Below, in pieces: positions 1-64,000 of a DNA stretch of 64,000 nucleotides. The position numbers were made by a program, and so were the translations under genes. How positions within the stretch are numbered: the first letter of the stretch is position 1; each line of letters starts with the position of its first letter. The stretch is from Iodidimonas sp. SYSU 1G8. Its GTDB lineage: Bacteria > Pseudomonadota > Alphaproteobacteria > SMXS01. The notes under the pieces are model-generated. The model had not been told where the DNA came from and searched no databases. It was given only the letters and a program-made list of their open reading frames with translations. The DNA is taken from NCBI RefSeq assembly GCF_039655775.1, contig NZ_JBBYXJ010000001.1, forward strand, positions 1,240,001-1,304,000. The letters run 5' to 3'.

Positions 1-279
1 TTCGAATTGTCGGCCCGGCTCGGCCTGTGCGATCCGCAAGCGCCTGTTCTGGTGCGCACGCATCTGCGGCGCCTCGGCCTTCCCTCGTCGCCGGCGGATA
101 TCGCCGGTCCGCGCATGCACGCCAAGACGCTGATCGCGCACATGGCGCAGGACAAGAAGGTCAAGGACGGCCGCATCACCTTCGTCCTGGCCCGCGGCAT
201 CGGCCAGGCATTCATGACCAGCGACGTCGAAACTCAAGCCGTCGAAGCCATGCTGAACGACGCGCTACAACCCGCATAG
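1..279 (+). CDS. aroB: 3-dehydroquinate synthase, C-terminal part (cut by window edge)
   Basis: The reading frame is open from base 1 and stops at 277-279, so this is the last ~92 residues of a longer gene. The tail carries the AroB signature of a basic DKKV-DG stretch followed by RGIGQAF, the NAD-dependent cyclase that turns DAHP into 3-dehydroquinate in the cytoplasmic shikimate pathway. The internal TTG at 7 is not a credible start because homology-like sequence continues to the edge. It ends 4 nt before the next gene, so the two are probably cotranscribed. Confidence 0.85.
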   Translation, partial: FELSARLGLCDPQAPVLVRTHLRRLGLPSSPADIAGPRMHAKTLIAHMAQDKKVKDGRITFVLARGIGQAFMTSDVETQAVEAMLNDALQPA

Positions 280-283
280 GTCA

Positions 284-1552
284 ATGCTCACCATAGGCTG
301 CATTTTCATCCTGCTTCTGCTCTCCGGCTATTTCTCGGCGTCGGAGACCGCGCTGACAGCCGCATCACGTGCCCGCATGCATTCGTTGTCACAGGCCGGC
401 AACACCCGGGCTGCGGCCGTCGAGCTCCTCAAGAAGGACAATGAGCGCCTGCTGGGGACCATCCTGGTGGGCAACAACGTGGTCAACATCCTGGCGACCG
501 CGCTGACCACGGCGCTGTTCACCCAGATGTTCGGTGAATATGCCGTGGCCATCGCCACTGGCGCCATGACGGTCCTGGTCATCCTGTTCGCTGAAGTCAT
601 GCCCAAGACGCTGGCCATCCGCAATCCGGATCGCGGCGCCATGATGGTCGCCCCCACCATCGGCATCCTGGTGCGCCTGCTGTCACCCCTGACATGGGCG
701 ATCCAGGCCGTTGTCCGCTTCGTTCTCGGGGCGCTCGGCGTCGGCATCAGCGCCGATCAGCCGGTGCTGTCGGCCCATGAAGAGATCCGCGGCGCCATCG
801 ACCTGCATGCCCGCGAGGGCGGCATGATCAAGCCACACCGCGACATGCTGGGCAGCGTCCTGGACCTGGACGAGCTGGAGGTCTCGGAGGTCATGATCCA
901 CCGGCGCAACATGCAGATGATCGACGCGTCCATCGGCCCGGACGCCATCGTCGAGGAAGTGGTGCGCAGTCCGTACACCCGCATTCCGCTGTGGCGCGAC
1001 AATCCGGAAAACATCATCGGCATCCTGCATGCCAAGAACGTCCTGCGCAGCGTGCGCAACACGCCGAAACTGTCCATGGAGCAGATCGAGGCGTTGATGA
1101 CGCCGCCCTGGTTCATCCCGGACACGACGAGCTTGCGCGAGCAGCTCAACGCGTTCCGCAGCCGCCGCTCGCATTTCGCGCTGGTGATCGACGAGTACAG
1201 CGTGCTCAAGGGACTGGTGACTCTTGAGGACATCATCGAGGAGATCGTCGGAGACATCGCCGACGAACATGACGTGGCCCGCCGCGTCATCCGGCCTCAG
1301 GCCGATGGCCGCCTGATCGTCGAGGGCACCACGACCATCCGGGACCTGAACCGCGAGATGGACTGGAACCTGTCGGACGAGCACGCGACCACCATCGCCG
1401 GTTACGTCATTCACGAGGCCCAGACCATTCCCGACGCCGGGCAGGTGTTCAAGTTCGACGGGTTCAAATTCGACGTGCTGGAGAAGCGCCGCAACCAGAT
1501 CGTACTGTTGCGCATCACGCCGCCGGAACCCGTCGACACCGACACCATCTGA
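284..1552 (+). CDS. HlyC/CorC (CNNM-type) family transporter with CBS domains
   Basis: 422 residues in the order expected for this family. A DUF21 membrane domain with several hydrophobic helices covers about residues 1-150. A CBS pair lies at about 200-325, including a VTLEDIIEEIVGDI stretch. A CorC/HlyC C-terminal domain fills roughly 340-418. Family members sit in the inner membrane and are linked to Mg2+/Co2+ export or tolerance; the ion here is inferred. It follows aroB by 4 nt and its TGA overlaps the next ATG by one base, suggesting translational coupling. Confidence 0.88.
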   Translation: MLTIGCIFILLLLSGYFSASETALTAASRARMHSLSQAGNTRAAAVELLKKDNERLLGTILVGNNVVNILATALTTALFTQMFGEYAVAIATGAMTVLVILFAEVMPKTLAIRNPDRGAMMVAPTIGILVRLLSPLTWAIQAVVRFVLGALGVGISADQPVLSAHEEIRGAIDLHAREGGMIKPHRDMLGSVLDLDELEVSEVMIHRRNMQMIDASIGPDAIVEEVVRSPYTRIPLWRDNPENIIGILHAKNVLRSVRNTPKLSMEQIEALMTPPWFIPDTTSLREQLNAFRSRRSHFALVIDEYSVLKGLVTLEDIIEEIVGDIADEHDVARRVIRPQADGRLIVEGTTTIRDLNREMDWNLSDEHATTIAGYVIHEAQTIPDAGQVFKFDGFKFDVLEKRRNQIVLLRITPPEPVDTDTI

Positions 1553-2427
1553 TGGGAGAACTGTTCTCCATCATCGCTCCGGTATTCCTGATCTCGGCCC
1601 TAGGCTACGCCTGGGCGAAGATGGAGCAGCCTTTCGATACGCTGCTGGTGACGGCACTGCTGACCAACGTCACCTCACCCTGTCTGATCTTCAGCCGCGT
1701 CGCGTCGCTGGACGAGGATTTCGCCACCTTCGGGGGCGTGGCCGGTCTCGCCATGCTGTCGATCACGATTTTCGCGGCCACCGGTTATGCGGCGGCCAAG
1801 GCGCTGAGGCTGCCGGTTACCGCGACGGTAGGCCCCATCATGTTCCCGAACAATGGCAACATGGGGCTGGCGCTTTGCCTGTTCGCGTTCGGCGAGGTCG
1901 GCATCGGGCTGGGCATCGGGTTCTTCATCGTGTCGGCGACCACCCAGTTCACGCTGGCGCCGTGGATCGCCTCGGGCCGGTTTTCCCTACGACAGATCCT
2001 CCGTTCGCCGGTCATCTACGCCTCGACCGCCTCGATCATCTTCCTGGGCGCGGGCATCCAGGTGCCGGAATGGCTGCACAACACGACAACGCTGTTGGGC
2101 GATGTCTCGATTCCTCTGATGCTGATCACACTGGGTGTCTCTCTCGCGCGCCTCAAGGTCGTCAGCCTGCGGAACAGCCTGATCGTCTCGCTGCTGCGTC
2201 TGGGCATAGGCTTCACCACCGGAGTCGGTCTCGTCTGGGCCTTCAACCTGACGGGCGTGACGGCTGGCGTCGTCCTCATCATGTGCTCCATGCCGCCAGC
2301 GGTGTTCAACTATCTGTTCGCGGCCCGGTACGGCGATCACGCCGAGGAAGTGGCCGGCACGGTGATCATCTCCACGGCCCTCTCCTTTGCCACAATGCCC
2401 CTGTTGCTGGCCTATGCGCTGCGCTGA
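1552..2427 (+). CDS. AEC (auxin efflux carrier) family transporter
   Basis: 291 residues, almost wholly hydrophobic, with about ten predicted membrane segments and the MFPNNGNMGLALCLFAFG motif typical of bacterial AEC permeases in the first half. These inner-membrane carriers move small organic anions such as malate or malonate; the substrate here is unknown. The start overlaps the previous stop (TGATG), so expression is likely coupled to the CorC-type gene. The length is slightly below the usual ~310 residues but no domain seems lost. Confidence 0.82.
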   Translation: MGELFSIIAPVFLISALGYAWAKMEQPFDTLLVTALLTNVTSPCLIFSRVASLDEDFATFGGVAGLAMLSITIFAATGYAAAKALRLPVTATVGPIMFPNNGNMGLALCLFAFGEVGIGLGIGFFIVSATTQFTLAPWIASGRFSLRQILRSPVIYASTASIIFLGAGIQVPEWLHNTTTLLGDVSIPLMLITLGVSLARLKVVSLRNSLIVSLLRLGIGFTTGVGLVWAFNLTGVTAGVVLIMCSMPPAVFNYLFAARYGDHAEEVAGTVIISTALSFATMPLLLAYALR

Positions 2428-2437
2428 AGCCGGCAAC

Positions 2438-2472
2438 GGCGCGGACTGGGGCGCCTGATCAGGGGCCGCGCC
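2438..2472 (+). terminator. candidate hairpin after the AEC gene
   Basis: GGCGCGG at 2438-2444 pairs with CCGCGCC at 2466-2472. An alternative pairing, GGGGCGC with GCGCCCC (2448-2454/2468-2474), overlaps it. There is no T-run, so termination is uncertain. It lies 10 nt after the AEC stop and may end the aroB-corC-AEC transcript. Confidence 0.3.
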
Positions 2473-2594
2473 CCGGCAACAAAGTCACTACCGTCGCAGG
2501 AAAGGCTATCCGCCGGACCAATGGGCCGGTAGCATGGACTCATCCGGCGTTTGGGGGCGCCGCGTGCCATCATGATTAAACGGAGGACTGCTTC

Positions 2595-2960
2595 ATGGGA
2601 CCATACCGCGACTTCTGGCCCGTCTATCTGGGCGCCCATCGCGGCGTATGGACCCAGCGCGCTCATCTGTTGGCATCGCTCGTCGGTGCCGTTGGTGTCT
2701 TCAGCGCCATCGGCACAGGCGAGCCCCTGCTGGCGCCAGCGGGCATCCTGCTTGCACTGGCCATCGCTTTCTCGAGCCACTTCATGCTCGAGGGCAACCA
2801 GCCGACCATCGCCCTCAACCCCCTGTGGAGCGCAGTAGGCGACGTTCATATGTGCATCCTGCTGGTGACCGGCCGCCTGCCTGCAGAAATGGCGCGGCTG
2901 GGTATTTCCCGCGCGGGGCCCACCGGCCCCCGGTTGACCCCGGTCAAGGTGAAGCGCTAG
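2595..2960 (+). CDS. Mpo1-like (DUF962) small membrane protein
   Basis: 121 residues starting at an ATG with a good GGAGGA box 6-8 nt upstream. The N-terminal FWPVYLGAHR and the later HFMLEGNQP motif are features of the Mpo1/YGL010w-like family. Yeast Mpo1 is an Fe2+-dependent dioxygenase acting on phytosphingosine-derived 2-hydroxy fatty acids; bacterial members are mostly uncharacterised. Two hydrophobic segments (about 24-40 and 43-60) suggest membrane association. The gene stands alone between a candidate terminator and convergent minus-strand genes. Function is inferred from family only. Confidence 0.75.
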   Translation: MGPYRDFWPVYLGAHRGVWTQRAHLLASLVGAVGVFSAIGTGEPLLAPAGILLALAIAFSSHFMLEGNQPTIALNPLWSAVGDVHMCILLVTGRLPAEMARLGISRAGPTGPRLTPVKVKR

Positions 2961-2979
2961 ACACCTCGCGCGATCTTCG

Positions 2980-3252
2980 TCACAGGTCCGGCCGTGGCGC
3001 CTTCACGGTCCGGGACCGTGCCATCAGCACGAAGCCGATGAGCGCGAGACCAGCGCAGACGAGCGTGAGAGACAGGTAAACGACGCCGCTCTGGGCGTGA
3101 TAGACGACACCGTGCCCGGGGACGAAACAGCGGCCCGCATCGTCGAAGCATCCGCGCCAGCGCCAGTACATCGCGTGGTACAGAACGCCGAAGACCAAGG
3201 CGAGCCCCAGCGAGACCACCACCACGGACCATCCAACAAGGGATCGGCGCAC
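2980..3252 (-). CDS. hypothetical two-helix membrane protein
   Basis: 90 residues with two clear hydrophobic spans (about 6-27 and 57-78) separated by a short loop containing two cysteines (CFDDAGRC), which could form a disulfide outside the membrane. I do not recognise a family. It lies 8 nt downstream of bolA on the same strand and was probably cotranscribed with it; it converges on the Mpo1-like gene. Codon use looks like the neighbours, so I believe it is real, but no role can be assigned. Confidence 0.55.
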   Translation of the reverse strand: MRRSLVGWSVVVVSLGLALVFGVLYHAMYWRWRGCFDDAGRCFVPGHGVVYHAQSGVVYLSLTLVCAGLALIGFVLMARSRTVKAPRPDL

Positions 3253-3260
3253 CGGCGGCG

Positions 3261-3542
3261 CTATCCGGCGCGTTTTCCCTCGCCGGGGGCGACGGTCTCC
3301 AGCGACAGCGCATGCACGGGACCGGCCAGCTCATCGGCAAGGATGCCGTAGACCAGACGCTGGCGCGCGACGCGCATCATGCCGGCGAACCGCTCCGCGA
3401 CGATCACCACGTGGAAATGGGTTTCTCCTTCCGGACGCGCGCCGCGATGCCCCTTGTGCTTGTGCGATTCATCGATCACCTGCAACTCGGACGGCGCGAG
3501 CGCGTCGGTCAGCTTGGATTTAATTGTCTCGGCGACGCTCAT
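3261..3542 (-). CDS. bolA: BolA family protein
   Basis: 93 residues from the ATG at 3542. This start was chosen because the upstream extension of the frame is Arg-rich and unlike BolA. The HKHKGH region, the ETHFHVVIV strand and the RQRLVYGIL helix are characteristic of BolA (class II KH-like fold). BolA proteins partner with monothiol glutaredoxins in Fe-S cluster and iron sensing and can act as transcription factors. It is divergent from the J-domain gene, a bolA / dnaJ-like / cobS / cobT order I recall as common in Alphaproteobacteria. A second BolA paralogue is at 49881. Confidence 0.88.
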   Translation of the reverse strand: MSVAETIKSKLTDALAPSELQVIDESHKHKGHRGARPEGETHFHVVIVAERFAGMMRVARQRLVYGILADELAGPVHALSLETVAPGEGKRAG

Positions 3543-3592
3543 TCTACAGCCTTGCTCTTTCCAACCAGCCCGGTCGTTACCATAATCCCCGG

Positions 3593-4216
3593 ATGATGCA
3601 CAGCCACGCCCATACCGCCACCCAAGACCGAGCCTGCGACTGGCCCGGCTGCGACGGGCATGGCGAGCACCGGGCGCCCAAGGATCGCGACCGGCTGGAC
3701 GACTATTACTGGTTCTGTCTCGGCCATGCGCGCGAATACAACAAGGCATGGGACTATTTCGCCGGCATGCCCAACGTGGAATATGAAAGCCTGATCCGCT
3801 CCAGCGCCACTTGGGAGCGGCCGACCTGGCCGCTGGGAAAGCGCAGCAGCGACCGTTCGGCCTGGCCGTACTGGGCCGCGCGGGAGGCGATGGGCGCGTT
3901 CTCCGAGAACCCGGATCCGGGCGAGAAACCGCTGCAAACTCCCGAGACTCTCGCGACCGTGTCCCGACTGGGACGACGCGAGCGGCAGGCGCTCGCCACG
4001 CTGGAGTTGCCGGAGACAGCGTCGTTGCAAGACATCAAGAAACGCTTTAAGCAATTGGTGAAGCGATACCATCCTGACGCCACCGGCCCGGCCAGCAAGC
4101 CCAGCCGCGCCATTGAAGAGCGTCTTCGTAATGTGATTCAGGCCTATTCCGTGCTCAAGGAGAGCGGCCTGTTCAAGGACACAATGTGGAAGAAGGTCGA
4201 TGACGTCGGAAAATAA
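3593..4216 (+). CDS. J-domain protein upstream of cobS
   Basis: 207 residues; the tandem ATGs at 3593/3596 sit at the first plausible start. The C-terminal third (about 133-195) is a J domain with the invariant HPD at 160-162 and a basic helix before it (FKQLVKRYH), so it should stimulate an Hsp70 ATPase. The N-terminal half has CDWPGC (15-20) and FCLGH (41-45), a possible Cys/His metal site. Its 3' end overlaps cobS by 17 nt, suggesting coupled translation. The client is unknown; helping assemble the cobaltochelatase is an inference from position. Confidence 0.82.
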
Positions 4217-5216
4217 CATGCCCGGCCACAACGGGTTGCCGGATACCAAGGTTTCGGTCCGCGAGGTTTTCGGCCTCGACAGCGACATGACGGTTCCCGC
4301 GTTCTCGAGCGGCAACGAGTACGTTCCGCCGAAGGATGATGCCTACCTGTTCGACCATGACACGACCATGGTCATCCTGGCCGGATTCGCCCACAACAGG
4401 CGCGTCATGGTGCAGGGCTATCACGGCACCGGCAAATCGACCCACATCGAGCAGGTCGCCTCGCGCCTGAACTGGCCGTGCGTGCGCGTCAATCTGGACA
4501 GCCACATCAGCCGTATCGACCTGATCGGCAAGGACGCCATCGTCCTGAAGGACGGCAAGCAGATCACCGAGTTCCGCGAAGGCATCCTGCCTTGGGCGAT
4601 CCAGAACCCGGTCGCGCTGGTGTTCGACGAATACGATGCCGGTCGCCCCGACGTGATGTTCGTGATCCAGCGCGTGCTCGAGGTGGAAGGCCGCCTGACC
4701 CTGCTCGATCAGAACAAGGTCATCCATCCGCACCCGTCGTTCCGGCTGTTCTCGACCACCAATACCATCGGCCTCGGCGACACGACCGGCCTCTATCACG
4801 GCACGCAGCAGATCAATCAGGGCCAGATGGACCGGTGGAACATCGTCACCACCCTGAATTATCTGGAGCATGACGCGGAAGTGCGCATCGTGCTCGCCAA
4901 GTCGCCGAGCTACAACACGCCGGAAGGCCGCGACACGGTGAACCGCATGGTCCGCATCGCCGACCTGACGCGCGCCGGCTTCGTGGCCGGTGACCTGTCG
5001 ACGGTCATGTCGCCCCGTTCCGTGATCACCTGGGCGCAGAACAACGAAATCTTCAAGGATCTCGCCTTCTCGTTCCGCGTCACCTTCCTCAACAAATGCG
5101 ACGAACTCGAGCGGCCGCTGGTGGCCGAGTACTACCAGCGCGTGTTTGGCCACGAACTGCCGGAATCGGCGGTATCGCAGGCCGCCAGCGCCGCAAAGAA
5201 AGTCGTCAACGCCTAA
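4200..5216 (+). CDS. cobS: cobaltochelatase AAA+ subunit CobS
   Basis: 338 residues. The N-terminal [13 protein letters not shown] motif is typical of CobS. Walker A is GYHGTGKS at 73-80 and Walker B VALVFDE at 138-144, with a sensor-like STTNTIG further on. CobS forms an ATP-driven ring with CobT and CobN to insert Co2+ into hydrogenobyrinic acid a,c-diamide in the aerobic B12 pathway. CobT follows after 12 nt; CobN is not in the window. Start is ATG 4200 or 4218; 4200 overlaps the J-domain gene. Confidence 0.93.
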
Positions 5217-5228
5217 GAGTCCTGCATC

Positions 5229-7085
5229 ATGGCCGCTCCAGAAAGCCCGGTAGAACCGTTCAAGCGGGCCGTCGTCGGCGCGGCGCGGGCCATGTCCGAG
5301 GACCGCGAGCTGGAGCTGACATTCAGTGCTCAGAACGCGCCCGGTCCGGGCCGCCTGCCGACTCCGTCGCGCGACCTGACGGCGCGGGACGCGGCGCTGG
5401 TGCGCGGCGCCGCCGACGCCATCGCGCTGCGGATCAAGCACCATGACAAGGGCGTGCATTCGACCCTGCTGCCCGTGGGCGGTACGGCGCGCGCCATCTT
5501 CGACGCCGCCGAACAGGCGCGCATCGAGGCGATCGGCACCAAGACCATGGACGGCGTCGCCATCAATCTGGCGGCGGCGGTGGCCGAGCGGTCGCGGATC
5601 AAGGGCTATGACCAGATCCGCACCACGGACGACGTGCCGCTGGCCGACGTGGTCGGCTTCATGGTGCGCGAGCGCCTGACCGGCGCGGCCCCGCCCGAAG
5701 GGGCGAGGGAAATGGTCGATCTTCTGCGAGGCATGATCGAGTCCAAGGCGGGCAGCGACCTGGATCAGCTGGACGGGACCGTCGAGGACCAGAAGCGCTT
5801 CGCCCGCATCACCCGTCAGATCATCGCCGATCTGGATCTGGCCGACGAGCTGGGCGACGACCGGGAACAGGACGCCGAGGGCGAGGAGCAGACCGAGTCC
5901 CAGCAGATGGCCAAGGACGGGGACGCGGACAATTCCGAGGATTCCAGTCCGGACGGCAAGAGCGTGTCCGATGTGGAGATGCGCGAGCAGCTGACCGACG
6001 ACGAGTCGCTGGAGACGGTCACGATCGAGACCGAACAGCAGATGGACGGCGAGCAGGGCGACCAGGAGAATCAGGGCGAGGCGCCCTATCGCCCGGAGCA
6101 TGGCCGCAACGACAAGCGCGACCGCGCCTATGTCACCTTCACCGAAGAGTTCGACGAGATCATCTCGGCTGAAGATCTGGCCGACCCCGAGGAGCTGCAT
6201 CGCCTGCGCACACAGCTCGACCGGCAGCTCGATGCGCTGCAGGGCGCCGTCGCCAAGCTGGCCAACCGCCTGCAGCGCCGCCTGATGGCGCAGCAGAACC
6301 GGTCGTGGGAGTTCGATATCGAGGAAGGCATGCTGGATCCGGCCCGCCTGCCCCGCATCATCATCGACCCCTATTATCCCCTGTCGTTCAAGCGCGAGAA
6401 GGACACCGACTTCCGCGACACGGTCGTGACCCTGCTGCTGGACAATTCGGGGTCGATGCGCGGCCGGCCGATCACCATCGCCGCGATCTGCGCCGACATC
6501 CTCGCCCGCACGCTCGAGCGTTGCCACGTGAAGGTCGAGATTCTCGGCTTCACCACCCGCGCCTGGAAGGGCGGCCAGTCGCGCGAGAAGTGGCTGGCGA
6601 ACGGCAAGCCGGCGACCCCTGGCCGCCTCAACGATCTGCGCCACGTCGTCTACAAGAACGCCGACGCGCCCTGGCGCCGGGCCCGCAAGAATCTGGGCCT
6701 GATGCTGAAGGAAGGCCTGCTGAAGGAGAACATCGACGGCGAAGCGCTGCTGTGGGCGCACAACCGCCTGATGGCGCGCTCGGAGAACCGCCGCGTGCTC
6801 ATGGTTATCTCCGATGGCGCGCCGGTGGACGACTGCACCCTGTCCGCCAATCCGGCCAACTATCTGGAACAGCATCTGCGCCATGTGGTGAACTGGATCG
6901 AGTCCAAGTCCCCCGTCGAGCTGATCGCCATCGGCATCGGCCACGACGTGACGCGCTATTACAAGCGGGCCGTGACCATCACCGATGCCGAACAGCTTGG
7001 CGGCGCCATGACCGACCAGCTCGCCTCGCTGTTCGAGGAGGACGGCAAGAACGCCCGGAAGGGCAAAGGACGCCGCGCGGCCTGA
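5229..7085 (+). CDS. cobT: cobaltochelatase subunit CobT
   Basis: 618 residues. The N-terminal half is a CobT-specific region. A strongly acidic linker follows (about 205-285, rich in D/E/Q). The C-terminal von Willebrand A domain has a MIDAS motif DNSGSM at 405-410 and a later [10 protein letters not shown] loop. It works with CobS as the chaperone-like ATPase assembly of aerobic cobalt chelation. The gene sits 12 nt after cobS. A very long open frame on the opposite strand is only a GC-rich codon shadow. Confidence 0.93.
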
Positions 7086-7153
7086 CCGCACCGCCTCTCG
7101 AACCCTGCCGAGAATCGCGTTATGGTCATTGCCTGACCTCTCGGAGAACTCCC

Positions 7154-7429
7154 ATGCGAATCAAGCACCTGACGCTGGCTGGCGCGGCCGCCGTCGCCTT
7201 GGCCGTTGGCCTGACGGCCCTCTGGACACCCGGCAACGCTCAGTCCCCCAATGCGGGACTGGCATTTTCCAATGGCTGGCAACCCGTCGGCATGAACACG
7301 ACCGGCGATCCGGCTCTTCCCAGCATCGCCTGGTTCTATAACCGGGACGATGGCCGGGTCATCTCGTGCCAGCATACGGGCGATGCCAAGGCGGCGCCGT
7401 CCTGCACACCCGCCGCCCGGTTGCCCTAA
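7154..7429 (+). CDS. small exported hypothetical protein
   Basis: 91 residues from ATG 7154, preceded by a GGAG (TCGGAGAACTCCC) at suitable spacing. Residues 1-30 form a classic Sec signal peptide ending near GNAQS. The mature part is ~60 residues with two cysteines (ISCQHTG, PSCTPA) that may pair. No family recognised. It follows cobT by 68 nt and its stop overlaps the stop of the convergent hydrolase by 4 nt. Likely periplasmic; role unknown. Confidence 0.6.
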   Translation: MRIKHLTLAGAAAVALAVGLTALWTPGNAQSPNAGLAFSNGWQPVGMNTTGDPALPSIAWFYNRDDGRVISCQHTGDAKAAPSCTPAARLP

Positions 7430-8217
7430 GCCGCGCCGAACAGGTGCTTGCCGAGGAAGGTCGTCGTCCGCTCCCACGACAGCTGGGCGTCGGCCTCGTC
7501 GTAACGGGCTGAGGTCGGATTGGCGAAGGCGTGATCCGCCTCGTACCAGTAGATGGTGAGGTCCTTTTCGGCCGTCGTCATATTGGCTTCGAAGCCATCG
7601 ACCATCGGTTTGTTGATGAACGTGTCCTTCGTGGCGAAATGGCCCTGAACCGGTCCTTCAAGCCGCCTGAGGCGCTCGACCGGCTGGTCGACCCGTCCAT
7701 AATAGATGACGGTGGCGTCCGTCCCGGCCTCGATGCCCGTTTCCAACGACCAGAAGCCGCCAAAGCACCAGCCCACCGACGCCACCTTGCCGGTTCCCTG
7801 CTTGTGGGTGCGCAGCCAGTCGGCCCAGGCGCGTACCGTTTCCACACCCTCATCCTGTTTCACCTGCTGCATGTAGCCCATGGCTTCCTCGCGCGTGCCG
7901 CCGACCTTGCCGTCATAGAGGTCGATGGCCAGGGCGATGTATCCCAGGCCGGCCATGTCGGCGGCCACCGACTTGATCTGGTCGTTCAGTCCCCAGAACT
8001 CGTGAATCAGGATCACGGCCGGCGCCGGTGTCACGGCGGGCAGCGCCAGGCTCGCGCTGATGCTGCGTCCCGACGGCGTCTTGATGGTCTGCTGCTGTGT
8101 GGACGCAGCAGCGATCCTGGCGAGGGCCGGGTTGGCCAGCACCGCCGCGAGTGGCAGGGCGGCGGCCGTTTTCAGCAGATCGCGCCGGTTCGGCCCATTG
8201 GCGAGGCTATCGTCCAT
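7426..8217 (-). CDS. Tat-exported dienelactone hydrolase family protein
   Basis: 263 residues. It begins with a twin-arginine signal (NRRDLLKT at 10-17, then a hydrophobic run to ALARIA). The alpha/beta-hydrolase has the DLH catalytic triad: Cys151 in GWCFGG, Asp198 in ATKDTF and His229 in DHAF, plus the Glu of IHEFWG (73). Cytosolic DLHs open chlorocatechol-derived lactones; Tat-exported relatives are common and their substrates are mostly unknown. It is divergent from the phytase-like gene, sharing a ~77-nt promoter region. Confidence 0.87.
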   Translation of the reverse strand: MDDSLANGPNRRDLLKTAAALPLAAVLANPALARIAAASTQQQTIKTPSGRSISASLALPAVTPAPAVILIHEFWGLNDQIKSVAADMAGLGYIALAIDLYDGKVGGTREEAMGYMQQVKQDEGVETVRAWADWLRTHKQGTGKVASVGWCFGGFWSLETGIEAGTDATVIYYGRVDQPVERLRRLEGPVQGHFATKDTFINKPMVDGFEANMTTAEKDLTIYWYEADHAFANPTSARYDEADAQLSWERTTTFLGKHLFGAA

Positions 8218-8294
8218 GTCATCTACCTTCCCTTTTCATCACCGGCTTCCATAATAGCCACGCTCTCCTGCCGGCAACAAACGAGACCTCAGCC

Positions 8295-9311
8295 TTGACC
8301 GTGTCCTACAGCCTCCCCATCGGCGCCGCTCTCCTTGCCCTGTGCCTGTCATTTCCCGCGTGGGGCGACGAACCGAAGGCGAGAACGCCGGAGATCCTGG
8401 TCGAGGCATTGCCGCTCAATTCGCATAACCCACAGGAAAACCGCGTCGGCAGGTTGACCTATCTCGGCGGGATGAAACTGTCGTCGAAACATTGGCTCTT
8501 CGGCGGTTTTTCCGGCCTGGAGGTTAGCGCCGACGGCAAACAAATGCTGTCCATGAGCGATCGGGGGACCTGGTGGACAGCCCGGTTTATCCTGAAGGAC
8601 GGCGTTCCCGTCGGCTTCAAGGACAATGTGCTGCTGGACATGGCGGATACGGCGGGACAGACCCTGCCCAAGGACGATCAGGATTCAGAAGGCCTGACGG
8701 TGGCCGGGGGCTATGCGTATGTCTCCTTCGAGCGCAACCACCGCGTCCAGCGCTACCGCCTGTCCGACCCCGCCGACATCACCAGTCTGGCCGGTGCGAA
8801 GGCCGAGACGCTGCCGGTTGGCGACGACTGGAAGACCATGCCGTTCAATGGCGGACTGGAGGCGATCACGACCCTGTCGGACGGCACCCTGTTCCTGCTG
8901 TCGGAGGAAGGCGCCGGGGCCGAGGGCTATTTTCGGGGCTGGCTCAAGCGCGAGAACGGCCCTTACGAGCCCTTCGACTATCCCCGCAAGGCGCCGTTCA
9001 ATCCGACCGATGCCGAACGCCTGCCCAATGGCGACATACTGGTGCTGGAGCGGCGTTACAGCCTGCTGGGCGGGCTGGGAGCGCGCCTGTGCGTGATCGA
9101 GGCGGCGACGATCAAGCCGCACGCCAGGCTCGTCTGCGACACGGTGGCCGAGCTGCAGCCGCCCCACAATATCGACAACATGGAAGGCCTTGCCGTCCGC
9201 CGCAACAAGAAGGGCGAGACCATCGTCTACGTGATCGCCGACAACAACTTCTCCGCGCTGCAGCGTACGGTGCTGCTCGTGTTCAGGCTGGAAGACAAAC
9301 CGGCGCGCTGA
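8295..9311 (+). CDS. exported esterase-like/phytase-like beta-propeller protein
   Basis: 338 residues from TTG 8295, chosen because GAGA lies 8 nt upstream; GTG 8301 is the alternative. A short signal peptide ends near FPAWGDE. The rest matches the phytase-like domain pattern: GGFSGLEVSADG, DSEGLTV, GGLEAITTLSDGTLFLLSEE, NIDNMEGLAV. These repeats suggest a calcium-dependent beta-propeller hydrolase in the periplasm; true phytase activity is not established for the family. A perfect terminator follows 33 nt after the stop. Confidence 0.78.
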   Translation: MTVSYSLPIGAALLALCLSFPAWGDEPKARTPEILVEALPLNSHNPQENRVGRLTYLGGMKLSSKHWLFGGFSGLEVSADGKQMLSMSDRGTWWTARFILKDGVPVGFKDNVLLDMADTAGQTLPKDDQDSEGLTVAGGYAYVSFERNHRVQRYRLSDPADITSLAGAKAETLPVGDDWKTMPFNGGLEAITTLSDGTLFLLSEEGAGAEGYFRGWLKRENGPYEPFDYPRKAPFNPTDAERLPNGDILVLERRYSLLGGLGARLCVIEAATIKPHARLVCDTVAELQPPHNIDNMEGLAVRRNKKGETIVYVIADNNFSALQRTVLLVFRLEDKPAR

Positions 9312-9344
9312 CCCGGCTGATTCGCCGCGCCCTCAGGACAAACG

Positions 9345-9376
9345 AAAAGGGCACGCGCCGAAGCGCGTGCCCTTTT
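9345..9376. terminator. perfect bidirectional intrinsic terminator
   Basis: AAAAGGGCACGCGC at 9345-9358 and GCGCGTGCCCTTTT at 9363-9376 form a perfect 14-bp stem around a CGAA tetraloop. The A-tract on one side and the T-tract on the other let it stop transcription from both strands. It lies between the phytase-like gene and rpmB, which converge here. Confidence 0.9.
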
Positions 9377-9397
9377 CAGATGGCGTAAAACGAAAGC

Positions 9398-9688
9398 TTA
9401 GGAAGCGGTTTCCAGCTTCTTGCGCAGACGGCGCTTCAGCAGCTGGGCGTTCTCGGACAGCTCGTCATTGCTGGCCTTCAGCAGGAAAGCGTCCAGACCG
9501 CCGCGGTGCTCGACCGAACGCAGGGCATTGGCCGAAATACGCAGGCGATGGGTCTCGTTCAGCGCGTCGCTGATCAGCGATACCTGGCGCAGGTTCGGCA
9601 GGAACCGGCGACGGCTCTTGTTGTTGGCGTGGCTGACGTTGTTGCCCGTCTGGACGCCCTTACCAGTCAGTTCGCAAACTCGAGACAT
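9398..9688 (-). CDS. rpmB: 50S ribosomal protein L28
   Basis: 96 residues from ATG 9688. The N-terminus [23 protein letters not shown] and the RRFLPNLR segment are diagnostic of L28. The length fits alphaproteobacterial L28 (~96-100). It is a structural protein of the large ribosomal subunit. It is monocistronic, with a near-consensus promoter ~60-85 nt upstream and a perfect terminator 22 nt downstream. The upstream in-frame extension (7 codons) is not used because SD-like AGAGGAAAAG precedes the chosen ATG. Confidence 0.97.
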
Positions 9689-9745
9689 CTGCTTTTCCTC
9701 TAGAAACAATTGCGGCGCGCCGCCGCGCGCCGGGTCAGGGCGTGG

Positions 9746-9774
9746 TGTATAGGACAGGCATACCCTGCCGTCAA
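9746..9774 (-). promoter_or_regulatory. sigma-70-type promoter of rpmB
   Basis: Read on the minus strand, TTGACG (9774-9769) is followed by exactly 17 nt and then TATACA (9751-9746). This is the clearest housekeeping promoter in the window and would give a leader of about 50 nt before rpmB. Confidence 0.8.
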
Positions 9775-9796
9775 GCCCGGGAAACCGCTCATTCCG

Positions 9797-10777
9797 CTAT
9801 TCCGCGCCATGCTGGAACCGCTTGAGCAACATGTCGGCGGCCGCGCCCGGAGTCATGCGGCCCTCGGCGACGTCCGCCTCGAGTTTACGCACCCTGGCGG
9901 CGACGTCCGGCTCGGCCTTGAACGCCTCGATCAGCCCTTCGCGAATCTCGTTCCACATCCAGGCGCGGGCCTGTTCGGCCCGGTTCGCGGTCAACTCACC
10001 CGTGTCGAGCATGATGGACTGATAGTTGGTGACCGCATCCCAGACTTCGTCGATGCCCTTGTTGCTGAGGGCCGATGTCAGCAGCACGTGCGGTTTCCAG
10101 TTGGGACTGCGCGGCCGCATCAGGTGCAGCGCGGAGACAAGTTGCGAGCGGGCCAGCTTGGCCGGCTGCTCCAGCGCGCCATCGGCCTTGTTGACCACGA
10201 TCAGGTCCGCGAGTTCCATGATGCCGCGCTTGATGCCCTGCAGATCGTCGCCGCCGCCCGGTGACTGCAACAGAACGAACATATCGACCATGTCGGCCAC
10301 CGCCGTCTCGGACTGGCCAACGCCGACCGTTTCGATCAGCACCACGTCGAAGCCGGCGGCCTCGACCAGCAGCATGGCCTCGCGCGTGCGCCGCGCGACG
10401 CCGCCCAGGGTCGTGCCCGCGGGTGACGGCCGGATGAAGGCATTGGGGTCGCGGGACAGCTCTTCCATCCGGGTCTTGTCACCCAGGATGGAGCCGCCGG
10501 AGCGGGCGGAGGACGGATCGACGGCGAGGACCGCCACCTTGTGGCCCAGGCCGGTGACATGGGTACCCAGCGCCTCGATGAAGGTGGACTTGCCGACACC
10601 CGGAGCGCCGGACAGGCCCAGCCTGATGGCCCTGCCCGTATCGGCCATCACCCCGTCGAGCAGCTTCTGGGCCTGCTGGCGGTGATCGGCACGGGTGGAT
10701 TCGACCAGAGTGATCGCCCGGGCGAGCGCCCGGCGCTCTCCGGCGCGCAGTCTCTCGATCATTTCGTCGGTATGCAT
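9797..10777 (-). CDS. meaB: methylmalonyl-CoA mutase-associated GTPase MeaB
   Basis: 326 residues. Walker A is GAPGVGKST at 57-65, the [20 protein letters not shown] block is highly specific to the MeaB/ArgK family, ETVGVGQSE is the switch region and VNKAD the base-recognition motif. MeaB guards and reloads adenosylcobalamin on methylmalonyl-CoA mutase in propionyl-CoA use. The mutase is not in the window. The gene matches the B12 capacity implied by cobS-cobT and the acyl-CoA catabolic genes upstream on the same strand. Confidence 0.95.
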
Positions 10778-10851
10778 GGACCGGTGGATGCCATGAAAGA
10801 GCGTGGATGAAAAGGGGGTATGCCGGTGCCATTCGCGAACCAGACACGAAG

Positions 10852-10882
10852 ACGCCGCGACCGGTCCCCCGGATCGCGGCGT
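10852..10882 (-). terminator. candidate terminator after the phosphotransferase gene
   Basis: ACGCCGCGA (10852-10860) pairs with TCGCGGCGT (10874-10882), extended inside by CCGG/CCGG (10861-10864/10869-10872) with one bulged base. It lies 18 nt beyond the stop at 10901. The following minus-strand sequence is only mildly T-rich. Confidence 0.5.
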
Positions 10883-10900
10883 GCTCGGGCTAGTAACAGA

Positions 10901-11977
10901 TCAGTCGGTCGCGCCGGCCTTCTTCGCCTCTTCCCAGCCGGCCTTGGCCAGCGGCGGGACGCGCGCGGCGTTGGCGGCGGCGTTCGGATCGTTGGCCGTG
11001 CCTTCACGGGCGCGCCCGACGATGCCCTGGATGATCGCGCCGATCCGGAACAGGTTGTACGCCTTGTAGAAGGCGACGTTCTCCAGCGGCGGCCGGTTGG
11101 TGCGCTCGCAGTAGCGGGCGATGTAGTCCTCGAACGACGGAATGCCCAGCGCCTCGAGATCGGCGCCCGCCAGATTGGGGCGGCCGCTGTTGGGCTTGGG
11201 GCCATACCAGTTCAGCGTGTTGTAGGTCAGGTCGCCCAGCGGGTGGCCCAGCGTGCTGATCTCCCAGTCCAGCACCGCGAGCACGCGCGGCTCGGTCGGG
11301 TGGAACATGATGTTGTGCGTCGCGTAGTCGCCGTGGACGATGGACGTCTCCTCGCCTTCCGGGATGTTGGCGGGCAGCCATTCCATCAGCTTGTTCATCT
11401 CGGGAATGGTCACGGTCTCGGACGCCACATACTGCTTGGACCAGCGCGAGATCTGGCGCGCGAAATAATTGCCCGGGCGACCGTAATCCTCGAGACCCAG
11501 CGCCGCCGGATCGTAGGAGTGCAGCTTGGCCATGGTCTCGTTCATGGAATCGTACATCTTCGACCGGTCGGACTTGCTGACATCCTGCATGGTCGGATCC
11601 CAGAACACCCGGCCCGGGAGGAAGCTCATGATGTAGAAGGGCGTGCCGGTCACGGTTTCGTCCTCGCACAGCGCATAGGCGCGCGGCACCGGGAAATCCG
11701 TCTGGTTCAGCGCCTTGATCACGCGGAACTCGCGGTCTACGGCATGAGCCGACGGCAACAGCTTCCCCGGCGGCTTGCGGCGCATCACATAAGCGCCCGA
11801 GGGCGATTCCAGCTTGTAGGTCGGGTTGGACTGGCCGCCGGCGAACTGCCCCACGGTCAGCGGACCGCGAAAGCCCTCGACATGCTCCTCCATGTAGCGC
11901 TCGAGCCGCTTGGTATCGAAGCGGTGGCGCTCGGCCACGTCGACGGTTTCACCCTGGGAAACTTTCATCTCAGCCAT
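10901..11977 (-). CDS. phosphotransferase family protein (APH-like, ACAD10-type)
   Basis: 358 residues of aminoglycoside-phosphotransferase-like kinase fold. The Brenner motif HGDYATHN is at 215-222 and the metal-binding DWE at 237-239, within the VLDWEISTLGHPLGDL block typical of the branch that neighbours acyl-CoA dehydrogenase genes. Human ACAD10/11 fuse such a kinase to an acyl-CoA dehydrogenase and phosphorylate 4-hydroxyacyl-CoAs. By analogy this enzyme may process hydroxyacyl-CoAs with the dehydrogenase at 13019. It is 43 nt downstream of the LLM gene on the same strand. Confidence 0.85.
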   Translation of the reverse strand: MAEMKVSQGETVDVAERHRFDTKRLERYMEEHVEGFRGPLTVGQFAGGQSNPTYKLESPSGAYVMRRKPPGKLLPSAHAVDREFRVIKALNQTDFPVPRAYALCEDETVTGTPFYIMSFLPGRVFWDPTMQDVSKSDRSKMYDSMNETMAKLHSYDPAALGLEDYGRPGNYFARQISRWSKQYVASETVTIPEMNKLMEWLPANIPEGEETSIVHGDYATHNIMFHPTEPRVLAVLDWEISTLGHPLGDLTYNTLNWYGPKPNSGRPNLAGADLEALGIPSFEDYIARYCERTNRPPLENVAFYKAYNLFRIGAIIQGIVGRAREGTANDPNAAANAARVPPLAKAGWEEAKKAGATD

Positions 11978-12020
11978 CTGTCTTCCTTAGTCCCGATAAA
12001 TGTCGCGCGCCCGATCTACC

Positions 12021-12929
12021 TCAGGCAAACGCCTCGAACAATTCCTCAGCCGCCTTGACCATGCCGCCCGAAACGGAGGACGGCACCAGGATCGGCGTGG
12101 TGATTCCCGCCTCGCGCCAAGCCTGCACGCCCTCGCGGACTTCGGCGGCGGTGCCGAACAGCGTGACGTCGGCGAGCCAGCGGTCGCCCGCGACATGGGC
12201 GATGGTATCGCCCTTGCCATCGGCCAGCGCCTGTTCGACAGCGGCCATCTCGGCCTCGTAACCGGCGGCCTTCCAGTAGTTGCGGTAGTTCGGCAAGGTC
12301 AGATACATGCGCAGGGTGCGCCGGTGGATTTCCTTGGCCGCTTCCTTGTCGTCCGTGATGACGGTGGGGATCATGACCGCCGTGGTAAAGCCGGCGACGC
12401 GGGCGGATTGCGGAATCTCGGCGATCTGTGTCGGCGTGTAGCTGCGCGCGGCATTGGCCCAGACCGCGCCCTGCGCCACCTCGGCGGCGAGCGCCAGCAT
12501 CTTCGAGCGCAGCGTTGCCAGGATGACCGGCGGCAGCGGTCCCGAATCCTTCTCGGCCGCCCGCATGTCGGCGACGTAGTCACGCATGTCGCTGACCGGC
12601 TGGTTGCGGCCCTCGACACCGTACTGGACGCGCGAGACCTCATGGCTGACGCCAAGGCCCAGGCGGAAGCGGCCGTTGCCGACCTCGTGCAGATAGCCGG
12701 CGATCCGCGCCATCTCGCGCGGGTTGATGTAGTAGATCGGCTGGATCGACGTCGCGACCTCGATGGTCGACGTGGCCTCCAGCACCGACTGGCAGAACTG
12801 CATGGCCGCCGCCAAGCTGGGCACGTAGATGCCCGCGAAGCCACGCTTCTCGGCCTCCTGGCACAGCGCGACCATCTTGCCGCGCCGTCCCGGCGTGGCG
12901 ACAAGGGTGATTGCCGGCATTTGCGTCAT
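12021..12929 (-). CDS. LLM-class (luciferase-like) flavin/F420-dependent oxidoreductase
   Basis: 302 residues with the luciferase-like TIM-barrel pattern: a KRGFAGIYVPSL N-terminal segment, ATSIQPIYYINPREMARIAGYLHEVGNGRFRLGLGVSH in the middle, and a C-terminal VREGVQAWREAGITTPIL helix-strand. Such enzymes use F420H2 or reduced FMN; the cofactor cannot be decided here. It lies between an acyl-CoA dehydrogenase and a phosphotransferase on the same strand, hence a likely role in the same catabolic route. Substrate unknown. Confidence 0.85.
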   Translation of the reverse strand: MTQMPAITLVATPGRRGKMVALCQEAEKRGFAGIYVPSLAAAMQFCQSVLEATSTIEVATSIQPIYYINPREMARIAGYLHEVGNGRFRLGLGVSHEVSRVQYGVEGRNQPVSDMRDYVADMRAAEKDSGPLPPVILATLRSKMLALAAEVAQGAVWANAARSYTPTQIAEIPQSARVAGFTTAVMIPTVITDDKEAAKEIHRRTLRMYLTLPNYRNYWKAAGYEAEMAAVEQALADGKGDTIAHVAGDRWLADVTLFGTAAEVREGVQAWREAGITTPILVPSSVSGGMVKAAEELFEAFA

Positions 12930-12963
12930 CGTGGTTCCCCGTTCTTCGCGTGGCGAATGGAAC

Positions 12964-12999
12964 GGGCCTCACCCACCCTGTCCCGGGTGACCGAGGCCC
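12964..12999 (-). terminator. candidate hairpin between acyl-CoA dehydrogenase and LLM gene
   Basis: GGGCCTC (12964-12970) pairs with GAGGCCC (12993-12999), and ACCC/GGGT (12971-12974/12985-12988) can extend it inward. It sits 20 nt after the stop at 13019. It could terminate or attenuate transcription into the LLM gene. There is no strong T-run. Confidence 0.4.
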
Positions 13000-13018
13000 C
13001 TTCCTTCTTCATTCAGCC

Positions 13019-14311
13019 TCAGACGTGCTCGACTTCCCGCTCGATCACATCGGCGTAGCGGCTGAGCGCCTCGGCACGCTTGGCCGGGATGTGAGCGGTG
13101 GGGAACATGCCGTTGGTGCCGTTGTATTCACGCAGCACCTGGCGCGCCACGGTCACCTTGTGCACCTCGGTCGGGCCATCGGCCAGACCCATGTGGAAGC
13201 TTTCGGTGATGAGATACGAGAACGGCATCTCGCCGGACACGCCGAGGGAGCCGTGCACCTGGAGGGCGCGGGCCGCCACATCGTGCAGGACGCGGGGCAT
13301 CATGGCCTTCACGGCCGAGATGTCCTTGCGGACCTTCATGTAGTCCTTGTAGCGGTCGATCTTCCACGCGGTCTGGAGCACGAGCAGGCGGAAGGTCTGG
13401 ATATCGGTCCACGAGTCCGAGATCTTTTCCTGGACCATCTGCTTGTTGGCCAGCAGTTCGCCCTGCGTCTCGCGCGACAGCACGCGCTCGCACATCATGT
13501 CGAAGGCCAGCTGGGCCTTGCCGATGGTGCGCATGGCGTGATGGATGCGGCCGCCGCCGAGACGGGTCTGCGCCACGGCGAATGCCTTGCCGCGCTCGCC
13601 CAGCAGGTTTTCCTTCGGCACGCGCACGTTCTCGTAGCGGATATAGGCGTGGGTGCCGGTCTCCTCGGCGCCGATGCCCACATTGCGGATGATGTTCACG
13701 CCGGGGGTGTCGGTCGGCACCAGGATCATGGACATGCGCTCATAGGGCTTGGCCTCCGGATCGGTGACGACCATCACGATCAGGAACTCGGCGTAGCGGG
13801 CGTTGGACGAGAACCACTTCTCGCCATTGATCACCCATTCGTTGCCGTCGAGGACCGCGCGGGTCTGGAACACCTTGGGATCGGCGCCGCCCTGCGGCTC
13901 GGTCATGGAGTAGCAGGACACGATGTCGTTGTTCAGCAGCGGCTCGAGATACTTCTTCTTCTGCTCGGGCGTGCCGTAATGGGCCAGGATTTCCGAGTTG
14001 CCTGTGTCCGGCGCCTGGGCGCCGAAGATGATCGGCGCGAATTTGGCGCGACCGAGAATCTCGTTCATCAGCCCCAGCTTCACCTGGCCATAGCCCTGCC
14101 CGCCCAGATCGGCGCCCAGATGGCAGCCCCACAGCTTGCGCTTCTTGACCTCGGCCTGCAGCGGCTTGATCAACTTGTTGCGCAGCGGGTCCTTCATGTC
14201 GTTCGGATGCTTGATCACGTGCTCAAGCGGCTCGATCTCGTTCTTCACGAAATCGGCAATCCAATCCAGTTGCTTCTGGAATTCCGGGTCGGTTTCAAAT
14301 TCCCAAGACAT
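13019..14311 (-). CDS. acyl-CoA dehydrogenase family protein
   Basis: 430 residues from ATG 14311; the 17 upstream codons are Arg/Gly-rich and look non-coding. The N-terminal SWEFETDPEFQKQLDWIADFV, the CYSMTEPQGGADP flavin/substrate loop, EWVINGEKWFSSNARYA and the C-terminal VHGSLGVSGEMPF and DGPTEVHKV motifs are typical of ACAD FAD flavoproteins that put an alpha-beta double bond into acyl-CoA. It belongs to a longer-chain or unusual-substrate branch. A terminator separates it from the upstream Rieske gene, so it starts its own transcript. Confidence 0.93.
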   Translation of the reverse strand: MSWEFETDPEFQKQLDWIADFVKNEIEPLEHVIKHPNDMKDPLRNKLIKPLQAEVKKRKLWGCHLGADLGGQGYGQVKLGLMNEILGRAKFAPIIFGAQAPDTGNSEILAHYGTPEQKKKYLEPLLNNDIVSCYSMTEPQGGADPKVFQTRAVLDGNEWVINGEKWFSSNARYAEFLIVMVVTDPEAKPYERMSMILVPTDTPGVNIIRNVGIGAEETGTHAYIRYENVRVPKENLLGERGKAFAVAQTRLGGGRIHHAMRTIGKAQLAFDMMCERVLSRETQGELLANKQMVQEKISDSWTDIQTFRLLVLQTAWKIDRYKDYMKVRKDISAVKAMMPRVLHDVAARALQVHGSLGVSGEMPFSYLITESFHMGLADGPTEVHKVTVARQVLREYNGTNGMFPTAHIPAKRAEALSRYADVIEREVEHV

Positions 14312-14360
14312 CGCATCATCTCCCTGAGGGCGCCCGCCGATCGGACGCCGCCGTTTCCCC

Positions 14361-14392
14361 AAAAAAGTCGCGCCCGACTTTACGCCGGGCGC
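14361..14392 (-). terminator. intrinsic terminator of the Rieske oxygenase gene
   Basis: On the minus strand a GCGCCCG-loop-CGGGCGC stem (14392-14386 with 14376-14370) is followed closely by six T residues (14366-14361). It lies about 70 nt past the stop at 14463 and 50 nt before the acyl-CoA dehydrogenase start. Confidence 0.75.
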
Positions 14393-14462
14393 GCACTGGA
14401 TGACTAGTGTCCTGTTACTGAACGGTAGCCGCCGCGACGAGACGCGGTCCCGCCGCCGCTAA

Positions 14463-15839
14463 TCAGGCATTCAGGTAGAGGTCGAGCGTCTTGTGAATGC
14501 GGCGCAGGCGAATCTCCTGGTAGTTGCCCAGGGTCTGCGCCCGCTTCTTGCCGGCCTTGAAGCCCTTTTGCTGCATTTCGAGGTTGTTGGTGTCCTGGTC
14601 GTACACATGGCCCAGCCAGGCATCGATGCCGGGCGCATCGGCATAGGAGGTGCCCACATCGACCTTGTAGGGCTCAGGCGCCTCGGGACGCTCCTCGCCC
14701 GGCGCCAGTGGCTGGAGGAACAGCAAGTCGAAGATGGCGCTGTCCACATCCATGCCATTCGGGCGGAAGCGGTAGATCATGGGCAGGGCGATGCCGGGGA
14801 ACAGGAACATATTGGGAAACAGGTGGTATTCGATCGAATCGAGCATTTCGCTGTCCGAGCATTTGGACAGGTCGATGCCGCGCTCGGCGCCGAGCTTGCC
14901 ACGCAGATATTCGGCGGCGAAGGCACGGGCGCGCATCCCGTCGGGCACCTTGGCGCCCTCGGGCATCAGGCGCATCTGTTCCAGGATTTCCTGCTCGGTC
15001 TGCGGCTTGGTCCAGCTGGGGTCCGGATAGCCGAACGTATGCAGGAAGCGGGTGACCCGCTCGCTGAACACATCGTACTGGGCGTTCAGATTGGCCGAGA
15101 TCGGCATGGCCTGCCAGTGAGTCTCGAGGCTGTGATAGGCCTCGACGAAGGCCTCCTGCGCTGCTTTCCAGTTCGCCGGCAGGATCTTCTGCACGTGCAT
15201 GGTGGTGTAGCGCTGGTCCAGCGGCCAGTTGGCGAAGTGCTGCACCAGCGGTCCGAGATACTCCTCGAGCGGCATGGCGTTCTCGTCCATGTTGATGAAG
15301 ATGAAGCCGCCCCAGCGGCCAACCTTCACCTCGGGCAACTTGAATTCCTCGTCGGTCACCTTGGGGAAATCCCAGCGGCAGGGGATTTCCTTCAGCGAGC
15401 CGTCCAGGTTCCAGGTCCAGCCGTGGAAGGGGCAGCGGAAATGCTGGACGCTGCCGGTGCTGTCGGACGGCCGCAGCTGCGTGCCGCGGTGCAGGCAGGA
15501 ATTGTAGAACGCCTTCACCTCGTCCTCGGCCGAGCGGACGACAAGGATGGAGTGATAGCCGACATCATAGGTGTAGTAGTCGCCGACTTCGGGGATGTGT
15601 TCCTCGCGGCAGGCCCACTGCCATACACGCGGCCACAGCTTCTCCATTTCCAGCTTGAAGAAGTCCTGCGAGATGTAGCGTTCGAAGGGAATGTCCTCGT
15701 CGCCCAGGTACTGATAGCTCTCGGCGATCAGCTCGGGCGGTACGTCCCAGCCGTCCGACAGGATAAGCTCTCGCGTGCTCGGCCCGGGACAGCGGGCCTC
15801 ACCGGGCTTCATGGTCGGCTGTGGATCGTAGATGTTCAT
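14463..15839 (-). CDS. Rieske non-heme iron oxygenase, alpha subunit
   Basis: 458 residues. The N-terminal Rieske [2Fe-2S] domain has CLHRG (C115, H117) and CPFHGW (C136, H139). The catalytic domain holds the mononuclear iron histidines H236 and H241 in EAYHSLETHW; the acidic residue three before H236, which links the two centres, is Glu233 rather than Asp. These oxygenases hydroxylate aromatic rings, steroids or alkyl groups using electrons from a separate reductase. No beta subunit, ferredoxin or reductase is adjacent. Substrate unknown. Confidence 0.92.
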   Translation of the reverse strand: MNIYDPQPTMKPGEARCPGPSTRELILSDGWDVPPELIAESYQYLGDEDIPFERYISQDFFKLEMEKLWPRVWQWACREEHIPEVGDYYTYDVGYHSILVVRSAEDEVKAFYNSCLHRGTQLRPSDSTGSVQHFRCPFHGWTWNLDGSLKEIPCRWDFPKVTDEEFKLPEVKVGRWGGFIFINMDENAMPLEEYLGPLVQHFANWPLDQRYTTMHVQKILPANWKAAQEAFVEAYHSLETHWQAMPISANLNAQYDVFSERVTRFLHTFGYPDPSWTKPQTEQEILEQMRLMPEGAKVPDGMRARAFAAEYLRGKLGAERGIDLSKCSDSEMLDSIEYHLFPNMFLFPGIALPMIYRFRPNGMDVDSAIFDLLFLQPLAPGEERPEAPEPYKVDVGTSYADAPGIDAWLGHVYDQDTNNLEMQQKGFKAGKKRAQTLGNYQEIRLRRIHKTLDLYLNA

Positions 15840-15926
15840 GGTTTTCCCCGTTCACTCAGTTTTCCCGGGGCAAAACTAACATAATGGTCAGTCGCGCCCA
15901 AAAGAAAAGGCGCGGATATCCGGGGC

Positions 15927-16295
15927 TCAGTGGGCGCGCCCGGCCACGATGAGGGGCTGCTTGGCACGGAAAGCCTGCATGACGATATCGACGTCGTCGA
16001 AGGCAAGATCGAAATCCTCCATGGTTTCCTGAAGGATGCCGGCCATCTCGACGAAATCCTCCTGAGTGACGTCCAGCGACGCATGGACCCGGTGGAGTTG
16101 TTCGTCGGTAAACGATGGCGGCCCGCCCATCAGCGCGGCGATGAACTGGGCCTGATGATCGATCAGCGGCCCCATCTCCGCCTTCTCGAAGTAAGGGTGG
16201 AGCTGCGCCGAATCGAGGACGCGCTCGTAGAACTCGGCCACGATCTCGCGGACCGTGTCGATGCCCCCATAGCGTTCGAACAGGCTTTCAGCCAT
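15927..16295 (-). CDS. group 1 truncated hemoglobin
   Basis: 122 residues from ATG 16295, preceded by GAGAGGG. The SLFERYGGIDTVREIVAEFYERVL opening is typical; Tyr23 is the expected B10 distal residue and His71 (HRVHASL) the proximal heme ligand, with the FIAALMGGPP turn between. Such globins bind O2 or NO and often serve in NO detoxification or oxygen handling. It lies just upstream of the oxygen-using Rieske gene on the same strand (87 nt), which could be functional or chance. Confidence 0.85.
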   Translation of the reverse strand: MAESLFERYGGIDTVREIVAEFYERVLDSAQLHPYFEKAEMGPLIDHQAQFIAALMGGPPSFTDEQLHRVHASLDVTQEDFVEMAGILQETMEDFDLAFDDVDIVMQAFRAKQPLIVAGRAH

Positions 16296-16396
16296 CGTAC
16301 CCTCTCGTGACTCTCCCTGTTCCGTGCGGGACCGTATACACCGACAGGACGACGACGGGAACCAGGCGTTATGACCCGACACCGCGCGCTAGCACC

Positions 16397-17338
16397 GTGA
16401 GCCCCTTCCCGCTCGGTATCCTGCTGATGATCGGGACCTGCGCCGTATGGGCGCTGGCCTTCGTGGCGCCGCTCGCCTTGCCCCACGCGACCGCCATGGA
16501 GGTGACGCTGGGTCGCACGGTCGCGTATGGCCTGATCTCGCTGATGCTGTTCGACCTGCGCCGGGCGCTGCGCCTGCCGCCGGCGGTGCTGTGGCGCGCG
16601 TTCGTCTACGCCATGACCGGCAACGTGCTGTATTACTTCCTGCTCGTGCTGGGCATGCAATGGGCGGGCGCGGCCATGGGGGTGCTGATCATCGGCATGG
16701 CGCCGGTCACGGTGACCATCGCCGGTCGCCTCCAGCACGGCATGGGCGCGCTGAAGCCGCTCGCCGTTCCGCTGGTCCTGTTCTGCGGGGGCGTCGTGCT
16801 GGCCAATACAGGCGGCACGGACTTCACCGCCGCGTCGTCCGAGCTTGCGCCGCTGGGCATGGCGGCGATCTTCGCGGCGCTGGTGATGTGGACCTGGTAT
16901 GCCATCGTCAACGCCCGTTTCCTGCAGGAGACGCGGCTGGTGACGCCGGGCGAATGGAGTTCGGTGGTCGGGCTGGTATCGTTGGCGGCCGCCCTCATCG
17001 CCCTGCCCATCGCCTGGAGTACCGGGCTGGCGCGCCTGCCGACACAGATCGGCGGCGGCGAGTTGGCCATGCTTGCGCTGTGGAGCGTCCTGCTCGGCGG
17101 CGGCTCGACCTGGCTGGGCACGGTGCTGTTCAACATGGCGTCGAAACTGCTCGACCTGACGATCCTGGGCCAGATGATCATTTTCGAAGCCGTGTTCGGC
17201 ATGATCTATGTCTTCGCCGCCGTGGGCGAGGCGCCGAGCGTGCAGGAGGTCGCCGGGATCGGCGTGGCCCTGTTCGCGGTCTGGCTGTCGATCAGGCGGC
17301 TCTATGGCGGGCGCCCGCCGCCTCAGGGCGCGAGCTAA
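16397..17338 (+). CDS. DMT family transporter (EamA-type)
   Basis: 313 residues from GTG 16397, chosen because it starts directly at the first membrane helix; the ATG at 16307 would add 30 non-hydrophobic residues. About ten hydrophobic helices form two EamA repeats, the second beginning near AAIFAALVMWTWYAIV. It is an inner-membrane exporter or permease of metabolites such as amino acids; the substrate is unknown. Divergent from the hemoglobin gene and overlapping the convergent 17335 gene by 4 nt. Confidence 0.82.
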   Translation: MSPFPLGILLMIGTCAVWALAFVAPLALPHATAMEVTLGRTVAYGLISLMLFDLRRALRLPPAVLWRAFVYAMTGNVLYYFLLVLGMQWAGAAMGVLIIGMAPVTVTIAGRLQHGMGALKPLAVPLVLFCGGVVLANTGGTDFTAASSELAPLGMAAIFAALVMWTWYAIVNARFLQETRLVTPGEWSSVVGLVSLAAALIALPIAWSTGLARLPTQIGGGELAMLALWSVLLGGGSTWLGTVLFNMASKLLDLTILGQMIIFEAVFGMIYVFAAVGEAPSVQEVAGIGVALFAVWLSIRRLYGGRPPPQGAS

Positions 17339-17871
17339 AACCCGTACAACCGCCGGGCATCGGCGAGGGCGTGGGTGCTGATCAGGCCTTCCATCCGGCC
17401 GAACAGGTCGCGGAAGATCAACCTGTTCTTGTCGAAGAAGGCGGGCGTGCGGCTGGCGATGTCGTTCTCGTTGGCCACGGTGAGTTCGCAAAAGTCGCGC
17501 AGCGCCTGGGCGGGCATTTCGATGATCCGGTCGGCGAAGCGGTCGCGGAACTTCACCGGGTCCTCGATGCCGATACGCGGCCACGTGTGGCCCCGGTCGC
17601 AGGAACAATAGAGATAGACCAGCGCCTCGGCCTGCTCGCCGATGATGGCGGCGATCTGGGTGCGCTGGTCGAGCGAGACCATGTTGTCGCCGAAGTGATC
17701 GGTGCCGTAGGCGGCATGAAACAGGGCCGCATCCAGCAGGACGGGCCCAGCGCCCCATGCCGCAAGACGCTCATGGGTGCCGACCAGATGTTCTTCCAGC
17801 GAGCCGTTGATATGGGCGAAATCGCCCGCGCCCAGCCTGGCGAGCGCCTCGAATTTTTCCTGAAGCAGCAT
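17335..17871 (-). CDS. HD-like hypothetical protein (possibly DUF6817)
   Basis: 178 residues. The segment HLVGTHERLAAWGAGPVLLDAALFHAAYGTDHF (about 28-60) has spaced His and Asp residues reminiscent of HD-domain metal sites, and I believe it matches DUF6817, though not with certainty. The C-terminus is helical without clear motifs. It likely binds a metal and may hydrolyse a phospho-substrate, but this is inference. It is monocistronic, overlapping the convergent exporter stop by 4 nt. Confidence 0.6.
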   Translation of the reverse strand: MLLQEKFEALARLGAGDFAHINGSLEEHLVGTHERLAAWGAGPVLLDAALFHAAYGTDHFGDNMVSLDQRTQIAAIIGEQAEALVYLYCSCDRGHTWPRIGIEDPVKFRDRFADRIIEMPAQALRDFCELTVANENDIASRTPAFFDKNRLIFRDLFGRMEGLISTHALADARRLYGF

Positions 17872-17954
17872 GGGCGGACCTCGCGGCTATCGATGCCGAG
17901 AGGTTAGTCCCAACGCTTTACAGGGTCGAGCGCGAACTCCACTTTGCCTCAGCC

Positions 17955-17982
17955 CGTCATTCCCGCCGATGCGGGAATGACG
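17955..17982. repeat. REP-like short palindrome
   Basis: CGTCATTCCCGC (17955-17966) and GCGGGAATGACG (17971-17982) form a perfect 12-bp stem around CGAT. GTCATTCCCGC-type palindromes are a widespread dispersed repeat in proteobacterial intergenic DNA. It sits 12 nt past the typA stop and may stabilise or end that transcript. Only this copy is seen here. Confidence 0.7.
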
Positions 17983-17994
17983 GAAGGCTGGCCT

Positions 17995-19818
<1,824 letters not shown>

Positions 19819-19989
19819 AGGATAGAGTTATCCGAGTTTTGTGAAGGCGCGGTTATATGGACCGAAATTGTCTCGCGCCATAAGCTTTTTTAGGAGGCTG
19901 CCAACAATTTACGCACGATTTGGGTGGCTTCACGCCGCGCGTGATGTTTTTCTGAGCATAATTAACAAACGGGAAGACGGGAGGGGAGC

Positions 19990-21288
19990 ATGGCTCACAC
20001 TGGAGCCGATGGGGAAGTCGTGGATGTGGGGACTCGGCGATACACGATGTTCCTGCTGGTCCTCGTCTATACATCCAGTTTCATCGACCGCAGCATCATC
20101 AATATTCTGATACCACCGATCAAAGAGGCCTTTCAGGTGTCCGACACCGCGATGGGCCTGCTGACCGGTCTGGCCTTCGCGGTCTTCTACGCCACGCTCG
20201 GGCTGCCCGTCGCCTTGCTCGCCGACCGGTCGAACCGGCGCAACATCATCGCCTGGGCCGTGGCGATCTGGTCCGGCATGACCGCGCTGTGCGGCGCGGC
20301 GCAGAATTACTGGCAGCTGGCGGCCGCCCGCGTGGGCGTGGGTATCGGCGAAGCCGGCGCGGGGCCGCCGGCTCATTCCATGATCGCCGATCTCTATCCG
20401 GTGCATGAGCGGACATCGGCGATGGCGATCTATTCCTGGGGCATCCATCTCGGGTTGATGTTCGGCGCTCTCGCGGGCGGGTGGATCGCCCAGTTCTTCG
20501 GCTGGCGCGCGGCCTTCCTCGTGGTCGGCCTGCCCGGCCTGCTGCTGGCGCTGCTGGTCCGCTTCACCATGACCGAGCCCGCGCGCGGCCTGACCGGCGC
20601 GCCGGGTCATGCCCCCGCCAAGCAGGACATCATGGCCGCGTTCCGCCACATGTGGCAAACGCCGACCCTGCGCCACACGGTGATCGGATGCACGCTGGTG
20701 GCCGTCGTCGGATATGGCGTCTCCAGCTGGGGCGCTGCCTTCCTGGTCCGCTCGCACGGGCTGTCCCTGGGCGAGGTCGGCACCTACACCGGCCTGATCG
20801 GCGGCTCCATGGGCATTCTCGGGGCGATCACGGCGGGCAAGATCGCCGATCGCCTGAGCGTTACCGATCCGCGCTGGACGCCGTGGATCGTGGCGCTGTG
20901 CAAGGTCATCGCCCTGCCCCTGGTCTTTCTCTTCTATCTTCCGGACACGCTGTGGATCGCGCTGATCGCGTTCGTGCCGATGATCGCGCTCGCCGCGACC
21001 TATCAGGGATCGACATTCGCCATGGTGCAGACCCTGTCGCCGGCCGGCATGCGCGCGCAGGCATCGGCGATCCTGCTCTTCATCATCAACCTGATCGGTC
21101 TTGGTCTCGGCCCGACGGCGGTGGGCGCGCTGAGCGACGCGCTGATGCCCTATTATGGCCAGGACTCATTGCGTTACGCATTGCTGATCGTGTCGGTCCT
21201 CGGCCTGTGGGGCGCCTGGCATTATTATCTGGCGGGTCGCTATTACCGCGAGGACCTGGAAATCTCGCAAGGCAAGGTGATGGCGTGA
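19990..21288 (+). CDS. MFS transporter (spinster-like)
   Basis: 432 residues with twelve predicted helices. The first helix region has SSFIDRSIINILIPPIKEAF, then the MFS signature ALLADRSNRRNIIAWA between helices 2 and 3 and VGIGEAGAGPPAHSMIADLYP in helix 4, a pattern of spinster-like MFS proteins often found beside degradation genes in Alphaproteobacteria. A strong GGGAGGGGAG ribosome site precedes it. The NTF2-like gene follows after 22 nt, so they probably form a unit. Substrate unknown. Confidence 0.87.
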   Translation: MAHTGADGEVVDVGTRRYTMFLLVLVYTSSFIDRSIINILIPPIKEAFQVSDTAMGLLTGLAFAVFYATLGLPVALLADRSNRRNIIAWAVAIWSGMTALCGAAQNYWQLAAARVGVGIGEAGAGPPAHSMIADLYPVHERTSAMAIYSWGIHLGLMFGALAGGWIAQFFGWRAAFLVVGLPGLLLALLVRFTMTEPARGLTGAPGHAPAKQDIMAAFRHMWQTPTLRHTVIGCTLVAVVGYGVSSWGAAFLVRSHGLSLGEVGTYTGLIGGSMGILGAITAGKIADRLSVTDPRWTPWIVALCKVIALPLVFLFYLPDTLWIALIAFVPMIALAATYQGSTFAMVQTLSPAGMRAQASAILLFIINLIGLGLGPTAVGALSDALMPYYGQDSLRYALLIVSVLGLWGAWHYYLAGRYYREDLEISQGKVMA

Positions 21289-21310
21289 TGCATTCAACGG
21301 GGAGGTTGGC

Positions 21311-21805
21311 ATGACGGCACTGACGGCCGAAGAGATCGGCCTGGTACGGGAGTTGCTGGAGGTCGAGGCCGTGCGCAAGCTGATGGTCAAGTTCACCCAG
21401 CTGATGGACGCCAACGAACTGGACAGGATGATCGAGCTGTTCCTGCCGGACGCGCGCTGCGAGTTCGGCCATTATGGCGTCTGGGAAGGCCGGGAAGCGA
21501 TCCACGACGGCTTTCGGGCCCGCGCCGAGGGCAATGGCTGGGTGCCGATGAAGGTGCTCCGCGCCAACACCAATCACTGGGTCGAGTTGACCGGTCCCGA
21601 CAGCGCCGTCGGACGGCGCTACCTGCTGAACGGGGCGAGCTTCAAGGATCCGACGGACTCACCGATCAACTATCTCGGCCTGTATGACGAGGACTACCGC
21701 AAGGTGGACGGCGAGTGGAAAATCCAGCGCAGCAGCCTCTACTTCTTCTGGCCCACGCGCGAGGTGAAGGAAGGTTTCCCGGGCGAATTCCCCCCTTCCC
21801 CGTAA
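21311..21805 (+). CDS. NTF2/SnoaL-like family protein
   Basis: 164 residues with a cone-fold pattern: an N-terminal helix (EVEAVRKLMVKFTQLMDANELDRMIELFLPDARCEFG), then strands, ending with WKIQRSSLYFFWPTREVKEGFP. These proteins include small isomerases, dehydratases and hydrolases and often sit in catabolic operons. GGGGAGGTTGGC is a good ribosome site. It directly follows the MFS gene and faces the SDR gene on the other strand. Specific activity cannot be told. Confidence 0.8.
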   Translation: MTALTAEEIGLVRELLEVEAVRKLMVKFTQLMDANELDRMIELFLPDARCEFGHYGVWEGREAIHDGFRARAEGNGWVPMKVLRANTNHWVELTGPDSAVGRRYLLNGASFKDPTDSPINYLGLYDEDYRKVDGEWKIQRSSLYFFWPTREVKEGFPGEFPPSP

Positions 21806-21824
21806 TCACCAGCCGTGATCGCCG

Positions 21825-22586
21825 TCAATCCACGGCGGCGACCTGGCCGCCATCGACGACGATATGGGCCGCGTTGATCCAGCAGGCCGCCGGGCTGGCG
21901 ACGAACGCGATGACCCGCGCCAGTTCCTCGCCGGTACCGAGGCGCCCGAGCGGAATGGACTTTTCCACCGAGGCGTAAAAGTCCGGCATCTCCTTCTTGC
22001 GCTTGTCCCACGAGCCGCCAGGAAACCAGACCGCGCCGGGTGAGATGGCATTGGCGCGGATACCCTTGCGGCCGAACTTCTGCGCCAGTTCGTTGGCATA
22101 GACCCGCATGGCGCCCTTGGCCGGACCATAGGAAGACGAGCGGCCGAAATAATACTTGCTGGCCATGGAGCCGATGAAGGTGATGCTGGCCGCGTCCGAT
22201 TGCTCCAGCGCCGCCTGGCATTCCTCGACCGCGCGGACGCCGGCCATCATGTCGACCTGAAAGCTGCGCATCCAGCCCTCCTCGCCGCCCGCCATGTCGA
22301 ACCCACTGGCGTTGTGGATCAGCATGTCGCAGCCGCCGAGCGCCGCGATCGCATCACGGCAGAACTGGCGGGTTTCCTCGCCATTCTCCAGATTGGCGGC
22401 CGCGCCGTAGACAGTGCCCGGCCCGATCGCCTGCAACTTGTCGGCGGCGGCCTTCACACCGTCAGCGCCGCGCGCGCAGAACGCCACCTCGGCGCCCTCG
22501 CGGCGCAGCAACTCGCCGGTGTACCAGCCCATGCCGCGGCTGCCGCCGAGAATGATCGCCTTCTTTCCCTTGACGCCCAGATCCAT
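21825..22586 (-). CDS. SDR family oxidoreductase
   Basis: 253 residues of classical short-chain dehydrogenase. The cofactor motif is GGSRGMG at 14-20 (a minor variant of TGxxxGxG), the catalytic Ser is 140 (FIGS), and Tyr153-x-x-x-Lys157 (YGPAK) completes the triad. The conserved PGAVWFPGG lies downstream. NADP(H) versus NAD(H) is not decided. It converges on the NTF2-like gene and may act on the same unknown substrate. Confidence 0.88.
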   Translation of the reverse strand: MDLGVKGKKAIILGGSRGMGWYTGELLRREGAEVAFCARGADGVKAAADKLQAIGPGTVYGAAANLENGEETRQFCRDAIAALGGCDMLIHNASGFDMAGGEEGWMRSFQVDMMAGVRAVEECQAALEQSDAASITFIGSMASKYYFGRSSSYGPAKGAMRVYANELAQKFGRKGIRANAISPGAVWFPGGSWDKRKKEMPDFYASVEKSIPLGRLGTGEELARVIAFVASPAACWINAAHIVVDGGQVAAVD

Positions 22587-22761
22587 GTTCCGTCTCCCGT
22601 TTGCTGGTTGGACGGCAGCTTAGCGCGTCGACCAGGCGATGAAAGCCCCTTACCAGCACAACTGCATAAAGCGGGGGATTGATCAGGATCATCTCCCGGC
22701 CATCGCGGACGCGGTATGTCCGTGAGGCTTCCCTTCCTCCGTCCGGGAGTACGATACGGTC

Positions 22762-23163
22762 ATGACGCGGCGCACCGCTCACTGGTTGGCCATCGCAGCG
22801 GTTCTGCAGCAGGTGCTCCTGACCTCGTTCCCGGCGGAAGCGGCTTCTGTCGCGGGATCGGGCGGGATCGAAATCTGCACGCCGGCCGGACTGATTCGAC
22901 TCGCCGTCGAGGGGCCGCCCGTCAAGACTGACCGCCCCGTCCCCGCAAACCATGACGGAACATGCCTCGCCTGCTGCATGGGGCAGAACCAGACCATGCC
23001 CTCGGCGGCAGGAACGGTGAGCGTGCCCGCCGGCTCGGAGGTCATCCATGCCGCCGGCGGCGCGCGGCACTGGGCTCTGCCGGCGGCGCTCACACCGCGC
23101 CCACGCGGGCCTCCCTGCTGCTGGCCTCAAAGTCTGTTGATGTCGGCGGTTTCGAGGATTTGA
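22762..23163 (+). CDS. DUF2946-like exported small protein
   Basis: 133 residues with an N-terminal signal-like segment (AIAAVLQQVLLTSFPAEA) followed by GIEICTPAGLIRL and, after a gap, CLACCMGQ. This ICTP ... CxxCC arrangement is the hallmark of DUF2946-type proteins, which are often found near copper or cobalt handling genes. Metal binding is therefore plausible but unproven. The C-terminal ~40 residues overlap the end of the antisense gene by 37 nt and may be poorly conserved. No metal transport gene is adjacent. Confidence 0.6.
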   Translation: MTRRTAHWLAIAAVLQQVLLTSFPAEAASVAGSGGIEICTPAGLIRLAVEGPPVKTDRPVPANHDGTCLACCMGQNQTMPSAAGTVSVPAGSEVIHAAGGARHWALPAALTPRPRGPPCCWPQSLLMSAVSRI

Positions 23164-23782
23164 GTTTCATAGCCGACGCGCGCCACGCGGATCATGGCCT
23201 TGCCGATCTGTTCCGTCGTCGTGAGGCTGCCGGGCAGCCAGCGTTGCAAGGGCGGGAGCAACGGCCCGAGCAGGGCATAGAGAATGCTGTAGAGCGCGGT
23301 CCGCGACCGGATGCCGTGCAGCGGCCGGATCAGGCCCGGCCGGAAGATGAAGGTGCGCAGCGGAAGCTTGAGCAGAGCGTTCTCCGTCCTGCCCTTGACC
23401 CGCGCCCACATGGTAGCACCTTTTTCGGAACTGTCGGCGCCCATGCCTGAGACATAGACGAACGCCGCCCGCGGATTGAGCCTGACCAGGGCATAAGCGG
23501 CCGCCATGGTGAGGTCGTATGTGACTCGTGAATAGCGCGATTCGCTCATTCCGGCCGACGAGACGCCAAGACAGAAGAAACACGCATCCGCGCCCGACAT
23601 ATCCACATCGAGTGGCGCTAGATCGGTCAGATCACGGTGGACGACGCAGCGGAGCTTGGCGTGCGCCAGGGGGCCGGACTGCGGCCGATGCTGACCACCT
23701 CGCCGATGGCCGGGTCGCGGAGACATTCGCGCAGCACGCCCTGCCCCACCATGCCCGTCGCTCCGAAGAGAAGAATCTTCAT
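23127..23782 (-). pseudogene. NAD(P)H-binding (HTATIP2-like) oxidoreductase, frameshifted
   Basis: The gene starts at ATG 23782 with MKILLFGATGMVGQGVLRECL, a Rossmann GATGMVGQG motif, and continues to GEVVSIGRSP. There the frame breaks: this frame stops soon after, while the -1 frame carries the rest (HRDLTDL, ADACFFCLGVSSAGMSE, YVSGMGADSSEKG, RPGLIRP). The join falls in a run of five C on the minus strand (23669-23673 on plus). Restoring one C gives an uninterrupted protein of ~217 residues. Either the gene is dead or recently mutated, or the base was lost in sequencing. Confidence 0.8.
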
Positions 23783-23898
23783 GCCAAGGTCCTCATACGG
23801 CGAACGGACCGGCAGTTTACTCCATGGCGCAGGCATCAACGGCCGGCGATTCCACAAGGAACCCGACAGGTAACAACATGGAGGCGGGGGTAAGCCCA

Positions 23899-23985
23899 TG
23901 GTGCGAGCGACGGGAGTCGAACCCGTAAGCCCTGACGGGCGGCAAATTTTAAGTCTGCTGTGTCTGCCAGTTCCACCACGCTCGC
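23899..23985 (-). tRNA. tRNA-Leu (anticodon UAA)
   Basis: 87 nt with CCA encoded. The acceptor stem GCGAGCG/CGCTCGC is perfect. The anticodon stem GCAGA/TTTGC encloses the 7-nt loop CTTAAAA with TAA at its centre. A long variable arm typical of leucine tRNAs follows, and GGGTTCGACTCCC is the T arm. It reads UUA/UUG codons. No integrase or att-like duplication was seen at its 3' end. Confidence 0.95.
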
Positions 23986-24036
23986 GCCATCGGCAACCTA
24001 TGCGAGGCGGGGCTTTGCGTAAAGCGGCGACGACAA

Positions 24037-24149
24037 GGCCGGCCGGGGTCTGGCCTGAATGGCGCCGGGCGCGGTCGGGGAGTAAGAGCGGGTCGGCTCC
24101 CCACCCGGCGCGGTCCGCACGGCGTATTCAGGACAGACCGCGGCCGGCC
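24037..24149. repeat. long nested inverted repeat beside tRNA-Leu
   Basis: Outer arms of 24 nt (24037-24060 and 24126-24149) are complementary at 22 of 24 positions. Inside, GCGCCGGG (24062-24069) pairs with CCCGGCGC (24104-24111), and GGGGAG (24077-24082) with CTCCCC (24097-24102). The whole could fold as one long, interrupted hairpin of 113 nt. No coding sense is seen in either strand. It may be a MITE-like or REP-like element or a structured RNA; there is no flanking target duplication that I can recognise. Confidence 0.7.
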
Positions 24150-24153
24150 TGCC

Positions 24154-24174
24154 GGGACCGGGAGACCCGGTCCC
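24154..24174 (-). terminator. candidate hairpin after the lipoprotein gene
   Basis: GGGACCGGG (24154-24162) pairs perfectly with CCCGGTCCC (24166-24174) around a 3-nt loop. It lies 16 nt past the lipoprotein stop (24191). No T-run follows on the minus strand, so termination is only probable. Confidence 0.45.
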
Positions 24175-24190
24175 AAAGCACCAGATTGGC

Positions 24191-24565
24191 TCAGCCGTTG
24201 CCGGCGCAGATCCACCACTGGCACTTCACGGCGCGGGCCTGGGTCTCGTTGGCGCCGCAGGTGTGGGCGACTTCTTCCGCCATGCGCCAGTGGCCCTGCG
24301 GGCCGCTCAGCCACTTGCGCCCTTCGGCGGTCTTGGGATCATACTTGGCGGGCATGGCGACGGTGCCGCCCTTGACGGGACCGGCGGGCGTCCAGGCGGC
24401 GCCTTCACGATTGCCGTAGATGACGGTGGGATCAGCCGCCGGGCATTGCAGGCCGGTGACCTTGGTGGTCAGTGCCTTCATTTCGGCGATATGGCTGGTG
24501 GCAGGGCCTTCGGCGCAGGCAGTCAGAAGCACTGCCGCCGCGACGGCGAAATAAACGATCTTCAT
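24191..24565 (-). CDS. hypothetical lipoprotein
   Basis: 124 residues from ATG 24565. Signal sequence MKIVYFAVAAAVLLTAC ends in an LTAC lipobox, so the protein should be lipid-anchored after Cys17. The mature part has four more cysteines (QCPA, HTCGA, KCQWWICAG) that could form two disulfides, and a WTPAGPVKGG loop. I do not recognise a family. It is monocistronic between the inverted repeat near tRNA-Leu and a 364-nt gene-free stretch. Confidence 0.65.
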   Translation of the reverse strand: MKIVYFAVAAAVLLTACAEGPATSHIAEMKALTTKVTGLQCPAADPTVIYGNREGAAWTPAGPVKGGTVAMPAKYDPKTAEGRKWLSGPQGHWRMAEEVAHTCGANETQARAVKCQWWICAGNG

Positions 24566-24929
24566 TGGCGTTGTCCTCGTGTAGCGGGCAAGCAATGGCT
24601 GCCCGGTGTTGGCCTTCAGTGTCGATGGACGGGATTTGCCAAACAGGCCCCGCCTTGCCCGCAAAAGCGGACAGGCGCCACCGCACGATGACCAACGCGA
24701 CCGGCTACAACCGGAACACGCAAGGACTAGACAATTTCGCGTTCGCTCCAGCCGGCATCATCGACACCGGTTCCAAGCCCGAAGCTCAGCGAAACCCAGG
24801 GTTACCGGCAGCCCTGCCCCCAAGGAGGGCCGCCGGTACGTTGGAACCTGATTCTAGTTGGCCGTGGTGGCTCCGAGGCACTTTCTACAGGTGCTTCAAA
24901 TTTGATGCAACTTTTAATTGTGTCGGAGG
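24566..24929. other. gene-free 364-nt stretch with one strong hairpin
   Basis: No convincing ORF: frames through it lack ribosome sites and family-like sequence. It should hold the promoter of the lipoprotein gene near its left end. TACCGGC-A-GCCCT (24803-24815) pairs with AGGGC-C-GCCGGTA (24826-24838) around a 10-nt loop, 12 pairs with one mismatch, ~90 nt beyond the CinA-type stop. There is no T-run, so its role is open. The last ~60 nt (24870-24929) are AT-richer. Confidence 0.5.
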
Positions 24930-25691
24930 CTAAACGGATTCCTCAAATTGGGGATCGCCTCCGAGCTCGAACGCCATCTTGTAGACTTCCTGCGCGAGGC
25001 GGCTGTTCAGATCGTCATCGGTGGACCGGATCACGATGCTCGTGCCGCCCTTGCCCTGCCGGTAGAACGGATAGGATCCAATATCCGCCGTCGGATTGCG
25101 CGCCTGCATGTCCCGCAGGTTCGCGGCAATAAGGCTTTCCGCCAGATGCAGCAGAACCGAGCGCGACCGGACCGGCGCACCGCCCGTCAGACGGTGCTTC
25201 AGGCTTTCCAGCATGGCCTGCATGATCAGCGGGATTCCCGCGAGGACAAACACGTTCTCCATCTGGAAGCCGGGTGCCTTGGAAATGGGATTATCCACCA
25301 GCTTGGCGCCGCGCGGCGTGCACGCCATGCGTGCACGGGCCGAGGTCAGGCCTTCCGGTCCATAATATTCCTTGAGGATTTCGTGTGCCTCGGGATGCAG
25401 TTCCCACTGCACGCCGAATGCCTTGGCGATCGATTCGGCGGTGATGTCGTCATGGGTGGGACCGATTCCGCCCGTGGTGAAGACATAGTCGAATCGCGCG
25501 CGGCATTCGTTCACCGTGTTGACGATCGTGTCCTCGATATCGGGAATGACTCGTGTCTCGGTGAGCTGGATGCCGCACTGCTCATTCAGCCATTTCGCCA
25601 GATAGGCGAGATTGGCATCCTGCGTCCGGCCGGAGAGGATTTCATTGCCGATGATGATCAGGCAGGCGGTAACTTTTTTCGGTTCTGTCAT
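24930..25691 (-). CDS. molybdopterin-binding / CinA N-terminal domain protein
   Basis: 253 residues from ATG 25691. The MoCF-biosynthesis-like domain shows CLIIIGNEILSGRTQDAN at the start and FTTGGIGPTHDD near 80-90, followed by the CinA-type middle ARMACTPRGAKLVDNPISKAPGF. The C-terminal nicotinamide-nucleotide amidase domain of full-length CinA is absent, as is usual for this short family. Related enzymes hydrolyse ADP-ribose or bind molybdopterin; the exact activity is uncertain. It is monocistronic, downstream of the vWA gene's terminator. Confidence 0.85.
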   Translation of the reverse strand: MTEPKKVTACLIIIGNEILSGRTQDANLAYLAKWLNEQCGIQLTETRVIPDIEDTIVNTVNECRARFDYVFTTGGIGPTHDDITAESIAKAFGVQWELHPEAHEILKEYYGPEGLTSARARMACTPRGAKLVDNPISKAPGFQMENVFVLAGIPLIMQAMLESLKHRLTGGAPVRSRSVLLHLAESLIAANLRDMQARNPTADIGSYPFYRQGKGGTSIVIRSTDDDLNSRLAQEVYKMAFELGGDPQFEESV

Positions 25692-25731
25692 GGCCGCATT
25701 TATACCAGCGCGCCCCGGACCAGACACGTCA

Positions 25732-25763
25732 AAACGGCCGGAAGCAGGAACTTCCGGCCGTTT
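25732..25763 (-). terminator. intrinsic terminator of the vWA gene
   Basis: AAACGGCCGGAAG (25732-25744) pairs with CTTCCGGCCGTTT (25751-25763), a perfect 13-bp stem with a 6-nt loop, ending in Ts on the minus strand. It separates the vWA gene (stop at 25810) from the CinA-type gene. Confidence 0.8.
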
Positions 25764-25809
25764 CGCCGCGCGCCCCAGAGGGAGGGGGATGCAAGGGCGC
25801 GCTGTTTCC

Positions 25810-27591
25810 TTAGTCTCTTGTCGTCCCGCTGCCTGCCGTGCCGGGATCGAGCCCGGCGGCGGTCTTCACGAGGTTGACGAACTCCGCGCGGTAGCCGTGC
25901 TCGTCACGCCCTCTGCTCTCACTCGCGAGCGCGGCGATTCGATCCCAGCCGAACTCACCCAGATAGGCGCCGTGCCGGAGTTTCTGCCCGAAGGCGGCGA
26001 CGGCGGCGGCGAAGCGAAAGTCGGCGGAGGGCGACGCCGTGCCACCGAGCAGGGTCCGGGCCAGCGGCACTTCCATCAGCGTGCTGGCCGTCTCTCCGGG
26101 TAACTTATAACGCAGCTTCACGAAGGCGAACTCTCCACCGGACGGCGCCGAGGCGGCGGGCGGCGCATAGCGCAGCGGGTCGAGGCGCAGGCCCTTCGAG
26201 CCGACCAGCGCGATTTCATACAGCGCCGTCACGGTGTGGCCGGCGCCGATCTCGCCGGCATCCACCTTGTCATTGTTGAAATCCTCGGTCTTGAGCATCC
26301 GATTCTCGTAGCCGATCAACCGGTATTCGGCGACGACGCCCGGGTTGAACTCGACCTGGATCTTGGTATCGCCGGCGATGGTGAACAGGGTCGAGCCGAG
26401 CTGTTCCACCAGCACCTTCCGGGCCTCCTGCAACGTGTCGATATAGGCGTAGGCGCCGTTGCCCACATTGGCGAGCTGTTCGGTCATCTCGTCGTTCAGA
26501 TTGCCCGTGCCGAAGCCCAGCACCGACAGGGAAACGCCGGTCGCGCGCTGGCGGGCCACATAGTCCTTCAGCGTCTCGACCCGTGTGTCGCCCACGTTGA
26601 AGTCGCCATCGGTGGCCAGGATGATGCGGTTGATACCGCCCTTGATGAACGCGCGCTGCGCCATGGCATAGGCCAGGGCGATCCCCTCGCCGCCGGCGGT
26701 CGACCCGCCTGCCCGCAACTGTTCCAGCGCCGTGAGTACCGCGCTGCGGTCGCTACCCGCCGTCGGCTCGAGCACCACGCCAGCCGCCCCGGCATAGACC
26801 ACCACCGAGATGCGGTCGTCGTCGCGCAGCTGGTTGGTCAGCATCTTCAGCGACGCGACCAGTAGCGGCAGCTTGTCGGGCGAGTCCATGGACCCGGACA
26901 CATCGAGCAGGAATACCAGGTTGGCCGGTGGCCGCGCGGCGCGAGGTGCCTCGTAGCCCTTCAAACCGATGCGCAGCAGATAGGTCTGGGCGTTCCAGGG
27001 CGTCCGCGCGACCTCGGTGGCGACCGAGAAGGGCTGCGTGCGGTCGGTGGGCGGGCGGTAGTCATAGCTGAAATAATTGATCATTTCCTCGACCCGCACG
27101 GCGTCGGCGGGCGGCAACTGGCCATCGTTCAGGAAACGCCGGACATTGGCATAGGCGCCGGTGTCGACATCGACGCTGAAGGTAGAGACCGGCTCGGCGG
27201 CGGCCTGTTTGACGGGATTGGTATCCAGCAGAGCGTAATTTTCCCTATCCTCTTCTCTGTTAAGCAAAGACAGATCAATAGAGGATGGTGGAAACTCCAT
27301 CGATACGTACTCCACTCGCGCCGAGGGATCTGGTCCTCCAATATTCATCACCGGCATGTCTATAGAAGTAATTTCCGTAGTATTGAGCGTGTATTGATAA
27401 GGCTCGTAGCGCGGCGGAGATGGAGGTGGATCAATTCTATTGATAATCTCTGCCTCCATCGGGCCATAGACCATGGCCGTGTATGAAGACGGCGTAGGGC
27501 CGACGACCAGAGAGATCTGAACAGTAGCGGCCCAAACTACCACGACGGCCATCAGGCAATAGTCATAGGCTCGCAGAATCATGTTCTGCAT
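25810..27591 (-). CDS. membrane-anchored von Willebrand factor A protein (YfbK-like)
   Basis: 593 residues from ATG 27591, which has GAGGAG 6 nt upstream; GTG 27594 is too close to that box. A hydrophobic segment (about 12-32) is followed by a Pro-rich, low-complexity stretch to ~115. The family N-domain then starts at NPVKQAAAEPVSTFSVDVDTGAY, and the vWA domain has MIDAS DVSGSM at ~230 and ATDGDFNVG later, ending in a C-terminal DUF3520-like part. Likely a periplasmic binding scaffold on the inner membrane. Codons 1-115 are clearly AT-richer than the rest. A small membrane ORF lies upstream on the same strand. Confidence 0.83.
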   Translation of the reverse strand: MQNMILRAYDYCLMAVVVVWAATVQISLVVGPTPSSYTAMVYGPMEAEIINRIDPPPSPPRYEPYQYTLNTTEITSIDMPVMNIGGPDPSARVEYVSMEFPPSSIDLSLLNREEDRENYALLDTNPVKQAAAEPVSTFSVDVDTGAYANVRRFLNDGQLPPADAVRVEEMINYFSYDYRPPTDRTQPFSVATEVARTPWNAQTYLLRIGLKGYEAPRAARPPANLVFLLDVSGSMDSPDKLPLLVASLKMLTNQLRDDDRISVVVYAGAAGVVLEPTAGSDRSAVLTALEQLRAGGSTAGGEGIALAYAMAQRAFIKGGINRIILATDGDFNVGDTRVETLKDYVARQRATGVSLSVLGFGTGNLNDEMTEQLANVGNGAYAYIDTLQEARKVLVEQLGSTLFTIAGDTKIQVEFNPGVVAEYRLIGYENRMLKTEDFNNDKVDAGEIGAGHTVTALYEIALVGSKGLRLDPLRYAPPAASAPSGGEFAFVKLRYKLPGETASTLMEVPLARTLLGGTASPSADFRFAAAVAAFGQKLRHGAYLGEFGWDRIAALASESRGRDEHGYRAEFVNLVKTAAGLDPGTAGSGTTRD

Positions 27592-27675
27592 CACTCACTC
27601 CTCGGTTCTTATTTGTCCGGCGCCTCGGCTAATGCCTGAGGCTCTGCCGTCTTACGTCACGACTGCCCGCCGGGT

Positions 27676-27802
27676 CGGCGCGGCGTGGCAACGAGCCTGT
27701 CCAAGTCGTTGCGTGGCCCACGGGGCCGAAAGGCACGCCGCGCCGGGTGCGGCGACGTGAATCCGTTCGTCGCCGGGCGGTCTTCCCGCCGGTGGGCGGG
27801 AA
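27676..27802. other. cluster of stems in the gap upstream of the vWA gene (possible structured RNA)
   Basis: CGGCGCGGCGTG (27676-27687) pairs with CACGCCGCGCCG (27734-27745). Enclosed are GCAACGA/TCGTTGC (27688-27694/27706-27712) and GGCCC/GGGCC (27715-27719/27723-27727), a branched junction; a GCC-GAAA-GGC tetraloop hairpin is an alternative to the last. Two more hairpins follow: CGGCGACG/CGTCGCCG (27750-27757/27768-27775) and TTCCCGCC/GGCGGGAA (27783-27790/27795-27802). It lies between the small ORF and the vWA gene on their shared strand. I could not match it to a known RNA family. Confidence 0.55.
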
Positions 27803-27824
27803 ATGGCTGGATGGAAGAAGCGCT

Positions 27825-27965
27825 CTAGGTGGGCGCTGCGTCAGAGTCCGCTTCGGTCTGAAGCGGCGGCGCGGATGGTCGTCGGACCGCGCTGTCGATG
27901 ACGAAATAGAAGGCCGTCATGGCGACAACCCAAACCGCGAAATATTCCCAGAAAACACTGCGCAT
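27825..27965 (-). CDS. candidate 46-residue single-helix membrane protein
   Basis: An ORF too short for most gene callers. ATG 27965 has GGGGAGG 6 nt upstream; ATG 27971 is in frame but abuts that box. The product begins MRSVFWEYFAVWVVAMTAF and continues with YFVIDSA, one membrane helix with four aromatic residues near its start, then a short basic RR and a Pro/Ala/Asp-rich tail ending at TAG 27825. It is on the same strand as the vWA membrane protein 233 nt downstream, so it might be a small partner or leader peptide. No homologue is known to me. Confidence 0.5.
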   Translation of the reverse strand: MRSVFWEYFAVWVVAMTAFYFVIDSAVRRPSAPPLQTEADSDAAPT

Positions 27966-28036
27966 CGTCATCCTCCCCAGGACCAGTTGCGTAGGTAACT
28001 ATATGAAAATATTAGCACTTGATTGCCGTCCATCCC

Positions 28037-28084
28037 GTTAAATCGGGTTCATGTACCGTTTTGCGGGATTAATTCGCGTTCATG
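28037..28084. promoter_or_regulatory. pair of operator-like repeats 31 nt apart
   Basis: On the minus strand, CATGAACCCGATTTAA (28053-28038) and CATGAACGCGAATTAA (28084-28069) share 14 of 16 bases and are offset by 31 nt, about three helical turns. They lie in the divergent gap between sfsA and the 46-residue ORF, where a regulator could control either or both. No matching regulator gene is adjacent. Confidence 0.45.
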
Positions 28085-28125
28085 CCGGGATTGCTTGCGG
28101 CTTCAATGGCTTATAGGGTCGCGCC

Positions 28126-28827
28126 ATGAAATTTCATGCTCCCCTCGTGCGCGGCACGCTGGTCCAACGTTACAAAAGATTCATGGCCGACGTGATGCTC
28201 GACACGGGCGAGACCGTCACGGCGCACTGCGCCAATTCGGGCGCCATGGCCGGGTTGAAAGAGCCGGGCTCGGTCGTCTGGCTGTCGCCGGCGGCCAATC
28301 CTGACCGCAAGCTGAAATATTCGTGGGAGCTGATCGAGGCCGATGGCGATCTGGTCGGGATCAACACCAGCCATCCCAACCACATCGTCGCGGAGGCCAT
28401 CCGCGCCGGCGCCATCGACGCGCTGACCGGCTATGGCGCGCTGCGTCAGGAAGTGAAGTATGGCAAGAATTCGCGCATCGACATCCTGCTGGAGGATGCC
28501 GGCCGACCGCCCTGCTATGTGGAAGTGAAGAACGTTCATCTGCGGCGGGGCGGCACGCTGGCCGAGTTTCCCGACGCGGTCACGGCGCGCGGTACGAAAC
28601 ACCTGCTGGAGCTGGGCGACATGGTCGAGGCCGGTCACCGGGCCGTGATGTTCTATCTGGTCCAGCGCATGGACTGCGACCGTTTCGCCATCGCCCGCGA
28701 CATCGACCCTGTCTATGATGCCGGGCTGGTCGCGGCCCGCGCGCGCGGCGTTGAAGTTCTGTGCTACGCCTGTAGACTGACGACCGAAGAAATTACCGTT
28801 GACCGCCCGCTGTCGCTGACCATTTAA
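28126..28827 (+). CDS. sfsA: DNA/RNA nuclease SfsA
   Basis: 233 residues, full length. Diagnostic SfsA motifs are the N-terminal LVRGTLVQRYKRFMADV, CANSGAMAGL, KLKYSWELIEADGDLVGINTSHPN and the nuclease-like DILLEDAGRPPCYVEVKNV. SfsA was named for sugar-fermentation stimulation and is now seen as a nucleic-acid-binding nuclease. No Shine-Dalgarno box precedes the ATG, and a TATAGG box lies only 9 nt upstream, so the transcript may be leaderless. The map gene follows after 24 nt. Confidence 0.93.
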   Translation: MKFHAPLVRGTLVQRYKRFMADVMLDTGETVTAHCANSGAMAGLKEPGSVVWLSPAANPDRKLKYSWELIEADGDLVGINTSHPNHIVAEAIRAGAIDALTGYGALRQEVKYGKNSRIDILLEDAGRPPCYVEVKNVHLRRGGTLAEFPDAVTARGTKHLLELGDMVEAGHRAVMFYLVQRMDCDRFAIARDIDPVYDAGLVAARARGVEVLCYACRLTTEEITVDRPLSLTI

Positions 28828-28851
28828 GCATCCGGGTTTGAAGGACACCGA

Positions 28852-29673
28852 ATGAACGACCAGTTGACCAAGGCCGGCGACACACGTGTGAGCGGCATCA
28901 AGATTCATGGTGCTGACGGCTTCGAGGGCATGCGCCGCGCCGGTCGGCTTGCCGCCGATACGCTCGATTTCATCGCCGCCTATGTTAAGCCGGGCGTCAC
29001 GACGGAATATCTCGACAAGCTGTGTCACGACTTCATCATCGACCGCGGCGGGATTCCGGCGCCGCTCGGTTACCGTGGCTTTCCCAAGAGCATCTGCACC
29101 TCGATCAATCACGTGGTCTGCCACGGCATTCCCGGAGACAAGGTGCTGAAGGATGGCGACATCCTCAACATCGACGTGACGCCTACGGTGGATGGCTGGC
29201 ACGGCGACAGCAGCCGCATGTATCTGGTCGGCGAAGTGTCGGTGAAGGCGCGCCGCCTGTGCGACATCACCTTCGAGGCCATGTGGCGCGGCATCGAGCA
29301 GGTCAAGCCCGGCGCGACGCTGGGCGATATCGGGCATGCGATCCAGAAATTCGCCGAGGCGGAGCGTTGCTCGGTGGTGCGCGACTTCTGCGGGCACGGT
29401 CTGGGCAAGGTGTTCCACGACGCGCCGAACGTGCTGCACTATGGCGAGCCGCATTCGGGCGTCATCCTGCAACCCGGCATGTTCTTCACCATCGAGCCCA
29501 TGGTCAATCTGGGCCGCTTCGACGTGAAGATCCTCTCCGACGGCTGGACGGCGGTGACTCGGGACCGGTCGCTTTCGGCCCAGTTCGAGCACTCGCTGGC
29601 GGTCACCGAGACCGGCTACGAAATCTTCACCGCCTCGGCGCGCGGGCTCGACAAGCCGCCGTACAACATCTGA
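28852..29673 (+). CDS. map: type I methionine aminopeptidase
   Basis: 273 residues. Metal-ligand motifs of type I MAP are present: [37 protein letters not shown] and FFTIEPMV, plus [16 protein letters not shown] at the end. The enzyme trims initiator Met from nascent proteins in the cytoplasm. A short N-terminal extension (~16 residues) precedes the core [16 protein letters not shown]. It forms a compact sfsA-map-radC run, with radC after 25 nt. Confidence 0.96.
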
Positions 29674-29698
29674 ACCGCCGCGCTGTCGGGCTGGGGGC

Positions 29699-30382
29699 AT
29701 GACCGACGACAAACCGCATCATCTGGGTCACCGCCAGCGCCTGCGCGAGCGCTTCATGAATGGCGGGGCATCTTCCATGCCCGATTACGAACTGCTGGAA
29801 ATGATACTGTTCCAGGCGCTGCCGCGCGGCGACACCAAGCCGCTGGCCAAGCAGCTCATCGCCGCCTTCGGCAGTCTGGCCGACGTGCTGAGCGCGCCGC
29901 CCGAGCGACTGGCCGAGGTCAAGGGCGTTGGCGACGGCATCATCGCGACCCTGAAACTCTTCCGCGAAGCCGGCCTGCGCATGACAAGGGCCGAGGCACT
30001 GAACAAGCCGGTCCTGAGTTCCTGGTCGGCGGTGCTGGATTATTGCCAGGCCGCCATGGCGTACGAGAAGCGCGAGCAGTTCCGCATCCTGTTCCTCGAC
30101 CGCAAGAACACCCTGATCGCCGACGAGGTCCAACAAACGGGCACGGTCGATCACACGCCGGTCTACCCGCGCGAGGTGGCCAAGCGCGCCCTCGCCCTTG
30201 ATGCGACGGCGGTTATCCTCGTGCACAACCATCCTTCGGGCGATCCCAATCCCAGCCGCGCGGATATCGAGATGACCAAGCAGGTCGTCGCCGCCGCCGG
30301 CGCGCTGGGGATCGTCGTGCACGATCATCTGGTAATCGGGCGCGGCACCCACGCGAGCTTCAAGTCGTTGGGATTGCTGTAG
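29699..30382 (+). CDS. radC: RadC family JAB-domain protein
   Basis: 227 residues. An N-terminal helix-hairpin-helix region ([22 protein letters not shown]) precedes the MPN/JAB domain with the metal-binding [15 protein letters not shown] motif, then VHDHLVIG and the terminal SFKSLGLL. Named a DNA-repair protein on old genetic evidence; a role in repair is doubtful and the biochemical function is unsettled. It ends the sfsA-map-radC run. The start is ATG 29699, about 25 nt after map. Confidence 0.92.
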
Positions 30383-30483
30383 GCGTACGCTGAAGCGTTT
30401 ACCGTGGCCACGGGATGGGCGAGACTGTTTCCGCCTCGTCCATCGGAACCTGTCGCCGGTTCCACCAGCAACGGGATCAGATC

Positions 30484-31161
30484 ATGGACCTCATGCGCAT
30501 CGTCCAGTCGCTCGAGGAATTCCTCTATACCGTCATGACCTGGCTGCTGTTCTACCCGAGAACGTTGTGGCGGGTGATTACACGGCCATTCGTGATCGCC
30601 GAGCGGGTCGAGACGGAAATGAGCGCGGCGCCGGACAGCCAGTTCAGCGACATGGTCAGTCCGCCCCTGTTCCTGATCCTGTCGGTCGTCATCGCCCATG
30701 TGCTGGAGCTCACGCTGCATGTGAAAGTCCTGCAATCCCAGGCGACGCTCGCATCGGAAATCTTCGGCTCGGAGCAGGCCCTGCTGGCATACCGGTCGGT
30801 GACCTTCAGCACGTTTCCGCTGGTGATGGCCTCGGAATTTCTGAGGCTGAAAGGGTCGCAGATCGACAGGGAGAGTCTGAGACACCCGTTTTTCGTTCAA
30901 TGCCTGTTTACCGCACCATTCGCAGTGATCTTTTCCGCCGCCATCGTGCTGATGCGCACGGAGACGCCCGATTTTCAACTGGCCGGTCTCGTCCTTGTCC
31001 TGGTGATCATCGGTTGGTATCTCCGCGTCCAGACGCTCTGGTTCAAGGCGGCCTTCGAGATTCACTGGTTCCGCGCGTTCATGATCGCCATGAGATGCTT
31101 TCTGCTGGTCCTGTTCCTCGTCACGGCGATCGGGCTCGTCCTCATGTCCGGTACCAACTAG
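30484..31161 (+). CDS. hypothetical multi-pass membrane protein
   Basis: 225 residues from ATG 30484, chosen over the frame-opening ATG 30415 because GGGA lies upstream and the added 23 residues are not family-like. Five hydrophobic spans are seen (about 65-85, 105-120, 140-160, 168-185, 200-220), with a [13 protein letters not shown] juxtamembrane region near the start. The layout recalls YIP1/permease-like proteins in Proteobacteria, but I do not recognise it firmly. Convergent with the acetoacetate-CoA ligase gene with 8 nt between stops. Confidence 0.65.
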
Positions 31162-31169
31162 GGACGCCG

Positions 31170-33128
<1,959 letters not shown>

Positions 33129-33154
33129 GGATACTCCTTCCATTGTCCGCACCG

Positions 33155-33937
33155 TCACTCCATGAACCAGCCATGGCTGACGATCAGCGACTGGCCGGTC
33201 AACGCGTTGGTCGGGAACGACGCGAACAGCAGCGCCACTTCCGCCACATCTTCGGCCGTGGTGAACTCGCCATCAACCGTGTTGCCCAGCATGATCCGCC
33301 GGATCACCTCGGATTCCGGAATACCCAGCGCGGCGGCCTGCTCGGGGATCTGCTTTTCCACCAGCGGCGTCTTCACGAAGCCGGGACAGATCACGTTGGC
33401 GCGCACGCCATGCTCGGCGCCTTCCTTCGAGATCACGCGCGACAGGCCGAGCAGGCCGTGCTTGGCGGTCACATAGGCGGATTTCAGCGGTGAGGCTTCC
33501 TTGGAGTGCACCGAGCCCATGAAGATGATCGAGCCGGACTTCTGGGCGTACATGTGCGGGATGCACGCGCGGGCCGTGAGAAAGGCGCCATCGAGATGGA
33601 TCGACAGCATTTTCTTCCAGTCGGCGAAGGGGAAATCCTCGATCTTGTGCACGATCTGGATGCCGGCATTGGACACCAGCACATCGACCGTGCCCCACCG
33701 CGCGACGACCCGCGCCACACCGTCGCTGACCGCCTGCTCGTCGGTGACGTCCATGGCCACGCCCATGGCCGATCCCGGCCCCATGGCGGTGAGCGATGCG
33801 GCGGTTTCCTCGGCGGCGGCCAGTTCCAGGTCGGCGATGGCCACGCGCGCGCCTTCCGCCACATAGCGGCGCGCCACCGTTTCGCCGATGCCGCGCGCGG
33901 CGCCGGTGACGATGCAGACCTTGTCCTTCAGTTTCAC
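33155..33937 (-). CDS. bdhA: 3-hydroxybutyrate dehydrogenase
   Basis: 260 residues, SDR fold. The cofactor motif is TGAARGIG at 11-18 and the catalytic residues are Ser142, Tyr155 and Lys159 (SAYVTAKH). The [18 protein letters not shown] segment and terminal SHGWFME are typical of D-3-hydroxybutyrate dehydrogenase. It oxidises (R)-3-hydroxybutyrate to acetoacetate with NAD+. It lies in a patatin-bdh-ligase operon (10 nt after patatin, 26 nt before the ligase), pointing to use of PHB-derived or external 3-hydroxybutyrate. Confidence 0.92.
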
Positions 33938-33947
33938 GGCAATCTCC

Positions 33948-35084
33948 TCATGCCCGGCCGTCGCGGGTCAGATCGAACACGCGCACGCCGTCGCGCGGTT
34001 TGGTCCGGGTCCGCCAGGCCGTGTGATTCAGGGTTCGTCGCACGTCGTCATTTCCGGCCGACCAGTGCTCGTTCACCGTATGGCGCGAAAACTCCACGTC
34101 CTTGGACTGGGTAAAATAGTTCTTATGGCGATGGATCAGGTGGACGATGGTCACCGCCGCGTCGCAGCTGAAGGCGTCGAGCAGTCTCGCGTCCGGATCG
34201 TCCCGCAACTCCTCGGGCAGTTTGGCGATCAGCCGTCGCGCCGCGCGGCGTAGCGACTGCACCTGCCGCGCCACATCGGTGTTCAACCGCGTCCGGCTGG
34301 AAAAGCGGATATCCTTCTCGCGCTCGGCCGCGTCGATCAGGGTTTCCGGCATGGGCCCGCGGGCGCTGAACAGATCCACCTGGAAGATCAGCATGTCGCG
34401 GCGCGGCTGTTCCTCGAGCACATATTCCAGCGGGGTGTTGGACACGATGCCGCCATCCCAGTAATGCTCGCCATCGATCTCGACCGGCGGAAAGCCAGGC
34501 GGCAGCGCGCCGCTCGCCATGATGTGATCCGGCCCGATGGTCTGATGGGCGCTGTCGAAATAGGCGAAGTTCCCGGTTCGGATATTGACCGCGCCGACGC
34601 TGAGCCGGGTGACGCCGGAATTGATCAGGTCGAAATCGACCAGTTTCAACAGCGTCTCCCGCAACGGTCCGGTGTCATAGATGCTCAGAGCCTGAGGCGC
34701 CCCTTCCGGATAGAAGAGAAACGGCGGCACTCGCGGCCTGAAGAAGCCGGGCAAGCCGAAGATCGCGGCCCACGCGGCGCTGACGTCGCCGAAGAGAGAG
34801 CGTGCCTTGCTGCCGGGAATGAGCGGATCGGCCAGGAGGCTGCCCGACACGGTGTCCCAGAACGTCCTGAGGCGCTCGACACGGCGGCCCGGTGGATTCC
34901 CCGCGATCAGCGCGGCGTTGATCGCCCCGATGGAAATGCCGGCCAGCCATGTGGGCGCATGCCCGGCCGCCGCCAGCGTTTCATAGACACCCGCCTGGTA
35001 GGCGCCCAATGCGCCGCCGCCCTGCAGGACCAGAACTGTCCGGGGATGGGAGCCGGCCGCATCGGCCGGTTCGGGTTCGCTCAT
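33948..35084 (-). CDS. patatin-like phospholipase (DUF3734 C-terminus)
   Basis: 378 residues. The oxyanion loop is [10 protein letters not shown] at 21-30, the nucleophile Ser51 lies in GISIG and the catalytic Asp210 in DGG, so the Ser-Asp dyad is complete. The C-terminal third, with [28 protein letters not shown], resembles DUF3734. No signal peptide, so it acts in the cytoplasm. As first gene of the patatin-bdh-acetoacetate ligase run, it may act on lipid or on the PHB granule; that last idea is inference. Confidence 0.88.
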
Positions 35085-35176
35085 CGGGGCCTCGGTTCAG
35101 GACACGCGCGATTGCCCCAATGAGGCGCCTTATTGCAGCGCGGTACAACCCCTTGAACCCTGCCGCACATGCGAAA

Positions 35177-35210
35177 GGGGGTTGCAAAACAGACATGCTT
35201 CGCAACCCCC
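35177..35210 (-). terminator. candidate terminator after the FMN-binding-like gene
   Basis: GGGGGTTGC (35177-35185) pairs perfectly with GCAACCCCC (35202-35210); a short TTT follows on the minus strand. It lies 24 nt past the stop at 35234 and 93 nt before the patatin start. Confidence 0.6.
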
Positions 35211-35233
35211 GATCCAGTTCAGTCCGAATGATA

Positions 35234-35722
35234 TCAGCTGAGGGAGACGTCCGCGACCTTGTCGCGGTAGTCCTTCTTGGGGTCGATGCCCAGCAGCATC
35301 TTCACGCCAGCGATCAGGCTGTTGGCGTCGAGCCAGATTTCCGCACGCTCGGCGTCGAAACGCAGCAGGACCAGATCGGGATCATCCTTACCACCTTCGT
35401 ACCAGGCAGCGATCATCGGGTTCCACAGCCGCTCGATGGCCTCGCGGTCATTGTCGATGACGAGCGTGCCTCGCACGGTGGCAAAGAGATCATGGCCTTT
35501 CGAGGTGAAGGTTCCGATGGCACGGGATGCGCCCGCACCGCACGCGCCGACCAGTTCGCTTTCCCGCGACGTGAAGAACCAGATGGGGCCGTGCTTGCCT
35601 TCGATCAAGCCGGTCATGGGCCGCGGATGCGGCTCCTCCACCCCGGCAAGGCCGAGCATCATCGTCCGTTCGGAATCGAGGGCCTTCCAGAACTTCTCTT
35701 CGAATTCGTGGGGTTCGCGCAT
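35234..35722 (-). CDS. pyridoxamine 5'-phosphate oxidase-like (general stress) protein
   Basis: 162 residues from ATG 35722; the 36 codons upstream are Arg/Cys-rich and unlike the family. The split-barrel pattern is visible: FWKALDSERTMMLGL, RPMTGLIEGKHGPIWFFTSRESELV and FATVRGTLVIDNDREAIERLWNPMIAAWYEGGKDDPDLVLLRF. Members bind FMN, F420 or heme and are often induced by stress; the cofactor here is unknown. Monocistronic, with a hairpin downstream and the nitronate monooxygenase's candidate terminator upstream. Confidence 0.86.
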   Translation of the reverse strand: MREPHEFEEKFWKALDSERTMMLGLAGVEEPHPRPMTGLIEGKHGPIWFFTSRESELVGACGAGASRAIGTFTSKGHDLFATVRGTLVIDNDREAIERLWNPMIAAWYEGGKDDPDLVLLRFDAERAEIWLDANSLIAGVKMLLGIDPKKDYRDKVADVSLS

Positions 35723-35820
35723 GGGATTCTCCAGTGAGTGACTGCACTGGAAACAGCGGGTGCGCGGAAGAGTTCCCCTGTCGCACCAGATCGCCTGCCG
35801 CCCGAGGAGCGGAAACGATC

Positions 35821-35848
35821 GCGGGGCCAACCACCGGGGCGGCCCCGC
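35821..35848 (-). terminator. candidate terminator after nitronate monooxygenase
   Basis: GCGGGGCC (35821-35828) pairs with GGCCCCGC (35841-35848) across a 12-nt loop, 17 nt past the stop at 35865. No T-run, so support comes from stem and position only. Confidence 0.5.
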
Positions 35849-35864
35849 TGAATACGCCTAGTGT

Positions 35865-36842
35865 CTAGTTGGCGATACGCGCCAGACGCTGGTTGATGAT
35901 CTCTTCCGCCTCGCGGATGATCCGGTCGACCAGTTCCTTCACCGTCGGGATATCGTTGATGATGCCCATGACCGTGCCCGCGCTCCACACGCCGGTCTCC
36001 ATCTCGCCGGTCTCGAGCAGCGAGCGGCCCTTCACGCCGACGACCAATTCCTTGATGTCCTCGAACGTGGCATCCGGCTTGGTGGTCTCGATCTCGTGCA
36101 CGCGCTTGGCGATATCGTTCTTGTAGATGCGCGCCGTGTTGCGGAACTTGCGGTAGACGAGCTGGGTGTCGCGCTCGGAGCTGTCGACCAGCTTGCGTTT
36201 CACGTTCTCGTGCACCGGGGCTTCTTTGGTGGCCATGAAGCGGGTGCCCATGTTGATGCCTTCGGCGCCCAGGGCCAGCGCGGCGACGAGACCGCGGCCA
36301 TCGCCGAAACCGCCCGAGGCGATCATCGGAATGGTCAGCTGATCGGCGGCAGCCGGGAGCAGCACCAGGTTCGGCACGTCGTCCTCGCCCGGATGGCCGG
36401 CGCATTCGAAGCCGTCCATGGACACCGCGTCGCAGCCGACCTGCTGGGCCTTCACACCGTGACGGACGGATGTGCACTTGTGGATCACCTTCACGCCGGC
36501 TTCCTTGAACCAGGGCATGTAGGGTTCCGGATTGCGGCCGGCGGTCTCGACGATCTTTACGCCGCCGTCGATGATGGCGCGGGCGTATTCATCATAGGGC
36601 GTCGGCTTCACGGTGGGCAGGATGGTCAGGTTGACGCCGAACGGCTGATCGGTCATCTCGCGGCACCGCTTGATTTCCTTGGCCAGGTCTTCCGGCGTCG
36701 GCTGGGTCAGGGCGGTGATGAAGCCGAGCGCGCCGGCATTGGCGACGGCCGACACCAGCTCGGCGCGCCCCACCCACTGCATGCCGCCCTGCAGGATCGG
36801 GTACTTTATGCCGAATTCTTCGGTAAAACGGGTCTTGATCAC
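35865..36842 (-). CDS. nitronate monooxygenase / 2-nitropropane dioxygenase family
   Basis: 325 residues. The FMN-binding TIM barrel starts with YPILQGGMQWVG and has AVANAGALGFITA next. GFECAGHPGEDD holds the His that acts as base in class I nitronate monooxygenases, and PMIASGGFGDGRG is the phosphate-binding loop. In degradation clusters this family also includes enoyl reductases, so the substrate may not be a nitronate. It is last in a four-gene minus-strand run with two acyl-CoA dehydrogenases and an enoyl-CoA hydratase (gaps 11, 13 and 3 nt). Confidence 0.88.
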   Translation of the reverse strand: MIKTRFTEEFGIKYPILQGGMQWVGRAELVSAVANAGALGFITALTQPTPEDLAKEIKRCREMTDQPFGVNLTILPTVKPTPYDEYARAIIDGGVKIVETAGRNPEPYMPWFKEAGVKVIHKCTSVRHGVKAQQVGCDAVSMDGFECAGHPGEDDVPNLVLLPAAADQLTIPMIASGGFGDGRGLVAALALGAEGINMGTRFMATKEAPVHENVKRKLVDSSERDTQLVYRKFRNTARIYKNDIAKRVHEIETTKPDATFEDIKELVVGVKGRSLLETGEMETGVWSAGTVMGIINDIPTVKELVDRIIREAEEIINQRLARIAN

Positions 36843-36853
36843 GGATAGTCCTC

Positions 36854-38074
36854 TTAATTCGCCCCGGAAGGGATCTTGTTGAACGGCAGGTCCTTGTCGA
36901 CCCGGATGTCGCCCGGCAGGCCCAGCACGCGTTCGGCGATGATGTTGCGCAGGATTTCGTCCGTGCCGCCCTCGATACGGTGGGCAACCGCGCGGAAGAA
37001 AATCTCGTGGAACTGTCCGCCGTTCACCGCCAGGTCCTTCTGGCTGATGACGCCATAGGTATCCTGAATGTCGAGCATGGTCGAGGCCATGTTCTGGCGG
37101 TTGATGCCCAGCACCAGCTTGCTGATGGAGGCCTCCGGACCCGGCGCCTGACCGCGCGAGAGCGCCGACATCATGCGGTTCTGGGTGTTGCGCAGGCCAG
37201 CGGCACGAATGTACCAGTCCGCCAGCTTCTCGCGGACGGCGGCATCGTCGATGGCCGCGCCATTATCGCCCTCGATGACCTTGGTCATCTCGAACATTTC
37301 CTCGAAGTTGGTCGGGAAGCCGCCGCCCACCGCGAGGCGCTCGTTCATGAGCGTGGTCAGCGAGACCTTCCAGCCGTCACCCACCTCGCCCAGCCGCTGG
37401 CTGTCGGGGATGCGCACATCGGCGAAGTAGACCTCGTTGAAGTCGGAGCGGCCGGAGACCTGCTTGATCGGCTTGATGGTGACGCCGGGCGACCGCATGT
37501 CCAGATAGAACATGGTCAGGCCTTTGTGCTTGGCCACGTTGGGGTCGGTCCGGGTGATCAGGATGCCGTAATCGGCATAGTGCGCGCCCGACGTCCAGAT
37601 CTTCTGGCCATTGATGACCCACTCGTCGCCCTGCTTCTCGGCCCGCGTGCGCAGACCGGCGAGGTCGGAGCCGCTGCCCGGCTCGGAGAACAGCTGGCAC
37701 CAGATCTCCTCGCCGCTGGCGATCTTGGGCACGTGGCGTTCCTTGGCCGCCTGCGAGCCATGCGCCATGATCGTCGGGGCGCACATGCCCTGGCCGATGA
37801 TGAACACACCGCCGAGCTGGCCCAGTTCGCCCTCTTCCTGCGACCAGATCACGCGCTCGATGGGAGTCGCGCCGCGGCCGCCGAATTCGGTCGGCCAGTG
37901 GATGCAGGCCCAGCCGGCGTCGTACTTCTTCTTCTGCCAGGCCTTCGACGTGGCGATGCCGTCATCGTCGCGCCCGGTGCGGGTCTGCCAGCCATCGGCG
38001 GGACGGTTGGCGGCGATCCATTCGCGGGCCTGCGCGCGAAACGCGGCCTCCTGCGGGGTATCGTTGAAATCCAT
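36854..38074 (-). CDS. acyl-CoA dehydrogenase family protein (long partner)
   Basis: 406 residues. It starts with a FNDTPQEAAFRAQAREWIAANRP helix. It has CQLFSEPGSGSDLAGL for the flavin loop, DEWVINGQKIWTSGAHYADYGIL, and a C-terminal EGGTDEILRNIIAERVLGLP. It pairs with a shorter dehydrogenase just upstream (375 residues). Such adjacent pairs in steroid and cyclic-acid degradation form alpha2beta2 heterotetramers with shared active sites. Pairing is inferred from order and length, not proven. Confidence 0.9.
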   Translation of the reverse strand: MDFNDTPQEAAFRAQAREWIAANRPADGWQTRTGRDDDGIATSKAWQKKKYDAGWACIHWPTEFGGRGATPIERVIWSQEEGELGQLGGVFIIGQGMCAPTIMAHGSQAAKERHVPKIASGEEIWCQLFSEPGSGSDLAGLRTRAEKQGDEWVINGQKIWTSGAHYADYGILITRTDPNVAKHKGLTMFYLDMRSPGVTIKPIKQVSGRSDFNEVYFADVRIPDSQRLGEVGDGWKVSLTTLMNERLAVGGGFPTNFEEMFEMTKVIEGDNGAAIDDAAVREKLADWYIRAAGLRNTQNRMMSALSRGQAPGPEASISKLVLGINRQNMASTMLDIQDTYGVISQKDLAVNGGQFHEIFFRAVAHRIEGGTDEILRNIIAERVLGLPGDIRVDKDLPFNKIPSGAN

Positions 38075-38087
38075 CTGCTGTCTCCGC

Positions 38088-39215
38088 TCAGGCCGCGTTG
38101 CGTTCTTCGAGACGGCTGATCAGGCGGTCCTTCCAGCGCGGCAGGCTGCCCAACACCAGGCTCAGCACCTTGGAGCGGCGATAATGCAGGTGGCAGTCGA
38201 ACTCCCAGGTGAATCCCATGCCGCCATGTACCTGAATGTTCTCCTTGGAGCACTCGTGGTAGGCCTCGGTGGCGCTGACGCGCGCGGTGGCGGCGGCGAC
38301 GGCGAGTTCCGGGGCGTCGGTCGACAGCGCCCAGGCGCCGTAATAGGCGTTCGAGCGCGCCAGCTCGGTGGCTACGTACATGTCGGCCAGCTTGTGCTTG
38401 ATGGCCTGGAACGAGGCGATCGGACGGCCGAAGGCGTAACGGCCCATGGCGTAGTCACGGGCCATTTCCAGCGCGGCCTGCGCGCCGCCGACCTGCTCGA
38501 AACCGAACAGCACGGCAGCCCGGTCAAACACACGGTCGAGGATCGCCCAGCCCTGCCCGGCCGCGCCCAGCGGCTCGGCGGCGGCGCCGTCGAAGGTGAC
38601 CTTGGCGTGGCTGCGGGTCGGATCGACCGTCTCGATGGCCTCGGCCTTCACGCCCGCCGACTTCATGTCGACGATGAACAGCGAGATCGAGCCTTCGTCG
38701 CTGCCCGAGCCGGTGCGCGCGGCGACAACCGCGTAATCGGCCACGTCGCCATCGGCGACCGGCAGCTTGGTGCCGGTGATCTTGCCGCCGCTCGCGCTGC
38801 TCTGGATGGTCTTGGGCGTCACGGCGCCGGGACCCTCGGACAGGGCCAGCGCGCCGATGATCTCGCCGGCGGACACCTTCTCCAGGTATTTCTGCTTCTG
38901 CTCTTCGGTGCCGGCGGCCAGGATCGCCTCGGCGAACAGGTAGACGGTCGACGAGAAGGGAATCGGCGCCACGGCGCGGCCCAGTTCCTCGGCGATCACG
39001 CACAGTTCAAGATAGCCAAGGCCCAGCCCGCCATATTCCTCGGGGATGGAGGCGCCCAGCCAGCCCATCTCGGCCACGCCCTTCCACAGTTCCGGATGGA
39101 ACGGCTCGTTGCCGTCCAGGATACGGCGGACGTCCTTGCTGGACGATTTGCTCTGCAGGAAGCCGCGAGCCTGTTCCTTCAGCAGCTTCTGGTCGTCGGA
39201 AAATTCGAAATTCAT
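38088..39215 (-). CDS. acyl-CoA dehydrogenase family protein (short partner)
   Basis: 375 residues. It opens with FEFSDDQKLLKEQARGFLQ and has EEYGGLGLGYLELCVIAEELG, ALALSEGPGAV in place of the usual TEPxxGSD loop, and a VHGGMGFTWEFDCHLHYRRSKV end. The flavin/substrate loop is less canonical than in its neighbour, which is typical of the second subunit in heteromeric dehydrogenases. It lies 3 nt after the hydratase gene and 13 nt before the 406-residue dehydrogenase. Confidence 0.88.
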   Translation of the reverse strand: MNFEFSDDQKLLKEQARGFLQSKSSSKDVRRILDGNEPFHPELWKGVAEMGWLGASIPEEYGGLGLGYLELCVIAEELGRAVAPIPFSSTVYLFAEAILAAGTEEQKQKYLEKVSAGEIIGALALSEGPGAVTPKTIQSSASGGKITGTKLPVADGDVADYAVVAARTGSGSDEGSISLFIVDMKSAGVKAEAIETVDPTRSHAKVTFDGAAAEPLGAAGQGWAILDRVFDRAAVLFGFEQVGGAQAALEMARDYAMGRYAFGRPIASFQAIKHKLADMYVATELARSNAYYGAWALSTDAPELAVAAATARVSATEAYHECSKENIQVHGGMGFTWEFDCHLHYRRSKVLSLVLGSLPRWKDRLISRLEERNAA

Positions 39216-39218
39216 GGC

Positions 39219-40064
39219 TTAGTCCCCTGCTTTCTTCTGTCCCTGGGTGCGGTAGTCGCCGAACGTCTCGTCGCGCTTGGAGAGCGCCTGGGTTACCCCT
39301 TTTCGGAGTTCGGCTCGGTAGGTTTGCGAGGTCTCGGTAAAGAAGGCCAGCGCCTGCACTTCCGTGCCCGCGCGGATCGCCGCGCGCATCCCCATGATCT
39401 CCATGGCGTGATGTATACTGCGCTTGTTCATCTGTTGGATGTCGGCCGGCACCTTGGCGACGCGCTCGGCGTGCTCGAGCACCTTCTCGTCCAGCTGCTC
39501 GGCGGGATAGGCGCGGTTGGCGAAGCCCTTCTCGACCGCCTCGACGCCGTTCATGGCATCGCCGGTCAGCATCAGTTCCATGGCGTGACGCATGCCCAGC
39601 ATCCACGGATGGAATTGCATGTCGGGCGGGCTCATGGTGCGCACCGGCGGATAGCCGATCTGCGCGTCCTCGGCCACATAGACCAGATCGCATGCCGTCG
39701 CCAGCTCGGTGCCGCCGGCGAGGCAGTAGCCATGCACCTGGGCGATCACCGGCTTGGCCAGATCCCAGATGGTGAACCAGCCCTGCACCACGTGACGCGG
39801 CCAGTTGCCGATGCCGCCGGGCGTGTAATAGGGCTGTTCCTGGCCGTTGGCGCCGGCGAGGTCGTAACCGGCGCAGAACGCCTTGCCCGCGCCGCGCAGG
39901 ATGGTGACGCGGATGCTGTCGTCGCGGTCGGCGATCTCCAGCGCCTTGAACACCTCGCCGCGCAGGGCGTTGTTCATGGCGTTGCGCTTTTCCGGCCGGT
40001 TCAGCGTGATCCGGCGCACCCACGGCGCGGGATCATCCACCAGAATGAATTCGTAGTCGGACAC
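39219..40064 (-). CDS. enoyl-CoA hydratase/isomerase family protein
   Basis: 281 residues from GTG 40064, with GGGGAG 8 nt upstream. Crotonase-fold features are RRITLNRPEKRNAMNNALRGEVFKAL, the oxyanion-hole AGAGKAFCAGYDLAG-like stretch (GAGKAFCAGYDLAG) and VHGYCLAGGTELATACDLVY. It hydrates or isomerises enoyl-CoA in the route served by the two following dehydrogenases. First gene of the four-gene run; the ~385-nt gap upstream holds a long inverted repeat, so its promoter lies there. Confidence 0.9.
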   Translation of the reverse strand: MSDYEFILVDDPAPWVRRITLNRPEKRNAMNNALRGEVFKALEIADRDDSIRVTILRGAGKAFCAGYDLAGANGQEQPYYTPGGIGNWPRHVVQGWFTIWDLAKPVIAQVHGYCLAGGTELATACDLVYVAEDAQIGYPPVRTMSPPDMQFHPWMLGMRHAMELMLTGDAMNGVEAVEKGFANRAYPAEQLDEKVLEHAERVAKVPADIQQMNKRSIHHAMEIMGMRAAIRAGTEVQALAFFTETSQTYRAELRKGVTQALSKRDETFGDYRTQGQKKAGD

Positions 40065-40449
40065 AGCTCATGCTCCCCAGCGTGTGGGGTCTTCCCCAAG
40101 AAGACGGTGCGAGCACTTTAAAGAGTTTGGAAGGGGCCGCAAGCCCGCCCGGCGCGAAAATAACCGGCGGGTAACATCATGGGTGATGGTTGGAACAGCG
40201 GCGCACGAGGGACTGTTGACAGGACCACGCTTGGCACGCGCGATCCGCGTCCCCAATCACCTCACCTGTCATCCCCGATTTAGTGGGGGACCCGCCTGTG
40301 GGCGAGACCGGTTGAAGAAGTTCCCGCATCGCTGTCCGTGCCATTCCCTCACAACCGGTCGGGCACTGGCGCGGGTCCCCGAATAAATCGGGGATGACAG
40401 GTGGAGGAGCGTCCACGGTTGAACTAAAATTCAACAACCGTTCAATAAC
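40065..40449. other. gene-free 385-nt stretch between hydratase and TetR genes
   Basis: No credible ORF on either strand. It should carry the promoter of the enoyl-CoA hydratase operon at its left side and the 3' end of the tetR transcript at its right. It is dominated by the long inverted repeat described at 40263-40403. A small dyad GTTGAA/TTCAAC (40418-40423/40430-40435) sits next to the tetR stop. Confidence 0.6.
40263..40403. repeat. 141-nt element with long imperfect inverted repeats
   Basis: The 33-nt arms at 40263-40295 and 40371-40403 are complementary except for about three positions and begin CACCTGTCATCCCCGATTTA. A second nested pair, GACCGGTTG/CAACCGGTC (40306-40314/40352-40360), lies inside. 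GTCATCCCCG-type arms resemble dispersed repeats often seen between alphaproteobacterial genes and share a GTCATyCCCG core with the palindrome at 17955. It carries no ORF and looks like a REP/MITE-type element. Confidence 0.75.
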
Positions 40450-41133
40450 TCAATCCCGCCCTGCCAGCGCGTAAAAGCCCGCGGCGAAGTAGGGCACCAT
40501 GCGCTCCAGGATGGCGTCGAAGTCGGAGGCATCCACCAGCTCGCCCGACTGGCGGTTGATGGCGCCGGTTTCGGCCAGGGCATAGACGATAGCGCCCTGA
40601 AGGAAGAACACGGCATAGTGGATGTTGCGCGGCGAGGCCGCCGGCAGCGCGCGCTTGAACGCATCGGTATAGGCGGCGACGACGGGATCGTAGCGCTCGT
40701 TCATGGGCGCGAGGAAACCGTGGCTCTGCGTCGTGTTGGCCGTGTGTGACAGCAGCTTGAGATAATGTTTCCAGCCCGGGCCGCCGCGCATGGTGCGCTC
40801 GAACATGGGGGCGCAGAAGGCGCGCACCAGCGCCTCGATGCCGGGCGGTCGTCCGCCGGCTTGCGCGATGGCGGCCTCGAGCGAGGCGATCTGCCGGCTG
40901 CTGTTCTCGTCGGCGCGGCGGGCGATCACGTGGCGGAACAGGTCTTCCTTGGGCCCAAAATGATAGTTGGCCAGCGCCAGTTCCACCCTGGCATGACGGG
41001 TGATGTCGCGAATCGATACGCCGTAGTAGCCGCGTTCGGCGAACAGCTCCTCGGCCGCATCGAGGATCTTGTCCTTGGTCGAGGTCTTCGCACCCTCCAT
41101 GGGCGCAGAGGCGGCCGGATCGGCGATCTCCAT
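40450..41133 (-). CDS. TetR/AcrR family transcriptional regulator
   Basis: 227 residues from ATG 41133. The N-terminal HTH reads KDKILDAAEELFAERGYYGVSIRDITRHARVELALANYHFGPKEDLF (about 20-66), a strong TetR pattern; the C-terminal ligand domain ends with the TetR_C-like PYFAAGFYALAGRD. It is divergent from the Rieske gene with a perfect palindrome in the 150-nt gap, so it probably represses that gene and itself until a ligand, perhaps an acyl-CoA or cyclic acid, binds. The ligand is unknown. Confidence 0.9.
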   Translation of the reverse strand: MEIADPAASAPMEGAKTSTKDKILDAAEELFAERGYYGVSIRDITRHARVELALANYHFGPKEDLFRHVIARRADENSSRQIASLEAAIAQAGGRPPGIEALVRAFCAPMFERTMRGGPGWKHYLKLLSHTANTTQSHGFLAPMNERYDPVVAAYTDAFKRALPAASPRNIHYAVFFLQGAIVYALAETGAINRQSGELVDASDFDAILERMVPYFAAGFYALAGRD

Positions 41134-41194
41134 GACATCACACCCTTTTCCCGAACCTTTCCGGCCAGCGACTGCGGCCCGGAAACCGACTCTC

Positions 41195-41240
41195 TTGACA
41201 ATAATTGGCGCGGGCCACACTCTTTCTGAACGATCGTTCA
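41195..41240 (+). promoter_or_regulatory. promoter and TetR operator upstream of the Rieske gene
   Basis: TTGACA at 41195-41200 is a consensus -35; a weak -10 (CACTCT, 41218-41223) lies 17 nt on. Overlapping the expected start of transcription is the perfect 14-bp palindrome TGAACGATCGTTCA at 41227-41240, which lies between the divergent tetR and Rieske genes and is a natural operator for the TetR protein. Confidence 0.65.
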
Positions 41241-41283
41241 AACTTTGCACGATCATCGGTCACGACGCAACGGGGACATTGCC

Positions 41284-42618
41284 ATGAGCACGGTTAGCAC
41301 GAAGCTGGACATCGAACGGCCCGCCAAATTTCCCGAGCCCGCCTTGCGCGGCGACGTGATCGACGCCGAACGCTACATCTCGAAGGACTATTACCAGCGG
41401 GAATGGCAGCGCGTCTGGATGCGCACCTGGCAGATCGGCGGCCTATCCTATCAGATGCCGGAAGCCGGCGATTACCTGAACGCGACGCTGGGCCGCGAGT
41501 CGATCCTGATGATCCGCCAGCAGAACGGCGGGGTCCGCGCCTTCTTCAACGTCTGCCAGCACCGCGGCGCGCGCCTGACCTTCGCGGACGAGGGCTCGGC
41601 CATCAACGGGCTGAGCTGCCCCTATCATGGCTGGGTGTGGGGCGCCGACGGCCTGCTGAGCGCCATGCCCGACGCCGACGACTTCCCGGGCGGCAATCCG
41701 TGCGGCGAGATGAGCCTGATCGAGATGCCATGCGAGGAGTTCGCCGGCTTCGTCTGGTTCAACATGGACCCGAATGCCCTGCCCCTGCGCGAGGCGCTGG
41801 GCACCTCCGGTGACGAGATCGAAGGCTACCGCATGGAGAACATGGTGCGGGTGCTGAACATGACCGCCGACGCCAATTGCAACTGGAAGGTCATTACCGA
41901 CAATTTCAACGAGGGCTATCACGTCCAAGTGCTGCACCCGGAACTGGCGCCCTACATCGAGACCGTGTTCTCGGAATGCCAGTTCGACCTGCGCGAGAAC
42001 GGCACCAACAGCGGCTGGTTTCCCTCGCACCGCCCGACCGCGTCCTACAAGGGCGACGAGCCGCCGGCCGACGTGGCGGCGATGATGGAGAAGTGGGAGC
42101 TCGACCCCGCCGATTACCACGGCAACGCCCGCATGAAGCAGATCCGGCTCGATATCCAGAAGCAGAAGCGCACGCTGGGACCGGCCAAGGGCTACGCGCA
42201 CTACGCGCATCTGAAGGACTATCAGCTGACCGATTACGTCATCTACAACATCTTCCCCAACAACGTGATCACGGTCGGCCCGGACGGGGTGCAGCTGCTG
42301 CGCCCGCGCCCGCACGCCACCGACCCGCAGAAGTGCGAGTTCGATCACTGGTACTTCGTGCCGCATATCGAGGGCGTGAAGAGTGTCCCCTCGCCCGCCG
42401 GCGGCCCGGACCTGCCCGTGGAGGACGCGCCGGTCGATCATTTCCGCTATGGCGAGAAGTCGCTGGGCCGCACCAACGACCAGGATCTGAGCATCGCCGA
42501 GAACCAGCAGCTCGGCTTCAACTCGGCGGGCTATCGCGGCGCGAACCTCACCAACCAGGAACGGCGCCTGCAGCACTTCCACGAGACGCTGAACGATTAC
42601 GTGGAGGGGCGGAAGTAG
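41284..42618 (+). CDS. Rieske non-heme iron oxygenase, alpha subunit (TetR-linked)
   Basis: 444 residues from ATG 41284. The Rieske ligands are C91, H93 (CQHRG) and C112, H115 (CPYHGW); mononuclear iron ligands H213 and H218 lie in DNFNEGYHVQVLHPE, with Glu210 in the bridging acidic place. It differs from the oxygenase at 14463 and is nearer to the demethylase/hydroxylase group than to two-subunit ring dioxygenases. It needs an external ferredoxin or reductase that is not nearby. Divergent from tetR; substrate unknown. Confidence 0.92.
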   Translation: MSTVSTKLDIERPAKFPEPALRGDVIDAERYISKDYYQREWQRVWMRTWQIGGLSYQMPEAGDYLNATLGRESILMIRQQNGGVRAFFNVCQHRGARLTFADEGSAINGLSCPYHGWVWGADGLLSAMPDADDFPGGNPCGEMSLIEMPCEEFAGFVWFNMDPNALPLREALGTSGDEIEGYRMENMVRVLNMTADANCNWKVITDNFNEGYHVQVLHPELAPYIETVFSECQFDLRENGTNSGWFPSHRPTASYKGDEPPADVAAMMEKWELDPADYHGNARMKQIRLDIQKQKRTLGPAKGYAHYAHLKDYQLTDYVIYNIFPNNVITVGPDGVQLLRPRPHATDPQKCEFDHWYFVPHIEGVKSVPSPAGGPDLPVEDAPVDHFRYGEKSLGRTNDQDLSIAENQQLGFNSAGYRGANLTNQERRLQHFHETLNDYVEGRK

Positions 42619-42625
42619 GGCAGCG

Positions 42626-43351
42626 CTATATCAGCGAAAGCTGGGAGTCTCCGTTCTTGTCCCGTCCGGGGCTGTCGCCTGTTGCTGGCGGCGTCTTAGC
42701 GGAAGATAGCTCATAAACCGCCTGCAAGTAGCCTTCTGCAAAAGTTGAAAGCATCTCCGATATTCGCGAAGGATTCAGCCGAGGAATCCCAGTTGTATCA
42801 CGGACAACTAGCTGCCTTGGTTTCTTTTTGCCCGGCGCAGCAAAATCCAATATTTGGAACCTTGCACCTTCAAGTTCAGGGTCGTTTCTCAGCATTTCCT
42901 CGACAAGCGTCACAAAGAGAGACAGCCTTTCACCCAACAAGGGGTTTATACGCCAGAAACTAAGCCACGGAAAATATACTTCTCCTTTTTCTCCATAAAT
43001 GATTGGAGGATCAAACGGTACCAATAAACCCCTTCCAACAGGATAATATCTCCTGCCCACTCTCTGAACGTAAGTGGGATTTACACACTGGAAGTACTTG
43101 TATATTAATGCAAGTGTTTCCAAATAGTTTTCCCGAAGCGCTATCCACTTAATTTTTCTTCGGATTCCCTCGCAGATATGTTCGTAGGGAACATTCAACA
43201 CCAACATATCAACTACCGCTGAAAATAGCGGGTTATAATTAAATGTAGGTGGGTTATTTGCCAATTCAATCAATTGTTTGGCAATCCCACTTGGGGTGCT
43301 TTGCCAATTCCGCGCCAAGTGCTGCAGAGAAGGAATTTTTAGATTGGTCAC
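42626..43351 (-). CDS. unrecognised protein paired with a Panacea-domain gene (candidate toxin)
   Basis: 241 residues from GTG 43351 (AGGCGAG 6 nt upstream). I recognise no family. It is a soluble mixed alpha/beta protein: an N-terminal helix (IPSLQHLARNW), a central aromatic-rich part (ALIYKYFQCVNPTYVQRVGRRYYPVGRGLLVPFDPP), a FPWLSFWRINPLLGERLSLFVTLVEEML helix and a charged C-terminus. It starts 11 nt after the Panacea gene and ends 8 nt from the convergent Rieske stop. Base use is AT-rich: 24 of 60 bases are G/C in 43141-43200. Toxin is inferred from partnership only. Confidence 0.6.
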   Translation of the reverse strand: MTNLKIPSLQHLARNWQSTPSGIAKQLIELANNPPTFNYNPLFSAVVDMLVLNVPYEHICEGIRRKIKWIALRENYLETLALIYKYFQCVNPTYVQRVGRRYYPVGRGLLVPFDPPIIYGEKGEVYFPWLSFWRINPLLGERLSLFVTLVEEMLRNDPELEGARFQILDFAAPGKKKPRQLVVRDTTGIPRLNPSRISEMLSTFAEGYLQAVYELSSAKTPPATGDSPGRDKNGDSQLSLI

Positions 43352-43362
43352 GTTACACTCGC

Positions 43363-43863
43363 CTATTGCAAATGGTGGGGTCGTTTTGCCTGCTGATAGT
43401 AATTCAAAATCCGATCATTGCTGATCTTCATACCTGGATTAATCTGGCTTTCATGATTCCAGACTTCGTCCCAAGGCCCCCCCTTTACGTGACTCAGCTC
43501 TACAAGCGCCCCCGCACTCATTCTGCTATAGAACTGTATAGTCTCAATTAAAAGCCGCTCCGCCTCCTCATCAAAAGAATAACCTACAGTTCTCTTTTCG
43601 CCACTCTCTCGATCTGTAGCCATTGCTCGTCTACTGATGGGCATGGCGTCAAAGTCCTTAAATTCGCGATAAACATACTGAAGAACAGGGCCAAATTGCC
43701 ACGCTTCAAAATCGTGTCGAATCAATGGCTTGCCCAAATCGGTTAAAAATCTTGCGTGGCAGAAGAATAGGATTTTCTGCAAGGCCAGATTACTAATTCT
43801 GCGCCCATGTTGCTCGCAGACATCCAGAATGAAGTTAGCGACCGCTCTCCCGTCAAAACTCAT
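43363..43863 (-). CDS. Panacea-domain (SocA/GepA-like, DUF4065) protein, candidate antitoxin
   Basis: 166 residues from ATG 43863. The Panacea pattern is clear: VANFILDVCEQHGRRISNLALQKILFFCHARFLTDLGKPLIRHDFEAWQFGPVLQYVYREFKDF, i.e. LQK-hydrophobic-F, then a feAW-x-x-GPV core. Panacea proteins are the antitoxins of PanAT systems, neutralising a wide range of adjacent toxins, and include the SocA adaptor. The partner gene follows by 11 nt. Both are AT-rich compared with the flanking genes and probably arrived by transfer. Confidence 0.82.
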   Translation of the reverse strand: MSFDGRAVANFILDVCEQHGRRISNLALQKILFFCHARFLTDLGKPLIRHDFEAWQFGPVLQYVYREFKDFDAMPISRRAMATDRESGEKRTVGYSFDEEAERLLIETIQFYSRMSAGALVELSHVKGGPWDEVWNHESQINPGMKISNDRILNYYQQAKRPHHLQ

Positions 43864-44131
43864 TGGAATCGGTCCTTGTACTCGCCTTCTATTTTAGCCC
43901 ATGTATGACTGCTGATCAACCCCGCATACACAACCCCTAGGGATATGACAACAACCCAGACCTATTAGTAGGATCACAGTTAGAAGATTGCAGTGTCGGG
44001 CATGCGGTCGCAACCCAAATGAGCCTACCATATGACGCCCGAATCTGGATGGCGGTATTGTAGCCCTGCTGTCGGTCTGCTAACCAACGCGCAATCCCAC
44101 ATCGGTGGATGATCAACTCACGAGTGACACC

Positions 44132-45439
<1,308 letters not shown>

Positions 45440-45457
45440 GCGCCGCCATAACGGAGA

Positions 45458-45477
45458 AACCCGGCGCAAGCCGGGTT
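45458..45477. terminator. hairpin between purB and the zeta-inhibitor gene
   Basis: AACCCGGC (45458-45465) pairs with GCCGGGTT (45470-45477) around a GCAA tetraloop. It lies 18 nt past purB and 51 nt from the end of the convergent gene, so it can serve both. No T-run. Confidence 0.5.
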
Positions 45478-45528
45478 ACCACCGAAGATTGAATGTCCTG
45501 AAGACCGCCGAGGCGACCGGATCGCCGA

Positions 45529-45855
45529 CTACTGCAGCTCTTCCATGACCTGACGCTTGGCCTCGACCAGAAGGTCTTCCATCTCCTTGCGCAGGCGGTG
45601 ATCTGTGATGGCGACTTGCTTGGCGTCGAGGTCAGCCTTGACCTTGCGGAATACGTCATCATCGCCCGCTTCCTGGAAGTCGGACTTCACCACGTCCTTG
45701 GCGTATTCGGCCGCGGCATCGCCGCTCAGGCCCATCTCGCCTGCCGCCCACAGGCCCAGAAGCTTGTTGCGCCGCGCCATGACCTTGAAGGCAAGCTCCT
45801 GATCGTGGGCGTATTTCGATTCGAACGCTTTTTCGCGATTGTCGAACTGGGTCAT
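45529..45855 (-). CDS. DUF1476 protein, zeta-type inhibitor of F1-ATPase
   Basis: 108 residues from ATG 45855. FDNREKAFESKYAHDQELAFKVMARRNKLLGLWAAGEMGLSG is the diagnostic N-terminus of DUF1476, whose Paracoccus member is the zeta subunit that blocks ATP hydrolysis by the alphaproteobacterial F1Fo-ATPase. The N-terminal ~20 residues would insert in F1; the rest is a four-helix bundle. It lies between purB and purC on the opposite strand, an arrangement I recall as conserved in Alphaproteobacteria. Confidence 0.88.
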   Translation of the reverse strand: MTQFDNREKAFESKYAHDQELAFKVMARRNKLLGLWAAGEMGLSGDAAAEYAKDVVKSDFQEAGDDDVFRKVKADLDAKQVAITDHRLRKEMEDLLVEAKRQVMEELQ

Positions 45856-45936
45856 GGCTGAAGGCTCCCGCCGGGTGGACATGGAATTCCTAACCAGATA
45901 GCGAGCGCACCGGCTATAATCAACCTTGCAAATGGA

Positions 45937-45965
45937 TTGTCGCCGCGTTGGGTTTGCTCTATGGT
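45937..45965 (+). promoter_or_regulatory. promoter of the purC operon
   Basis: TTGTCG (45937-45942), 17 nt, then TATGGT (45960-45965) make a good housekeeping-type promoter 45 nt before the purC ATG. No purine-type operator or riboswitch was recognised in the short leader. Confidence 0.6.
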
Positions 45966-46009
45966 CCCGCGCTTCCCACATCTGCCCTCACCGCGGCAAG
46001 GAACAAACC

Positions 46010-46777
46010 ATGAGCCGTCGCCGACAAATCTACGAGGGCAAGGCGAAGGTCCTGTTCGAAGGACCCGAGCCGGGTACGCTGGTCCAGTACTTCAAGGACG
46101 ACGCGACCGCCTTCAACAATAAGAAGAAGGGCACGATTACCGGCAAGGGCGTGCTCAACAACCGTATTTCCGAATTCGTCATGCTCCGGCTGGGCGAGAT
46201 CGGCATTCCGACCCATTTCGTGCGCCGCCTGAACATGCGCGAGCAGCTCGTGCGCGAGGTCGAGATCATCCCCATCGAGGTGGTGATCCGCAATGTCGCC
46301 GCCGGATCCATCTCGCAGCGTCTGGGCATCGCCGAGGGCACACCACTGCCCCGGTCCATCGTAGAATACTTCTACAAGAACGATGAACTGAACGACCCGA
46401 TGGTGTCGGAAGAACACATTACCGCGTTCGGCTGGGCGACGCCGCCCGAGCTGGACGAGATCATGGCGCTCGCCCTCAGGATCAATGATTTCCTGTGCGG
46501 CCTGTTCCTGGGCATCGGCATCAAGCTGATCGACTTCAAGCTGGAGTTCGGCCGCCTGTATGACGACCAGGACCAGATGCGCATCGTCCTCGCCGACGAG
46601 ATCAGCCCCGACAATTGCCGCCTCTGGGACCTCCATACCCTCGAAAAGATGGACAAGGACAGGTTCCGGCGCGGGCTCGGCGGGGAAGCGGAAGCCTATC
46701 AGGAGGTCGCACGCCGGCTCGGCATTCTGCCGGAAAGCGGCCCCACGGACATGAAGGGACCGGAGGTCATGCAATGA
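46010..46777 (+). CDS. purC: phosphoribosylaminoimidazole-succinocarboxamide synthase
   Basis: 255 residues from ATG 46010. Typical motifs are [31 protein letters not shown], the ATP-site [12 protein letters not shown] and [22 protein letters not shown]. It condenses CAIR with aspartate. First gene of a tightly coupled run: its stop overlaps purS by 4 nt (ATGA). AAGGAA precedes the start. Confidence 0.97.
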
Positions 46778-47016
46778 AGGCACGTGTTCACGTCACCCTC
46801 AAATCAGGCGTTCTCGACCCGCAGGGCCGGGCGATCCAGCACACGCTGGGCTCGCTGGGTTTCGGCGGCGTCAGCGACGTCCGCCAGGGCAAGTTCCTGG
46901 AACTGGACCTGACCGAAACCGACCGCGCCGCGGCCGAACGTTCGGTCAAGGACATGTGCGAGAAGCTCCTCGCCAACACGGTCATCGAGAACTACAGCAT
47001 CGAACTGGTTGAATGA
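46774..47016 (+). CDS. purS: FGAM synthase subunit PurS
   Basis: 80 residues. [42 protein letters not shown] is the standard PurS sequence. PurS bridges PurQ and PurL in the three-part FGAM synthase. ATGA overlaps at both ends (with purC and purQ) point to strong translational coupling. Confidence 0.96.
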
Positions 47017-47671
47017 AACCGGCTGTCATTGTCTTCCCCGCCTCGAACTGCGACCGCGATGCCGCTGTCGCCATCGAGAAAATTTGTGGCGTGAAGCCGC
47101 ATATGGTCTGGCACGGCGATAGCGCGCTGCCGGACGTGGATCTGATCGTGATCCCCGGAGGGTTCTCCTTCGGCGATTACCTGCGCTGCGGCGCCATGGC
47201 GGCGCGTTCGCCGATCATGCGCGAAGTGGTGGCGCGGGCGAACCAGGGCACGCCGGTCCTTGGCATCTGCAACGGCTTCCAGGTCCTGACCGAAGCCGGA
47301 CTGCTGCCGGGCGTGCTGATGCGCAACGCGCATCTGAAGTTCGTCTGCCGGGACGTGCAGCTTCGGGTCGAGAGCGATCAGTCTGTGTTCACCCGCACAT
47401 ACTCGGCGGGCGAGACCATCACCATTCCCGTCGCCCACCACGAAGGCAACTATTTCGCCGACGAGGCGACGCTGGACGATCTGGAACAGAACGGACAGAT
47501 CGCCTTCCGCTATGTGAACGGCAATCCGAATGGCGCCCAGCGCGACATTGCGGGCATCTTCAACAAGGAACGGAACGTGCTGGGCATGATGCCGCACCCC
47601 GAGCGCATGATCGAACCGGCGCTGGGCGGCTCTGACGGCGCCAGGATGTTCGAAAGTCTGGTAGCATCCCT

Positions 47672-47675
<4 letters not shown>
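47013..47675 (+). CDS. purQ: FGAM synthase glutaminase subunit PurQ
   Basis: 220 residues. Class I amidotransferase: FPASNCDRD at the start, [16 protein letters not shown], the nucleophile Cys in LGICNGFQ, and the catalytic His-x-Glu in MMPHPERM near the C-terminus. It supplies ammonia from glutamine to PurL. Overlaps purS and purL by 4 nt each. Confidence 0.97.
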
Positions 47676-49861
<2,186 letters not shown>

Positions 49862-49880
49862 CCGCAGGAGTTGTTGCCAC

Positions 49881-50114
49881 ATGGCGATGGATGCCCACGA
49901 GATCGAACGGCTGATCAAGGATGCCCTGCCGGATGCCAAGGTAACGATCGAGGATCTGCGCGGTGACGGCGACCATTATGCCGCGCACGTGATTTCCGAG
50001 GCGTTCCGGGGCAAGAATCGGGTACAACAGCACCAGATCGTCTACAAGGCGCTGCAAGGCAACATGGGCGGCGTTCTCCATGCCCTGGCCCTGCAGACCT
50101 CGGCCCCTGAATAG
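49881..50114 (+). CDS. BolA/IbaG family protein
   Basis: 77 residues from ATG 49881 with GCAGGAG upstream. IERLIKDALPDAKVTIEDLRGDGDHYAAHVISEAFRGKNRVQQHQIVYKALQG shows the compact BolA fold with the conserved GDGDHY loop and the His in the binding groove, closer to IbaG/BOLA2 than to the bolA at 3261. It precedes grxD by 9 nt; such BolA-monothiol glutaredoxin pairs bind a shared [2Fe-2S] cluster for iron sensing and cluster delivery. Confidence 0.9.
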   Translation: MAMDAHEIERLIKDALPDAKVTIEDLRGDGDHYAAHVISEAFRGKNRVQQHQIVYKALQGNMGGVLHALALQTSAPE

Positions 50115-50123
50115 GATCATGCG

Positions 50124-50462
50124 ATGAGCGACAATCCCGCTTTCGAGTACATCAAGTCCGAACTGGAAAAGAACGACATCGTTCTGTTCATGAAGGGCTC
50201 GCCCCTGTTTCCGCAGTGCGGTTTCTCGGCCACCGCCGTGGAAATTCTCAATCGCATGGCGGTGCCGTTCAAGGGCATCAACGTGTTGTCCGACGATACC
50301 GTGCGCAACGGCATCAAGGAATTCAGCGACTGGCCGACCATTCCCCAGCTCTATGTGAAGGGCGAGTTCGTCGGCGGCTGCGACATCATGCGCGAGATGT
50401 ACGAAACCGGCGAGTTGCACGAGTACATGAAGACCAAGGGCTTCGACCCCGAATACGTCTAG
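50124..50462 (+). CDS. grxD: monothiol glutaredoxin (CGFS type)
   Basis: 112 residues. The active site is CGFS (32-35) preceded by [12 protein letters not shown], with [29 protein letters not shown] for the glutathione and cluster site. It holds a [2Fe-2S] cluster with glutathione and passes it to Fe-S proteins, with BolA as partner. Cotranscribed with the purine genes or at least with the BolA gene 9 nt upstream. Convergent with the next gene with 4 nt between. Confidence 0.96.
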
Positions 50463-50466
50463 GTCC

Positions 50467-50778
50467 CTACTCGCGTTCGAACCCGTACGTTCGCTCGACA
50501 CGGCACATATCCAGCCTGAACCATTCGTAGAAGCGCTCGCGGCCCATCTTCCGGGCCGCGAGATGCTCTGCTTGATCGCGCCAAGCCTTCAACGACTCTT
50601 CCGACGCCCAGTAACTGACGGTGATGCCTGATCCGTACGGGTCGCGCGTGCTTTCATGACCGAGGTAGCCAGGCTGCCTCCGGACCAGTTCCTCCATGCG
50701 CTCGCTCACCTCGGCATAGCCTTCGGCGTCGTCTGTAAGACGGGATGTGAAGATCGCGGCCCAGGCGCCTTTTTCCAT
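50467..50778 (-). CDS. antibiotic biosynthesis monooxygenase-like protein (DabB fold)
   Basis: 103 residues with the ABM pattern: WAAIFTSRLTDDAEGYAEVSERMEELVRRQPGYLGHES, then GITVSYWASEESLKAWRDQAEH. These small ferredoxin-like proteins include heme-degrading and quinone-forming enzymes; this branch is mostly uncharacterised. It converges on grxD and is divergent from the PhoX-like gene. Role unknown. Confidence 0.8.
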   Translation of the reverse strand: MEKGAWAAIFTSRLTDDAEGYAEVSERMEELVRRQPGYLGHESTRDPYGSGITVSYWASEESLKAWRDQAEHLAARKMGRERFYEWFRLDMCRVERTYGFERE

Positions 50779-50862
50779 GGCGAAGCCCTTTCACAAAAGT
50801 GACACTGGCATTCTGCTATGCATTGCCAGACACAGCCAACGACCGCCAGCCGGAAGACACCC

Positions 50863-52866
50863 ATGCACGATGACGACGAGTATTGCGACCGCCCTTTCAC
50901 CGCGCCCACGCTGGGGGAGATCATCGACACGCGGATCAGCCGCCGCGCCGTGCTGAGAGGCGGCCTATTCGCATCGGCGGCGCTGGCGTCAGCCAGTTCG
51001 ATGGCCCTGGCGGCCGCGGAAAAGGCCACGGCAAAGCCGTTCACCTTCAAGGGACTGCCCCGGGGCGTCGACGAGATGCATCACGTGGCCGAAGGCTACA
51101 ACGCGGACATACTGATACGCTGGGGCGACGCCGTGCTGCCGGGTGCGCCCGCATTCGATCCCTCCAACCAATCGGCCGAAGCTCAGGCGCTGCAGTTCGG
51201 CTACAACAATGATTATGTCGGCTTCGTGCCTCTTCCGGCCGGCTCCAACAACAGCGACCACGGGCTGCTGTGCGTGAACCATGAATATGTTTCCGCCGAG
51301 GTCATGTTTCCGAAACTGCCGGATGATGCTTCTGAAGAGGTGAAGGCCGCGTGGGCCAAACGACGCGCGGCCATCGAGATCCAGGCTCATGGCGGGTCCG
51401 TGCTCGAAATCCGCAAGCAGGCTGGCAAATGGCAGGTGGTCGAGGACAGCCGCTATGCCCGCCGCATCACCTCCGACACGCCGATGACCATCGCCGGGCC
51501 GGCGGCAGGGCATGACTGGATGAAGACCAGCGCCGATCCCACAGGCACGAAGGTGCTCGGCACCATCAACAACTGCGCCGGCGGCATCACGCCCTGGGGC
51601 ACCTATCTGATGGCCGAGGAGAACTACAACAAGTATTTCGGCGGCAGCCTGCCGGGCGACGACCCGCGCCAGCAGGCGTTCTTCCGGTACAGCATGCCAG
51701 GCGGAGGCACCTGGATGGCGCTCGACGACCGGTTCGACGTCGGACAGGAACCGAACGAGTCCTTCCGCTTCGGCTGGGTAGTGGAGGTCAATCCGTTCGA
51801 TCCACGATCCACGCCCGTCAAGCGCACCGCGCTGGGCCGCTTCTCCCACGAGGGCGCGGAATCCATCGTCAACAGGGATGGCCGGGTCGTTGTCTACATG
51901 GGCGACGATTCTCGCTTCGAGTATCTCTACAAATATGTCTCCACCGGTCGCTACGATCCCCGGAATCCGGCGAGCGCGACCGGACTTCTGGATGATGGCA
52001 CGCTCTATGTCGCCAGGTTCGCGGAGGATGGCAGCATGACATGGCTGCCGCTGGTCTTCGGCCAGAATGGCCTCGATGCCTCGAACGGCTTCGACAGCCA
52101 GGCGCGGGTTCTGATCGAGACACGGCGAGCCGCCGACATCCTCGGCGCGACGCCCATGGACCGGCCCGAGGACGTGGAGCCCAATCCCGTGACCGGGAAG
52201 GTCTATGCCATGCTGACCAACAACTCACAGCGCGGCAAAGCCGGTCTGGCGCAGCCCGACGGGCCCAATCCCCGGGCGGGCAATTCCAGCGGGCAGATCG
52301 TGGAGATGACACCCGACGGCGGCGATCACACGGCGACGGGCGCGCGGTGGGAGCTGCTGGTTCAGTGCGGCGACCCCGCCCGGGATGGCATCGGCGCGGT
52401 ATGGAATCCGGCTACGGACGCGAATGGGTGGTTCTCCTCGCCCGACAATTGCGCGGTCGATCCCGCCGGCAATCTGTGGGTCTCGACCGATCAGGGCGAC
52501 AACTGGGTCTACAATTCCGGAAAAGCTGTCCCGGACGCTCCGAAGGACACGGCGCCGGAAGGCGTCAGTGCCGATGGCCTGTGGGCTCTCGAAACCGAGG
52601 GTCCCGGCCGCGGCCTCGCAAAGATGCTGTTCCGCTGCCCCATGGGAGCGGAAATGTGCGGCCCACGGTTCACGCCCGATGGCGAGACCCTATTCCTCGC
52701 CGTCCAGCACCCCGGCGATGACAGCTGCGACAAATGGCCGCTGTTCGAAGGACCCTCGACATTCGAGAACCCGGCCACTCGCTGGCCCGATTTCAAGCCG
52801 GGCATCCCGCCGCGGCCTTCGGTGCTGGTAATCACGAAGAAGGGTGGCGGGAAGATCGGGAGCTGA
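50863..52866 (+). CDS. PhoX family phosphatase-like protein (DUF839), Tat-exported
   Basis: 667 residues from ATG 50863. A Tat signal (SRRAVLRGG at about 26-34 followed by AALASASSMALAAA) leads into the PhoX domain: NNDYVGFVPL, DHGLLCVNHEYV, GGSVLEI, NNCAGGITPWGTYLMAEENY, MPGGGTWMALDDRFDVGQEPNESFRFGWVVEVNPFD and YMGDDSRFEYLYKYV. PhoX is a calcium/iron alkaline phosphatase of the periplasm. Activity is likely but not certain because many DUF839 proteins are untested. No Pho box recognised upstream. Confidence 0.88.
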   Translation: MHDDDEYCDRPFTAPTLGEIIDTRISRRAVLRGGLFASAALASASSMALAAAEKATAKPFTFKGLPRGVDEMHHVAEGYNADILIRWGDAVLPGAPAFDPSNQSAEAQALQFGYNNDYVGFVPLPAGSNNSDHGLLCVNHEYVSAEVMFPKLPDDASEEVKAAWAKRRAAIEIQAHGGSVLEIRKQAGKWQVVEDSRYARRITSDTPMTIAGPAAGHDWMKTSADPTGTKVLGTINNCAGGITPWGTYLMAEENYNKYFGGSLPGDDPRQQAFFRYSMPGGGTWMALDDRFDVGQEPNESFRFGWVVEVNPFDPRSTPVKRTALGRFSHEGAESIVNRDGRVVVYMGDDSRFEYLYKYVSTGRYDPRNPASATGLLDDGTLYVARFAEDGSMTWLPLVFGQNGLDASNGFDSQARVLIETRRAADILGATPMDRPEDVEPNPVTGKVYAMLTNNSQRGKAGLAQPDGPNPRAGNSSGQIVEMTPDGGDHTATGARWELLVQCGDPARDGIGAVWNPATDANGWFSSPDNCAVDPAGNLWVSTDQGDNWVYNSGKAVPDAPKDTAPEGVSADGLWALETEGPGRGLAKMLFRCPMGAEMCGPRFTPDGETLFLAVQHPGDDSCDKWPLFEGPSTFENPATRWPDFKPGIPPRPSVLVITKKGGGKIGS

Positions 52867-52898
52867 CCGCTCCGGTGTCCCCATGACGCGAAAACAAA

Positions 52899-52924
52899 AC
52901 GGGCCGGATTTGCATCCGGCCCGT
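52899..52924. terminator. terminator between the PhoX-like gene and rpsD
   Basis: ACGGGCCGGAT (52899-52909) pairs with ATCCGGCCCGT (52914-52924), an 11-bp perfect stem with a 4-nt loop, in an A-rich left flank. It can terminate rpsD on the minus strand (T-rich TTTTGTTTT follows) and may also stop the PhoX-like transcript. Confidence 0.8.
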
Positions 52925-52946
52925 CTGAAATCCTATGGCGCGAAAC

Positions 52947-53564
52947 TTAGCGCGAGTAGAACTCGACGACCAGGTTCGGCTCCATGTGGACGGCGTAGGG
53001 AACGTCACCCAGCTTCGGCGTACGCACGAAGGTGGCGGACATCGCCTTGTAGTCCACTTCGAGATATTCGGGCGTGTCGCGCTCGGCCGATTCGATGGCC
53101 TCCAGCACCAGGAGGAGCTGACGCGACTTTTCCTTGACGGTGACGACGTCGCCTTCACGCACGCGGTAGGAGGCAATGTTGACGCGCTTGCCGTTGACCA
53201 GGACGTGACCATGGTTGACGAACTGACGGGCCGCGAACACGGTCGGCACGAACTTGGCGCGGTAGACGATCGCGTCCAGGCGGCGCTCCAGCAGGCCGAT
53301 CAGATTCTCGCCGGTATCGCCGCGCAGGCGGACGGCTTCGGCATAGATGTTGCGGAACTGCTTCTCGGTGATCGAGCCGTAATAGCCCTTCAGCTTCTGC
53401 TTGGCCATCAGCTGATTGCCGAAATCCGACGGCTTGCGGCGACGGCGCTGACCGTGCTCACCCGGGGGATAGGACCGGTTGTTCACCGGGCTCTTGGGAC
53501 GACCCCAGAGGTTTTCGCCCAGGCGACGGTCGATCTTGTACTTCGCGTTGATCCGCTTGCTCAT
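52947..53564 (-). CDS. rpsD: 30S ribosomal protein S4
   Basis: 205 residues. The zinc-free S4 N-terminus [46 protein letters not shown], the S4 RNA-binding domain [35 protein letters not shown] and the ending VVEFYSR are diagnostic. Assembly protein of the small subunit. It is monocistronic, as in other Alphaproteobacteria where rpsD is away from the alpha operon. Confidence 0.98.
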
Positions 53565-53607
53565 TAAGCCGTTCTTCTCAGTTCGCTTGCGTGCAAAATA
53601 AAATGAA

Positions 53608-53664
53608 CGGGCACTCCTGCCCGCTCGGGTGGGCGCACTATACGCAGCGACGGAGCGATGTCAA
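53608..53664 (-). promoter_or_regulatory. rpsD promoter and leader hairpin
   Basis: On the minus strand TTGACA (53664-53659), 16 nt and TATAGT (53642-53637) form a strong promoter. Just after the expected start site is a hairpin CGGGCA-loop-TGCCCG (53623-53618 with 53613-53608), in a leader of ~65 nt. The hairpin may be a regulatory site for S4 binding, but this is not shown. Confidence 0.75.
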
Positions 53665-53787
53665 CGCCTAGAGGCAATCCGCTGACCATCCGCGTCACCG
53701 ATAGTCCAACGACACCGGCAACAGTGCCGACGTGCCTAAAGCGCCTCTTCCACTTCGTCAAATGCCGAAGGCCCCCGCCAATAAGTA

Positions 53788-53826
53788 AAGGGGCCGGCCA
53801 GGACGTTCTGTCCCCGCAGGCCCCTT
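53788..53826 (-). terminator. weak hairpin after the 53843 gene
   Basis: AAGGGGCC (53788-53795) can pair with GGCCCCTT (53819-53826) over a 23-nt interior. It lies 16 nt past the stop at 53843. The rest of the 278-nt gap to rpsD shows nothing else besides the rpsD promoter. Confidence 0.35.
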
Positions 53827-53842
53827 CACAAAAAGCCGATTC

Positions 53843-54133
53843 TCAAACCTGCGGCAGGCGCATGATGTCGGGGCGGCCATCCATGAACGCGCCCATCTTG
53901 GGGCCCAATTCCTTGAAGTGCGCGGACTGGCCATGCGCCTTCATGGCGTCTTCGTTCTCGTAGCGCTCGACGAACACATAGAGCAGCGGATCGTCGGTAC
54001 GGTGCAGTTCATAGAACAGGCAGCCCGGCTCGTTGGCGTTCACGGCCTTGACCAGATCGGCGGCGGCGGCCTCGAACTCGGCGGTCTTGCCTTCCTTCAC
54101 CTTGATCTTGGCGACGATGGCCCATTTGCTCAT
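53843..54133 (-). CDS. putative quinol monooxygenase (YgiN/ABM-like)
   Basis: 96 residues. WAIVAKIKVKEGKTAEFEAAAADLVKAVNANEPGCLFYELHRTDDPLLYVFVERYENEDAMKAHGQSAHFKEL is the standard ABM-domain sequence with the conserved YE and HxxSxHF residues. These dimeric proteins oxidise quinols or related compounds; the true substrate is unknown. It lies 25 nt after trmJ on the same strand and may be cotranscribed. Confidence 0.88.
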   Translation of the reverse strand: MSKWAIVAKIKVKEGKTAEFEAAAADLVKAVNANEPGCLFYELHRTDDPLLYVFVERYENEDAMKAHGQSAHFKELGPKMGAFMDGRPDIMRLPQV

Positions 54134-54158
54134 TGATTCTCTCCCCTTTCAGTCCGGT

Positions 54159-54905
54159 TCAGTCGGTTTTGACGCCCCGAGTCTTATACGAAGACAGGGC
54201 GACGATGATACCTCGAAGCGTTCGTATGTCCTGCTCTCTCAAGTCGGCGCGCTGCCACATGTTGCGCAGGTTCAGGACCATGCTGGGGCGCTTGGCCGGC
54301 GGGAACAGAAAACCGGCCGCATCAAGGGCGCTTTCCATATGCTCCATGAAACCGACCAGCTCTTCCTTGGTCGCCGGGCGCGAACGGTCGTCGACAGGCT
54401 GCTCAGGCAAATCACGGCCGGTCGCCACGAACCATTCATAGCCCAGCAGCAGCACGGCCTGGGCGATATTGATGGAAGAGAAACCGGGATTGGTCGGGAT
54501 GGTCACCACCGCATCGGCCAGCGCCACGTCTTCGTTGGCAAGGCCTGAGCGTTCACCGCCGAACAGGATGCCGGTCTTCTGCCCCTCGCCCGACCGCGTC
54601 CAGAGATCCTCGGCCGTGCCGCGCGGCGGCAGTACGGGCTTGATCATACCGCGCTGGCGGGCGGTGGTCGCGACCACATAATTGAGATCGGCGATGGCGT
54701 CCTCGGTGGTGCGGAATACCTTGGCATTGTCGAGAATGCCGGTCGCGCCCGCCGCCATGGGCACGGCATCCGGATTGGGCCAGCCATCGCGGGGACGCAC
54801 CAGGCGCAGGTCGGTGAGCGCGAAATTGCTCATCGCCCGCGCCGCGGCGCCGATATTCTCGCCCATCTGCGGGACGACCAGAATGATGGCCGGTGCGTTC
54901 GACAC
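54159..54905 (-). CDS. trmJ: tRNA (cytidine/uridine-32 2'-O)-methyltransferase TrmJ-like
   Basis: 248 residues from GTG 54905, which has AGGAG ten nt upstream and starts straight at the family core. The SPOUT knot motifs are ILVVPQMGENIGAAARAMSNFALTDLRLVRPRDGWPN, ILFGGERSGLANEDVALAD and IPTNPGFSSINIAQAVLLLGYEW. It methylates the 2'-O of residue 32 in tRNA. The RNA-binding specificity (C or U) is inferred. It follows the DUF934 gene by 13 nt. Confidence 0.88.
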   Translation of the reverse strand: MSNAPAIILVVPQMGENIGAAARAMSNFALTDLRLVRPRDGWPNPDAVPMAAGATGILDNAKVFRTTEDAIADLNYVVATTARQRGMIKPVLPPRGTAEDLWTRSGEGQKTGILFGGERSGLANEDVALADAVVTIPTNPGFSSINIAQAVLLLGYEWFVATGRDLPEQPVDDRSRPATKEELVGFMEHMESALDAAGFLFPPAKRPSMVLNLRNMWQRADLREQDIRTLRGIIVALSSYKTRGVKTD

Positions 54906-54918
54906 GCGGCGGTCGCTC

Positions 54919-55404
54919 CTAGCCGCGGCGGCGCCAGAGCGGCTGATGCTCGTCGGCCGCCGGCTGATAGAGAACCGAGAAATCGTCGAAGGCCTTGATC
55001 GCGTCATCGACGCTGCGGTCCGCCCTCACCTCGAACGCATCGAAGCCACACCGGTGCATGTAGAAGATCTGGTCGCGCAGTACGTCGCCCGTCGCCCGCA
55101 ACTCGCCCTTGTAGCCATACTGCTCGCGCAGCAGACGGGCCGTGGTGTAGGCCCGGCCATCGCGAAAGATCGGGAAGTTGAGCGCGACCGTCTCGAAATA
55201 CTCGAGATCATCGGCGATCTCTTCCGCATGCTGGTTCGAGGCCAGCCTGATTCCGAGCCCGCTGTTGCGGCGGCCGATCAACGAATCGCGCTCGGCCTTC
55301 CAGCGCTCCAGCGAGACGATGATCTTGCCCTCGGGAAGATCGGCGCCGTCCTCGACGTGCTGCCAATCATCTTCGACGATCTGCCGCTGCTTAATGATCC
55401 GCAT
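54919..55404 (-). CDS. DUF934 protein (sulfite-reduction partner)
   Basis: 161 residues from ATG 55404. Key stretch GLGIRLASNQHAEEIADDLEYFETVALNFPIFRDGRAYTTARLLREQYGYKGELRATGDVLRDQIFYMHRCGFDAFEV is the DUF934 core. Genes of this family always sit with sulfite reductase or cysH, so a role in sulfite reduction, perhaps electron delivery, is inferred. It overlaps the sulfite reductase by 14 nt. No Cys cluster is seen, so it is not a ferredoxin. Confidence 0.87.
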   Translation of the reverse strand: MRIIKQRQIVEDDWQHVEDGADLPEGKIIVSLERWKAERDSLIGRRNSGLGIRLASNQHAEEIADDLEYFETVALNFPIFRDGRAYTTARLLREQYGYKGELRATGDVLRDQIFYMHRCGFDAFEVRADRSVDDAIKAFDDFSVLYQPAADEHQPLWRRRG

Positions 55405-57046
55405 AGACACGTTCCTTGAAGGGCTCCATGCCGATACGCCGGTAGCAGTCCAGAAACCGCTCATCCGGCTCCCGGTGGGCCAGAAATACTTCGATGACCT
55501 TTTCGACCGCCGGCACGATGTCGTGCTCGGAGAACGCCGGCCCCATGATCTTGCCAACCGAGGCATCATCCTCCGGCGAGCCGCCAAGCGTGACCTGATA
55601 GAACTCCTCGCCCTTCTTGTCGACGCCCAGAATGCCGATATTGCCGGCGTGATGATGACCACAGGCGTTGATGCAGCCGGAGATGTTCAGCCGCAGATCA
55701 CCCAGATCATGCACGAAATCGATATCGTCGAACCGGTCGATCAGCTTCTGCGCGATCGGGATCGACCGCGCGTTCGCGAGGCTGCAGTAATCCAGACCCG
55801 GGCACGCGATAATGTCGGTCAGGGTCTCGATCGTCGGTGACGCGATGGACAGAGCCTTGGCCTTTTCCCACAGCTCGGGAAGGCGGGAACGTTCCACATC
55901 CGCCAGCACGAGGTTCTGCTTGAAGGTGGTGCGCAGCTCGCCGAAGCTGAACTCGTCCGCCAGATCGGCGATCGCGTACATCTGATCGGTGGTCGCGTCG
56001 CCCGGCGCCACGCCCGGCACCTTCAGCGAGAATGTGACAATCGCATAACCCGGCACCTTGTGCGCGTCGACGTTACGATCGTACCACATCTTGAAGCGTT
56101 TGTCGGTGGCGAGCAACTCGTCCACCGCCGCGTCGGTCGCGGGCAGTGACCGATAGGCCGGCGGCTTGAAGAATGCCTGCATGCGCTCGAGCTCGCTGTC
56201 TTCCAGCTCCAGCGCGCGGTTGACGTTCTTTTCGAAATCCTCGTCCACTTCCTGGCGGAATTTCTCGATGCCCAGCTCCTGCACCAGGATCTTGATACGC
56301 GCCTTGTAGATGTTGTCCCGGCGGCCATAGCTGTTGTAGACGCGCATGATCGCTTCGGCATAGGCCAGGAGATAGCGCTTCGGAATGAATTCGCGGATCA
56401 CCTTGGCGACGATCGGCGTACGGCCCATGCCGCCGCCCACCAGCACCTGAAAGCCGACGTCGCCTGCCTCGTTCCTGACACAGCGGAAGGCCATGTCGTG
56501 GAACGCCACGGCGGCGCGATCACGAGTCGCTCCGGTCAGCGCGATCTTGAACTTGCGCGGCAGGTACGAGAATTCCGGGTGGAACGTCGACCACTGGCGC
56601 AGGATCTCCGCATAGGGACGCGGATCCTCTATCTCGTCCTGGGCGACACCCGCGAACTGATCGGTGGAAATATTGCGGATGCAATTGCCCGAGGTCTGGA
56701 TGGCGTGCATCTCGACCTTGGCCAGATCGTCCAGCAGGTCGGGCATCTCTTCCAGCTTGATCCAGTTGTACTGGATGTTCTGCCGGGTGGTGAAATGACC
56801 GTAATCCCGGTCATAGCGCCGGGCGATATAGGCGAGCTGACGCAACTGCGCCGAGGACAGCAGGCCATACGGCACCGCGACGCGGAGCATGTAGGCGTGA
56901 AGCTGCAGGTACAGCCCGTTCATCAGCCGCAGCGGCCGGAACTCTTCCTCGCTCAGCTCGCCGCTGAGACGCCGCGCGACCTGGTCGCGGAACTGGACGT
57001 TTCGTTCGGCCAGCAACTGGTGGTCGAACTTGTCATACTGATACAT
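55391..57046 (-). CDS. nitrite/sulfite reductase hemoprotein
   Basis: 551 residues. Cluster ligands C415 and C421 (CPGLDYC) and C458 and C462 (GCINAC) bind the [4Fe-4S]-siroheme unit. Two ferredoxin-like repeats (about 35-100 and 340-405) precede them. YMLRVAVPYGLLSSAQLRQLA is the typical start. It reduces sulfite to sulfide in assimilation; the neighbour DUF934 favours sulfite over nitrite. CysH, cysG and the reductase flavoprotein are absent from the window, so electrons may come from ferredoxin. Confidence 0.92.
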   Translation of the reverse strand: MYQYDKFDHQLLAERNVQFRDQVARRLSGELSEEEFRPLRLMNGLYLQLHAYMLRVAVPYGLLSSAQLRQLAYIARRYDRDYGHFTTRQNIQYNWIKLEEMPDLLDDLAKVEMHAIQTSGNCIRNISTDQFAGVAQDEIEDPRPYAEILRQWSTFHPEFSYLPRKFKIALTGATRDRAAVAFHDMAFRCVRNEAGDVGFQVLVGGGMGRTPIVAKVIREFIPKRYLLAYAEAIMRVYNSYGRRDNIYKARIKILVQELGIEKFRQEVDEDFEKNVNRALELEDSELERMQAFFKPPAYRSLPATDAAVDELLATDKRFKMWYDRNVDAHKVPGYAIVTFSLKVPGVAPGDATTDQMYAIADLADEFSFGELRTTFKQNLVLADVERSRLPELWEKAKALSIASPTIETLTDIIACPGLDYCSLANARSIPIAQKLIDRFDDIDFVHDLGDLRLNISGCINACGHHHAGNIGILGVDKKGEEFYQVTLGGSPEDDASVGKIMGPAFSEHDIVPAVEKVIEVFLAHREPDERFLDCYRRIGMEPFKERVYADH

Positions 57047-57129
57047 GTCGCCGCTCCTGAGCGCTCTTCGGCCAACGTCAACGGCGCCTGTTTAAACGCC
57101 AAGCCGGCCGATAGCAACCCCTATTGTAC

Positions 57130-57167
57130 GTGAAACAAGTGTTGTTCACTCTATTTCACAATATAGA
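57130..57167 (-). promoter_or_regulatory. operator-like dyads upstream of sulfite reductase
   Basis: GTGAA-A-CAA-gtg-TTG-TTCAC (57130-57149) is a dyad with one bulged base; TCTAT/ATAGA (57150-57154/57163-57167) is a second dyad next to it. A TACAAT -10-like box on the minus strand (57128-57123) lies just downstream, 80 nt from the reductase start. A sulfur-responsive LysR protein (CysB/Cbl type) is one candidate binder, but no regulator gene is near. Confidence 0.4.
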
Positions 57168-57293
57168 TGATGGTTAATTGCGGATCAATGCCGGTGCGCA
57201 GTGTCGTGATGGTCACGAAACGGAAACAAATTCGTAACCGGACCGTCGTCTCCCGGGAATAGAGAGTTCGTAACGATAATTCGGGAGGTTGAG

Positions 57294-58847
57294 ATGAAGG
57301 CCATGCGTACCCTTGCCCTGACGACGACGGCGATCACCGCCCTGTTCGCGGCCCAGACCGGCAGCGCGCACGCGCTGACATTGACCCAGGTTCTGCGCCA
57401 TGAAAGCGGCATCTTCGACAAGTCGGCCGCGGAAATCGTCGCGTTCGACGCCGGCAGCAAACGCTTCTACGTCGTCGATGGCGCCGCGCCGTCCATCGAG
57501 GTCCTCCAACTGGGCGACGGCACGAGCGCGGCGGACGCAACGTGGAGCGAGGCCGGAACGCTGGCGCTGACCGCCGACGAGTCGCCCACCAGCGTCGCGG
57601 TCCATAACGGCGTGATCGCCGCGGCCGTACATGGTTCGAAGGACCAGGGCCGCCCCGGCAAGGTCATCTTCTTCGACGGCGCGGGCGCGCGACTGGCCGA
57701 AGTGGCGGTCGGATCCCTGCCCGACATGGTCACCTTCACGCCAGACGGCAAATACGTCCTGACCGCCAATGAAGGCGAGCCGACCGACGCCGCGGACCCG
57801 GACGGATCGGTCAGCATCATTGATATCTCCGGCGGCGTGAAGGATGCCAAGGCCGTCACGGTCGGTTTCGAGAGCCTCGATGCCGAGACCATGCGCAAGG
57901 CCGGTGTTCGCGTATTCCCCGGCAAGGCGCCCAAGGAAGATTTCGAACCCGAATATATCGCCGTCTCGCCCGACAGCCAGATGGCGTGGGTCGCTCTCCA
58001 GGAAGCCAACGCGTTCGCCCGAATCGACATTCCCGGCGGCGCGCTGATCGACGTGGTCGCCCTGGGGACCAAGGATCACAGCCAGCCGGGCAACGGCATG
58101 GACCCCAACGACAAGGATAGCGCCGTGAACATCGCGCCGGTCCCGGTGCGCGGCCTCTACATGCCCGATTCGATCGCGGCGGTCGAAATCGGCGGCAAGA
58201 CCTATGTCGTGTCGGCCAATGAAGGCGACGCACGCAAGGAAGACGAACGGGTCGAGAAGGCCAATATCGATGACAAGGCACTGAGCGCCGACGAGAAGAA
58301 GCACCTCGCCCGCCTCAAGATCTCGACCATCGATGGCGATACCGATGGGGACGGCGACATCGACGTTCTGCATTCCTACGGCGCCCGCTCGTTCTCGATC
58401 TGGAATGCCGATGGATCGCTGTTATGGGACAGCGGCGACCAGATCGAAACCATCACCGCCGACCGCCTAGGCCAGAAGTTCAACACCAGCAACGACGACA
58501 ACAAATACGAAGGCCGCAGCGACGACAAGGGTCCCGAGCCGGAGGCCATCGACGTCGGCGTCATCGATGGCAAGACCTATGCCTTCGTGGGTCTGGAGCG
58601 GGTTGGCGGCGTGATGATGTTCAACATTACCAACCCGGAGAAGCCCGTCTTCGTCGGCTACGAGAACAACCGCGACTTCGCCGGCTCGCTCGACTTCTCG
58701 CTGCCCAGTGACCTGAAGGTCGCCGGCGATCTCGGCCCGGAAAGCGTCAAGTTCATTTCCGCCGACAACAATCCGTATGGCGTGCCGCTGCTGGCCGTGG
58801 CGTCGGAGGTCAGCGGTACCGTCACCGTCTACACCATCACTCCCTGA
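57294..58847 (+). CDS. exported choice-of-anchor I family protein (alkaline phosphatase-like)
   Basis: 517 residues with a Sec signal (ALTTTAITALFAAQTGSAHA). Beta-propeller-like repeats follow: EIVAFDAGSKRFYVVDG, VTFTPDGKYVLTANEGEPTD, YIAVSPDSQMAWVALQEANAFARID. A calcium-loop-like DGDTDGDGDID lies near 350. The family often appears as a phytase-like or alkaline phosphatase D-linked surface protein; catalysis is uncertain. GGGAGGT precedes the ATG. Monocistronic, ended by a strong terminator at 58890. Confidence 0.85.
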   Translation: MKAMRTLALTTTAITALFAAQTGSAHALTLTQVLRHESGIFDKSAAEIVAFDAGSKRFYVVDGAAPSIEVLQLGDGTSAADATWSEAGTLALTADESPTSVAVHNGVIAAAVHGSKDQGRPGKVIFFDGAGARLAEVAVGSLPDMVTFTPDGKYVLTANEGEPTDAADPDGSVSIIDISGGVKDAKAVTVGFESLDAETMRKAGVRVFPGKAPKEDFEPEYIAVSPDSQMAWVALQEANAFARIDIPGGALIDVVALGTKDHSQPGNGMDPNDKDSAVNIAPVPVRGLYMPDSIAAVEIGGKTYVVSANEGDARKEDERVEKANIDDKALSADEKKHLARLKISTIDGDTDGDGDIDVLHSYGARSFSIWNADGSLLWDSGDQIETITADRLGQKFNTSNDDNKYEGRSDDKGPEPEAIDVGVIDGKTYAFVGLERVGGVMMFNITNPEKPVFVGYENNRDFAGSLDFSLPSDLKVAGDLGPESVKFISADNNPYGVPLLAVASEVSGTVTVYTITP

Positions 58848-58889
58848 GGATTTTCGCGAGGTTCCTCCCCTACTCTCCGTAGGTCACTG

Positions 58890-58920
58890 ATCCCCGGCTG
58901 GAACGGCCGGGGATTTTTTT
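58890..58920 (+). terminator. intrinsic terminator of the choice-of-anchor gene
   Basis: ATCCCCGGC (58890-58898) pairs with GCCGGGGAT (58906-58914), loop of 7, followed by seven T (58914-58920). A textbook terminator 42 nt past the stop. Confidence 0.9.
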
Positions 58921-58954
58921 GCGTTCTCGCTGCGGTCATGGAAGAAGGGAGCGC

Positions 58955-59539
58955 ATGAGCGGGGAACTGGAAAAGCTGTTGGGCGAGATCCGCGCCTGCC
59001 GGGTGTGCGAGGCGGTTCTGCCGCTGGGCCCGCGTCCCACGCTGAGGGCGCAAGAGACCGCGCGGGTCGTCATCGTCGGTCAGGCTCCCGGTACGAAAGT
59101 GCACGAAACCGGCATTCCCTGGAACGACCGGAGCGGCGATCGCCTGCGCGACTGGCTCGCCCTCGACCGGGAACGGTTCTATGACGAAAGCCGCATCGCG
59201 ATCGTACCCATGGGATTCTGCTACCCCGGACGCGACCGTAATGGTGGAGACTCGCCGCCCCGTCCCGAATGCGCACCGCTTTGGCACGCGCGCCTTCGCG
59301 CGCTCCTGCCCCAGGCGGACCTGACTCTGCTCGTCGGCAGCTACGCGCAGGCTTGGTATCTGGGTGCGCGGCGCAAGGCGACCATGACGGAAACCGTCGC
59401 ACACTGGAGGGACTATCTGCCGGATTTCTTCCCGACGCCCCATCCCAGCTGGCGGAACACGGCCTGGCTCAGGCGCAACCCGTGGTTCGAGGCAGAGGCG
59501 TTGCCGGTTCTACGGGAGCGCGTTCGCCGGCTGATTTAG
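58955..59539 (+). CDS. uracil-DNA glycosylase family protein
   Basis: 194 residues from ATG 58955 (GAAGGGAG upstream). CRVCEAVLPLGPRP, VVIVGQAPGTKVHETGIPWNDRSGDRLRDWL (with the GQAPG water-activating loop) and the C-terminal FPTPHPSWRN place it in the UDG superfamily. Unlike family 4 enzymes it has only two N-terminal Cys in this motif and no full Fe-S set, so the activity on uracil is uncertain. Its last 30 nt overlap the convergent lipoprotein gene. Confidence 0.83.
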   Translation: MSGELEKLLGEIRACRVCEAVLPLGPRPTLRAQETARVVIVGQAPGTKVHETGIPWNDRSGDRLRDWLALDRERFYDESRIAIVPMGFCYPGRDRNGGDSPPRPECAPLWHARLRALLPQADLTLLVGSYAQAWYLGARRKATMTETVAHWRDYLPDFFPTPHPSWRNTAWLRRNPWFEAEALPVLRERVRRLI

Positions 59540-61117
59540 ATTTTCCCGGGCAAGCGCGTAAATCTCGTCGAGCCGCTCGCGCGCACGGCGAACAATGGAG
59601 GGTTCACGGGCCCAGGCGACGACGTGTTCGTAGCCATTCACCGCGGCCACCACCTCACCGCGCTTGAGGCGCAGGTTGGCCTCGACCAGCCTGATCTCGT
59701 GATTCATGGGCAGCAACAGCCGCGCCCGGGCGATCAGCGCCATCGCTTCATCCGAAGGTTTGCCCGGCCGGATAAGCCAGGTCCGCGCCAGCCCGATGAG
59801 GGCATCCGGCTCGTCAGGATTCATCGCGAGCGCCTGACGATAGACTTTCTCCGCCTCCTCCAGGGTGCCGGTCCAGGACGCATCGTTCGAGGTGAACTGC
59901 TGCGCGGCGCGCTGAACCATCAGATTGCCCTGCATCGCCAGCAATTCGGAACTGCGCCCCCGCGCGCGCTCGATGATGGATTCGGCGCGCGGAATGTCCT
60001 GATCCACCAGGGCGACCCATGCGAGCAGTGCCATCGCCCGCGTATTGTCCGGGTTCAGGGCCAGCGCCTCGTTCAGGAGAGCAATGCCCTGTTCACGGGC
60101 GGGCGAGAAATGCATGAGCGTGAACGCCACCTCTTCCTTGGCCTCATCGAGCGGCAGAACCCGCACCGAAGGCACCGGCAGCGGATCCGCCGGGCGGTCG
60201 AACTTATCGGCGTTAAAACGGCCTATGCGGCGATACTGCCGCATCGACCGCGTCGCCTCTTCGATGGACTGGCCGAAGATGTTCTCGAAGACCGGGACCG
60301 TATCGACCGTCGGCTGGTCCAGACGATCGAGAAACGCATAGAGCTTCTCGCGCCGGTCCGGGTCGGACATCAGGTAGTGCACGACCAGCCATGATTCGGC
60401 GTTGAAGTCGCCATTCTCGTGACCTGTCTCATAGCCCTTGGCGTTGAACAGCGCCCCGAGCGGAATCCAACGTGCTTTCTCAAGCGCCAGCACCCGGTGC
60501 ATGGGTGGGTCGCCCAATCGGTAGCGACCATCATTGGAGATGTCGTAAGTGGACAGGTACTCGGCATAGCCCTCGTGAAACCACAGCGGATACCGGCGCT
60601 TGGCATCCACTTCGAGCAGGTAGTGGACATATTCGTGGAAGACGCCATCCATGCCGACGCCGCGCATGTTCTGCTTGGCTCGGTAGAGCGGGCCATAGGC
60701 GGTTTGCGTGACCTCGAGACTGTCGGTGCCGTCGGGTGCCCGCGCGGTCAGGTTGACCACGGCGAGTCCGCCGCGATGGCTATGCTGGAACGCCCCGAAC
60801 ACCTGATCGTCGTCGATCAACGCGCGGAACTGTCCGGTCGTCGACAGCGCCACGACGTGAAACGGCAAAGGGTTCGATTCGATATCGAGATTGGTCGCCT
60901 TGATGACCAGCCGCCTGAAATCCTCAAGATTCTGCACCAGGTATCGCGCCCGGTCCTCGCCGGCATTGGTCAGCACCACGAAATTTTCCGTGCGCGCTTC
61001 GATCCATGTGTCCTCGGCGACCTGCCGCAAGGTCGGCGTTGATCCGCAGCCGCCGAGCATAACCACGACAAAAAGGGCACATGCTGCCTTCACCATACTG
61101 AACGTGCTGTCCGCCAT
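59510..61117 (-). CDS. HExxH lipoprotein peptidase-like protein with TPR repeats (DUF1570-like)
   Basis: 535 residues from ATG 61117. The signal ends in LGGC (Cys24), so it is a lipoprotein. The zinc motif HEYVH (161-165) and downstream WFHEGYAEY, with the third-ligand Glu, are gluzincin features of DUF1570-like proteins. The C-terminal half holds helical TPR-like repeats (GIALLNEALALNPDNTRAMALLAW, AEKVYRQALAMNPDEPDALIGLA). Likely an envelope metallopeptidase; target unknown. Convergent with the UDG gene, overlapping its 3' end by 30 nt. Confidence 0.82.
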   Translation of the reverse strand: MADSTFSMVKAACALFVVVMLGGCGSTPTLRQVAEDTWIEARTENFVVLTNAGEDRARYLVQNLEDFRRLVIKATNLDIESNPLPFHVVALSTTGQFRALIDDDQVFGAFQHSHRGGLAVVNLTARAPDGTDSLEVTQTAYGPLYRAKQNMRGVGMDGVFHEYVHYLLEVDAKRRYPLWFHEGYAEYLSTYDISNDGRYRLGDPPMHRVLALEKARWIPLGALFNAKGYETGHENGDFNAESWLVVHYLMSDPDRREKLYAFLDRLDQPTVDTVPVFENIFGQSIEEATRSMRQYRRIGRFNADKFDRPADPLPVPSVRVLPLDEAKEEVAFTLMHFSPAREQGIALLNEALALNPDNTRAMALLAWVALVDQDIPRAESIIERARGRSSELLAMQGNLMVQRAAQQFTSNDASWTGTLEEAEKVYRQALAMNPDEPDALIGLARTWLIRPGKPSDEAMALIARARLLLPMNHEIRLVEANLRLKRGEVVAAVNGYEHVVAWAREPSIVRRARERLDEIYALARENLNQPANALP

Positions 61118-61199
61118 GCAGTCCAAGCCCCTTTACCAGGCTAGAGATGTGGGGATAGGGTCTGCGCCACAAGAGACAAAATGGGGAAAGGTCTTACTC

Positions 61200-61688
61200 G
61201 TGGCACAAGTGACAACGCACTTCGACACTATCGATACCCTAGTCGGTCAGAAGATTGGTACGTCCGATTGGCTGACCGTGGATCAGGAACGCGTCAACAA
61301 ATTCGCCGAAGCGACCGGCGACTTTCAGTGGATTCACGTCAATCCGGAACGCGCCGCCAAGGAATTCATGGCCGGCGGCACCATCGCCCATGGCTATCTG
61401 ACCTTGTCGCTGCTGCCCTGCCTGATGCAGGACATCCTCAAGGTCGAGGGCGTCGGCCATGGCATCAACTATGGTAGCAACAAGGTACGTTTCACCAACA
61501 TGGTGAAGGTCGGATCGCGCGTGCGCGCTCACCAGACGCTGAAGAAGGTGGACAAGCGTCCGGACGGCGGCAAGCAGGCGACCTATGAAATCACGGTCGA
61601 GATCGAAGGACAGGAACGTCCGGCGCTGATCGCCGAGACGCTCGGGCTCATCTATCCCGGCGAAGGCTACTCTCTCTCGAAGGACTGA
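61200..61688 (+). CDS. MaoC family (R)-specific enoyl-CoA hydratase-like protein
   Basis: 162 residues from GTG 61200, with GGGGAAAGG upstream. Hot-dog fold with catalytic Asp and His in FAEATGDFQWIHVNPERA and the GGTIAHGYLTLSLLP segment; GINYGSNKVRFTNMVKVGSRVR follows. It hydrates trans-2-enoyl-CoA to (R)-3-hydroxyacyl-CoA, which can feed PHA synthesis or fatty-acid oxidation; which role is unknown. Carbonic anhydrase follows after 8 nt. Confidence 0.9.
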   Translation: MAQVTTHFDTIDTLVGQKIGTSDWLTVDQERVNKFAEATGDFQWIHVNPERAAKEFMAGGTIAHGYLTLSLLPCLMQDILKVEGVGHGINYGSNKVRFTNMVKVGSRVRAHQTLKKVDKRPDGGKQATYEITVEIEGQERPALIAETLGLIYPGEGYSLSKD

Positions 61689-61696
61689 CCACACGC

Positions 61697-62332
61697 ATGC
61701 CGAGCCAATGGATCCGACGCTTTGCCCAAGGATACCGGTCGTTTCGACAGAACTATTTCGAGACCAACCGCGCGCTGTTCAAGGAACTGAGCGACGGGCA
61801 GGCCCCGAAAGTCATGCTCGTCGCCTGTTGCGACTCGCGGGTTGAACCGGCCATTATCCTGGACTCGGGTCCTGGGGATCTGTTCATCGTCCGGAACATC
61901 GCCAACCTGATCCCGCCTTATCAACCCGACACATTCCATCACGGCACCAGCGCGGCACTGGAGTTCGCCGTGAACAGTCTGGGCGTGAGCCACATCGTCG
62001 TGATGGGGCACGCCGGGTGTGGCGGGATCCGTGCGGCCCTGACCGGCATCGGCGGCGAGACCGAGTTCATCGGTCCGTGGGTTTCGATGATCGGTCCGGT
62101 CCGGGACGAGGTGGTCCAGGCCTGCGGCGGTCGTCCGGAAGCGGAACAACAGCGGATGCTGGAACAGCGTTCGATTGTCTCCTCGCTTCGCAATCTGGAC
62201 AGTTTTCCATTCGTCGCGGAGGGCGTGAAGGCTGGCACGTTGTTCGTTCACGGCTGGTATTTCGATATCCACACGGGCGATCTGCTCGCCTACGATGCGG
62301 AGAAGGACGCATTCGGTCCTTTGCCGTTCTGA
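61697..62332 (+). CDS. beta-class carbonic anhydrase
   Basis: 211 residues. Zinc ligands and dyad: C45-D46-S47-R48 (CDSR), H105 and C108 (MGHAGCGG). The N-terminus PSQWIRRFAQGYRSFRQNYFETNRALFKELSDGQAPKVMLVAC is typical. It interconverts CO2 and bicarbonate in the cytoplasm. Start ATG 61697, 8 nt after the MaoC gene, so probably one operon. Confidence 0.95.
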   Translation: MPSQWIRRFAQGYRSFRQNYFETNRALFKELSDGQAPKVMLVACCDSRVEPAIILDSGPGDLFIVRNIANLIPPYQPDTFHHGTSAALEFAVNSLGVSHIVVMGHAGCGGIRAALTGIGGETEFIGPWVSMIGPVRDEVVQACGGRPEAEQQRMLEQRSIVSSLRNLDSFPFVAEGVKAGTLFVHGWYFDIHTGDLLAYDAEKDAFGPLPF

Positions 62333-62501
62333 GCCATGCGGCCGTGTGGAGAAAACGCCGCCGGTGATGTCACATCCGTTTGACTGAGGCCGCCGATATC
62401 CCCAGAGTTTCCCTCGCTCGGCATTGTTTAGCCGACTCGTGCTAATCGCCCGAGATCAATCCCAGGTCCGGTCGGCCTTTATACATGCATGGAGGACTTT
62501 A

Positions 62502-63599
62502 ATGCGTTCATGGCTCGCTCTGTCGCTGATGCTTCTGGCCGGTGTCTCCGGCTCCGCCAAGGCCGCCGAGGACAAGGTCCTGAACGTATACAACTGGTCG
62601 GACTACATCGCCGCCGACACGCTTGCCGCGTTCCAGAAGGAAACCGGGATCAAGGTCAACTACGACGTCTATGACTCAATGGCCATGCTCGAGGCCAAGT
62701 TGCTCGCCGGCCGCTCGGGCTATGATGTGGTGTTCCCGACCCTGACGCCATTCCTCGCCCAGCAGATAAAGGCGAAGATCTATCAGCCGCTCGACAAATC
62801 CAAGCTGCCCAACTACTCGGGCCTGTCGAAGACGATCCTCAAGACCATGTCGCATAACGATCCCCAGAATACCTACAGCGTGCCCTACATGGTCTCGCCG
62901 TCGGGTATCGGCATCAATGTGGACAAGGTGAAGAAAATCCTGGGCTCGGTCCCCGAAGGCAGCGGCGACCTGCTGTTCAGCCCCGCGGTAACCGCCAAGC
63001 TGAAGTCGTGCGGGATCAGCCTTCTCGATGATCCGGTCGACGTGATTCCCGCCGTTCTCGCCTGGATGGGCCGGAATCCGATCAGCCAGGAGAAGGCCGA
63101 TCTGGACGCCGCGATGGCCGCGTTGCAGAAAATCCGCGGCAATCTGAAGTACATCCACTCCTCGTCCTACATCAACGACCTCGCCAATGGCGACCTGTGC
63201 GTGGCGCAGGGTTATGGCGGCGATCTCATCCAGGCGCGTGACCGGGCGCGCGACGCGAAGAACGGCGTGAATATCCTGGTGCTGCTGCCCAAGGAGGGAA
63301 CGGCCTTCGTGATCGACACCATGGCGATTCCGGCGGATGCCCCGCACCCGAACAACGCGCATGCTTTCATCAATTACATGATGCGCCCGGACGTGGTCGC
63401 GGCGATCACCAATGAAACCGGATACGCAAACGCGGTCCCCGCGTCGATGAGCAAGGTCGACGACGCCATCAAGAACGACAAGTTCATCTATCCGAGCGAC
63501 GCGGAGCGGGAGAAAGGATATTCGATCCCGCCGGCGCCGAAAGGCTACGAGCGCCTGCGCACGCGCGCCTGGAACTCGTTCAAGACCGGGGTGAAATAA
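62502..63599 (+). CDS. polyamine ABC transporter substrate-binding protein (PotF-like)
   Basis: 365 residues from ATG 62502, preceded by GGAGGA. A Sec signal (LALSLMLLAGVSGSAKA) ends near residue 22. KVLNVYNWSDYIAADTLAAFQKETGIKVNYDVYDSMAMLEAKLLAGRSGYDVVFPT is the PotD/PotF start; the WNSFKTGVK end is usual. It binds putrescine or a related polyamine in the periplasm. The ATPase gene follows after 4 nt. A TATACA box lies 17 nt before the ATG, without a clear -35. Confidence 0.93.
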   Translation: MRSWLALSLMLLAGVSGSAKAAEDKVLNVYNWSDYIAADTLAAFQKETGIKVNYDVYDSMAMLEAKLLAGRSGYDVVFPTLTPFLAQQIKAKIYQPLDKSKLPNYSGLSKTILKTMSHNDPQNTYSVPYMVSPSGIGINVDKVKKILGSVPEGSGDLLFSPAVTAKLKSCGISLLDDPVDVIPAVLAWMGRNPISQEKADLDAAMAALQKIRGNLKYIHSSSYINDLANGDLCVAQGYGGDLIQARDRARDAKNGVNILVLLPKEGTAFVIDTMAIPADAPHPNNAHAFINYMMRPDVVAAITNETGYANAVPASMSKVDDAIKNDKFIYPSDAEREKGYSIPPAPKGYERLRTRAWNSFKTGVK

Positions 63600-63603
63600 C
63601 CCC

Positions 63604-64000
63604 ATGGCCAATGGCGCGCCGGGGCTTCAGGATAAACCCTGGACCGATCCCTCGGCTCGGCCCTTCGTCCAGATCGAAAACGTCTCGAAGCTTTATGGTG
63701 ACGTGACGGCCGTCAACGGGGTCGACCTGAACATCTACCGCGGCGAGTTCTTCGCCCTGCTGGGGGCCTCCGGCTGCGGCAAGACGACGCTGCTCCGGAT
63801 GCTGGCGGGTTTCGAAACGCCCAATGCCGGCCGCATCTTCATCGACGGCGTCGACATGGCCAGTATTCCGCCCTATCGGCGGCCGGTGAACATGATGTTC
63901 CAGTCCTACGCGCTGTTTCCGCACATGACCGTGGGGCAGAACGTCGCGTTCGGCTTGCATCAGGAGCGGCTGCCGCGCAAGCAGATCGCCGAGCGTGTGG
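63604..64000 (+). CDS. polyamine ABC transporter ATP-binding protein, N-terminal part (cut by window edge)
   Basis: Open from ATG 63604 to the last base, 132 codons, no stop. The VENVSKLYGDVTAVNGVDL-type opening (QIENVSKLYGD), Walker A GASGCGKTT (54-62) and the Q-loop region MMFQSYALFPHMTVGQNVAFGL identify a PotA/PotG-type ATPase. It powers uptake of the polyamine bound by the upstream protein (4-nt gap). The permease genes lie beyond the edge. Confidence 0.93.
   Translation, partial: MANGAPGLQDKPWTDPSARPFVQIENVSKLYGDVTAVNGVDLNIYRGEFFALLGASGCGKTTLLRMLAGFETPNAGRIFIDGVDMASIPPYRRPVNMMFQSYALFPHMTVGQNVAFGLHQERLPRKQIAERV

Follow-up and report, generated by a model that had tools for sequence, protein, structure and literature searches.

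The leaders and riboswitches collected in Rfam are conserved structured RNAs that lie upstream of a gene and show compensatory base changes. The element described here resembles them in these respects; unlike them, it matches no family at the gathering score and was found in one genus only. Target hairpins of CsrA/RsmA carry GGA in the apical loop, a trait shared by our element, but a CsrA mechanism was rejected because PF02599 was found in 0 of the 10 family genomes, while the same search was positive in 3 of 14 control genomes. Hairpins between cistrons that stabilise a message were reportedly described for the Rhodobacter puf operon by Klug and co-workers in 1987. A passage on this operon in PMC11354728 relates that the positions of the stabilising elements set protein ratios. 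As in puf, so far as that passage describes it, our locus would place structured RNA in an operon of membrane-protein genes of an alphaproteobacterium (PMC11354728); unlike it, our element is branched and covarying, has a conserved loop, and sits close to where the presumed message begins at its 5' side. The likeness to the puf intercistronic region is proposed for function only. The sRNAs ar14 and Atu_L6 are, like our element, alphaproteobacterial structured RNAs, but their Rfam matches scored far below the gathering score and fell in congener loci near the 3' end of vWA, outside the element. A limited literature collection, searched by titles and abstract openings, held no description of the element.

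The window, i.e., the whole 64,000-nucleotide stretch that was analysed, contains the gene of a YfbK-type von Willebrand factor A (vWA) protein, preceded by a short membrane-type frame (ORF1) and facing a divergent sfsA gene (Table 1). Both ORF1 and vWA are encoded on the minus strand; the RNA to be considered therefore reads as the reverse complement of the printed letters. A gap of 233 nt separates the ORF1 stop from the ATG of vWA at 27591 (a GTG at 27594 is also possible; the Shine-Dalgarno sequence is GAGGAG), and the element lies inside this gap. All the stems that the earlier note had named between these genes are present: the 12-bp outer stem, the inner hairpins of 5 and 7+3 bp, and the two tandem 8-bp hairpins, of which the one at 27783-27802 has no counterpart in congeners by eye.

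Table 1. Features of the vWA locus, in window coordinates.
Feature	Position	Strand	Basis or remark
Whole conserved element, P1-P2-P3[P4,P5] then GCGGGCAG	about 27663..27780	-	R1 match 27663-27777; folding
Hairpin P2, 8 bp, CGGCGACG/CGTCGCCG, loop AACGGATTCA	27750..27775	-	folding
Outer stem P3, 12 bp perfect, encloses P4 and P5	27676..27745; arms 27734-27745, 27676-27687	-	
Inner hairpin P4, GGCCC/GGGCC, 5 bp	27715..27727	-	folding
Inner hairpin P5, GCAACGA/TCGTTGC, 7+3 bp, apical CUU-GGAC-AGG, bulged C	27688..27712	-	
Conserved apical sequence of P5, TGGACAGGC	27695..27703	-	identical in G000, G001, G002, G003, G006
Possible closing helix P1, 3' arm GGCGG, pairs with CCGCC	27667..27671	-	uncertain
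Possible closing helix P1, 5' arm CCGCC	27776..27780	-	pair probability
8-bp hairpin TTCCCGCC/GGCGGGAA, in the window's genome only	27783..27802	-	folding
Further hairpin GCCTC-a-GGC/GCC-GAGGC, before vWA start	27622..27642	-	sequence
ORF1, 46 aa, one membrane-helix-like stretch (by eye), MRSVFWEYFAVWVVAMTAFYFVI...	27825..27965	-	translation
YfbK-type vWA protein	25810..27591	-	Pfam vWF_A, VWA, YfbK_C over cut-off
sfsA, divergent neighbour	28126..28827	+	Pfam SfsA over cut-off
TCCTGGGGAGGA, self-complementary Shine-Dalgarno of ORF1	27971..27982	-	recurrent gene-start motif of the genus
Promoter-region direct repeat, CATGAACCCGATTTAAC	28037..28053	-	
Promoter-region direct repeat, CATGAACGCGAATTAAT, copies lie 31 bp apart	28068..28084	-	

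The 127-nt stretch that holds most of these stems has a minimum free energy of -80.5 kcal/mol on the plus and -73.4 kcal/mol on the minus strand, with z values of -3.47 and -4.73, respectively, against 200 dinucleotide shuffles per strand. Among 1006 control tiles of 127 nt, taken from both strands of the window and given 24 shuffles each, none reached -73 kcal/mol; one had a lower z than the minus-strand value and five had a lower z than the plus-strand value. Since the stretch had been picked for its stems, such a ranking alone is weak proof, and it is the comparative evidence that carries the case.

Ten genomes make up the family. G000 is that of the window, and seven of the ten belong to its genus. 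A common layout recurs in the genus, namely a hairpin followed by a long outer stem that encloses one or two hairpins. In the window, CGGCGACG/CGTCGCCG is followed by the 12-bp outer stem around two hairpins and then by GCGGGCAG. In G001, G002 and G003, the first hairpin is GCGGCGGC/GTCGCCGC, located between the ORF1 start and vWA, and two hairpins are surrounded by an outer stem of 10 bp, GCCGGTGCGG/CCGCACCGGC (G001 has one mismatch in it), after which GCGGGCAG follows again. G006 has CCGGCGGC/GCCGCCGG and then an outer stem with a single mismatched pair, GCCGGACCGG/CCGTTCCGGC, around the P5 hairpin only; no P4 arms were found in this genome. Stem by stem, P2 has an 8-bp counterpart in G001, G002, G003, G005 and G006 in a hand alignment whose register was set by hand; P3 has one in G002 and G003 and, with the mismatches just mentioned, in G001 and G006; P4 has one in G001-G003 and, with a mismatch, in the G005 remnant. 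The last enclosed hairpin, P5, carries the apical sequence UGGACAGGC, identical in all five genomes listed in Table 1.

The earlier note had named covariance analysis of homologous regions as a check on its structured RNA, and changes on both sides of stem pairs were found. The count was made on a model-fitted alignment of five copies, three of them near-identical, so that it covers three independent lineages. Here, 97.9% of 142 cells were paired, compared with 31-48% when the partners were slid by 1-3 columns, and 6 of the 32 pairs had changed on both sides, against a mean of 1.8 in shuffles (0 of 500 as high). A "further pair types" statistic was unexceptional (127 of 500). One P3 pair is U-A in G001-G003, C-G in G000 and A-U in G006, and three G-C pairs of P5 in G001-G003 correspond to A-U pairs in G000. 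Read as the vWA strand, the same alignment contains wobbles in eight cells, which belong to three pairs, while A-C cells are absent; this favours the vWA strand as the RNA. Covarying stems thus lie on the sense strand of the downstream gene, in three lineages and in an alignment fitted to the model. The hand alignment, with G005 included, gave 147 Watson-Crick, 5 G-U, 1 A-C and 2 other cells of 155, the single A-C cell belonging to the G005 remnant. Double changes are also more numerous in it than in the model alignment; however, its register was chosen by the author, so the double-change count rests on the model alignment. In a MAFFT alignment, P2 of G000 did not fall into the structural register, and this alignment was left out of the counts.

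Retrieval by models leads to the same place. A covariance model built from G001-G003 only (R1) gave one match at E<=10 in the whole 3.9-Mb genome of G000, at 27663-27777 on the minus strand (E 0.196, 27.2 bits; 150 of 442 first-look candidates scored). In G006 it gave four matches, and the best of them (E 0.343, 25.8 bits) fell at the corresponding locus. In a 93-kb set, only the training copies and the G005 remnant ranked above G000 (E 0.0047) and G006 (E 0.0082). R1 matches elsewhere in the family, presumably due to chance, reach up to 21.7 bits, so scores of 27.2 and 25.8 bits are weak by themselves. What persuades is that in both genomes the best match among millions of bases stands at the homologous place. 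A sequence-only model from the same alignment (R3) scored the window copy at 17.1 bits (next window match, 13.6) and found the G005 remnant, whereas the G006 copy was not found at E<=10. That R3 misses the G006 copy and R1 finds it indicates that both sequence and structure were kept, and that structure extends the reach of the search.

In the samples scanned, no homolog of the element was found beyond the genus. Of the three family genomes outside it, two had no R1 match and the third had a single weak one (E 4.27). Among 385 genomes of the class there were 4 matches at E<=0.05, all within the genus (the three training copies and the G005 remnant), and among 398 genomes of the phylum only the window's own genome matched; both scans used stricter filters and scored at most nine candidates per genome, and weak relatives may therefore escape them. 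In 80 of 583 vWA loci, not all of which include the stretch before the gene, model R2 had a strong match in L023 (the G001 contig) only, the next one having an E of 0.45. Direct DNA similarity gave matches in 3 of 41 genomes, own included, with the G006 match covering positions 6-76 of the 391-nt query, outside the element, and in 12 of the 385 class genomes, own included, with two candidates scored per genome. The aligned class-genome matches outside the own genome were rejected as chance, being either short or, in G268, located in coding sequence that we take to be of the RelA/SpoT type. Rfam release 15 yielded nothing at the gathering score in the window save a tRNA-Leu (23902-23985). At E<=10, the interval 27560-28126 had one 13-bit match, outside the element, and the five congener loci had 7 matches, all below the gathering score; several of the matches at this lax threshold were implausible (animal microRNAs, a viral leader). 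The failure to match tmRNA, 6S, RNase P, SRP or a riboswitch, noted earlier from the letters alone, thus holds at the gathering score in both the window and the congener loci. Overall, the comparisons support a restriction of the element to one locus in one genus, and we regard it as a good candidate for a conserved structured RNA family of narrow range.

The history of the downstream gene bears on the possible role of the element. At E<=0.001, 8 of the 10 family genomes have a match to vWA, be it the gene itself, a fragment or a weakly related gene; sfsA is present in 9. In G001, G002 and G003, vWA faces sfsA as it does in G000. In G005, vWA is reduced to its C-terminal part, fused in frame to ORF1. 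In G006, whose assembly is 84% complete, vWA has no match and approximately its last twelve codons, as read, are left between ORF1 and the next gene; the promoter region and ORF1 were kept despite the loss. It appears that vWA was lost twice at this locus within the genus, by fusion in G005 and by near-complete deletion in G006. G004 was left out, as no more of vWA than the 3' part lies on its contig and the search for sfsA was negative. All four genomes of the genus with vWA at the locus, G000 to G003, carry the full element (G001 with one mispair), while both genomes that lost vWA at the locus carry a damaged one, half deleted in G005 and without P4 in G006. Such tracking of vWA by the full element, together with the damage after vWA loss, points to a role in cis. 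The constant position before vWA within the genus agrees with a cis-acting mRNA element. For the family as a whole, the element accompanies 4 of 5 vWA-bearing loci: in G007, from a sister genus, sfsA and vWA stand side by side without ORF1 and without an element match.

We infer that the element is transcribed and functional, and we consider it slightly more probable than the opposite that it is a genus-restricted, cis-acting structured part of an mRNA running from the sfsA-facing promoter through ORF1 into vWA. Such an mRNA would start at this promoter, and the element would act in cis, folding during transcription and setting the survival or expression of the vWA message relative to ORF1. 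It might do so as a barrier to an RNase or to ribosomes, or by a protein bound at the conserved P5 loop. Simple masking of the vWA Shine-Dalgarno sequence is unlikely in G000, where the vWA start region is predicted in silico to be almost equally accessible, on average, with the element (0.51) and without it (0.53), and this mechanism was set aside as unsupported. With the element present, the start of ORF2 is predicted to be mostly paired in G003 and mostly open in G002. As for a pairing partner of the loop within the locus, exact 7-8-nt complements occur in G001, G005 and G006 only, with none in G000, G002 or G003. The regulatory part of the earlier proposal, an intercistronic regulatory element, is only plausible: it gains from the full element accompanying vWA in the genus and loses from the vWA of G007, which does without it.

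An alternative, which we consider unlikely, is that the element is a trans-acting small RNA, made alone or cut from the leader, whose exposed UGGACAGGC loop pairs or binds elsewhere. The conservation of the apical loop would suit such a function, and G006, with the promoter, ORF1 and most of the element kept without vWA, would be left with a short transcript. However, a search for promoters of the sigma-70 type found no such site in 27400-28200, and the only hairpin with a T-run in this interval (27911-27931) lies outside the element, which leaves no terminator-like site at the element itself. Moreover, the full copies precede vWA, and the two found without this gene are damaged.

A ligand- or protein-sensing switch, in which vWA expression would toggle with two mutually exclusive pairings, P1 and an extended P2, has in our view a rather low probability as well. 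The closing helix P1 is uncertain. Its predicted pair probability is 0.98-0.99 in G000 and 0.89-0.94 in G006, which favour it, and falls to 0.35, 0.26 and 0.01 in G003, G001 and G002, respectively; in G002 and G001 an extended P2 is predicted instead, in which the bases flanking P2 pair and take bases of P3. The two folds speak for the hypothesis, but they are predicted in different species and not shown together in each. Neither a terminator after the element nor a riboswitch match in Rfam was found, and the vWA start in G000 is hardly affected in silico. It is tempting to go further and suppose a new class of cis-acting RNA, confined to the genus, the fold of which is kept while the reading frame through it comes and goes, with a factor at UGGACAGGC gating vWA as an envelope protein and with a switch formed by P1, as a closed junction, and the extended P2; we would not bet on this extended version.

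The stems could also be a by-product of coding, arising from a GC-rich frame rich in Gly, Ala and Arg. In all five congeners examined, the ORF1 frame meets no stop, either across the element (G001, G002, G003 and G006) or across the G005 remnant, and in G001 and G002 it goes on into a membrane-helix-like stretch. The term "intercistronic" thus fits the window and fails in these congeners; with ORF1 open there, ribosomes may unfold the element. In the window, however, the stems persist although ORF1 ends at 27825, before the element, and the P5 loop is read in different ORF1 frames in G003 and G006. The pattern of conservation argues in the same direction. The copies of the element in G001-G003 share 112-114 of 116 nt (97-98% identity), compared with 87-90% in the next 60 nt (hairpin C), 86-89% at the vWA start, 63-74% in the transmembrane part of ORF1 and 40-52% in the ORF2 region. 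The promoter block is 92-99% identical and, between G003 and G001, as conserved (99%) as the element (98%). The 42 nt from the ORF1 start to the element are the same in G001 and G003 and 67% identical between G002 and the others. Over the 57 codons of the element and hairpin C, many of the few differing codons change the amino acid (5 of 7 for G003/G001, 3 of 6 for G003/G002 and 5 of 10 for G001/G002), which is unlike protein-level constraint. We therefore see the coding explanation as very improbable. The folded architecture (P2; P3 around P4 and P5; apical UGGACAGGC) is, as far as comparison of genomes can support it, under selection at the nucleotide level. The structured RNA suggested by the earlier note has accordingly gained from the architecture shared by congeners, the two-sided pair changes, the retrieval by R1 and a conservation above that of coding stretches.

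Least probable of all is a DNA-level element (a remnant of a mobile or palindromic repeat, a recombination site or a cruciform), to which long perfect GC-rich palindromes and the fast turnover of the ORFs after the element might point, since the own genome holds one DNA match (E<=0.001) and one model match (E<=10), both here, the locus is the same throughout the genus, and the wobble pairs fall on one strand. An interspersed repeat of the REP/MITE type was rejected on the same single copy.

Returning to the cis-acting mRNA element, if it is transcribed and functional, it would represent an RNA family unmatched in Rfam 15 with a defined anatomy and a conserved loop. These features, together with a fixed gene partner in the genus, make it directly testable. 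It would offer a handle on the control of a YfbK-type vWA protein in this genus and would show how an RNA structure can be kept while the reading frame over it changes. Its general impact is limited by its narrow distribution.

Several minor observations concern the surroundings of the element. The start of the window's ORF1 resembles that of G006 by eye. Its Shine-Dalgarno sequence TCCTGGGGAGGA, which can fold on itself, was found at 34 places in the 7 genomes of the genus (0-2 per genome for the reversed control) and at none in the 3 family genomes outside it; 23 of 30 examined loci head an ORF of at least 94 aa. As it recurs before other genes of the genus, it was rejected as a part of the element. 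At four loci (L150, L159, L171 and L172), the sequence upstream of the motif is similar, and the motif precedes a short ORF. This ORF has 22 codons and starts with MSRLARR in the first three, whereas L172 has a different one of 25 codons; these are possibly leader peptides.

The divergent promoter region between sfsA and ORF1 contains 17-bp direct repeats (CATGRACNCGANTTAAY) in 6 of the 10 family genomes, with two exact copies per genome, confined to this locus in all six. Perhaps they are tandem sites of some regulator. The vWA start of the window (27400-27591, minus strand) is without the lipoprotein-like start found in G001-G003 and resembles, by eye, a separate small membrane ORF2 of G002 and G003, so that it looks like a gene fusion.

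Elsewhere in the window, a very stable palindrome, CCGTCATTCCCGC...GCGGGAATGACGG, lies at 17880-18060, directly past the end of a minus-strand ORF that is presumably TypA/EF-G-like. Of all tiles of the window, that at 12955-13081 on the minus strand has the lowest folding z (-6.0), with a long hairpin directly past the stop of an ORF that we take to be acyl-CoA-dehydrogenase-like.
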